Below are positions 1 through 32,455 of a stretch of DNA of 32,455 nt, piece after piece. Both the position numbers and the translations under genes were made by a program. Under the pieces are notes generated by a model that saw only the letters and a program-made list of their open reading frames with translations, did not search any database and was not told the DNA's origin. Position 1 is the stretch's first letter; the number at the start of each line of letters is the position of its first letter. The DNA is from Kiritimatiellota bacterium (lineage in GTDB: Bacteria > Verrucomicrobiota > Kiritimatiellia > RFP12 > UBA1067): positions 1-32,455 of the forward strand of contig WRJS01000034.1 in NCBI GenBank assembly GCA_009778475.1. Reading direction: 5' to 3'.

Positions 1-16
1 CTTCCGCCTTGCCGAT

Positions 17-91
17 ATGCCGGGAGCGCAGGGCTTCCGCCCTGCATAATAAGCTAAGCGTTGCAAGGCGGAAGCCTTGCGCTCCCGGCAT
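17..91. repeat. 75-bp quasi-palindromic repeat, left copy
   Basis: This copy is the exact reverse complement of 1150-1224, so the two form a perfect 75-bp inverted pair around the gene at 120-1136. Each copy is itself built of two hairpins (GCAGGGCTTCCGCCCTGC and GCAAGGCGGAAGCCTTGC) with matching outer ends (CCGGGAGCGC / GCGCTCCCGG). A 27-bp fragment of the same family lies at 10154-10180. It resembles a REP- or MITE-like dispersed element. No transposase is present. Confidence 0.9.
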
Positions 92-119
92 GCGCAACAA
101 ACTGAAATGAGGTGAAAGC

Positions 120-1136
120 ATGAAAAAGTTACTGATGACGGCAGGCATGGCGGTTCTGTGTGTTCACGGCATCGCGCAGGAAGGCGTGGCGGAAGAAGCC
201 GCCCGCGAGCCTTCCATTGAGGCGTTTTTTCAAACGCTTACGGAGGAGCTAAAGGCGAAAGTGCTGACCAGCGAGTCCGTGGAAGAGCATTGCAGGATAC
301 TCGAGGAATGCCATAAAATTCTCATGCAGGAAACGCATGCGAAACTTGACTGTAAGCCTGCCGAAGAGCATGGCAAAATAGAGATGGAGTATGTGAAGGC
401 AAAATTCGCTCTCCCTGAACCTTCGGACGAGGAGTTGTGCAAGATGTTGGAGGAGAAATTCGATGACCCGGGGACGGTGGATCTCGTCATGAAGAAACTC
501 TATTACATGGCACGCATTGACCGGATGACCCCGGGACACCCGCAAGCCCTTTACTGGGCGCGCAGGGTGGCGAAGGAGAAACCGGATGAATACGGCTGGG
601 CCCAAGAGTATCTGACCAGAAAGGGCGACGCACGGGATCTGGACCTGCTGTCTCGCTATAGGCGGGAGATGCTGCAGGCGCGGGTGGCGGGGACGAATGT
701 CCTTCACGACAGTCTGATCCACGGCGACTCTCCCTTCTTTATCCCGTCCGTCACCAACACGGGGCCGCAGGGGGTTTACGCCGAAGCGATTTTCGAGCAA
801 TACTGGAAGAACATGGAAGGGGTGACGCGCACGGTTAACGGGAAGTCGGCTACACATAAGAGTCGTTCCCAGATACCGCCCGAGCTGCTGACCATCGCGG
901 TGTGGTTCGACGCCGACGGCAACCCCGTGTGCAACGTGGATTTGGCGAAGTACGGGCTGACCATGCCCGAGCTCGACGTGCCGAACCACCCCAAAGGGAA
1001 GGAGAAATTAGGAATTAGAAATGAGGAATTAGGAATGGGGGATGAGAAATCAGCGACGCGCCGCCTCGGGCCCTACGCCCTCATCCTCCCCGCCGCCCTC
1101 GCCGCCCTCCTCCTCGTCCGCAGGAGGCGGCGGTGA
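120..1136 (+). CDS. secreted protein of unknown function with C-terminal hydrophobic/Arg anchor
   Basis: I do not recognise the family. The 338-aa product begins with a typical signal peptide (MKKLLMTAGMAVLCVHGIAQ). The middle is charged and Glu/Lys-rich without an obvious catalytic motif. The C-terminus has a hydrophobic helix (about residues 316-333) followed by RRRRR, like the membrane-spanning/basic tail of PEP-CTERM-type sorting signals, although no PEP motif is visible. The start at 120 has GAGGTG five bases upstream. Codons from 1006 to 1039 are a GGAATTAG-type repeat (LGIRNEELGMG), so part of the region before the anchor is repeat-derived. The gene is enclosed by a perfect 75-bp inverted repeat. 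It is probably a cell-surface protein; its role is unknown. Confidence 0.75.
   Translation: MKKLLMTAGMAVLCVHGIAQEGVAEEAAREPSIEAFFQTLTEELKAKVLTSESVEEHCRILEECHKILMQETHAKLDCKPAEEHGKIEMEYVKAKFALPEPSDEELCKMLEEKFDDPGTVDLVMKKLYYMARIDRMTPGHPQALYWARRVAKEKPDEYGWAQEYLTRKGDARDLDLLSRYRREMLQARVAGTNVLHDSLIHGDSPFFIPSVTNTGPQGVYAEAIFEQYWKNMEGVTRTVNGKSATHKSRSQIPPELLTIAVWFDADGNPVCNVDLAKYGLTMPELDVPNHPKGKEKLGIRNEELGMGDEKSATRRLGPYALILPAALAALLLVRRRRR
1006..1039. repeat. GGAATTA-type repeat tract inside a coding region
   Basis: The tract is made of AATTAGGAATTAGAAATGAG followed by GAATTAGGAATGGGG. The same word family recurs at 10181-10199, 10310-10342 and 11030-11136. Here it is translated in frame just before the C-terminal anchor of the secreted protein. 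Confidence 0.75.
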
Positions 1137-1149
1137 CTGCAACGCCGCC

Positions 1150-1224
1150 ATGCCGGGAGCGCAAGGCTTCCGCCTTGCAACGCTTAGCTTATTATGCAGG
1201 GCGGAAGCCCTGCGCTCCCGGCAT
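1150..1224. repeat. 75-bp quasi-palindromic repeat, right copy
   Basis: Exact reverse complement of 17-91. It lies 14 bp after the stop of the gene at 120-1136 and could act as a stable stem-loop in the 3' untranslated region. No T-run follows it. Confidence 0.9.
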
Positions 1225-1280
1225 TGCGCTCCCGGCCGCCACGGCGGGCAGGATGTGCGCGGACGGCATAATGCGCGGCA

Positions 1281-1319
1281 GACTGAAATGAGGCGAAAGC
1301 ATGAGGAAGTTACTGATGA
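1281..1319 (+). pseudogene. remnant of a duplicated gene start (SD + first codons)
   Basis: The stretch ACTGAAATGAGGCGAAAGC, then an ATG at 1301 and codons for MRKLLM, nearly repeats the leader and first codons of the gene at 120 (ACTGAAATGAGGTGAAAGC, MKKLLM). After about six codons the similarity ends, and the sequence runs into the 3' end of the convergent gene at 1337. I read it as the truncated 5' end of a second copy of that gene or of its expression leader. The frame stays open antisense to the next gene, but I do not regard that as coding. Confidence 0.5.
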
Positions 1320-1336
1320 TGATCGTCATGCCGCCC

Positions 1337-4300
1337 TCACCGCACCATCAGCACGGTGCCGTTGAGCGACTTGAGGCTGATCTCCGAGAAGGTGGCGGTC
1401 TGGAACATCGCCTGCGTGCCGCCGTCGGGGGCGCACACGGACAGGCCGGCGTAGAGGGCGTGGGGGAACACCTTCTCGGTGTCCTCGAACGTGTGGTAGG
1501 CCACCCAGCCGCCGCCCTGCGCGTCGCGGTAGGCGAAGGTGAAGGTGTCCTTTTTGCGGCTGACGCGCAGGTGGAACGGGTTGGGGGAGGGGTCGGGGCC
1601 GGCCCATGTCGTCCCGTCGGTGATGTTGATGCCCGGCGCGAGGCGCTGCTTGACGTTGAAGCGCCCGAGCGTGGCGCTCGTGATCGAGGCGGCGGCGAGG
1701 AAGGGGGAGCCGCCGGGAAGGTCGTTGCGCACCATCAGCAGGGCCTTTCCGCTGTTGCCGCCGGGGAGGATGTCCAGGTGCACCTTCGCCTCGAAGAGGA
1801 AGTCGCCGCGGATGGACTGCCAGGCGTAGTGGTGGTTCTCGCCGGTGCCGCTGAGGTCGCCCCCCGCGTGGCCGAGGGTGAGGGAGCCGTCGGGGTGGAG
1901 GGTGTGGAAGCCGAGGCGGCCGGTGCCGAACGTGCGGCCCTGCCAGTCGCCCGCGGCGACGAACACGTCCTCGCCGGGCGGCAGGTCGAGGGGGATGAGT
2001 TGCGCGGCGGGGATGGGCATCTGCGCGACGGCCCCGCCCCATTCGAGTTTGGCGGCCTTGTCGCCGCCGGAGTCGAAGTAGTCCATGCGGATGGTGTGCT
2101 CGCCGGCGGCGAGGCGGAGGGTCACGGCGTCGGTGGTGGCGGCGCGGTGGACCCAGTTGTTGATGAGGGGCGTGCCGCCGATGCTGAGCGCGGCGCCGTC
2201 GTCGGTGGTGAGGCGGAAGGTGTAGTCGCCCGTGAAGGGTATGATGATGCGGCCGTTCCAGACGATGCGGACGTTGTTGGCGGTGCCGGGGACGCCGGGG
2301 AGGATGGGGACGCCGCCGGGGAGGGCCCAGTCGGGCGCGGCCTCGAGGGTCTTGGCGGCGAGGGCCTCGGCGGGGTTGTAGGCGGTGGCGAAGTCGGCGT
2401 AGTAGTGCGCGCGCAGGCCGGTGCCGTTGCCGGGGGCGTAGGCGACCATGTCGTAGGGGTCGGAGAAGGCGAAGGCCTCGTCCGGGTATGCCCCGCTCAC
2501 GGCGGCCACGCGGTAGAGGGCGTGCTGGTGCAGGGCGGGGGAGGGGTCGGTGAAGGCCGCGGCCGGGGTGTCGCCGAGGTCGGCCCAGGTCGCGCCGTCG
2601 TCGCAGCGCTGGATGCGGTAGAAGTCCTGCGCCGCGCCGGGGGCCCAGGCGAGGGTGACGCGCCCGTCGGCCTCGAGCGAGAGGTTTATGGATGCGGGCG
2701 CGTGGAGGATGCTGTTCACGGCGTCGGGGTCGAAGCCGTAGAGCTCGAGATCGGTGAGGTTGCCGAAGAACTCGCCCTCGTCCGGCCGCTGGATGAAGAT
2801 GTAGCGGAAGGCCTCCTGCGTCACGGTCTGCATGAGGACGTGCTGCTCCGGCAGCGCCCCCGCGAACGTGAGCAGGCGCGTGAAACTGTTGGTGTAGTGG
2901 ACGGGGTCGTTCGAGCCGCGCAACTCCGCGCCGTTGAGGCGGCCGAGCTGCCCCGCGCGCGCCGCGAAGCGGATGAAGTGCACCTCGTGCGGCCGGCCGA
3001 GGTCCACGCCGATGGCGGGGTTCCGCGCGGTGATGTCCGCGAACGAGGTCAGGTCGCCGTCGAAGATGTTCTCGACGCCGTTGCCCCCGTAGGTGCCGTT
3101 CTCCGTGGTGATGGTGACCATGCCGGGCCTGAGGTGCGAGAGGTCGCTCCAGTCGCGCTCGATGCGCAGGATCGGGAGGTAGGTCACGTAGTCGCCGCGG
3201 GCCTCGATGGGGTCGGGCGCGGCCTCCAGCAGCGAGGCCACCTTGTAGTAGTGGAGGATGCTGGGGGTGATGCCCGTGTCCGTCCATGTCGTTTGCGTCG
3301 GGGGCAGGCCCTCGGGCGTCAGCAGGTCGTAAGGCCCGCCCGGGCTTGTGGCGCGATAGACCAGCACCGACGAGATCAGCCCCGCCACGTCCGCCGTGCG
3401 CCACGTCAGCACCGCGTACTGGTTCGTGAGGTCCGAGGGCGCGACGCTCAGCCCGTTTGGCGGGCGCGTGCCGGGCGCCAGCACGAACTCCACCTCCGCG
3501 ACGTTGCCGTAGCCTTCCTCCCGCGAGCAGAAACGCGCGTAGCGGGCCGCCGTCACCACCCCCGCCGCAACCTCCGTGACGGCGCTGAGCGGCGGCACGG
3601 AATCGTTTGGCACGGTGTGGATACGCGTGGGGTTCGTGAAGTCCGGGTCGTCCGCCACCTCGAACCATCCGCGGCAGATGCGGCCCGCGTCGCCGTTGCG
3701 CCGCGGCACGTAGCGCACGCCGATGACCTCCTTCGCGCTCCCGAAGTCCAGCCCCGTCCAGCAGCCGTCGCCCGTGGGCCCGTCGAAGTACGTCATCACA
3801 TTGCCGTCGAACGCCTTGTCGCCCGTGACCCGACCGTTGTTGTCCCAAGAGCCCTGCGTGCCGATCCACTGCCCCGTCCCGGCGTTGCGGGCCAGCCCCT
3901 GAAGCGTGTCCCAGGTCGCCGCGTCATTGTCATCGAAGGCGCGGATGCGGTACTCGGCGTCCTGGTACAGCATGAGCGACATGTCAATGTGGTGCTGCTC
4001 CCCCTGCGCGGCCACGACATAGACAAGGGGCGCGAACTGCGCCTCGTGCGCCATTCTCCGCTCGATCTCATAGAGGAACGCGGACTGCGGGTCGCCCGCC
4101 CAGCACAGGTTCATGCGCCAGTTGATGCAGCCGCTGAACGTGACGGCCGGCGGCGGCGTGGGCGCGCTGGCCGACAGGGCCTGCGGGCCCGCCCCGTAGA
4201 ACTCCACCTCCGCGAGGTTCCCGCCATACGAGTTCGGCAGGGGGCAGTAGAAGCGCACATACGTGTAGGTCTTGGGCGGGATGCCCGCGAACGTCTCCTC

Positions 4301-4720
4301 GCGCCACGACACGGGGTCCCAGTTGTCCGGCGCGACGATCGTCCAGAGCGTGTCCGCGTCCGAGAAGTCGCGCGTGTTCGCGCCCTGGATCACCACGCCC
4401 CTCGCGCGCCCCCGCCAGTTCTCGCGGCCGAAGAAGCGGACCGAGGTGATGATCTTCGGTTCCTGCAGCTCGAAGCCTGCCCACGCGCCCTGCCCGTTGT
4501 TGATGGTCAGGTCCGTGAACGTGCCCGTGTCCCCGTCGAACGCCACGCCATGGCCATAATTGGGGTTGTTGCCCCAGACGCCGCCGCCGTCATGCAAGAC
4601 GACGATCTCGCCCAGATCGTTCGTCACCGCGCAGTCATTCAGCCGCTCCACCGCCCACTGCGCCTGACACGCCGCCGCAAGCCCCGCGGCCACCATACCG
4701 AAACAAACACCTGTTTTCAT
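1337..4720 (-). CDS. large secreted PA14/discoidin-like/FN3 multi-domain protein
   Basis: The 1127-aa exported protein probably binds carbohydrate at or outside the cell surface. The start at 4720 is chosen because a perfect AGGAGG lies six bases upstream and the product then opens with a clean signal peptide (MKTGVCFGMVAAGLAAACQAQ). Domains, approximate: discoidin-like (F5/8 type C) near residues 45-130, 250-360 and 500-600; fibronectin III-like near 420-490 and 680-760; a PA14-type domain near 770-910 (features FTGDYTFRLTTDDGAALSI and EHTIRMDYFD); and a C-terminal LamG/DUF1349-like sandwich from about 915. No glycoside hydrolase catalytic domain is evident. Third codon positions are G-rich in the 5' half and C-rich in the 3' half. 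A promoter-like pair lies upstream at 4763-4790. Domain names are from fold-level resemblance. Confidence 0.85.
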   Translation of the reverse strand: MKTGVCFGMVAAGLAAACQAQWAVERLNDCAVTNDLGEIVVLHDGGGVWGNNPNYGHGVAFDGDTGTFTDLTINNGQGAWAGFELQEPKIITSVRFFGRENWRGRARGVVIQGANTRDFSDADTLWTIVAPDNWDPVSWREETFAGIPPKTYTYVRFYCPLPNSYGGNLAEVEFYGAGPQALSASAPTPPPAVTFSGCINWRMNLCWAGDPQSAFLYEIERRMAHEAQFAPLVYVVAAQGEQHHIDMSLMLYQDAEYRIRAFDDNDAATWDTLQGLARNAGTGQWIGTQGSWDNNGRVTGDKAFDGNVMTYFDGPTGDGCWTGLDFGSAKEVIGVRYVPRRNGDAGRICRGWFEVADDPDFTNPTRIHTVPNDSVPPLSAVTEVAAGVVTAARYARFCSREEGYGNVAEVEFVLAPGTRPPNGLSVAPSDLTNQYAVLTWRTADVAGLISSVLVYRATSPGGPYDLLTPEGLPPTQTTWTDTGITPSILHYYKVASLLEAAPDPIEARGDYVTYLPILRIERDWSDLSHLRPGMVTITTENGTYGGNGVENIFDGDLTSFADITARNPAIGVDLGRPHEVHFIRFAARAGQLGRLNGAELRGSNDPVHYTNSFTRLLTFAGALPEQHVLMQTVTQEAFRYIFIQRPDEGEFFGNLTDLELYGFDPDAVNSILHAPASINLSLEADGRVTLAWAPGAAQDFYRIQRCDDGATWADLGDTPAAAFTDPSPALHQHALYRVAAVSGAYPDEAFAFSDPYDMVAYAPGNGTGLRAHYYADFATAYNPAEALAAKTLEAAPDWALPGGVPILPGVPGTANNVRIVWNGRIIIPFTGDYTFRLTTDDGAALSIGGTPLINNWVHRAATTDAVTLRLAAGEHTIRMDYFDSGGDKAAKLEWGGAVAQMPIPAAQLIPLDLPPGEDVFVAAGDWQGRTFGTGRLGFHTLHPDGSLTLGHAGGDLSGTGENHHYAWQSIRGDFLFEAKVHLDILPGGNSGKALLMVRNDLPGGSPFLAAASITSATLGRFNVKQRLAPGINITDGTTWAGPDPSPNPFHLRVSRKKDTFTFAYRDAQGGGWVAYHTFEDTEKVFPHALYAGLSVCAPDGGTQAMFQTATFSEISLKSLNGTVLMVR

Positions 4721-4762
4721 TGCGTACCTCCTGATTAAACCGAATTCACACGATGGCATACC

Positions 4763-4790
4763 ATTGTACAGGATATGCCGCGGGAATCAA
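4763..4790 (-). promoter_or_regulatory. sigma70-type promoter for the PA14 protein gene
   Basis: On the minus strand, TTGATT (4790-4785) and TACAAT (4768-4763) are separated by 16 bases. They lie 43 bases upstream of the ATG at 4720. Confidence 0.55.
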
Positions 4791-4841
4791 GCGCAAAGAT
4801 GTTCCGTTTTCACACGCCCGCGTCAGGAAGGGCGGCGGGGC

Positions 4842-4870
4842 TTGACAAGGGGGCAAGGCTGCGCTATTAT
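4842..4870 (+). promoter_or_regulatory. near-consensus sigma70 promoter for dapF
   Basis: TTGACA (4842-4847), a 17-base spacer and TATTAT (4865-4870). Transcription would start near 4877, which favours the dapF start at 4906 over the ATG at 4882. It is back-to-back with the minus-strand promoter at 4763-4790. Confidence 0.8.
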
Positions 4871-4905
4871 CTCAATTTTTCATGCGAAGAGAGGGTCGGG
4901 TGAAT

Positions 4906-5820
4906 ATGTCGTCTGGCAAAAATATCAGGGGGGTGCAGACCGCCGGTTCGGGTGCGGCCGGACAAACGGCGCGCGCAAAGCTTCCCTTCACGAAGATGCA
5001 CGGGTGCGGCAATGACTACATCTATTTCAACTGTTTCAACACGAAGCTGGAAATCCATTCGCCCGAATCGCTCGCCGTGTTTTTGTCCGACCGCCACAAG
5101 GGGGTTGGCGGCGACGGCATGGTGCTGATATTGCCCTCCGAGGTCGCCGACGCGCGGATGCGGATGTTCAACCTCGACGGCAGCGAGGGCGCCATGTGCG
5201 GCAACGCCATCCGCTGCGTCGCGAAATACCTGTACGACAATGGCCTCGTGAGGAAACGCGCGATGACGATCGAGACGCTGAGCGGCGTGCGGGCGCTATG
5301 GCTCTCCACGCGGCACGGGGCCGTCGCCGCCGTCAAGGTGGACATGGGGCGTGCCGAGCTGCGCCCCTCGGAAATCCCCGTCGCGCTCACGGGCGAGCGC
5401 GTGGTCGCGCGGGCGGTCACCATCGGCGGCGCGGTGTACACCGTGACCTGCGTCTCGATGGGCAACCCTCACGCCGTCGTATTCTGCAAAGACGTGGACG
5501 CTTTCGACGTGCATCGGCTCGGGCCGCTGTTCGAGCGCGACCCGCTCTTCCCCGACAGGGTGAACACCGAGTTTGTCGAGGTCGCCGGACGCAACCGCCT
5601 CAAGATGCGCGTGTGGGAACGCGGCAGCGGCGAGACCCAGGCCTGCGGCACGGGGGCCTGCGCCGCCGCCGTCGCCGCCGTCCTCAACGGCCACTGCGAC
5701 AAGGGCGCCGACATCACCGTCCAGCTCCCCGGCGGCGAGCTCACCATCCGCTACACCGACGCGGCCGTGTACATGACAGGCGGGTGCATCATCGTTTTTG
5801 AAGGGACAGTGGAGGCGTGA
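4906..5820 (+). CDS. dapF: diaminopimelate epimerase
   Basis: Converts LL- to meso-diaminopimelate, the lysine precursor and peptidoglycan cross-link residue, in the cytoplasm. Both catalytic-cysteine motifs are present: MCGNAIRCVAKY near residue 80 and ETQACGTGACAAAVAA near residue 245. The N-terminal KMHGCGNDYIYFN motif is also present. The product is 304 aa from the ATG at 4906, slightly longer than the usual 270-280 aa, with about 24 extra residues before the conserved core. An upstream in-frame ATG at 4882 would leave only a few bases of leader after the predicted transcription start, so 4906 is preferred (GAGAGGG ten bases upstream). It stands alone behind its own promoter and is convergent with the rseP-type gene, 37 bases away. 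Confidence 0.95.
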   Translation: MSSGKNIRGVQTAGSGAAGQTARAKLPFTKMHGCGNDYIYFNCFNTKLEIHSPESLAVFLSDRHKGVGGDGMVLILPSEVADARMRMFNLDGSEGAMCGNAIRCVAKYLYDNGLVRKRAMTIETLSGVRALWLSTRHGAVAAVKVDMGRAELRPSEIPVALTGERVVARAVTIGGAVYTVTCVSMGNPHAVVFCKDVDAFDVHRLGPLFERDPLFPDRVNTEFVEVAGRNRLKMRVWERGSGETQACGTGACAAAVAAVLNGHCDKGADITVQLPGGELTIRYTDAAVYMTGGCIIVFEGTVEA

Positions 5821-5857
5821 ACGCGGAACGCGGGAAGCAGAGACGAGTGCGGCAGCC

Positions 5858-7279
5858 CTATTCTCGCTTTTCCATCTGCTGCATCATCTGCTTCTCGGCA
5901 TTGCGCTGGAGCTTGACGGCGTCCACCTTGCGGGTGATGTCGCGGCCGACGAGGAAAAGCATCAGGCCGATGAGCAGGATGGCGAATGCATTCACCAGCG
6001 CCGCCACCACGCGCGGGTGAGGCTTGCGGCGGGTGACCACCTCGTACAGCGCGAACATGATGTGCCCGCCGTCCAGCACGGGGATCGGCAGCAGGTTCAG
6101 GATCGCGAGGTTCACGCAGATCATCCGCAGGAAACCGAGCGCGACGACCGCGCCGCTCTGCACCGCCGTCTGCAACACGTCCAAGATCATGAACGGCCCG
6201 CCGATGTTCTTCGCCACCGCCGTGCGCTCGCCCTCGGTCTTGGGCTTGAGCAACCCCCGCAGGATACGCTCCACCATCAGCGCGTCGCCCTTAATCTGCT
6301 CCCACGGGCTCGAGAACATCGTGCCTGAACTGATGAGGCTCGCGACAGGCGCGATGCCCACCAGCACCCTGTCCAGCGTCTTGTCTAATTGCGGCGTCAT
6401 CTCAAAGACGATATCCTCCCCGTCGCGCGTGACGCCGAGCTTCAACGGCTCCTCGCCTTTCTTCATGACCACCATCACGAAGAACTCCCAGCTCCAGATG
6501 ATTTGCCCGTCAACCGTCCGCAGCACGTCCCCCGCCCGTACCCCGGCCTGCTCCGCCGGGAACCCCTCCGTGACCTTCGCCACGACCGGCGACGGCATTT
6601 TCGGGAAAACGCCCTTCATCTCGTAGAACCCGTGCACCTCGTCCTTTTGCAACGGCATCTCGAGCTCGATCGCACCGCCCTCGCGCTCGACCTGCAACGT
6701 CACGGTCCCGGACGTGCCGGCCAGCGCGTTCTCCATGCCCAGCCCCATCCAGTTGTCAATCCGCGTGCCGTTCACCGACAGGATGCGGTCGTCGTCCCGC
6801 AGCCCGGCCGCCCACGCCTCGGACGACTCCCTGACATGCCCCACGCGCGTGTCTAGCACCACCGTGCTGGGCGCCCCCGGCATCCAGAAAATCACATGCG
6901 CCAGCACCACCGCCAGCACGACGTTCCCGAGCGGTCCGGCCACCGAGACGATGATGCGCTTCCACGGCGGCATATCCGGCAGGGCCTCCTTCGGCGCGTC
7001 GGTCTCGCCTTGCAGGCGCTCCATGCCCGAGGGGTCAAGCTGCGGCACGGCCACGTACCCGCCGAACGGTATCCAGCAGACCTTGTACTCGATGCCGTTC
7101 ACCTTGCGCTTCCAGATTGCGGGCCCGAACCCCAAGGAGAACACCTCCACCTTGAACCCCAGCCACCGCGCCGCCAGGAAATGCCCGAACTCGTGGACGA
7201 AAATCGCCAGCCCCAGCAGGAGCAGTCCGCCCGCCCAGAACAACACCTTCATACCGAAACCCGCCAGCATACCCATCAT
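5858..7279 (-). CDS. rseP: RseP-type site-2 membrane metalloprotease
   Basis: An intramembrane zinc protease that cleaves transmembrane anti-sigma factors and remnant signal peptides. From the ATG at 7279 it is 473 aa, close to the usual 450. HEFGH (residues 29-33, in the first membrane helix) binds zinc. Two PDZ domains follow (about 140-205 and 220-300; motifs WAAGLRDDDRILSVNG and AGVRAGDVLRTVDG). The conserved LDG motif is in NLLPIPVLDGGH near residue 400, followed by a terminal membrane helix. The start overlaps the dxr stop as ATGA, with GAGGAGATCAGG just upstream, so translation is probably coupled. The gene order cdsA-dxr-rseP is the classical envelope cluster. The protein substrate here is unknown. 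Confidence 0.93.
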   Translation of the reverse strand: MMGMLAGFGMKVLFWAGGLLLLGLAIFVHEFGHFLAARWLGFKVEVFSLGFGPAIWKRKVNGIEYKVCWIPFGGYVAVPQLDPSGMERLQGETDAPKEALPDMPPWKRIIVSVAGPLGNVVLAVVLAHVIFWMPGAPSTVVLDTRVGHVRESSEAWAAGLRDDDRILSVNGTRIDNWMGLGMENALAGTSGTVTLQVEREGGAIELEMPLQKDEVHGFYEMKGVFPKMPSPVVAKVTEGFPAEQAGVRAGDVLRTVDGQIIWSWEFFVMVVMKKGEEPLKLGVTRDGEDIVFEMTPQLDKTLDRVLVGIAPVASLISSGTMFSSPWEQIKGDALMVERILRGLLKPKTEGERTAVAKNIGGPFMILDVLQTAVQSGAVVALGFLRMICVNLAILNLLPIPVLDGGHIMFALYEVVTRRKPHPRVVAALVNAFAILLIGLMLFLVGRDITRKVDAVKLQRNAEKQMMQQMEKRE

Positions 7280-8511
7280 AACCTGATCTCCTCTCTCGCG
7301 GCGCGACGCGCCCATGCGTCCGCCTCAACAACCGTTCCTAAATCCGCGCAGCCGCACACCGCGTGCGCCGCCATCACATTCTCAATCACGCGCCAGATGC
7401 CCGTGAACGGCAGCCGCCCCGCGAGGAACGCCTCCACCGCCACCTCGTCCGCCGCGTTCGCCACCGCCGGCATCGTCCCGCCCGCCGCGGCCGCCTCGCG
7501 CACAAGCCGCAGGCACGGGAAGCGCCCCTCGTCAGGCTCGCGGAACGTGAGCCCCCCGAGCCGCGCCAAATCGAGGCGCGGCAGCGTCGCGTTCGCGACG
7601 CGCCCCGGCCACGTCATCGCATACTGTATCGCCAAGCGCATATCCGGCACGCCGAGCTGCGACATCACCGTCGCGTCCTGAAACTCGACCAGCGAATGCA
7701 CGACGCTCTCGGGGTGCAGCAGCACGTCGATGTTCTCCACGGGGACGTCGAACAGCCACCGCGCCTCCAGAATCTCCAGCCCCTTGTTCATCATCGTGGC
7801 GGAATCGACGGTCACCTTGCGCCCCATCGACCAGCGCGGGTGCGCCAGCGCGTCCTCGACCGTCACCTTCGCGAAGTCCACTTCCGGCCGCAACGCGAAC
7901 GGCCCGCCCGACGCGGTCAGGATGAGGCGACGGATGGGGGGACAGGCATTCCTGCCTGTTGCCCGGCTGCCCTGTGACAGGCAGGAATGCCTGTCCTCCT
8001 TTTCTACGCACCACGGCAGACACCGCGCATCCTGCAAGCACTGGAACAACGCGCTATGCTCGCTGTCAATCGGCAGCATACTCACGCCCCGCGCCGCACG
8101 CTCGCGCATCACCAGTTCGCCCGCCGAGACCAGCACCTCCTTGGTCGCCAGCGCGACGTCATGCCCCGCGCCGATGGCGGCCAGCACGGGCTTCAACGCC
8201 GCCATCCCCACCATCGCGCAGACCACGAGATCCGCCCCGCCCATGGCCGCGAGGCCGCACACCGCGTCCATGCCCGCGTGGACGGCAATGCCCTTGCCCT
8301 CCGCGAGACGCGCCGCCTCCTGCGCGGCTTCGGGGTCGGTCAGCGCGATGTCCTTGACGCGGTGCGCGACGGCCTGCTCGACGATGCGCGACGCGTTGGT
8401 GTGCGCCACCAGCCCCGCGACCTCAAACCGCCCCGGCAGCGCCTCGACGATTTTCAAGGCGTTCTCACCGATAGACCCTGTGGAGCCGAGTATGACGACG
8501 CGCTTCACCAT
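7276..8511 (-). CDS. dxr: 1-deoxy-D-xylulose 5-phosphate reductoisomerase with repeat-derived insert
   Basis: First committed step of the MEP isoprenoid pathway: DXP to 2-C-methyl-D-erythritol 4-phosphate, using NADPH and a divalent metal. The NADPH motif GSTGSIG is at residues 9-15. Metal/substrate motifs are DSEHSALFQCL, TASGGPF, HPRWSMGRKVTVDSATMMNKGLE and HPESVVHSLVEF. Length is 411 aa, about 15-20 residues more than usual. The excess lies between FQCL and TASGGPF, where a palindromic repeat (7940-7996) is translated in frame as roughly residues 172-191. The ATG at 8511 overlaps the end of cdsA by 7 bases. A GTG at 8520 is an alternative but adds residues outside the family. All catalytic motifs are intact, so the enzyme is probably functional. 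Confidence 0.95.
   Translation of the reverse strand: MVKRVVILGSTGSIGENALKIVEALPGRFEVAGLVAHTNASRIVEQAVAHRVKDIALTDPEAAQEAARLAEGKGIAVHAGMDAVCGLAAMGGADLVVCAMVGMAALKPVLAAIGAGHDVALATKEVLVSAGELVMRERAARGVSMLPIDSEHSALFQCLQDARCLPWCVEKEDRHSCLSQGSRATGRNACPPIRRLILTASGGPFALRPEVDFAKVTVEDALAHPRWSMGRKVTVDSATMMNKGLEILEARWLFDVPVENIDVLLHPESVVHSLVEFQDATVMSQLGVPDMRLAIQYAMTWPGRVANATLPRLDLARLGGLTFREPDEGRFPCLRLVREAAAAGGTMPAVANAADEVAVEAFLAGRLPFTGIWRVIENVMAAHAVCGCADLGTVVEADAWARRAAREEIRL
7940..7996. repeat. palindromic repeat inserted in frame in dxr
   Basis: The arms GGACAGGCATTCCTGCCTGT (7940-7959) and its exact reverse complement (7977-7996) flank a 17-base centre. Each arm also has dyad-like structure (AGGCATTCCTGCCT). 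It is wholly inside the dxr coding frame with no stop. I know similar GACAGGCATTCCTGCCTG words as dispersed repeats in PVC-type genomes (general knowledge, not searched). Confidence 0.9.
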
Positions 8512-9488
8512 AAGAACCACTTTACGAAGAAATACATGAACGGCGCGGCGAACAGGAGGCTGTCCAGAATATCGAGGAACCCGCCCATGCCGGGGAAGCG
8601 CTTGCTCGAATCCTTGACCCCGAACGACCGCTTCAGCAACGACTCCACCAGATCCCCCAGCACGCCCGCCGTCGCCATCAGGACAGCAAGCGCAATGGCT
8701 TTAGACCAATATACTTCATCTAAAATGAACAACGTGACAGGGGGGAAAAGGTCTTCCATACCTCTTAAATTATGATAAAAATTCTCATATTGCGCAAACA
8801 CCTTGTCGTGGAAAACGTACATGATTCCGGCGGCAATAATGGCCACAAGTAAACTCCCTACGTAAGCACCCAAAAGTCCAGGGATAGATTTTGCGGGTGA
8901 AATCTCGGGGATGAGCCTACGCTTGATTTTATGCCCCCAGAGGCTCCCGAACACGTATGCGCCCGTGTCGCCCATCTTTACTAGCAGGATGAAAAAGATG
9001 AGCAGGATTCGCCCCTCACCAATATCTCCTGCATAAACCTCAAACTCAAGTACCAACCGCACCATGAAACTCATCAGAACCGCAACATACCAGATACCGA
9101 GAATAGATAAGCCGAGGCATTCCGCAGCATTTTTCGTCTTACGGCGTAACACGCTCTGTACTATTAAAAACACAGGGATGAGATAAAATAAAATTTCTAC
9201 AGGATTATGAGGTGAATGAGAGCCCCAATTACTGTAGAAATGCGAAGCATAAGAGGCAATAATCCCCGTTTCCCACACCGTCGCGCCCAAGAAGAGGAAG
9301 CCGCACGCGAAGATGCCGATGCGCTCCAGCTTGTACCCCCCCGCCTCGCACATCTCGCAGTATTCCAGCTGCGCGAGGAAATACACGCCGCACATCAGCG
9401 CCACCAGCATCCACACAGGCGCGAACAGGACCGTCCCGACGAAAAACGCCAAGACAAGAGGACCTGTTATGAGACGGTATTTCAGCAT
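8505..9488 (-). CDS. cdsA: phosphatidate cytidylyltransferase
   Basis: Makes CDP-diacylglycerol from phosphatidic acid and CTP in the inner membrane, the branch point of phospholipid synthesis. The product is 327 aa and strongly hydrophobic, with about eight membrane helices. The family signature is at the C-terminus (ESLLKRSFGVKDSSKRFPGM followed by GGFLDILDS). A second conserved region is KMGDTGAYVFG...ISPAKS. AGGAAGC directly precedes the ATG at 9488. It sits 12 bases after the toxin stop and overlaps the dxr start. The middle third (about 8690-9260) is clearly more AT-rich than both ends and than the neighbouring genes. Confidence 0.93.
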   Translation of the reverse strand: MLKYRLITGPLVLAFFVGTVLFAPVWMLVALMCGVYFLAQLEYCEMCEAGGYKLERIGIFACGFLFLGATVWETGIIASYASHFYSNWGSHSPHNPVEILFYLIPVFLIVQSVLRRKTKNAAECLGLSILGIWYVAVLMSFMVRLVLEFEVYAGDIGEGRILLIFFILLVKMGDTGAYVFGSLWGHKIKRRLIPEISPAKSIPGLLGAYVGSLLVAIIAAGIMYVFHDKVFAQYENFYHNLRGMEDLFPPVTLFILDEVYWSKAIALAVLMATAGVLGDLVESLLKRSFGVKDSSKRFPGMGGFLDILDSLLFAAPFMYFFVKWFLW

Positions 9489-9500
9489 GCTTCCTGAATC

Positions 9501-9806
9501 CTATTCACAATATGCAACGCTTTCTTCCTTGACAAAAATCTCGCTGTGCGTCCCTGTCCGCATGAGTGTCAGGACAAGGATATCTCGCTCAATTTGATAA
9601 ATCAACAACCAGTCGGGCATAATATGGCATTCACGTGAACCGATGAATTTCCCCTTCAAGGCATGGTCGCAATGTTTCATGGGCAGGGGTTTACCTTGAC
9701 GCAATAAATCAATGACCTCATGGAGCAACGCCATATTGGCACCACGCTTTTCCATGAGCTTGTAGTCACGCTTGTAACGGCTGGTCCGCTCAATATCATA
9801 TATCAT
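9501..9806 (-). CDS. YafQ/RelE-family mRNA interferase toxin
   Basis: Predicted ribosome-dependent mRNA endonuclease, toxic unless bound by its partner. The 101-aa length and pattern fit YafQ: catalytic-type residues appear in HCDHALKGKFIGSRECHI (His), MPDW (Asp) and RTGTHSEIF (His, Phe). The start overlaps the antitoxin stop by 4 bases (ATGA), the usual arrangement. AT content is well above the flanking envelope genes, suggesting acquisition. It lies inside the uppS-cdsA gap, which is normally tight. Confidence 0.9.
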   Translation of the reverse strand: MIYDIERTSRYKRDYKLMEKRGANMALLHEVIDLLRQGKPLPMKHCDHALKGKFIGSRECHIMPDWLLIYQIERDILVLTLMRTGTHSEIFVKEESVAYCE

Positions 9807-10066
9807 GAATTCAAGTCCTTGATAAGGGCCTCCATGGTTTTAAACCGAGGGGTATTAGGGTCGCGGGCGATGCGTCGGCCTTCCCGGATGGCGGCGAGCG
9901 TCTCATCACTTAACCGTCTAACGGTGAATGGCAGCCCTTGGCAGCGGATAGACTTCTGGACGAATACATTGACCGCCGTCGTGAAGTCCAAACCAAGGTC
10001 AGAGAAAAGCTCCTCCGCCTCTTTCTTCAACTTCGAATCCATGCTAATGGTGATAGTCGATTTCAT
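9803..10066 (-). CDS. RelB/DinJ-family antitoxin
   Basis: The 87-aa antitoxin has an N-terminal ribbon-helix-helix DNA-binding part (MKSTITISMDSKLKKEAEE) and the DinJ-type segment LGLDFTTAVNVFVQKSI. The C-terminus would wrap the toxin. The start at 10066 is chosen because this is where the family begins; an upstream in-frame start adds 11 unrelated residues. It probably represses its own promoter at 10102-10129. It overlaps the toxin start by 4 bases. Confidence 0.9.
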   Translation of the reverse strand: MKSTITISMDSKLKKEAEELFSDLGLDFTTAVNVFVQKSIRCQGLPFTVRRLSDETLAAIREGRRIARDPNTPRFKTMEALIKDLNS

Positions 10067-10101
10067 ACTGCACATCCATTCAATACTGAAAAAACACATA
10101 C

Positions 10102-10129
10102 ATTATACATATTACACGATATATCTCAA
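10102..10129 (-). promoter_or_regulatory. promoter of the toxin-antitoxin operon
   Basis: On the minus strand, TTGAGA (10129-10124), 16 bases, TATAAT (10107-10102). The -10 lies in a near-palindromic ATGTATAATGTA, a plausible autorepression site. Coordinates are 36 bases upstream of the antitoxin ATG. Confidence 0.6.
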
Positions 10130-10153
10130 TCCCTAATTTCCTGATTTCTAGTT

Positions 10154-10180
10154 GCAGGGCGGAAGCCCTGCGCTCCCGGC
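10154..10180. repeat. 27-bp fragment of the 75-bp GGCGGAAGCC repeat family
   Basis: GCAGGGCGGAAGCCCTGC followed by GCTCCCGGC is identical to one end of the repeats at 17-91 and 1150-1224. It lies between uppS and the toxin-antitoxin pair. Confidence 0.8.
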
Positions 10181-10199
10181 GATTCCTAATTCCTAATTC
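10181..10199. repeat. ATTCCTAATTCCTAATTC tract
   Basis: Short member of the GGAATTA repeat family, between the GGCGGAAGCC fragment and the 36-bp palindrome. A longer tract of the same words is at 10310-10342. Confidence 0.6.
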
Positions 10200-10211
10200 A
10201 AGAAGGTGGTG

Positions 10212-10295
10212 CGGGCCGTATGCGCCCCTTTAGGGGAATTCCTGCCCACATTAAACCACGGGCAGGAATTCCCCTAAAGGGGCGCATACGGCCCG
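10212..10295. repeat. perfect palindrome, 36-bp arms with 12-base loop
   Basis: The arm at 10212-10247 is exactly reverse-complementary to 10260-10295, around a loop ACATTAAACCAC. An inner hairpin (CCCCTTTAGGGG) is nested in each arm. No T-run follows on either side, so a terminator role is possible but not clear. It is flanked on both sides by GGAATTA-type tracts. Confidence 0.9.
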
Positions 10296-10309
10296 TGCCA
10301 GCTTATTTC

Positions 10310-10342
10310 TAATTTCAAATTCCTAATTCCTAATTCCTAATT
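10310..10342. repeat. ATTCCTAATTCCTAATTCCT tract downstream of uppS
   Basis: Tandem AATTCCT words end four bases before the uppS stop codon. Same family as 1006-1039 and 11030-11136. Confidence 0.65.
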
Positions 10343-11029
10343 ACCTCAGACTCCCCCGAATCGGCGCGAGCGTTTCGCGAACGCCTCCAAGGCTTCCTTA
10401 AACTCGGCCTCCCCGAAATCGGGCCACAGCACGGGCGTGATGTGGAACTCGCTGTAGGCGCACTGCCACAGCAAAAAATTGCTCACGCGCATCTCGCCGC
10501 TCGTGCGCACGATCAGGTCGGGGTCCGGCACGTCGGGCGCGTCGAGGTGCGCGGCGATGGCGGCCTCGCTGACGGCCTCGGGCGCGAGCGTCCCGTCGCG
10601 CACCTCCTCGGCGATTCTTCGCACCGCGCGCGCGATCTCGTTCCGCCCGCTGTAGCTGAGCGCGATGATGACCTGCCGCTCGAAGTGCGCCGTCGCCGCC
10701 TCCACCCGCGCAATCTCCGCCTGTAGCCCCGCCGAGAGGTCGGCGCGGTTGCCGATGGTGCGCAGGCGCACCTGCTTCTCCATCAGCTCCTCCTCGTACT
10801 TGCGGATGAATGCCCCGAGCAACGCCATCAGCCCATCGACTTCCCCCTGCGGGCGCGACCAGTTCTCCGTGCTGAACGCGTACAGCGTGAGGTAGCGTAT
10901 CCCCGCGTCGCGGCAATAGTTCATCACGCGCCGCACGGTCTCCGTGCCGGCCTCATGCCCCGCCAGACGCGGCAGCCCGCGCTGCCGCGCCCACCGCCCG
11001 TTGCCGTCCATGATCATCGCGAGATGATT

Positions 11030-12560
<1,531 letters not shown>

Positions 12561-12576
12561 CTATTCTTGATTCACT

Positions 12577-15500
12577 ATGAAAACACATTTCTTTTTTGCA
12601 ATGGCGGCGCTGGGCGTCGCGGGGTCTGTGATGGCGCAGCAGGCGCCGGTAAACGGTCGTTTCGTGCGCGTTGAGATTAAGAAGGATAAGGCCACGCTGT
12701 CGCTGGCGGAGGTGCAGGTCTTTTCAAAGGGCGAGAACGTCGCGCTGAAGGGCAAGGCGACGCAGAGCGATACGGCGCATGGCGCGGCGGCGACGCGGGC
12801 CATCGACGGCAACACGGACACGAAGTGGGGCGGCGGCTCCATCACGCACACGCCGGAGGACCGCAAAAACCCGTGGTGGGAGGTCGATCTGGGCGCGGAG
12901 AAGGCCATCGACAAAATCATGGTCTGGAACCGCGAGGAGATACCGCAGCGCCTGGACGGCGCAGCCGTCATCATCCTCGGGGAGGACCGCAAGGTGAAGT
13001 GGGAGCAGGTGCTGACCCGCCCGAACCCGACTTCCACGGAGCTCGCCGTGGACGCGCGCGTGAAGCCGGTGGTGGCGGAGCGCAAGATCGAGCGCAAAAT
13101 CGAACCGGCCACGGACAATGAGGTCCGCGCCGCCTACACGAAGCAGGCCACGTGGCTCGAGACGATTCTCGCGACGCAGGCGAAGCTGGAGGCGTTCCGC
13201 AACCTGTCCCCGGTCATGGGGCGGCTGATGGAGGATTTCCCGGCGGACGCGGCGGACATTCAGGCGGAGTATCACACGTGGATACACGGCAAGCAGTCGG
13301 GCGCGATTTCCGAGATGGCGGAGCGTTATGCGCGGGAGATCCCGGCGCACGTGCGCGGCGACTGGCAGCAGCGCGCGAAGGCGATGAAGACCGTGGAGGA
13401 GCTCACGCCCCTCCGCGCGGCGTACCGCGAGGGGAAGGACCAGATGCTGAAGCTGACGTTCCTGCAATACTTCAACGCGGAGGCGATGGAGCGGGCCATC
13501 AAGGGGTATGCCGCGAAGTACCCGGCCGTGTACAAGGACAAGGATGCGCTGCTGGCGCGTCTGGCGGAGGTCGCGCCCGTGGCGGAGGCCGCGGCGAAGG
13601 GCAGCGACATGAACGCGAAGTTTGAGGCGTCCAAGCAGGTCGAGGCGCTGATGGACGCGGTGTACATGAAGCACCCGGGCGTGGACTTCAAGGAGATGCT
13701 GATGGTGCGGCGCTCGAAGATGTCGCACCGCGGCCTGCCCGCGAACTGGCAGGGCAACTCGTCCATCCCCCTGCACGGGTACGTGAACGACGTGGTGCGC
13801 GTGCCGGTCAAGCAGGCGGCGGGCGCGAACCCGCAGGTGGTCTATGCGAGCGACAGCTTCGTGGGCGACGTGAACCTGCATTTCGACGCGGACCGCATCG
13901 CGTTCGCGTCGGGCAAGAAGGGCGAGAAGGGCTGGCGCATCTTCGAGACGCGCCTCGACGCGCCGGGCGTGGTCAAGGAGCTCACGCCGCCGGATATGCC
14001 CGACATCGATTTCTATGACCCGTGCTACCTGCCGGATGGCCGTATGCTCTTCGTGGCCACGAGCGGCTTCCACGGCGTGCCGTGCGTCACGGGCAGCGAC
14101 TACGTGGGCAACACGCACCTCATGGAGAAGGACGGCTCCATCCGCCGCATCGTGTTCGATCAGGACAACAGCTGGTGCCCCGTGGTGATGAACAACGGCC
14201 GCGTGCTTTACCTGCGCTGGGAATATACCGACTCCGCGCACTACTTCGCGCGCGTCATCATGACCATGAACCCGGACGGCTCCGACCAGCAGGAGTTCTA
14301 CGGCAGCAACTCGTACTGGCCCAACAGCCTCTTCTACGCGCGCCCCCTGCCCGGCTCCGTCACCAAGTTCGCGGGCATCGTCTCCGGCCACCACGGCCAC
14401 GCGCGCATGGGCGAGCTCGTCCTGTTCGACGCCGCCAAGGGCCGCCGCGAGACCGACGGCGTCATCCAGCGCATCCCCGGCTACGGCAAGCCCGTCGAGA
14501 ACGTCACCAAGGACGGCCTGGCGAACAACTCCAAGCCGCTCTTCCTGCACCCGTTCCCGCTGAGCGACGAGCTCTTCCTCGTGTCCATGCACGAGAACAG
14601 CGGCGGGCCGTTCTTCATCGCGCTCGCGGACATCTACGACAACTTCGTGCCGCTGTGGCAGTCCGTCTCCGACCACCTGCTCGAGCCGCGGCCGCTCAAG
14701 AAACAGCCCAAGCCCGTCCTGCCCGTGGACCGCTACCGCCCCGGCGAGAAGGACTGCCTCGTCTATATGGTCGGCGCCGACGTGGGCCCCGGCCTTGAGG
14801 ACATCCCCAAGGGCAAGGTCAAGAAGCTCCGCGTCTTCGAGTACGTCTATTCCCCGCGCAACACCGGCGGCCACTACCACATCGGCTTCGAGGGCCCGTG
14901 GGACGCGCGCGTCATCCTCGGCACCGTCGATGTAGAGTCCGACGGCTCTTGCATGTTCAAGGCACCCGCCAACACCCCCATCGCCGTCCAGCCCCTCGAC
15001 GCGAACGGCAACACCCTCCAGCAGATGCGCTCGTGGTTCGTCGGCGTCCCCGGCGAGACCATCACCTGCGTCGGCTGCCACGACCGCCAGAACGCCGCCC
15101 CGCCCACCGGCGCCTCCGTCGCCTCCCGCAAGAAGGCGCAGGAGATCCAGCCGTGGTACGGCCCGCGCCGCAGCTACGCCTTCGAGCGCGAGGTCCAGCC
15201 CGTCCTCGACCAGGCCTGCATCGGCTGCCACAACAGCAAGACCGTCGCCAAGAACAAGCTCGGCCAGCCCGTCCCCAACTTCGAGACCACCCCGAGCCAC
15301 GACCGCTTCTCCACCGCCTACCTCAGCCTCCACCCCTACATCCGCCGCAACGGCCCCGAGGGCGACTACCACCTGCTCACGCCCCTCGAGTTCCACGCCG
15401 ACACCTCCGAGCTCGTCCAGATGCTCAAGAAAGGCCACCACAACGTCAAGCTCAACCCCGAGCAGTGGGACCGCCTCTTCACGTGGATCGACCTCAACGT

Positions 15501-16605
15501 CCCCTTCTGGGGCTCATGGTCAGAGCGCGACGGCGAGCGCGTCGCCAAGCAGATCCAGCGCCGCAAGGAGATGGCCAAGCTGTGGGGCAACATCGACTTC
15601 GACCCCGAAGAGATCGTCAACCCCTACACCCCCGGCACGTTCACCCCGCCGCCCCAGCAGCCCGCCGCCGCGTTCTCGCCCCCGCCCACCGTCAAGGGCT
15701 TCCCCTTCGACAACGCCGCCGCCAAGGCCATGCAGGGCGCGGGCGCGTTCAAGGACTACGACCTCGGCGACGGCCAGAAGCTCACCTTCTCCCGCATCCC
15801 CCAAGGCGCCTTCGTCATGGGCAGCGCCGACGAGACCCCCGCCGAGGCCCCCCAGCACGAGGCGCGCATCGCCAAGCCCTTCTGGATGGCCACCACCCCC
15901 GTCACCCAAGCGCAGATGAAGCAGTTCGACCCCGCCTTCGAGAACGGCGTGTACGACATGCACTACAAGGATCAGGTGGACCGCGGCTACTTCATGAAAG
16001 ACCCCGACTTCCCCGCCATCCGCGTCTCATGGGAACAGGCCAACGCCTACTGCGCGTGGCTCTCCAAGAAGATCGGCAAGACCGTCCGCCTCCCCACCGA
16101 GGCCCAGTGGGAATGGGCCTGCCGCGCCGGAACCGCCACCCCCATGAACTACGGCGGCTTCGACGCGGACTTCTCCGCGCACGAGAACTTCGCCGACCAC
16201 ATGTTCATCGAGCTCGCCGTCACCGGCGTTGACCCCAAGCCCATCGCCAAGGGCAACGACCCCAACCCCGCCAAGCTCCCCTCCCCGCTGTGGGACTACG
16301 AGCTTCGCGACCGCCGCTTCAACGACGGCGCCCTTCACCTCGCCAAGGTCGCCAGCTACGCCCCCAACGCATGGGGCCTGCACGACATGCACGGCAACGC
16401 CGCCGAGTGGACCCGCTCCTCCTACAAGCCCTACCCCTACAAGGACGACGCCGCCCGCAACAACGCCGCCATTGACGACATGAAGGTCGTGCGCGGCGGC
16501 TCCTGGTACCGCCGCCCCCACGTCTCCACCTCCTCCTGGCGCTGGCGCTACCCCGGCTGGATGCGCCCCTTCGACGTCGGCTTCCGCGTCGTCATCGAGG
16601 ACTAG
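12577..16605 (+). CDS. exported dihaem/beta-propeller/FGE-sulfatase fusion protein
   Basis: The 1342-aa exported protein has a signal peptide (MKTHFFFAMAALGVAGSVMA). An F5/8 type C-like domain spans residues 25-150, then a helical region to about 400. The propeller-like part to about 800 resembles the hydrazine synthase alpha-like family common in Planctomycetes/Lentisphaerae (HHGHARMGELVLFD, SNSYWPNSLFYARP). Two haem-binding motifs follow: CVGCH at 831-835 and CIGCH at 881-885. The C-terminal FGE-sulfatase (SUMF1-like) domain runs from about 1065 (NAWGLHDMHGNAAEWTRSSY, VVRGGSWYRRP, DVGFRVV). The cysteines used by true formylglycine-generating enzymes are absent in the last segment (SSWRWRYPGW), so sulfatase activation is unlikely. 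No clear Shine-Dalgarno precedes the start. Function is unproven; a periplasmic redox or binding role is possible. Confidence 0.85.
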   Translation: MKTHFFFAMAALGVAGSVMAQQAPVNGRFVRVEIKKDKATLSLAEVQVFSKGENVALKGKATQSDTAHGAAATRAIDGNTDTKWGGGSITHTPEDRKNPWWEVDLGAEKAIDKIMVWNREEIPQRLDGAAVIILGEDRKVKWEQVLTRPNPTSTELAVDARVKPVVAERKIERKIEPATDNEVRAAYTKQATWLETILATQAKLEAFRNLSPVMGRLMEDFPADAADIQAEYHTWIHGKQSGAISEMAERYAREIPAHVRGDWQQRAKAMKTVEELTPLRAAYREGKDQMLKLTFLQYFNAEAMERAIKGYAAKYPAVYKDKDALLARLAEVAPVAEAAAKGSDMNAKFEASKQVEALMDAVYMKHPGVDFKEMLMVRRSKMSHRGLPANWQGNSSIPLHGYVNDVVRVPVKQAAGANPQVVYASDSFVGDVNLHFDADRIAFASGKKGEKGWRIFETRLDAPGVVKELTPPDMPDIDFYDPCYLPDGRMLFVATSGFHGVPCVTGSDYVGNTHLMEKDGSIRRIVFDQDNSWCPVVMNNGRVLYLRWEYTDSAHYFARVIMTMNPDGSDQQEFYGSNSYWPNSLFYARPLPGSVTKFAGIVSGHHGHARMGELVLFDAAKGRRETDGVIQRIPGYGKPVENVTKDGLANNSKPLFLHPFPLSDELFLVSMHENSGGPFFIALADIYDNFVPLWQSVSDHLLEPRPLKKQPKPVLPVDRYRPGEKDCLVYMVGADVGPGLEDIPKGKVKKLRVFEYVYSPRNTGGHYHIGFEGPWDARVILGTVDVESDGSCMFKAPANTPIAVQPLDANGNTLQQMRSWFVGVPGETITCVGCHDRQNAAPPTGASVASRKKAQEIQPWYGPRRSYAFEREVQPVLDQACIGCHNSKTVAKNKLGQPVPNFETTPSHDRFSTAYLSLHPYIRRNGPEGDYHLLTPLEFHADTSELVQMLKKGHHNVKLNPEQWDRLFTWIDLNVPFWGSWSERDGERVAKQIQRRKEMAKLWGNIDFDPEEIVNPYTPGTFTPPPQQPAAAFSPPPTVKGFPFDNAAAKAMQGAGAFKDYDLGDGQKLTFSRIPQGAFVMGSADETPAEAPQHEARIAKPFWMATTPVTQAQMKQFDPAFENGVYDMHYKDQVDRGYFMKDPDFPAIRVSWEQANAYCAWLSKKIGKTVRLPTEAQWEWACRAGTATPMNYGGFDADFSAHENFADHMFIELAVTGVDPKPIAKGNDPNPAKLPSPLWDYELRDRRFNDGALHLAKVASYAPNAWGLHDMHGNAAEWTRSSYKPYPYKDDAARNNAAIDDMKVVRGGSWYRRPHVSTSSWRWRYPGWMRPFDVGFRVVIED

Positions 16606-16844
16606 GGCGCCCCGAACAGGTGCGGCCATGATTGCGCTGATTGCAGAAAAACGGGAGGGGATCGCGGAACACTGCCGGCGGCTGAACGTGCGGCGTCATC
16701 CCACCGTGCCGCGAAGGGCAAAACCTTTCCGTATCATAGCGAAGGGCGAAGCCCTCTTGAATAGCCAATATCCAACACAGGGGACCCCGTTGGCGCAACC
16801 GCGAGCAATGGGGCATGAGAACATCCAACGTCCAAGTGAAATGC
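16606..16844. repeat. degenerate leading copy of the 234-bp repeat region
   Basis: After the stop at 16605 there is no gene. From about 16700 the words GCCGCGAAGGGC, TTTCCGTATCATAGCGAAGG and GGGCGAAGCCC match parts of the tandem unit that follows, but the rest (about 16760-16840) is unrelated. It reads as a partial, decayed unit. Confidence 0.6.
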
Positions 16845-17690
16845 GCTTCGGGACAATGACAGGTAGCGCATGGCATCCCCCCCGTGCCGCGAAGGGCGAA
16901 GCCCTTCCGTATCATAGCGCAGGGCAACGCCCTGCGTATGGATATGCACGCCATTTCAAGGCTGAAGGCCTTGCGGATGATGCGGTGCTATCCGCAAGGC
17001 TTTCAGCCTTGTGGCATTGTGTTGGTCGTTACGTAGGGCGTTGCCCTACGCTGTCATCCGCAAGGCCTTCGGCCTTGCGCTTCGGGACAATGACAGATAG
17101 CGCATGGCGCCCCCGCCGTGCCGCGAAGGGCGAAGCCCTTCCGTATCATAGCGCAGGGCAACGCCCTGCGTATGGAGACGCACACCATTCCAAGGCTGAA
17201 GGCCTTGCGGGTGATGCGGTGCTATCCGCAAGGCTTTCAGCCTTGTGGCATTGTGTTGGCCGTTACGTAGGGCGTTGCCCTACGCTGTCATCCGCAAGGC
17301 CTTCGGCCTTGCGCTTCGGGACAATGACAGATAGCGCATGGCGCCCCCGCCATGCCGCGAAGGGCGAAGCCCTTCCGTATCATAGCGCAGGGCAACGCCC
17401 TGCGTATGGATACGCACACCATTCCAAGGCTGAAGGCCTTGCGGATGATGCGGTGCTATCCGCAAGGCTTTCAGCCTTGTGGCATTGTGTTGGCCGTTAC
17501 GTAGGGCGTTGCCCTACGCTGTCATCCGCAAGGCCTTCGGCCTTGTGCTTCGGGACAATGACAGATAGCGCATGGCGACCCCGCCATGCCATGAAGGGCG
17601 AAGCCCTTCCGTATCATAGCGCAGGGCAACGCCCTGCGTATGGAGACGCACACCATTCCAAGGCTGAAGGCCTTGCGCTTCGCGGCATGG
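16845..17690. repeat. tandem 234-bp repeat, about 3.6 copies, made of small palindromes
   Basis: The word TTCGGGACAATGACA starts at 16847, 17081, 17315 and 17549, exactly 234 bp apart. Each unit holds five or six small inverted repeats, including AAGGGCGAAGCCCTT, GCAGGGCAACGCCCTGC, AAGGCTGAAGGCCTT, GTAGGGCGTTGCCCTAC and GCAAGGCCTTCGGCCTTGC. Because 234 is divisible by 3, both strands stay open over long stretches, but the translation is repetitive with no recognisable domain, so I treat it as non-coding. It separates two convergent-free plus-strand genes and could form a highly structured transcript. Confidence 0.9.
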
Positions 17691-17744
17691 CTGGATAGGG
17701 CGGTAACTGATTTTTTAGGAACAAACCTAATGAGGAGAATGATG

Positions 17745-20700
17745 ATGATGAAGACGAGTGAGATGAGGAAATGGGCCTTCGCCGTGATGGCGGGGGTGGC
17801 GGCGACGGCGGCGATGGCGCAGGAGCCGTTTGTGGCGGTGACGAACATCACGGGCGTGACCGTGCTGACCATGGCGGGGGAGTGGCAGGAGTTTAACCCC
17901 GCCATCCTCCCCGAAACCGCGACGAACACGGCGTTTGACATCGAGTGGACCATCAAGGACGCGGGAACCACGGGCGTGGCCGACTTCTATTACAGGTGGA
18001 CGATTGCCAGCGATGCCGACGGCACACGCTACTACAAAAGCGTCAACTTCGAGACGGAAAACAGCGGGACGCTCGTGCTCACGGCGACCATCACGAACGG
18101 CGTGGCATTGGGCGTTGACTACACGCAGGATTTCACCATCACGGTGCTGCCGTTGTTCGCGGCGGTCACGAACATCACGGCGGTGCCGGCGGCGGCGGTG
18201 GCGGGGGTGCCGCTCACCCTTGGCGGCACGGTGGAGCCGTTGGGTGCGACACGGCAGACCATCGTGTGGAGCGTCACCGACGCGGGCGGCACGGGCGCGT
18301 CCTTCAGCGGCGACACGCTCACCGCCACGGCGGCGGGGAGCGTCACCCTCACCGCCACCATCGCGGGCGGCCTGGCCGAGTCCCACGGGCCCGTGGCGCT
18401 TGTCGCGGCGAGTTACGAGGACACCCTCGCGGTGAAGGCCGACGGCACGCTCTGGACGTGGGGATATAACCGTCATGGCATAATGGGGAACAACATGTCG
18501 GTGCCCCGACTCACCCCGTCGCAAATCGGGACGGACGACGACTGGGCGACCGTCACGATAGGCTGGATTCACAACGTCGCGCTCAAGGTCGACGGCACGC
18601 TCTGGACGTGGGGGCAGAATGGCAACTCCCAACTTGGGTTGGGCGACGACAAAATCACGCATTGCAAAACCCCCACCCAAATCGGGACGGGCTACGATTG
18701 GGCGACCCTCTCGGCGGGTTTTGTCTACACCGTCGCGACCAAGAACGACGGCACGCTCTGGGCGTGGGGTGACGGCTATTTCGGCGACGGCATGGCGACC
18801 CGAAAAAATGTCCCCACGCAAATCGGGACGGACGACGACTGGGCAACCGTCACGGCGGGCTATTATCACACGCTCGCGTTGAAAAACGACGGCACCCTCT
18901 GGGCGTGGGGTAGCAATGGTTACGGCCAACTCGGCGACAACACGACGACCTACAAAACCGTCCCCACGCAAGTCGGGACGGATGACGACTGGGCAACCCT
19001 CGCGGCGGGCGCATATCACACGCTCGCGTTGAAGGCCGACGGCACGCTCTGGGCGTGGGGACGGAATTACAACGGCCAGTTGGGCGACAACACGACGGAC
19101 GACAAAACCGTCCCCACGAAAATCGGGACGGACGACGACTGGGCAACCATCGCGGCCGGCGGCTATCACACGCTCGCGGTGAAGGCAGACGGCACGCTCT
19201 GGGCGTGGGGATACAATGGCGATGGCCAGCTTGGCGACAACACGACGGTCAACAAAAGCGTCCCCACGCAAGTCGGGACGGATGACGACTGGGCTAGCGT
19301 CGCGGCGGGCGAATATCACACCCTCGCGGTGAAGGCCGACGCCTCCCTCTGGGCATGGGGAGGCAACTGGGGCGGTCAACTCGGCGACAACACGAAGGAC
19401 GACAAACTCGTCCCGACGCTCATCCTCTCGCCCGAGCCCTTGGACTACACGCAGGAGTTCACCCTCACCGTCGAACCCGCGCCCGCGCCGTTCGTGGCGG
19501 TGACGGACATCGCCCAAATCGGGAACGTCACGCAGGCGGGGTTGTCGCTCACGCTCGCGGGGAGGGTCGTCCCTGCGGACGCGACGCATCAGGACATCGT
19601 GTGGAGCGTGAAGGATGCCGGAACCACAGGCGCGACAATCGCCGGCAACATCTTCACCTCCACGGCGCCCGGGAAGGCCACCGTCACCGCAACCATCGCG
19701 GGCGGCGCGGCGGGCGGCGCGGATTTCACGAAGGACGTCCAAGTCACGGTTTACACGTTCGTCGCGGTGGCCTCCGTCAGCCTGCCCGACACCGTCGTCG
19801 CCACGAACGGGGTGCCGTTCACCTTGCACGGCTTGGTCATCGCGGAAACGCCCTCGATGTACAGCGCCGGGCGGCTCATCACCTTGGAGGTCGCCGACGA
19901 CGACTCTGGCGATGTGGCGGCGGAGATTGACGGCGAAACCACTTATGTCTACATTGATGGTTTCCTCCGCGGGGCTTGCGAGTACACCGTCACCCCGTCC
20001 GGCACGGGGACGCTTGTCCTCGTGGCAAGGGTCGTGGACGGCCTCGCGCCGGGTTTGGACTACACGCATGAAATCACCGTCACGGTGGTTCCGGCGGACG
20101 GTCCCGACCCCTACCTCTCCGACCCCGAGGCGGCGGTTTCGGAGAAACCGCCTTACCAGACCACCGCCTACGACGGCTTCCTCTACGACACCAACAACAC
20201 CGTGCGCGGGACCGTGACGTTGAAAGCGACGATGAAGGAGAAGAAGGACAAGAAGACGGGCATCGCCACCACCAACTGGACGGTCTCCGCCAAGGCCGTC
20301 ATGCAGAACGCCTCGCTCAGCTTCTCCGGCAAGCCCGTGGGTGCGCTGGAGCGTTTCACCGCCCACACGAAGAACAACGCCGAGACGCTGGACGTGTTCA
20401 TGCAGGGCGACCGCTTCTTCGGCACCCTCTCGGGTGCGAAGGTTGACGGCACGTTCACCGTGGACGGCGCCCACGCCGTGTTCGCGGACAAGAAGGCCAA
20501 GCCCGCCCAGGACCGCCTCGACGAGTTCAGGGGGGTGTACAACGTGGCGTTGTTGGATAACGCATTTGTAGAGACGGATGATTATCCGTCTCTCCCGAGG
20601 GGTTACCTCTCCCTCACCGTCGGCAACCTCGGCTCCGTCAAATTCGCGGGCGTGCTTGCGGACGGCACGAAGGTGTCCGGCAGCGGCAAGCTGCTCGATT

Positions 20701-21380
20701 TCCTCAACGAGGATGATTGGCTGGCCGTCGCGCTGTTCAGGCCGCTGTATTCGAAAAAGGGCTTCATCGGCGGCCTGCTGTGGATCGACACCGACACCAA
20801 ACAGGTTCTCGTGGACGCGGAATACGGCTGGTGCGTGGACTGGGTTTGCGCAGACCCGAAGAAGGGCGGCCCGTTCGCGTATGCGCTGGATGCGCTGGGC
20901 GGGTACTTCGGCAACGGCAAGGCGGCGGTGGCGCCGCCCGCCGGATTGTCCTTCAGCGCGGATTGCGGGTGGCTCGCGGGGACGCTCGCCCTCCAATGGG
21001 ACGGCCTGGCGGACGGCCGCTGGGTCGAGGAGGCGTTCCCGCTGGGGCTGCTCGCGACGCCCAGCGGACTGAAACTCTCCATCGACAAAGGCACCGCGCC
21101 CAAGAAGCCCAAGGGCGAGACCGAGTACGACTACGAGACCGTGCGCGACCGCAACCCCTCCCTCGCGACAATCTCCTACACCGCCAAGACGGGCGTGTTC
21201 AAAGGCAAGTTCAGCCTCTACTACGACGGCCTCAACGCGAAGGGCGCGCTCCAGCACAAGGCCGTCTGCGTCTCGTACTCGGGTCTGATGATCCCGCACG
21301 AGGACGGGCTGATTGGGTTGGGGACAGGGACGGCCACCATCAACAAGGTGAAGGTCGGCGTGCCGGTGTTTCTGCAATAA
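17745..21380 (+). CDS. large secreted RCC1-repeat and Ig-like protein
   Basis: About 1211 aa with a signal peptide (MRKWAFAVMAGVAATAAMAQ). Two Ig-like/BIG2-type modules follow (to about residue 220). Then come seven RCC1-type blades, roughly residues 225-560, with recurring HTLALKADGTLWAWG and GTDDDWAT; blades 3-6 repeat at exactly 150 nt (18824, 18974, 19124, 19274). More Ig-like modules reach residue 800. A long C-terminal domain ends in KVGVPVFLQ, which I do not recognise. It is probably a surface or adhesin-like binding protein. ATGs cluster at 17730-17748; AGGAG at 17733-17737 favours 17745, with 17730 the alternative. Two repeat elements lie in frame (20570-20593, 20971-20998). Confidence 0.85.
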   Translation: MMKTSEMRKWAFAVMAGVAATAAMAQEPFVAVTNITGVTVLTMAGEWQEFNPAILPETATNTAFDIEWTIKDAGTTGVADFYYRWTIASDADGTRYYKSVNFETENSGTLVLTATITNGVALGVDYTQDFTITVLPLFAAVTNITAVPAAAVAGVPLTLGGTVEPLGATRQTIVWSVTDAGGTGASFSGDTLTATAAGSVTLTATIAGGLAESHGPVALVAASYEDTLAVKADGTLWTWGYNRHGIMGNNMSVPRLTPSQIGTDDDWATVTIGWIHNVALKVDGTLWTWGQNGNSQLGLGDDKITHCKTPTQIGTGYDWATLSAGFVYTVATKNDGTLWAWGDGYFGDGMATRKNVPTQIGTDDDWATVTAGYYHTLALKNDGTLWAWGSNGYGQLGDNTTTYKTVPTQVGTDDDWATLAAGAYHTLALKADGTLWAWGRNYNGQLGDNTTDDKTVPTKIGTDDDWATIAAGGYHTLAVKADGTLWAWGYNGDGQLGDNTTVNKSVPTQVGTDDDWASVAAGEYHTLAVKADASLWAWGGNWGGQLGDNTKDDKLVPTLILSPEPLDYTQEFTLTVEPAPAPFVAVTDIAQIGNVTQAGLSLTLAGRVVPADATHQDIVWSVKDAGTTGATIAGNIFTSTAPGKATVTATIAGGAAGGADFTKDVQVTVYTFVAVASVSLPDTVVATNGVPFTLHGLVIAETPSMYSAGRLITLEVADDDSGDVAAEIDGETTYVYIDGFLRGACEYTVTPSGTGTLVLVARVVDGLAPGLDYTHEITVTVVPADGPDPYLSDPEAAVSEKPPYQTTAYDGFLYDTNNTVRGTVTLKATMKEKKDKKTGIATTNWTVSAKAVMQNASLSFSGKPVGALERFTAHTKNNAETLDVFMQGDRFFGTLSGAKVDGTFTVDGAHAVFADKKAKPAQDRLDEFRGVYNVALLDNAFVETDDYPSLPRGYLSLTVGNLGSVKFAGVLADGTKVSGSGKLLDFLNEDDWLAVALFRPLYSKKGFIGGLLWIDTDTKQVLVDAEYGWCVDWVCADPKKGGPFAYALDALGGYFGNGKAAVAPPAGLSFSADCGWLAGTLALQWDGLADGRWVEEAFPLGLLATPSGLKLSIDKGTAPKKPKGETEYDYETVRDRNPSLATISYTAKTGVFKGKFSLYYDGLNAKGALQHKAVCVSYSGLMIPHEDGLIGLGTGTATINKVKVGVPVFLQ
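20570..20593. repeat. 10-bp-arm hairpin inside the RCC1-type gene
   Basis: AGAGACGGAT (20570-20579), GATT, ATCCGTCTCT (20584-20593). It is translated as ETDDYPS in an otherwise hydrophobic-patterned domain, and may be a small palindromic insertion. Confidence 0.6.
20971..20998 (-). repeat. 28-bp repeat shared with mnmA (inverted copy)
   Basis: Exact reverse complement of 21607-21634. It is translated as WLAGTLALQW in the C-terminal domain of the RCC1-type protein. Confidence 0.85.
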
Positions 21381-21383
21381 AGG

Positions 21384-21454
21384 GGGAGAGGGGACCAAGG
21401 GGACATAGGGGAGAATACACCTTCGTCCCCTAGGTCTCCTTGATCCCCTCTCCC
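21384..21454. repeat. 29-bp-arm imperfect hairpin between RCC1-type gene and mnmA
   Basis: The arms 21384-21412 and 21426-21454 pair at 26 of 29 positions around a 13-base loop. The words AGGGGACCAAGGGGACATAG / CTAGGTCTCCTTGATCCCCT suggest a dispersed element. It starts just after the stop at 21380, so it could end transcription, though no T-run follows. Confidence 0.75.
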
Positions 21455-21470
21455 ATCGCCAGCGCGAAAC

Positions 21471-22547
21471 GTGAAACACCGCAACACAACATCCCGCATC
21501 GCCGTCGGCCTCTCCGGCGGCGTGGACTCTGCTGTGTGCGCCCTGCTCCTGCGCGACCAAGGCCATGAGGTCATCGGCGTGACCCTGCTCCTGCACGACA
21601 CCCCTTCATTGGAGGGCGAGCGTCCCCGCGAGCCGCAGACCCCGTCCGCACAGGCCGCCGCCGTCGCCGAGCAGATCAACATCCCGCACCACGTCATCGA
21701 CCTGCGCGAGCGTTTCGAGTCCGAGGTGCTGCGCCCGTGCTGGGGGGCATTCGAGCGCGGCACGACGCCCAACCCCTGCGTGCTGTGCAACCCCCTCGTG
21801 AAATTCCACGGCCTGCTCAACGCCGCGCACGAGTACGGGTGCGATGCCGTCGCCACGGGGCATTACGCGCGCGTCACCCCCGACGGTCAGCTCCTGCGCG
21901 GCGCGGACACGCAGAAGGACCAGAGTTATTTCCTCCATGCGCTGGACACCGAAACGCTGGCGCGGACGCGCTTCCCCCTCGGCGGCATGACCAAGCCCGA
22001 AGTCCGCGCACGGGCCCGCCAATACGGGCTGGCGAGCGCGGAAAAGCCCGAGAGCCAGGACGTGTGCTTCGGAGACGCGGAGAGCCACATCGCCGAGGCC
22101 CTGCGCCAACGCTACCACGGGCAGGCCCTCCCCGGCGTCATCACCGACGAGGCGGGGAACGTCCTGCGCCGCCACGACGGCATCCACCGCTTCACCCTCG
22201 GCCAGCGGCGCGGGCTGGGCGTGGCCACAGGGCAACGCGCGAAAGTCATTTCCATCAGCACGCAAGACGGCACCATCGTCATCAGTAGCCGCCCTGACGC
22301 ATCCTGCCGGCAGACGTGTTCAGCGGAACACGTCCGCTGGCACGGCGAACCGTCCCCCTGCGGCGCGAGCGTCACCGCCCAAGTCCGCTACCGCCAGAAG
22401 CCCGTCGCCGCGATCATCGAGGCCCTCTCGCCGGCGCACCGCACCGTCAGCGTCCGCTTCACCGAGCCCGTCTTCAGCGTCACCCCCGGCCAGTCCCTCG
22501 TCCTCTACGACGGCGACCGCGTGATTGGCGGCGGCGTGATCCGTTAA
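21471..22547 (+). CDS. mnmA: tRNA 2-thiouridylase
   Basis: Thiolates U34 of tRNA-Lys, -Glu and -Gln using ATP and a sulfur relay. Family motifs: SGGVDSAV (PP-loop), TPNPCVLCNPLVKF with the first catalytic Cys, CDAVATGHYAR, KDQSYFLHAL, SQDVCFGD with the second catalytic Cys, and FTLGQRRGLGVATG. The product is 358 aa, normal. The start is a GTG at 21471 without a clear ribosome site; no better start lies before the PP-loop. Residues about 46-55 (SLEGERPREP) come from a 28-bp repeat also found in the upstream gene, in the variable linker after the first beta strand, so activity is probably kept. The stop overlaps the convergent gene by 4 bases. Confidence 0.94.
   Translation: MKHRNTTSRIAVGLSGGVDSAVCALLLRDQGHEVIGVTLLLHDTPSLEGERPREPQTPSAQAAAVAEQINIPHHVIDLRERFESEVLRPCWGAFERGTTPNPCVLCNPLVKFHGLLNAAHEYGCDAVATGHYARVTPDGQLLRGADTQKDQSYFLHALDTETLARTRFPLGGMTKPEVRARARQYGLASAEKPESQDVCFGDAESHIAEALRQRYHGQALPGVITDEAGNVLRRHDGIHRFTLGQRRGLGVATGQRAKVISISTQDGTIVISSRPDASCRQTCSAEHVRWHGEPSPCGASVTAQVRYRQKPVAAIIEALSPAHRTVSVRFTEPVFSVTPGQSLVLYDGDRVIGGGVIR
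21607..21634 (+). repeat. 28-bp repeat inside mnmA
   Basis: CATTGGAGGGCGAGCGTCCC followed by CGCGAGCC, with a perfect inverted copy at 20971-20998. In frame in mnmA it encodes SLEGERPREP. Confidence 0.85.
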
Positions 22548-23380
22548 ATCTCAAAGCCCAGCGCGGCGGCGATCTGCGCGACGGCGGGGCGGAGACCGGG
22601 CGGGGTGGCGGCGTGCCAGCGCTGGAGGTGGTCGCGGAAACCGTCGCCGCTCTGGACATCGCTGTTGAGGTACGGCACGGCTTGCCAGAGGCGTGGGTCT
22701 TTCTGGAAGAGCGGCAGGAGACGGAGCGCGACGACCGTGTTCAGGTCGCGCCTCGTGCGGTCCTTGGAGAGGGCGTCGAGGTTAGACGTCAGCCATGCTG
22801 CGAACGCCTCGGCGCTTTCAAAAGTCGGCGTGTCCTTGATGTGGTTGTCAACATAGTCTTTCAGTGACTGCCCGTAGGACTGCCAGTTCGGGTAGGGCGC
22901 GTCCCCGGCGAGCCAGTCCTCGCCCGTCTGGCGGAGGCACCAGAGCGAGGCGAGCTCGCAGAGCGCTTCCGCGAACCACATGTTCGGGTGCTGGTTGGAC
23001 ACCTTCCAGTGCTTGGAAAACACATGGCAGTATTCGTGCGCGAACTGGTAGGCGAGCTGGCTCCAGTACGTCCCGGATGTCGCCAGCAGGATGACGCGCT
23101 TCCCGCCCGGCGCAGGGTCGGTGAGCGCGATGGGCCACGGGTCTTTGTTCTGGCGCACGAGGATCGGCTCGCGGGCGGCCACGCGCCCATGTCGGGCAAA
23201 TGCCTTCGCGACCGCGACGCAAACCGCTTGCGCGTTTTCCGCGCCGATGCCCTTCCCCCATTCGGGCTGATCGATTTTAATCGGCTTAAGCTCGGGCTCC
23301 GGCAATGCCGGGACTTCGGCGGCTTTCAGGGAAACCACCATGAGCAACCAATACGCAAACAGTATTTGCCATTTTTTCAT
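22544..23380 (-). CDS. exported HEXXH protein, putative zinc metallopeptidase
   Basis: The 278-aa product has a signal peptide (MKKWQILFAYWLLMVVSLKA). A zinc-peptidase-like motif, AHEYCHVF, lies near residue 115, followed about 25 residues later by WFAEALCELAS, whose Glu could be the third ligand as in gluzincins. I do not recognise the family further. A periplasmic or surface peptidase is plausible, but an inactive relative cannot be excluded. AAGGAGG lies 12 bases before the ATG. It is convergent with mnmA, overlapping at the stop codons (22544-22547). It follows the S1-domain gene on the same strand after a 210-base repeat-rich gap. Confidence 0.7.
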   Translation of the reverse strand: MKKWQILFAYWLLMVVSLKAAEVPALPEPELKPIKIDQPEWGKGIGAENAQAVCVAVAKAFARHGRVAAREPILVRQNKDPWPIALTDPAPGGKRVILLATSGTYWSQLAYQFAHEYCHVFSKHWKVSNQHPNMWFAEALCELASLWCLRQTGEDWLAGDAPYPNWQSYGQSLKDYVDNHIKDTPTFESAEAFAAWLTSNLDALSKDRTRRDLNTVVALRLLPLFQKDPRLWQAVPYLNSDVQSGDGFRDHLQRWHAATPPGLRPAVAQIAAALGFEI

Positions 23381-23399
23381 TGTCCTGTCTGCCTCCTTT

Positions 23400-23590
23400 T
23401 TTTCCTCGCGCAGAGGCGCAGGGACGCAGAGTTTTTTTCAGAAGTTAACCTTGCAAAATCTCTGCGCCTTTGTGTGCCCCGCTCGTCGCACATCGCGCGA
23501 GCGGGGTCCCCTACCCCTGCGCGAAAATAACCCTGTCTAAAATAAACCTCCGTTTTTTTACCGCAGTTTACACAGATTTCACAAACGTTC
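23400..23590. repeat. repeat-like intergenic region with hairpins
   Basis: It contains GCGCAGAGGCGCAGGGACGC and a nearby opposite TCTCTGCGCC, a hairpin CCCCGCTCG (23477-23485) / CGAGCGGGG (23498-23506), and TTACCGCAGTTTACACAGAT near 23560. All look like pieces of dispersed repeats. The hairpin could end transcription of the S1-domain gene on the minus strand, but there is no T-run. Confidence 0.45.
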
Positions 23591-25042
23591 CTACAGCTTA
23601 ATCTTGTCGAACGCGTCGCCGAGCGAGCCGAAGCTGTTGGAGGAGCCTTTACTGTTGGCGAGGTATGCGGAGATGTCGGCCTCCTCGTCGTTCGCGCCGC
23701 TTCCGCGTGTCTCCCATTTCGCGGGGAGGGTGAGGGCGATGCGGTCGCCTTCGACGGACTTGACCACGACCTCAATCTTGGACGACGGCGGGAACTGGCG
23801 CTCGAGTTTCGCGGCGGGGTTGCCGCCCTTGGGAGTGTCCGTCTCGCTGATGTGGAGTAGGCCCGTCTTGTCCTCCGAGAGGCGCACGAACACGCCGAAG
23901 GCCTGCACCGACTCGACAATGCCCTCGACTTTCGCGCCTTCCGAAAGCTCGCCGGGCGTGAGCGCCTTGACGCGCTCGTCAACGGGCGCAAGGCTGAAAC
24001 GGCGGCGTTCAAGGTCGATGCCCTCGACCTTCAGCAGCAGCTCCTGCCCCTCGGAGACCGCCTCGCGGGCGGACATGATGCGGCGGCCGCCGCCGAGCTT
24101 GGAGATCGGGATGAGGCCTTCCACGCCGGGGATAAGCTGGGCGAACGCGCCGAAGCGTTCGAGCTTGGTAATCTTGCCGACGAACGTCGCGCCCTGCGGG
24201 AACTGCGCGACGGCGTCGCTCCACGGGTCGCCCTGCGCGCCGCGCAGGCTGAGCGAGATGCGGTCGCGCTCCCAATCGAGATCCTTGATCAGCACGTCCA
24301 CCGTGTCGCCGACCTTCACCACGTCCTCGGGCTTCACGTCACGCGTCCACGCGATTTCTTTCAGCGGGATAAGCCCTTCCGCGCCGCCGAGGTCAACGAA
24401 CACGCCGAACTCCACCATGCGCGTGACCTTGCCCGACGCGACCATGCCGACGTAGAGCTCCTCGACCAGCTCCTGCCGCTGGGCCTCGCGCTCCTTCTCC
24501 AGCAACTCGCGGCGGCTGAGGATGACGTTCTCGCCGCGCTCGTCCTCGCCGTACTCGGAGACGAGGAACAGGAACTTGTGGCCGACGTACTCCGCGCCCT
24601 CCTGACGGAACAGGCTGATCTGCGAGAACGGGCAGAACGCGCGGCGCCCTGCGGCCTTGACCTCGTAGCCGCCGTTGATCTCCTTCTCGACAAGCCCCTC
24701 GATGGGCATCTGCTGCGCGTATGCGTCCGCGAGCGTGCGGTCGATGATGGGCTTCGACGAGATGCTGCCCGAGAACAGGAACGCGCCGTTCTGCATCCCC
24801 GCGAAAATCACGTCCACCGTGTCGCCGATCTTACAGCGCAACGTCCCGTCCAGGCACGTCATGTCGCTGGTGGCCACAAGGCCCTCGCGCTTCGCGTTCA
24901 CGTCGAGGACGACATACGCCCCCGTGATGTTGGTCACCACGCCCCGCACGCGGTCGCCCGGGTTGAACCCGCCACGGTAATTGTTCAGCTGCGCATTCAG
25001 CAGCGACTCGAAATCCGCCATTGACGCTTTTTTATTGTTCAT
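23591..25042 (-). CDS. rpsA: multi-S1-domain RNA-binding protein, ribosomal protein S1-like
   Basis: The 483-aa cytoplasmic product has about five S1 OB-fold repeats (roughly residues 26-95, 105-175, 195-265, 285-350, 370-440). Clear examples are GKVTRMVEFGVFVDLGGAEG, GKITKLERFGAFAQL and EGIVESVQAFGVFVRLSED. S1 proteins bind mRNA and help initiation on the 30S subunit. Length is shorter than the 550-aa six-domain E. coli form, so a general S1-type translation or RNA-decay factor is the alternative. The start at 25042 has AGGTGAG seven bases upstream. It is 42 bases downstream of the LpxI-type gene and probably cotranscribed. Confidence 0.85.
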   Translation of the reverse strand: MNNKKASMADFESLLNAQLNNYRGGFNPGDRVRGVVTNITGAYVVLDVNAKREGLVATSDMTCLDGTLRCKIGDTVDVIFAGMQNGAFLFSGSISSKPIIDRTLADAYAQQMPIEGLVEKEINGGYEVKAAGRRAFCPFSQISLFRQEGAEYVGHKFLFLVSEYGEDERGENVILSRRELLEKEREAQRQELVEELYVGMVASGKVTRMVEFGVFVDLGGAEGLIPLKEIAWTRDVKPEDVVKVGDTVDVLIKDLDWERDRISLSLRGAQGDPWSDAVAQFPQGATFVGKITKLERFGAFAQLIPGVEGLIPISKLGGGRRIMSAREAVSEGQELLLKVEGIDLERRRFSLAPVDERVKALTPGELSEGAKVEGIVESVQAFGVFVRLSEDKTGLLHISETDTPKGGNPAAKLERQFPPSSKIEVVVKSVEGDRIALTLPAKWETRGSGANDEEADISAYLANSKGSSNSFGSLGDAFDKIKL

Positions 25043-25084
25043 TGAGACTCACCTTTTTTTATGACAATTCAGCAACAGAAAAAC

Positions 25085-25924
25085 CTACGGCTGGCGACGG
25101 CACGACTCCAGCCCCGAATCCACGGCGACAATCGAGATGCCCCATTTATCCGCCGCCGGCAGCACCTGCCCGCGCTCGAGGAAAATCATCCGCTCCGCCT
25201 GAAACGCGAACGCGCTCACGCCCATCTTCCGCAGGAACGCGAGCGTCTTCATCCCGAACGCCGGGATGTCGAAACGCATATCGTGCCCATCCTTCGCGCC
25301 CTTGAACACGACGCACCCCCTGCCGCCGATTTTCGCGCCGCGCCGGATGGTCGTGTTCGTGCCCTCCAAGGCCTCCACCGCGCAGATCGCGCCGTCCTTG
25401 ACCACCACCACCTGCCCGATCTCGGCGGAAGCGATGAGCAGGCTCGCACGGCTGGCGACCCCGATGTCGTTCCACTCACGCGCGTCCGGCTCGCGGCGGG
25501 TCAGCACCCCCGCCACGGGGATCGCCTCATCCATGAAGCACGACGCCGGCAGGACCCGCGCGCCCGCCGCCTCTAAAGCCTCGCAGGCCTTCCCGAAAAT
25601 CGTGTGCGAGTTCTTCACGGGCAGCTCGGCCATCAGCCTGCGGCTCAGCGCGTCGAAGCGCGTCGTGAACAGCGAGGTCGGGGAGATGCCGCCGCCGAAC
25701 GCCAGCGCGATCCCCGGGCGCGCGGCGCACCAGTCGCGCACGCGCCCAAGCTCGCCCAGCCCGACCGGCACCCACTCGTCCACCAGCGGGCGCAAGCGGC
25801 GCTTCTCGGCCGCGCCGCGAATCGCCAGCGCCGTGATGTGGCGCACGCCGGCCTTGCGCGCGCCCGCCGCCATCACCAGCGGATACTCGCCCACACCTGC
25901 AACAATCGCAAGAGAATCAATCAT
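25085..25924 (-). CDS. lpxI: LpxI-type UDP-2,3-diacylglucosamine pyrophosphatase
   Basis: Hydrolyses UDP-2,3-diacylglucosamine to lipid X in lipid A synthesis at the inner membrane, in bacteria lacking LpxH. The 279-aa product matches the DUF1009/LpxI pattern: N-terminal LAIVAGVGEYPLVMA; mid-protein IASAEIGQVVVVKDGAICAV and EGTNTTIRRG; C-terminal FDIPAFGMKT and GVSAFAFQA. The start at 25924 gives the family N-terminus; the ribosome site is weak (GGGA). It heads a probable operon with the S1-domain gene, from a promoter at 25958-25986. It indicates a lipid A-containing outer membrane. Confidence 0.88.
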   Translation of the reverse strand: MIDSLAIVAGVGEYPLVMAAGARKAGVRHITALAIRGAAEKRRLRPLVDEWVPVGLGELGRVRDWCAARPGIALAFGGGISPTSLFTTRFDALSRRLMAELPVKNSHTIFGKACEALEAAGARVLPASCFMDEAIPVAGVLTRREPDAREWNDIGVASRASLLIASAEIGQVVVVKDGAICAVEALEGTNTTIRRGAKIGGRGCVVFKGAKDGHDMRFDIPAFGMKTLAFLRKMGVSAFAFQAERMIFLERGQVLPAADKWGISIVAVDSGLESCRRQP

Positions 25925-25957
25925 CCGAAAATCCCAAACATTTCGCAAAAAGCACAC

Positions 25958-25986
25958 ACTATACAAAAACTGGCGGCATTACGCAA
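25958..25986 (-). promoter_or_regulatory. promoter of the lpxI-rpsA pair
   Basis: On the minus strand, TTGCGT (25986-25981), 17 bases, TATAGT (25963-25958), 34 bases upstream of the lpxI start. Confidence 0.5.
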
Positions 25987-26072
25987 GCCTCGTGCGCACT
26001 GTCACGGGAGAGAAAATTCGCGCGGCGAAAAATAGGCGCACGAAAAAAGTTTCACATTTCGGAAATTAACCG

Positions 26073-26101
26073 TTGACTTGCGAAACGTTTTTTGCGATAC
26101 T
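26073..26101 (+). promoter_or_regulatory. promoter of the tRNA genes
   Basis: TTGACT (26073-26078), 17 bases, GATACT (26096-26101), about 15 bases before the mature 5' end of tRNA-Leu. Confidence 0.6.
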
Positions 26102-26115
26102 ATATCCCGTTTTTC

Positions 26116-26200
26116 GCACCCGTGGTGGAATTGGCAGACACGTAAGATTCAGGTTCTTATGCCGAGAGGTGTGGGGGTTCAAATCCCTCCGGGTGCACCA
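26116..26200 (+). tRNA. tRNA-Leu (CAG)
   Basis: 85 bases with encoded CCA. The acceptor stem GCACCCG / CGGGTGC pairs fully. The anticodon arm TAAGA-TTCAGGT-TCTTA gives anticodon CAG. A long class II variable arm and the T-loop TTCAAAT are present. Confidence 0.93.
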
Positions 26201-26216
26201 GAGGGATTTTCCGGGA

Positions 26217-26291
26217 GCCCCCTTCGTCTATCGGCTAGGACATCAGGTTCTCATCCTGGAAAGAGGGGTTCGACTCCCCTAGGGGGTGCCA
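26217..26291 (+). tRNA. tRNA-Glu (CTC)
   Basis: 75 bases with encoded CCA. The anticodon loop TTCTCAT gives CTC, and the D-arm GTCTATCGGCTAGGAC and T-arm GGGGTTCGACTCCCC are typical of tRNA-Glu. The acceptor stem GCCCCCT / AGGGGGT leaves a G1-U72 wobble instead of the usual G-C. The minus-strand recombinase gene ends inside it (stop at 26235). The 3' half is the likely attachment site of the element to the right. Confidence 0.92.
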
Positions 26292-27761
26292 ATAGGGTAC
26301 TTTATCCTTACTCGGGATGGGGTTCTTGGAAATCCACAGGGCAACGTGCCACGAACCGTCAGGCTTGCGCCTGACTTCTTTTATGCTCGCACGCAGGAAC
26401 GCCCGCTTCTCCGGGGTGTTTTCGAGTTTCCCGTAACTTCTGGCGATTGCCGCCATCCGGCTCGTGAGGCTTTCAGGCTCGTAGTTTGCCAGAATCGCCT
26501 CCAGCGCGTCTATCTCGCCGCACAGCGCGTCGGAGCGGGAGCGCAGGGCATCCACGGGGGCGGCGGCTTGCGAGAGTTCATCGTTGAACCTTGAAGCGTT
26601 ATCCGCCCTGACGAATCCCGCCAGAAGCATGTCTTTGATTTTTCGCTCGTTGGATTCTGCTATGGATGTTGCTTTGCGGTTCGCGGCGAGTTCTTTTCTC
26701 AGTTCAGCGAGCCGCTCCCTTGTCGAGGCGTTCACGTCCTGCGTCGCCATGTCAAGAACCGACTTGTCCTTCCACGTTTTCAGAATCACATCGGTGACGG
26801 CGGCCTCGAGTTCCTCGGCCTTGATGTAACCTCGGGCGGGGCATACGGCGGAGTCTTGGCAGCGGTAATAGGGGTATGCCTTCCCGTTGCCCTTGGTCAG
26901 CGTGTTTGTTGACATCGCCTTGCCGCAGGAGCATTTGACCATGCCCGAGAGCATATACTCGTAGTTACAGGCGTTTATCCTCGGCGCGGACTTGGTGTGC
27001 GGGAGACGCGCTTGGACGGCGTCCCATGCGGGTTGCCCGATGATAGGCTCGTGCCTCCCTTGGAAAACCTGCCCGGCGAATGATATTTTCCCGGTGTACA
27101 CGGGGGCGCGGAGGATTTTGATCAGTGTGTTTTTAGGCATCTTGAACAGTCTCCGAAGGTCGGTGATGGTATCGCCTTGCGCGTATCTGCGGAAAATCTC
27201 TTTGACGATGGGCGCTTTCGCGGGGTCGGGCAGGAGGATGTTGTCCTTGGCGGGCTTGTCAACGGTGTAGCCGAACGGGGGGCGGCCCGTGAGGTATTGC
27301 CCGGCGCGGGCTTGGGAGAGCATCTTCGCCTTGGTGTTTTCGCCGCCGAGGTGGGCGAAGTATTCGGCGGCGGAGACGAGCAGCTGGAGCATGAAGCGGC
27401 CGGAGGGGCTGGCGAGGTCGAGGTTCTGGCGGACGGCGATGAGGCCCTTCCCTGCCTTGGACAGGACGCGCAGGATTTCGACGTACCCTTCCATGGAGCG
27501 TGTGAGGCGGTCGATGTTCAAGACGGCCATAGCGTCCCAATCCGCCGTGCCGCCGGAGGCTTCGGCGAGCAGGGATTGCAACGCCGGGCGGTCGTTGGTG
27601 CGCCCGGATATGAACTCGTCCACCTTGTCGGGCGCGAACGTCGCCGACGGGTCAACGCGCTGGAGGTGTTCCCGGCAAGCGGCAATCTGTGCCGAGCAGG
27701 AGGTCTCGCCCTCCCAGTCGGATCCGCGCTCGGAGACGCGGGCGTATATCTGGTAGGTCAT
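26235..27761 (-). CDS. large serine recombinase (integrase)
   Basis: The 508-aa site-specific recombinase has an N-terminal resolvase domain with the nucleophile in YARVS (Ser10), plus LNIDRLTRSMEGYVEIL and the long helix about residues 110-150. The recombinase domain follows (GRPPFGYTVD, APIVKEIFRRYAQGDTITDL). A zinc ribbon starts near residue 275 (VKCSCGKAM...YYRCQDSAVC). The coiled-coil part is near 345-440. About the last 18 codons (WHPLGESNPSFQDENLMS) and the stop are inside tRNA-Glu, so the true tail in the excised form may differ. ATGA overlap with the upstream gene suggests coupled translation. It probably mediates integration at this tRNA, which is unusual for serine rather than tyrosine enzymes. 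Confidence 0.92.
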   Translation of the reverse strand: MTYQIYARVSERGSDWEGETSCSAQIAACREHLQRVDPSATFAPDKVDEFISGRTNDRPALQSLLAEASGGTADWDAMAVLNIDRLTRSMEGYVEILRVLSKAGKGLIAVRQNLDLASPSGRFMLQLLVSAAEYFAHLGGENTKAKMLSQARAGQYLTGRPPFGYTVDKPAKDNILLPDPAKAPIVKEIFRRYAQGDTITDLRRLFKMPKNTLIKILRAPVYTGKISFAGQVFQGRHEPIIGQPAWDAVQARLPHTKSAPRINACNYEYMLSGMVKCSCGKAMSTNTLTKGNGKAYPYYRCQDSAVCPARGYIKAEELEAAVTDVILKTWKDKSVLDMATQDVNASTRERLAELRKELAANRKATSIAESNERKIKDMLLAGFVRADNASRFNDELSQAAAPVDALRSRSDALCGEIDALEAILANYEPESLTSRMAAIARSYGKLENTPEKRAFLRASIKEVRRKPDGSWHVALWISKNPIPSKDKVPYWHPLGESNPSFQDENLMS

Positions 27762-29410
27762 GCGACATCCTCGTCAGGCTCTTCGTCGTCACTTTCGGAT
27801 TGAATCACTTCATCCGAATAGTCAACGTTGTCTTGCGATGCGTGGAATTCCTCGGCAGCCATTGTCTTGTTGAACACGGCTGTCGGCTCGATCTCTTGCA
27901 CAAGCTGCTCCAGCGCGTCTATGTCCGTCGTGAAGAACTCTTTGCGCCTGTTCACTTTGTTCACGCGGGAGGCGTTCAGGCGCGTGTGCAGTGCGTTTTC
28001 GAGGGCGACGGCATCATTGGAGAAGATGAAGCAGTGTACGTCGAACTCGAACGGGACGCTGGCGGAGCCGAGCTCGTCTATTCGGTCTTGCGGCTCGAAG
28101 CGGCGCGTCATGCCGATTTTGAATACCTTGTCGCCAAACGCGCCGAGGTTGCTGATGACGTACACAGTACCTGCGACACCCTTTGCGAGCGAGGCGATCT
28201 TCTCTTTCTTTACGACCATCTCGGCCATCTGCGCATTGACCTCTTGAATCCTCTCGCGAACCTCGGCTTGCCTTTCTGGCGGCGCTTCAGCGAGCATCTC
28301 TTGCAGCCGGGCTACCTCGCCCTGGTACTTTGCCTCTTCCTCGGCAATGCGCTTCTGTGCCTCTTCAATAGCCTTGCGCTCGGCGGCTTCCTGACGCATC
28401 TGCTCGCGGATGGCGACCTGTTCCATGCGCTGCTGCTCTTTCCTGACGTACCACAGGTGCTCTATCTTGACGGCCTCGTAGAAATGGTACTCGATCTGCC
28501 CCATGAATTTCGTGAGTGTCGGAAGGATGGTCTGGTTGCCGTCACCGGCGATGAGCGTGGCGCGGGCCAACGCCTTCTTGACCTCGGTATTGGCCTGTTC
28601 CGTCGTTCCGTGGCGGAGGTTGAGGAGGATTGCCTGAAGCTCGGCGCGGAGGGAGACGACGATGAGGGCGTATATCGCGCTGTTGGCCTTGTTGCCGTAG
28701 CGACCCTCGTACTGGACGAAGAGGGACTCTATCTGCCGCTCGTTCTCTTTGAACGCGCGGCGTAGGTCTTTGACGCTCATGGAATGGAGACGCGCCTCGG
28801 TGGACGGCGCGAGCATGTCAACCTCGTCGAAGTCGGCCTTCGGAATCGTGCAGCTCTCGACGCGCGGCTCGTACAGGAGCCAGTTGTTGACGCAGTTTCT
28901 GATGCTGTTGTAAAGCGCCTTCATTTTTGCCAGCTTCTTTGTGTCGCATAGTACAGCGGATTCGATTTTCGCATACCTGCCGGTCGCCTCGTCGAGCTTG
29001 GATTGCATGGTGTTGTTGCCCGCTTCCAGCTGAATGGCTTTCAGCGAGAAATCGCTTGCGAGCGCGTCGTGATTTGCCTTCAGGGCTTTTATTTTCTCCT
29101 GCATGGCTGCATGGTCGTGGTAGCCTACCTGCGAGAGGTAGTTCTCGAACTCGGCGATGCGGCGCGCCATGTCTTCCCGCTCTTCGCCGAGCCGCTGAAG
29201 CTCCTGCCTGTCGGCGGCCTCTTTTTCCGCGAGGCTTCTGCGGTGCAGGATCTGGGCGACGCACGCGGCCGCCCCAGCGGCGGCGGTTATGGCGAGCCAC
29301 CACAGGAAGGCCTTCGGCCAGATGCATGAGAGGCAGACGGCGAAAAACGCCAGCACGGAGAAGACCGGCATCCAGTATTTCGACGAGACGATCGTTTTGA
29401 TTTTTTCCAC
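27758..29410 (-). CDS. membrane-anchored coiled-coil protein with C-terminal GIY-YIG (T5orf172-like) domain
   Basis: 550 aa. Two membrane helices lie near residues 12-31 and 34-54, then a long Glu/Lys/Arg coiled coil (60-150), a DUF4041-like middle part (about 165-300) and a second charged coiled coil (310-400). The C-terminal GIY-YIG domain is at 414-500: VYVISNL and VFKIGM stand for the GIY/YIG strands, Arg443 in QDRIDEL and Glu471 in LENALHTR are the expected catalytic pair. An acidic tail follows. The start is a GTG at 29410 with AAAGGAGC upstream; an in-frame ATG further up adds residues without a signal. DUF4041/T5orf172 proteins occur in phages and islands, with function unproven. It is coupled to the integrase by ATGA overlap. 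A nuclease acting in phage defence or element maintenance is possible. Confidence 0.82.
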   Translation of the reverse strand: MEKIKTIVSSKYWMPVFSVLAFFAVCLSCIWPKAFLWWLAITAAAGAAACVAQILHRRSLAEKEAADRQELQRLGEEREDMARRIAEFENYLSQVGYHDHAAMQEKIKALKANHDALASDFSLKAIQLEAGNNTMQSKLDEATGRYAKIESAVLCDTKKLAKMKALYNSIRNCVNNWLLYEPRVESCTIPKADFDEVDMLAPSTEARLHSMSVKDLRRAFKENERQIESLFVQYEGRYGNKANSAIYALIVVSLRAELQAILLNLRHGTTEQANTEVKKALARATLIAGDGNQTILPTLTKFMGQIEYHFYEAVKIEHLWYVRKEQQRMEQVAIREQMRQEAAERKAIEEAQKRIAEEEAKYQGEVARLQEMLAEAPPERQAEVRERIQEVNAQMAEMVVKKEKIASLAKGVAGTVYVISNLGAFGDKVFKIGMTRRFEPQDRIDELGSASVPFEFDVHCFIFSNDAVALENALHTRLNASRVNKVNRRKEFFTTDIDALEQLVQEIEPTAVFNKTMAAEEFHASQDNVDYSDEVIQSESDDEEPDEDVA

Positions 29411-29440
29411 GGCAGCTCCTTTCCGAAACAATGAAATGCA

Positions 29441-29470
29441 ATTATATCGACATGGCAACAAAAAGTACAA
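29441..29470 (-). promoter_or_regulatory. promoter of the GIY-YIG/integrase operon
   Basis: On the minus strand, TTGTAC (29470-29465), 18 bases, TATAAT (29446-29441), 31 bases before the GTG at 29410. An A/T tract at 29474-29503 separates it from the divergent promoter. Confidence 0.5.
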
Positions 29471-29505
29471 GGCAAAAAAAATATTTATTTTTTTTTATTT
29501 TGTGC

Positions 29506-29535
29506 TTGACGGTGTAGTTACACCTGTGTTAATAT
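29506..29535 (+). promoter_or_regulatory. promoter of the small-gene operon with internal operator
   Basis: TTGACG (29506-29511), 18 bases, TAATAT (29530-29535). The palindrome GGTGTAGTTACACC (29511-29524) fills the spacer, a typical repressor position. Confidence 0.6.
29511..29524. promoter_or_regulatory. operator-like palindrome, copy 1
   Basis: GGTGTAGTTACACC, with arms GGTGTA/TACACC and a two-base centre, between the -35 and -10 of the operon promoter. It is followed by TGTG, as in copy 2. Confidence 0.7.
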
Positions 29536-29563
29536 GGTGGCATTTCAAAGGAGAGTAAGGTTA

Positions 29564-29746
29564 ATGCCAGATTCAAGAAAGGTCGGTAAGAAGCACATCG
29601 GTGCGTGGCTCGATGAGACGGACATTGAGACGCTGAAGAGAATAGCCGTTCTTAATGATACGGATGTGACTGGGTTGCTGAGGATGATTGCTCGCCGTGA
29701 GCAGGTCAAGGTTAAGGAGAATGACAATGGAAAAGAAGTTCGTTGA
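29564..29746 (+). CDS. small ribbon-helix-helix-like protein 1
   Basis: 60 aa (MPDSRKVGKKHIGAWLDETD...). The pattern of a beta strand (KHIGAWLDETD), a helix (IETLKRIAVLND) and a second helix (VTGLLRMIARREQ) resembles a CopG/Arc-type DNA-binding protein. The start at 29564 has GGAGAGTAAGG upstream. It is the first gene after the operator-bearing promoter and is a likely candidate for the repressor. It overlaps the next gene by 20 bases. Confidence 0.7.
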   Translation: MPDSRKVGKKHIGAWLDETDIETLKRIAVLNDTDVTGLLRMIARREQVKVKENDNGKEVR

Positions 29747-29894
29747 GATGGATGATGAGACGTTCGCATATTTTTCGGAGCGGGCGAAAGAAGAAGGCGT
29801 TGATGTGTCGGAGTATCTCCACAATCTCGTCAAGAGTTTTAGCGTGGGTGTAGTTACACCTGTGCGCAATGTGGCTTGCACAGGGTGCGCCTAA
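29727..29894 (+). CDS. small ribbon-helix-helix-like protein 2
   Basis: 55 aa (MEKKFVEMDDETFAYFSERA...). Strand-helix-helix pattern as in CopG-type proteins: KFVEMDDETFAYFSERAKEE then DVSEYLHNLVKSF. AAGGAGA lies seven bases before the ATG at 29727. Its 3' codons (VGVVTPV) contain operator copy 2, so DNA binding would fall inside the gene. The last residues (NVACTGCA) include two Cys. Confidence 0.65.
   Translation: MEKKFVEMDDETFAYFSERAKEEGVDVSEYLHNLVKSFSVGVVTPVRNVACTGCA
29847..29860. promoter_or_regulatory. operator-like palindrome, copy 2
   Basis: GGTGTAGTTACACC, preceded by CGTG and followed by TGTG. It lies inside the 3' end of the second small gene. Confidence 0.65.
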
Positions 29895-29904
29895 TTTTGC
29901 CGTG

Positions 29905-29918
29905 GGTGTAGTTACACC
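29905..29918. promoter_or_regulatory. operator-like palindrome, copy 3
   Basis: GGTGTAGTTACACC, preceded by the same CGTG as copy 2, 58 bases after it. It lies between the second and third small genes. Confidence 0.65.
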
Positions 29919-29948
29919 GTGCTGCGAAAAAGACAGGGGATGAAAGTT

Positions 29949-30164
29949 ATGGCGAGGTTCAAGGTTGTGGAGGGCGTGGGGCTGGTTGACGGGAGGCTGC
30001 TGGAGGCGGCGGACCCGAAGCCGACGGCGAGCATGTCGGTGACGACGGCGCGGGGTGACCGGATCACGGTGTACCCGGCGAAGGGCTGGCGGACGGAGGA
30101 GGCGGTGCGCATCGTGGCGCGGTTCATCGAGGAGACGATGGCGGGGCTGGCGGGCGCGGAGTGA
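29949..30164 (+). CDS. small protein of unknown function
   Basis: 71 aa (MARFKVVEGVGLVDGRLLEA...). Not recognised. A beta-rich first half is followed by an amphipathic helix (TEEAVRIVARFIEETMAGL). AGGGG lies nine bases before the ATG at 29949; an ATG at 29940 is too close to that site. It sits 30 bases after operator copy 3 and 10 bases before the next gene. Confidence 0.6.
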   Translation: MARFKVVEGVGLVDGRLLEAADPKPTASMSVTTARGDRITVYPAKGWRTEEAVRIVARFIEETMAGLAGAE

Positions 30165-30174
30165 AAGGAGCGCG

Positions 30175-30354
30175 ATGAAAAGCAGGACGAGTAAGAAACC
30201 GGCGAAGCGGGACGGGATGGTGAACGTCAACGTCAAGATGACGGTGGCGGAGCGCGGGCGCATCAAGGAGCGCGGGGCGCGTGAGCAGCGGAGCGTGTCG
30301 GCGGAGATACGCTACCGCATGGGGATGGCGTACGGGGCGGAAGCATCCGCATAG
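30175..30354 (+). CDS. small basic Arc/CopG-like protein
   Basis: 59 aa, with a Lys/Arg-rich start (MKSRTSKKPAKRDG). Then VNVNVKMTVAERGRIKERGA and REQRSVSAEIRYRM form a strand-helix-helix pattern like Arc repressors. AAAGGAG lies four bases before the ATG. It is probably a DNA-binding regulator of the element. Confidence 0.65.
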   Translation: MKSRTSKKPAKRDGMVNVNVKMTVAERGRIKERGAREQRSVSAEIRYRMGMAYGAEASA

Positions 30355-30367
30355 GGGGGGGCTGGTT

Positions 30368-30592
30368 ATGGCTGCGGGAGCTGAGAAGAGGCGGTACGTG
30401 CGGAGGGCGGAGCGGCGGTATCCCGACAGGGTATGCGGGCGGCCGATCGTCATATCCTCGGTGGAGTACGTCCCATGTTCGCCGGAGCAGGAGCGGAGGA
30501 TACTTGACCTCTGCCGGGCGGCGCACGTGGCGTCGGGGTTGCGCCTGTGGGCGGAACCGCGTGCCGTGGCGGGCCCGCAGATATACTTTTGA
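30368..30592 (+). CDS. small basic protein of unknown function
   Basis: 74 aa (MAAGAEKRRYVRRAERRYPD...), no recognised family. The N-terminus is strongly basic, and there are three cysteines (RVCGRP, VPCSPE, LDLCRAA). A G-run (GGGGGGG) lies upstream of the ATG at 30368. It is part of the tight plus-strand chain. Confidence 0.55.
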   Translation: MAAGAEKRRYVRRAERRYPDRVCGRPIVISSVEYVPCSPEQERRILDLCRAAHVASGLRLWAEPRAVAGPQIYF

Positions 30593-30604
30593 GGAGGTGA
30601 TGGC

Positions 30605-30934
30605 GTGAGCGTTAGCGTGATAGGCAAGACAGGCGCGACAGGCGGAGGCGCGCGCATTGACCTTCCGGATGCGGTGCATGAGTGCTGCGCCGCGCTCGGG
30701 GTCGAGCCGATGCGCCTGTGCGATTGCGAGCTCTTGGTCCTCGCGGGGTGGATCGTGCCGAGCATCGACGGGCTGGAGCATGCGTTCAGGCCGCGCGTCA
30801 CGGAGAGCCTCCGGGATGCCGTCGTGCGCCAGCGCGGGGAGGCGGCGGCGGATGCGCTGGACAGGTTCTTCGGGTGGTCTCGGGCGAACGGTAGCTCATG
30901 GCGTGTGCAGATGCGGGAGGGGGTCACGGGATGA
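30605..30934 (+). CDS. protein of unknown function preceding the resolvase
   Basis: 109 aa, starting with GTG at 30605 behind GAGGAGGTGAT. Not recognised; an alpha-helical, mildly acidic protein with Cys in HECCAAL and LCDCELL. The stop overlaps the resolvase start as ATGA, so the two are probably translated together. Confidence 0.6.
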   Translation: MSVSVIGKTGATGGGARIDLPDAVHECCAALGVEPMRLCDCELLVLAGWIVPSIDGLEHAFRPRVTESLRDAVVRQRGEAAADALDRFFGWSRANGSSWRVQMREGVTG

Positions 30935-31536
30935 CGGTCTACGGGTATCTCAGGGTGTCGACTGGCGGGCAGACGGTGGAGACGCAGAGGATCGGGGTGC
31001 TTGCGGAGGCGCACAGGAGAGGGCTTGCGGTTGATGAGTTCGTCACGGACGAGGGCATTAGCGGCGGCGTTGAATATGAGAAGAGGAGGTTGGGGCCGCT
31101 GCTCGAGAGGATAGGCGATGGGGACGTGATCATCGCAAGCGAGATTTCCCGGCTCGGAAGGACGCTGTTCATGGTGATGCGCATCCTTGATCATTGCGTG
31201 AAGGTTGGCGCGAAAGTATATACGCAGAAGGATGCGTTCGAGCTTGGAGACAACGTGCAGTCGAAGGTGCTGGCGTTCGCGTTCGGGCTGGCGGCGGAGA
31301 TCGAGCGGAAGATGATCAGCGAGCGGACGAAGGAGGGGCTGGCGCGGGCGAGGCGTGAGGGGAAGGTGCTTGGGCGGCCTGTGGGCCGGAAGAACGCGCG
31401 TTTGAAGTTGGACGGTCAGGAGGATAGCATCCTGCGTTACAGGCGGATGGGGTTGTCGTGGGTGAAGGTTGCGAGGGTTATCGGCGTGGACAGGGCGACG
31501 TTGGATAAATTCGTGAAGGAGAGGATGGAAATATGA
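30931..31536 (+). CDS. small serine recombinase (resolvase/invertase)
   Basis: 201 aa. Catalytic Ser10 in YGYLRVSTGGQ, conserved EISRLGRTLFMVM and the long helix QSKVLAFAFGLAAEIERKMI, then GLARARREGKVLGRPVGRKN and a C-terminal helix-turn-helix (GLSWVKVARVIGVDRATLDK). This is the DNA invertase/resolvase type (about 180-210 aa), distinct from the large recombinase at 26235. Possible roles are inversion of a DNA segment or resolution of multimers. The start at 30931 overlaps the preceding stop. Confidence 0.92.
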   Translation: MTVYGYLRVSTGGQTVETQRIGVLAEAHRRGLAVDEFVTDEGISGGVEYEKRRLGPLLERIGDGDVIIASEISRLGRTLFMVMRILDHCVKVGAKVYTQKDAFELGDNVQSKVLAFAFGLAAEIERKMISERTKEGLARARREGKVLGRPVGRKNARLKLDGQEDSILRYRRMGLSWVKVARVIGVDRATLDKFVKERMEI

Positions 31537-31829
31537 GCGAGAGGTATGTGACGGTGATAATCCAGCGGGCCGCGCTGGACAGGGCGTTGCGGATGAAGCG
31601 GTCGAGGAGGGACTGGAGAAGGCGCGCACGGAGAGCCGCGCTGGTCGCTCTCTGGACGCTCGGGATACTGGCGGCTCTGCTGGCGTTCCGCTGGTTCTTT
31701 AAGGAAGAGGAAGTTATTTACCCGGACCCCGTTTGCGAATGGTGCGGCATGGTGCTGTCTGGTGGCGTCACGAACATCTGCGACGGGAGCGAGGGAAGGC
31801 GCTGCGGGGCGTTGGAGGGTTGCCGATGA
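31533..31829 (+). CDS. single-pass membrane protein with Cys-rich tail
   Basis: 98 aa. A very basic N-terminus (MKRSRRDWRRRARRA) leads into one membrane helix (ALVALWTLGILAALLAF), then a C-terminal part with CEWCGMV, CDGS and RRCGALEGC, six Cys that could bind metal or form disulfides. The orientation rule suggests the Cys part is outside. Starts by ATGA overlap with the resolvase stop. Family unknown. Confidence 0.6.
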   Translation: MSERYVTVIIQRAALDRALRMKRSRRDWRRRARRAALVALWTLGILAALLAFRWFFKEEEVIYPDPVCEWCGMVLSGGVTNICDGSEGRRCGALEGCR

Positions 31830-31957
31830 GCGGGGCGTATTTCCCGGCCGGCGGGCGGGCGGACTGCGGGCTGTGCGAGAACATAGCGGCGGTTCTGCGC
31901 GCGAGCGACAGCGACCATGCGGTGTTCGTCGCGCGGATAACGGATGAGGTTGTATGA
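31826..31957 (+). CDS. very small protein, unknown
   Basis: 43 aa (MSGAYFPAGGRADCGLCENI...), with CGLC suggesting a metal or redox pair. It overlaps both neighbours by four bases (ATGA at each end), which supports that it is translated despite its size. Confidence 0.5.
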   Translation: MSGAYFPAGGRADCGLCENIAAVLRASDSDHAVFVARITDEVV

Positions 31958-32397
31958 CGATGACGATGGGCGATGCCAGCCAGATGACGATGGACGCGCT
32001 TCTCGGCGAGGGCGGGCGGCGGTCGCGTGTGCGGCCGAAGCCGATGAAGCCGACGAAGCCGAAGCGCACACGCACGGAGTGGTCGGTCGAGGTTGATGAC
32101 GGCTACGACTACTACGCGGACGGGGCGGAGGCGGTGGTGTGCCTCATGTCGATGGAGCCGAAGGCGAGGTGGATGTACGTCATGCGCCGCGACGAGGCGG
32201 TGCGGTTCTGCGAGAGGAGGGAGACGCGGGGGCAGGGCTGGATGTTCACGTTCACGACGCGGAACCTTGACTGGCGCGAGCATAAGGCGGCGTTCAAGGC
32301 GGACGACGGTCGGTTCGACGGGCTTCTGGCGGAGCTTGGGATCGAGCCGATTTTCAGGGTGACGGCGGCGAAGGCGGGGAAGGGAGGCATGAGATGA
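31954..32397 (+). CDS. hypothetical protein of the element
   Basis: 147 aa (MTMTMGDASQMTMDALLGEG...), no recognised domain. After a basic linker (GRRSRVRPKPMKPTKPKRTR) comes a compact acidic/aromatic part with VSMEPKARWMYVMRRDEAV-like pattern. ATGs at 31954, 31960 and 31966 are all possible. ATGA overlap with the previous stop favours 31954. Confidence 0.55.
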   Translation: MTMTMGDASQMTMDALLGEGGRRSRVRPKPMKPTKPKRTRTEWSVEVDDGYDYYADGAEAVVCLMSMEPKARWMYVMRRDEAVRFCERRETRGQGWMFTFTTRNLDWREHKAAFKADDGRFDGLLAELGIEPIFRVTAAKAGKGGMR

Positions 32398-32455
32398 GCG
32401 CGAAGAGGGCGAAGGTTGTAGGGGCTGGCAATTGACAGCCCGGACAGGCTGGCGA

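Follow-up and report, generated by a model that had tools for sequence, protein, structure and literature searches.

The palindrome that lies in frame within dxr in this stretch of DNA is, in all likelihood, a REPIN, a non-autonomous element composed of two REPs in inverse orientation. The enzyme that moves it is most probably a RAYT of this very genome (a Y1/HUH tyrosine transposase encoded at G000:C147), and related RAYT cassettes likewise reside in frame within host genes. The stretch as a whole, hereafter the window, comprises 32,455 nt and is contig C34 of G000, a MAG-like assembly of 208 contigs that is about 91% complete.

A preliminary description of the window had placed a palindrome with perfect 20-bp arms at 7940-7996, in frame within dxr. 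An inverted-repeat search bore this out (arms at 7940-7959 and 7977-7996), the element measuring 63 bp once its tags are counted, and its place in the gene was confirmed as well, the host being a minus-strand ORF (7276-8520) with three Pfam DXR domains in which the insert makes up residues 175-195. The features of the locus are as follows:

7276..8520, minus strand: dxr, 1-deoxy-D-xylulose 5-phosphate reductoisomerase, 414-aa ORF (Pfam DXP_reductoisom, DXP_redisom_C, DXPR_C)
7937..7999, no strand: putative REPIN, whole element with tags (63 bp), an inverted repeat and hairpin whose ends were set against other copies
7936..7998, minus strand: the insert's 21 codons, DXR residues 175-195, EDRHSCLSQGSRATGRNACPP in translation, without counterpart in 28 of 28 readable relatives
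7941..7959, plus strand: REP hairpin 1, stem CAGGCA/TGCCTG (arm search)
7977..7995, minus strand: REP hairpin 2, inverted (arm search)
7960..7976, no strand: inter-REP spacer, unlike the spacers of six other REPINs compared
7937..7940, plus strand: left tag, GGGG in the dxr copy (comparison of copies)
7996..7999, minus strand: right tag, GGAG on this strand (CTCC on plus)

With the tags included, the arms extend to 23 nt, 96% complementary and 17 nt apart, and each arm is a hairpin by itself (CAGGCA-TTCC-TGCCTG). Translation shows EDRHSCLSQGSRATGRNACPP flanked in DXR by CVEK and IRRLILTASGGPF, with the reading frame intact. Folded as single-stranded DNA, the element reaches -26.8 kcal/mol (z -7.2), and 0 of 200 shuffles were equally stable. 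Inverted pairs of 14 or 20 nt, at a spacing of up to 60, were absent from 20 first-order Markov windows, while the same test returned 32 and 18 k-mer pairs in the real window, its other hairpins included. A chance palindrome is ruled out by these simulations together with the dispersed arm copies described below, of which a reversed control had none. The idea that the REP arm is purpose-built to be stop-free in all six frames was also rejected, given that stop-free sequences also make up 22% of the arms after shuffling and 42% of 24-mers drawn at random from the window.

The window carries several other repeats, which we record here in their own right. Units spaced by 234 bp and rich in inverted repeats (16892-17640) lie within a 356-aa ORF (16628-17698, KGEALPYHSAGQRPAYG repeats) and constitute another in-frame repeat family. 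A hairpin with 48-nt arms, 92% complementary around a 12-nt loop (10200-10307), is found upstream of two small minus-strand ORFs (9501-10099), and another, with 29-nt arms that are 90% complementary (21384-21454), sits between two ORFs. Two similar hairpins with ATGCCGGGAGCGCA..-type arms (17-91 and 1146-1228) bracket the first ORF. Finally, AATTAGGAATGAGG-type repeats at 11028-11134 overlap the start of a uppS-like ORF (MKMTNDELQMTG..), and their NEELGIRN-type translations recur in other ORFs of this genome.

DXR was present in 55 of the 59 genomes searched, our own counted; among the dxr matches in the own assembly one is real and two others are REPs. Twenty-nine relatives were taken as loci and one (L068) was dropped for a wrong ORF, giving 28 readable relatives, with 25-26 other dxr-bearing genomes left out. 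The residues had been taken for an insertion from the window alone, and the alignment agrees: the insert peptide was found in 0 of the 28 readable relatives. Between common anchors our DXR has 65 residues, that of a same-genus sister 51 and those of the other 27 relatives 53-59. The sister's DXR, 73% identical to ours, gives an approximate rather than an exact empty site. The figure of about 19 added residues put forward initially thus holds roughly for the element itself (21 codons) but not for the net gain: compared with the sister our DXR is 14 residues longer here, and compared with the 27 other readable relatives 6-12. With 21 codons in and 14 net, the native loop may have been shorter to begin with, or else the insertion cost it about 7 residues. 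As to a surface loop, a sequence alignment puts the insert in a stretch that is gapped in two solved DXRs, just before the GGPF motif, and gaps in both make this stretch look tolerant; a single-sequence structure prediction (mean pLDDT 36.9) was discarded. The own assembly has matches to IspG and, at about 91% completeness, none to HMG-CoA synthase. With dxr being single, this gene content suggests that DXR is probably needed and working in this organism.

The repeat is dispersed. Searching the rest of the genome with the arm (up to 2 mismatches) yielded 40 matches at 27 loci, against 0 for the reversed pattern; REPs occur as opposed pairs at 9 of these loci, including dxr. The usual copy starts with GGAG-GACAGGCATTCCTGCCTGTC and closes with its inverse; the foot tag GGAG is present in 21 of 30 copies examined, and the dxr element bears GGGG and GGAG. 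GGAG is an accepted variant of the REP foot tetranucleotide. Seven REPINs of this genome measure 63 (dxr), 66 (lipA), 65, 62, 66, 68 and 68 bp, too few lengths for a test of frame filtering. When other genomes were searched with up to 1 mismatch, the arm was found in 10 of 59, our own counted, one relative holding 49 copies.

In-frame copies inside long frames with a recognized host account for at least 9 of the 27 loci and fall in 8 genes, as judged by a Pfam run on those REP loci that looked coding; hosts beyond dxr and lipA were assigned by Pfam and reading. Besides dxr, these are:

C37: lipA (Radical_SAM by Pfam; lipA by reading and relatives)
C44: glycosyltransferase with in-frame REP
C78: glycogen-debranching/amylase protein with in-frame REP
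C101: MurC-MurB with in-frame REP (Mur ligase and FAD_binding_4 domains)
C111: SelA with in-frame REP
C39: SNF2/DUF3670 helicase with in-frame REP
C147: both REP triplets around the RAYT, whose ORF continues stop-free into an M28-type peptidase ("M28" by reading)

In lipA, the insert is a 66-bp REPIN that adds a net 24 residues relative to 12 relatives, and 0 of 13 readable genomes have it (L223, having no readable loop, was left out). The sister's LipA has an unrelated stretch at this site, 9 residues longer than in the others. Homologues of the M28-type protein start, where read, at their own signal peptides, so that the RAYT at C147 occupies the N terminus. A LEGERPREP peptide in mnmA (window 21471-22544) also occurs beside the REP in the murC ORF of C101; mnmA is equal in length to its best relative, and hence no insertion can be claimed there.

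The transposase that would move these REPs is likely the C147 RAYT. It is flanked by REP triplets (5049/5090/5132 and 5736/5777/5819) sharing the core of the dxr REP, which makes it the likely mobilizer on the strength of its matching flanks. Y1_Tnp (PF01797) has 7 matches in the genome, 6 of them above the cut-off, and no REP with the dxr core was seen near the other six within the 2-3.3 kb inspected. Searched against the PDB, the RAYT profile had TnpArep (4er8, E 7e-9) as its top match, and in an alignment of 7 rows H121, H123 and Y181, the HUH and catalytic Tyr of the Y1 family, are invariant. The motifs of the C147 RAYT read NHVH, WQ and YIRDNP, beside the NH[IFV]H, WQ and YIxNNP of subclass 2.4. 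Hairpin core, inverted REP pair, dispersed copies and REPs flanking a RAYT, all of them features of REPs and REPINs, are found here, with a foot that differs from the canonical GT[AG]G described for these elements (PMC6006769).

These observations bear on three other accounts of the dxr element. Its behavior, a dispersed repeat adding about 20 residues in frame to a needed gene, had been likened to that of the Rickettsia palindromic elements, and to that extent the likeness stands, matching what is described for them (PMC3733652). That an element of this RPE/CGTC class spread here, moved by some unknown enzyme, is nonetheless very improbable: the tag is GGAG and not CGTC, the genome holds a RAYT-REP unit matching the dxr REP, and the description of CGTC repeats in PMC3733652 reports no association with a transposase gene. 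On tag and transposase association we therefore reject membership, and kinship finds no support, RPE families having been compared by description only. We give hardly more credence to a hairpin, REP-derived or not, selected in the dxr mRNA or DNA as an attenuator, processing or topology signal; the fold is indeed very stable, and REPs elsewhere have been proposed as RNA or DNA signals (PMC3733652), but the hairpin is common to 0 of 28 readable relatives and lies in mid-gene. Scarcely credible is ordinary variation in DXR loop length, with a palindrome arisen by chance or local hairpin expansion. The stretch does span 51-59 residues among relatives and is gapped in two solved DXRs, yet this account is refuted by the dispersed copies (40 places versus 0 in the reversed control, other genes in frame among them) and by the lack of any such inverted pair in the simulated windows. 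The dxr element is thus best read as a REPIN.

Within the order, a RAYT turned up at E<=1e-12 in 41 of 161 genomes. Single matches at E<=1e-36 number 41, and 12 of them lie within open frames of at least 700 codons, one of which (G003) contains one TGA. In our own genome (C19), a RAYT separates the SNF2 domain from the Helicase_C of an SNF2-type helicase. Other hosts in the order, with the RAYT inside or at the edge, include an EcoEI-type R subunit and a second helicase. Eco57I-type enzymes carry it at the same site in three genomes that belong to different families; the third host (L121) has no Pfam family and was assigned by eye against L106. A glucuronate isomerase is the host in 2 genomes (one scanned) and a FAD oxidoreductase in 2; in a pyruvate-formate-lyase-like host the host domain is on a single side of the RAYT. 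L107 has a recognized host at one side only. Three of these RAYTs (L104, L106 and L121) have REP-like insertions between HUH and Tyr. Separately, L122 (G096:C91) encodes a permuted RAYT, its Tyr-motif C-terminal part ahead of the HUH part, in one open frame.

Contigs of named genomes were then scanned, in which at least 584 stretches matched, 564 of them related; the best 80 of the 564 were kept. In 43 of these 80 the RAYT is nested, i.e., has at least 100 open codons on both sides, a share that is not a natural rate given the biased query (5 of its 7 alignment rows being RAYTs in long frames) and the biased sample; 38 have at least 170 on both sides. None of the best 80 loci contains an internal stop, and the stand-alone uncut RAYTs, 32 of the best 80, run a median of 20 codons before a stop. 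Clustering by blastp combined with reading identified as hosts HsdR (9, at two sites), LeuRS (8), several Eco57I/PglX-like enzymes and CarB (4 among the 43, plus L203, which with 85 codons on one side stands outside them), as well as XseA (2), ADH/GFO oxidoreductases (2), DUF1156 proteins (2), ValRS, MurC, MqnA, adenosine deaminase, and MmeI-like and other methylases. Among the carriers is Chloroflexales bacterium ZM16-3, whose RAYT (L153) lies within an Eco57I-type enzyme. Two of the 43, L148 and L183, have no recognized host. Pfam searches of 16 representatives support these hosts: in 9 (L130, L187, L167, L182, L181, L166, L179, L151 and L199) the RAYT has host domains to either side or splits a single domain, and the other 7 have host domains on one side only. 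L148, from a Chthoniobacter flavus MAG, holds two RAYT copies one after the other within a single open frame, separated by repeated peptide stretches.

A word of 12-30 nt is common to both flanks in 38 of the 43 nested RAYTs, mostly palindromic by eye (without a shuffle control). All 43 retain HUH and the Tyr motif, as do 37/37 and 35/37 of the others, respectively, although the scan pattern contained HVH, so that HUH conservation across the 80 loci is partly by construction, and the Tyr test used a loose pattern. An ATG within the 35 upstream codons is present in 6 of 43 nested RAYTs versus 21 of 32 stand-alone uncut ones (Fisher 6e-6); 17 more of the nested have GTG or TTG, and 20 have none of the three. 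Most nested RAYTs thus appear to be without an ATG start of their own.

All eight LeuRS RAYTs are inserted at the same place, which falls between positions 364 and 377 of the T. thermophilus enzyme, just past the editing domain. The HVGH and KMSKS stretches are invariant in all eight RAYT-bearing enzymes, and in 8 of 8 genomes (completeness not given) the RAYT-bearing LeuRS is the sole match above the LeuRS cut-off, at 959-993 bits. A LeuRS-RAYT structure prediction had a mean pLDDT of 52.3, with a usable editing domain (137 residues, Z 18.6, 1.4 A to 1h3n), which in the model ends at residue 435, equivalent to chain position 364, the start of the insert. For the whole of this low-scoring model, no Y1 transposase was among the 50 structural matches listed. 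Searching four genomes for the REP word next to the LeuRS RAYT gave 116, 3, 35 and 18 copies, with 0 in controls. The two extremes, G166 (L164) with 116 copies and G167 (L170) with 3, have a near-identical LeuRS-RAYT (RAYT 93% identical).

Among same-host pairs, RAYT dN/dS was 0.045-0.29 in 8 of 16, host parts being similar; the other 8 were saturated, and in three of the eight measurable pairs dS was 1.5-2.9, which makes those ratios rough. On the RAYT tree, loci with the same host tend to group together (23 changes of host label, versus a shuffled mean of 42 and a minimum of 11; 0 of 200 shuffles as low; bootstrap unsettled). Comparison of the RAYT tree with the LeuRS tree shows agreement for L164, L170 and L195 and conflict among the other five of eight: L147 groups with L162 in the host tree and with L144 in the RAYT tree, each with support. 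Such conflict suggests that the cassette is sometimes replaced, or enters the same site again, and in these sequence trees it counts against pure anchoring of the RAYT in LeuRS.

From these data a mechanism can be outlined. The RAYT would cut REP hairpins in single-stranded DNA at the tagged foot and would join a REPIN copy into a new target, and copies landing in frame in tolerant loops of needed proteins would survive. REP-RAYT-REP units would likewise settle in frame inside host genes, where, for lack of a stop codon, the transposase would be translated either as one domain of the host product or from a start inside the gene. It thus seems that RAYT cassettes exist as inserts that code for protein. 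We lean, by a modest balance of probability, towards a broader reading, in which in PVC and other bacteria REP-RAYT-REP cassettes sit in frame in loops of needed enzymes (LeuRS, CarB, MurC, XseA, restriction enzymes), mostly without a start or stop of their own, and are made as host domains, REPINs such as that of dxr being their small non-autonomous form. Any nonsense or frameshift mutation in the cassette would also disable the host enzyme, and this would guard the cassette against loss. The nested RAYTs might instead have been domesticated as fusion domains in the service of the host enzyme, for instance as nucleases of restriction systems, and be no longer mobile. Several observations fit such domestication, which we consider a doubtful though sizeable possibility: RAYTs recur at the same site in HsdR, LeuRS and Eco57I-type enzymes of different groups, they are under purifying selection where measurable, and G167 has kept its RAYT with the REP word nearly gone (of 3 remaining copies, 2 adjoin the RAYT). 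However, the hosts are functionally unrelated (LeuRS, CarB, XseA, MurC, MqnA), repeat words bracket 38 of the 43, one of these words is dispersed (116 copies in G166), and the RAYT and LeuRS trees partly disagree.

In-frame coding palindromes, known in Rickettsia without a reported transposase, occur here together with a candidate enzyme of the genome that carries them, which makes the mechanism testable. In-frame RAYTs suggest, moreover, how a transposase stays a single, vertically inherited gene, and the protein-resident lifestyle, if true, would help explain the persistence of single-copy RAYTs over millions of years. The genes of some aminoacyl-tRNA synthetases, of CarB and of restriction enzymes include the coding sequence of a ssDNA-transposase domain. 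This has consequences for annotation and prompts the question of whether transposition is coupled to the expression of housekeeping enzymes.

The closest known systems are the REPINs, the GTAG-type REPs with their RAYT (TnpA-REP) and the REPtrons, whose published descriptions share with our case two inverted palindromes, a conserved tetranucleotide foot, dispersed copies, and a RAYT with HUH and a single Tyr flanked by the same REPs (PMC3116915, PMC8266576, PMC6006769). Unlike GTAG-type REPs, the tag here is GGAG, and genes harbor at least 9 of the 27 loci in frame; and whereas REPtrons are described as not seeming to transpose as a unit (PMC6006769), related RAYT cassettes lie here in frame in hosts. 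With TnpA-REP subclass 2.4 (Bertels group 4), as portrayed in PMC6006769, the present RAYTs have NHVH, W and YIxxNP-like motifs in common; genes of that subclass hold in-frame REPs, and here the RAYTs themselves additionally lie within host genes. REP dimers within ORFs that encode 20-30 residues are on record for the verrucomicrobium Opitutus terrae and others (PMC3733652). Intragenic REPs are therefore already published, and the dxr element alone belongs to that known kind, albeit in other genes (dxr, lipA, murC, selA and others) and likened by description, not by repeat sequence. The Rickettsia elements RPE-1, RPE-4 and RPE-6 are likewise in-frame palindromic inserts in protein-coding genes, RPE-4 and RPE-6 being classed with CGTC-tagged repeats for which the same account reports no transposase association (PMC3733652). 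RAYTs in frame in host genes are absent from the intragenic-REP account of that paper. Nor did we find a description of them in the open-licence literature searched, and transposase RAYTs in frame inside host genes look new. Inteins are in-frame coding inserts in conserved, often essential proteins, at recurrent sites. Nested RAYTs resemble them in being in frame, in conserved hosts and at recurrent sites; unlike inteins, the insert is a ssDNA transposase between REPs.

Follow-up and report, generated by a model that had tools for sequence, protein, structure and literature searches.

The tRNA-Glu locus and its serine integrase

The window, that is the whole stretch of DNA analysed here, is the entire contig G000:C34 of 32,455 bases. 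Its right end falls inside an element that abuts a tRNA-Glu gene, and the far end of this element is therefore unseen. The following features were placed at the locus:

26116..26200, + strand: tRNA-Leu(CAG), on the host side (ARAGORN, Rfam; pair with tRNA-Glu kept across the family)
26217..26291, + strand: tRNA-Glu(CTC), the target gene (ARAGORN; Rfam 50.1 bits)
26235..27761, - strand: large serine integrase P0001, 508 aa (domains, clade membership)
26263..26287, + strand: putative B half of attL, comprising the T-arm and the 3' acceptor strand of tRNA-Glu (placed from the axis)
26288..26312, - strand: putative P' half of attL, a 25-bp half-site in the 3' end of the integrase gene (same position in 24 relatives; motif match weak)
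26292..32455, no strand: the element as far as the contig goes, the remainder lying beyond the contig end
27758..29407, - strand: T5orf172/MUG113-domain phage protein (phrog_1847) adjoining the integrase (domain and PHROG matches)
29513-29526, 29851-29864 and 29909-29922, no strand: the palindrome GGTGTAGTTACACC, present three times where the integrase operon and the rightward genes diverge
30931..31536, + strand: a second, small serine recombinase of the DNA-invertase type (phrog_125, 2.6e-36)

The tRNA-Glu gene lies behind tRNA-Leu, a pair that is conserved in the host's family, and in most of the family relatives listed the similarity on the chromosome side stops at 26291 or a few bases off. 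The first-pass annotation of this DNA had the integrase frame read through the CCA end into tRNA-Glu, which was borne out by ARAGORN, Rfam and the translation of the reading frame. The stop codon that it placed in the anticodon region was wrong: the frame crosses the anticodon (26250-26252) and terminates farther on, at 26235-26237, which is tRNA position 19-21 in the D-loop. It also had the element start exactly at the tRNA 3' end. The location at that end holds, while the crossover itself probably lies 4 nt inside, between 26287 and 26288, and the last 4 nt of the gene (discriminator and CCA) would accordingly derive from the element.

P0001 contains Resolvase, Recombinase and zinc-ribbon domains, all scoring over the Pfam cut-offs. 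The active-site residues R8, S10, Q25, R85 and R88 are conserved, and R8, S10, R85 and R88 are invariant among 22 aligned sequences. Over its final 18 codons the gene is the antisense strand of tRNA-Glu, from the 3' end of the tRNA inward, and the protein ends in GESNPSFQDENLMS. Since residues 479-508 have pLDDT values below 50 in the AlphaFold model, being predicted as disordered and devoid of any domain, this C-terminal tail is probably dispensable, tolerated rather than functional.

Behind the integrase, phage-type genes run on to the contig end. The three copies of GGTGTAGTTACACC are likely repressor operators. Small open reading frames were also observed at 29564-30352, one of them weakly matching an Arc-like repressor family (E 0.006).

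A clade of integrases ending in tRNA and tmRNA genes

Searches of genome and viral contigs with patterns derived solely from P0001 yielded no relatives; these were recovered with a clade alignment. In a tree of 59 proteins, P0001 was found in a well-supported clade of 26 rows (100/99), apart from 30 serine recombinases whose genes do not run into a tRNA gene; within the tree it sits on a long branch (1.41). The clade occurs in Lentisphaeria/Kiritimatiellae genomes, in Lentisphaerae/Victivallales and Pontiellaceae bins and in IMG/VR prophage contigs. The best full-length relatives at the level of the phylum are about 31-36% identical, and for nearly all of them the 3' end of the gene falls within a tRNA or tmRNA gene. 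The clade shares the signature RVSP[KR]GS and a nearly invariant W491, whose codon is, in most relatives, the TGG complementary to CCA.

Sixteen junctions at which a related integrase adjoins an intact tDNA were scored with ARAGORN. In all 16 the junction TGG is exactly complementary to the CCA with which the tRNA or tmRNA ends, so the overlap between integrase and tRNA is not due to chance. Ten targets are represented: Glu(CTC), Glu(TTC), Arg(CCT), Asn, Gln(TTG), Gln(CTG), Leu(TAG), Ala(GGC), Ala(CGC) and ssrA. It had been reasoned initially that related recombinases beside a different gene would count against integration at the tRNA end; relatives do adjoin different genes, but every one of these is a tRNA or tmRNA gene.

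Among the clade rows labelled as non-tRNA, attP-type junctions predominate; the others are L157, L153 and L094. L157 is cut off by the contig end, and L153 is actually at tRNA-Gln, its frame traversing the entire tRNA. L094 (G172:C11) carries a tRNA-Ala-like core, but the first 60 kb of the contig (157 kb in all) contain no tRNA. It looks like an attP-type or tandem junction, yet departs from the symmetry of the outer arms, and may be a tandem insertion or one at a secondary site.

In the host's family, another and only distantly related set of large serine recombinases was also seen to end antisense in tRNA genes: L074 (G114:C43) in Val(GAC), and L077 (G012:C137) and L020 (G009:C149) in Arg(CCG). 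These three group together in the tree (100/100). A search for viral relatives of two other tRNA-ending serine recombinases returned none.

Anatomy of the att sites

Ten attP sites of relatives, two reconstructed and eight read directly, were aligned on the TGG. They form palindromes of about 50 bp made of two 25-bp half-sites. The outer 8 bp of one arm pair with those of the other about one axis only, TGGN|N, with 68 of 80 pairs matched, as against 12-26 at other shifts and a maximum of 36 in 2000 shuffles. This axis lies between tRNA nt 72 and the discriminator nt 73, equivalent to 26287/26288 in the window. An initial centre at TGGTG|GAG was replaced by TGGT|GG, one base over, once the outer arms of the ten sites had been scored.

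In most of 24 members the integrase-side arm, [AG]GTTCGNCTAA or GTTATGNCTAA, keeps a constant distance. It is conserved as DNA rather than as protein, because third codon positions are kept (T at -19 in 24/24, G at -16 in 23/24) and the first position at -15 varies, and because L150 retains the arm motif in another reading frame. In the attP arms CGAAC lies at 20-24 from the axis and its copy in the tRNA T-loop at 16-20, a shift of 4 (GTTCG type); for the GTTATG type, AAC is at 23 in the attP arm versus 18 in the T-loop, a shift of 5. In the structure of a Listeria integrase, half-sites measure 25 bp and the zinc-domain motif of attB is some 5 bp closer to the centre than that of attP (PMC3783163). 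The T-loop may thus serve as the zinc-domain motif of attB, with the reservation that every tRNA has it at this place.

The window carries a single attP half-site. Neither its arm nor that of G011 has a CGAAC-type motif, and the window arm motif, AGTAAGGATAA, is a weak match to that of the clade.

Both ends, empty sites and a circular or tandem form in relatives

In relatives attL, attR, attP, the empty attB and the diversity of targets were all observed, with an intact tDNA at one end of the element and a displaced tDNA fragment of 8-11 nt at the other. At the tRNA-Ala of G396:C58, AATGGTGGAGCAG forms a direct repeat of 13 bp, with copies at 661 and 33924, that bounds an element of 33,263 bp. 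At the ssrA of G302:C7, the integrase junction and the far end (21599) are 35.06 kb apart, with the 8-bp core TGGTGGAG. The corresponding empty attB was found in two sister species of the same genus (G330, G522), where ssrA is directly joined by the far flank (91-93% identity) and the two overlap in the 8-bp core only. Finally, at the tRNA-Glu(TTC) of G529, an attP at 79 and an attL at 39096 lie 39,017 bp apart on one contig with the core TGGTGACCC, so that a circular or tandem form was sequenced beside the integrated one. The core common to attP and attB thus measures 8-13 bp in G302, G396 and G529. Both G396 and G529 encode tape-measure/tail and terminase proteins, and their elements are prophages.

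The modelled circular forms of G302 and G396 end in WWSIRHLNITCVIAIDVGGKYRK and WWSSRHLNITCIVAIDIGKKIKEKSA, each followed by a stop, in place of the tRNA-derived tails. They support the earlier expectation that a tail of about 18 residues would differ in the circle: the C-terminus changes on excision because one attP half-site sits within the integrase gene.

The first-pass annotation had proposed to find the other end through a second copy of the tRNA-Glu 3' half. This search, run on the window's own bin (91% complete), gave none among the matches listed, and the predicted palindromic far arm was likewise absent among the matches listed for that bin. A long second tRNA copy was also sought in G167 (140 kb) and not found. 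Its absence there and in the own bin follows from the short core: as complete relatives duplicate only 8-13 bp, a search for a second tRNA 3' half fails by design. When an empty site was looked for in the family of G167, only the tRNA itself was matched, besides some host-gene matches. An 11-bp repeat in G207 was considered as a far end and dropped, no inverted arm following the repeat. By analogy with the relatives, the far end of the window element is predicted as TGGC, then an arm near ACCCCCN...TCCTTACT, next to host DNA.

The same tRNA-Glu has a history in the family. In G011 a C-terminal remnant of a related integrase (~58 residues) is still in place there, and in G012 a serine-integrase fragment of 60% identity lies 6 kb from tRNA-Glu on the same contig. 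Directly behind the tRNA-Glu of G012, an apparent tyrosine-integrase fragment was read by eye (G012:C25; L060, 4447-4900), and with the serine-integrase fragment farther on, the site looks like a reused hot spot.

Proposed mode of integration and rival explanations

Taken together, a prophage-like element has very probably been inserted at the tRNA-Glu end by its own large serine integrase. By analogy to the complete relatives, this enzyme would recombine a palindromic attP of about 50 bp with an attB in which downstream host DNA follows the T-arm and 3' acceptor strand of the tRNA. Strands would be exchanged at tRNA nt 72/73, and the tRNA would remain intact because the element provides the discriminator and CCA. 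A short core (8-13 bp in relatives) would remain at the other end of the element. One 25-bp attP half-site would coincide with the 3' terminus of the integrase gene, so placed that the frame would enter the tRNA antisense in the integrated state and the other attP arm in the circle. For the window element itself, far end, circle and activity are read across from these relatives. What speaks against this reading is the long branch of P0001, the weak fit of its arm motif, the far end not found among the matches listed for the bin, and an empty site seen in relatives only.

It is improbable that a tyrosine integrase located beyond the contig end inserted the element, the serine recombinase being a passenger beside the tRNA by chance. 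Such enzymes classically act at tRNA 3' ends, and the fragment read by eye in G012 at the same tRNA-Glu would fit; nevertheless, the CCA abuts the end of the serine integrase gene exactly in 16/16 scored relatives, whose att sites have the anatomy of serine-integrase sites (25-bp half-sites, short core) and lie within the integrase gene. That the overlap is an accident of a stop codon lost beside the tRNA, unrelated to integration, has a still smaller, almost negligible chance: the same overlap recurs at ten different tDNAs in the clade and attL, attR, attP and the empty site were resolved in relatives, even if the disordered tail without a domain would fit it.

A decayed, immobile remnant that kept the integrase end and lost the far end, as in G011 and G012, is unlikely but has to be taken more seriously than either of these. 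The decayed relatives in those two genomes and the failure to find the far end in the bin among the matches listed speak for it, whereas the full-length integrase frame with its active-site residues kept and the phage-type genes up to the contig end speak against it.

For the clade as a whole, a broader reading is put forward tentatively, and we hold it at somewhat under an even chance: its members may be large serine integrases specialised for tDNA, their zinc-domain motif being the universal T-loop GTTCG(A), which would switch among tRNA genes and always cut at nt 72/73. Such switching would be possible because in every tRNA the T-loop motif is equally far from the acceptor end. The exchanged C-terminal tail might, in addition, mark the integrated state.

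Relation to known systems and significance

The 3' ends of tRNA genes are usually used by tyrosine integrases, an unrelated enzyme family. The authors of Islander stated that serine integrases were not known to use tRNA genes (PMC4383910), and none of the serine-integrase sites of Mycobacterium abscessus was reported at a tRNA gene (PMC10654092). Serine integration at tDNA is known and rare, with phiRSM1, mycobacterial AICEs and DsiB of Dehalococcoides as cases, in keeping with the initial remark that a large serine enzyme is unusual in such a place. No earlier report of a clade of large serine integrases specialised for many tDNAs was found in the open-licence literature.

The phage phiRSM1 of Ralstonia (PMC3816273), cited as the sole tRNA case in PMC3218068, also encodes a serine recombinase that acts at a tRNA 3' end, and its 13-nt core TGGCGGAGAGGGT starts at the CCA complement as in the window clade (PMC3816273). 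It differs in being a filamentous phage with a small resolvase/invertase-type enzyme and tRNA-Ser as single target, whereas P0001 is of the large type with 508 aa; its attP lies between ORF14 and ORF15, whereas that of the window clade overlaps the integrase gene. The DsiB of Dehalococcoides is a serine recombinase at ssrA whose gene overlaps attL with its 3' end and reads into ssrA (PMC3146451). However, it belongs to a CcrB-like two-recombinase module with a 20-bp repeat, T-loop insertion and one target (PMC3146451), in contrast to the axis at nt 73/72 and the core of 8-13 bp in the relatives of the window element. Mycobacterial AICEs are serine-recombinase elements integrated in a tRNA gene, tRNA-Leu, and differ in being restricted to one tRNA and to mycobacteria (PMC3218068).

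The A118/Listeria and Bxb1/phiC31-type integrases share with the clade the domain order, the 25-bp half-sites, the pseudo-palindromic attP and perhaps a motif that is nearer the centre in attB (PMC3783163). Their model sites are non-tRNA sites, whereas attB in the window clade is the T-arm and acceptor end of a tRNA and attP overlaps the integrase gene. In the same way, the streptococcal rumA serine ICEs have their att within the integrase gene, and integration swaps the integrase C-terminus, but their target is a protein gene (PMC4701971).

Island finders based on tRNA require a tRNA fragment perhaps longer than the one left by elements of this clade, which may therefore be missed. The clade yields predicted sets of integrase, attP and attB for at least ten tDNAs. 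Retargeting with a constant cut point within one enzyme family thereby becomes testable, which would be useful to genome engineering.
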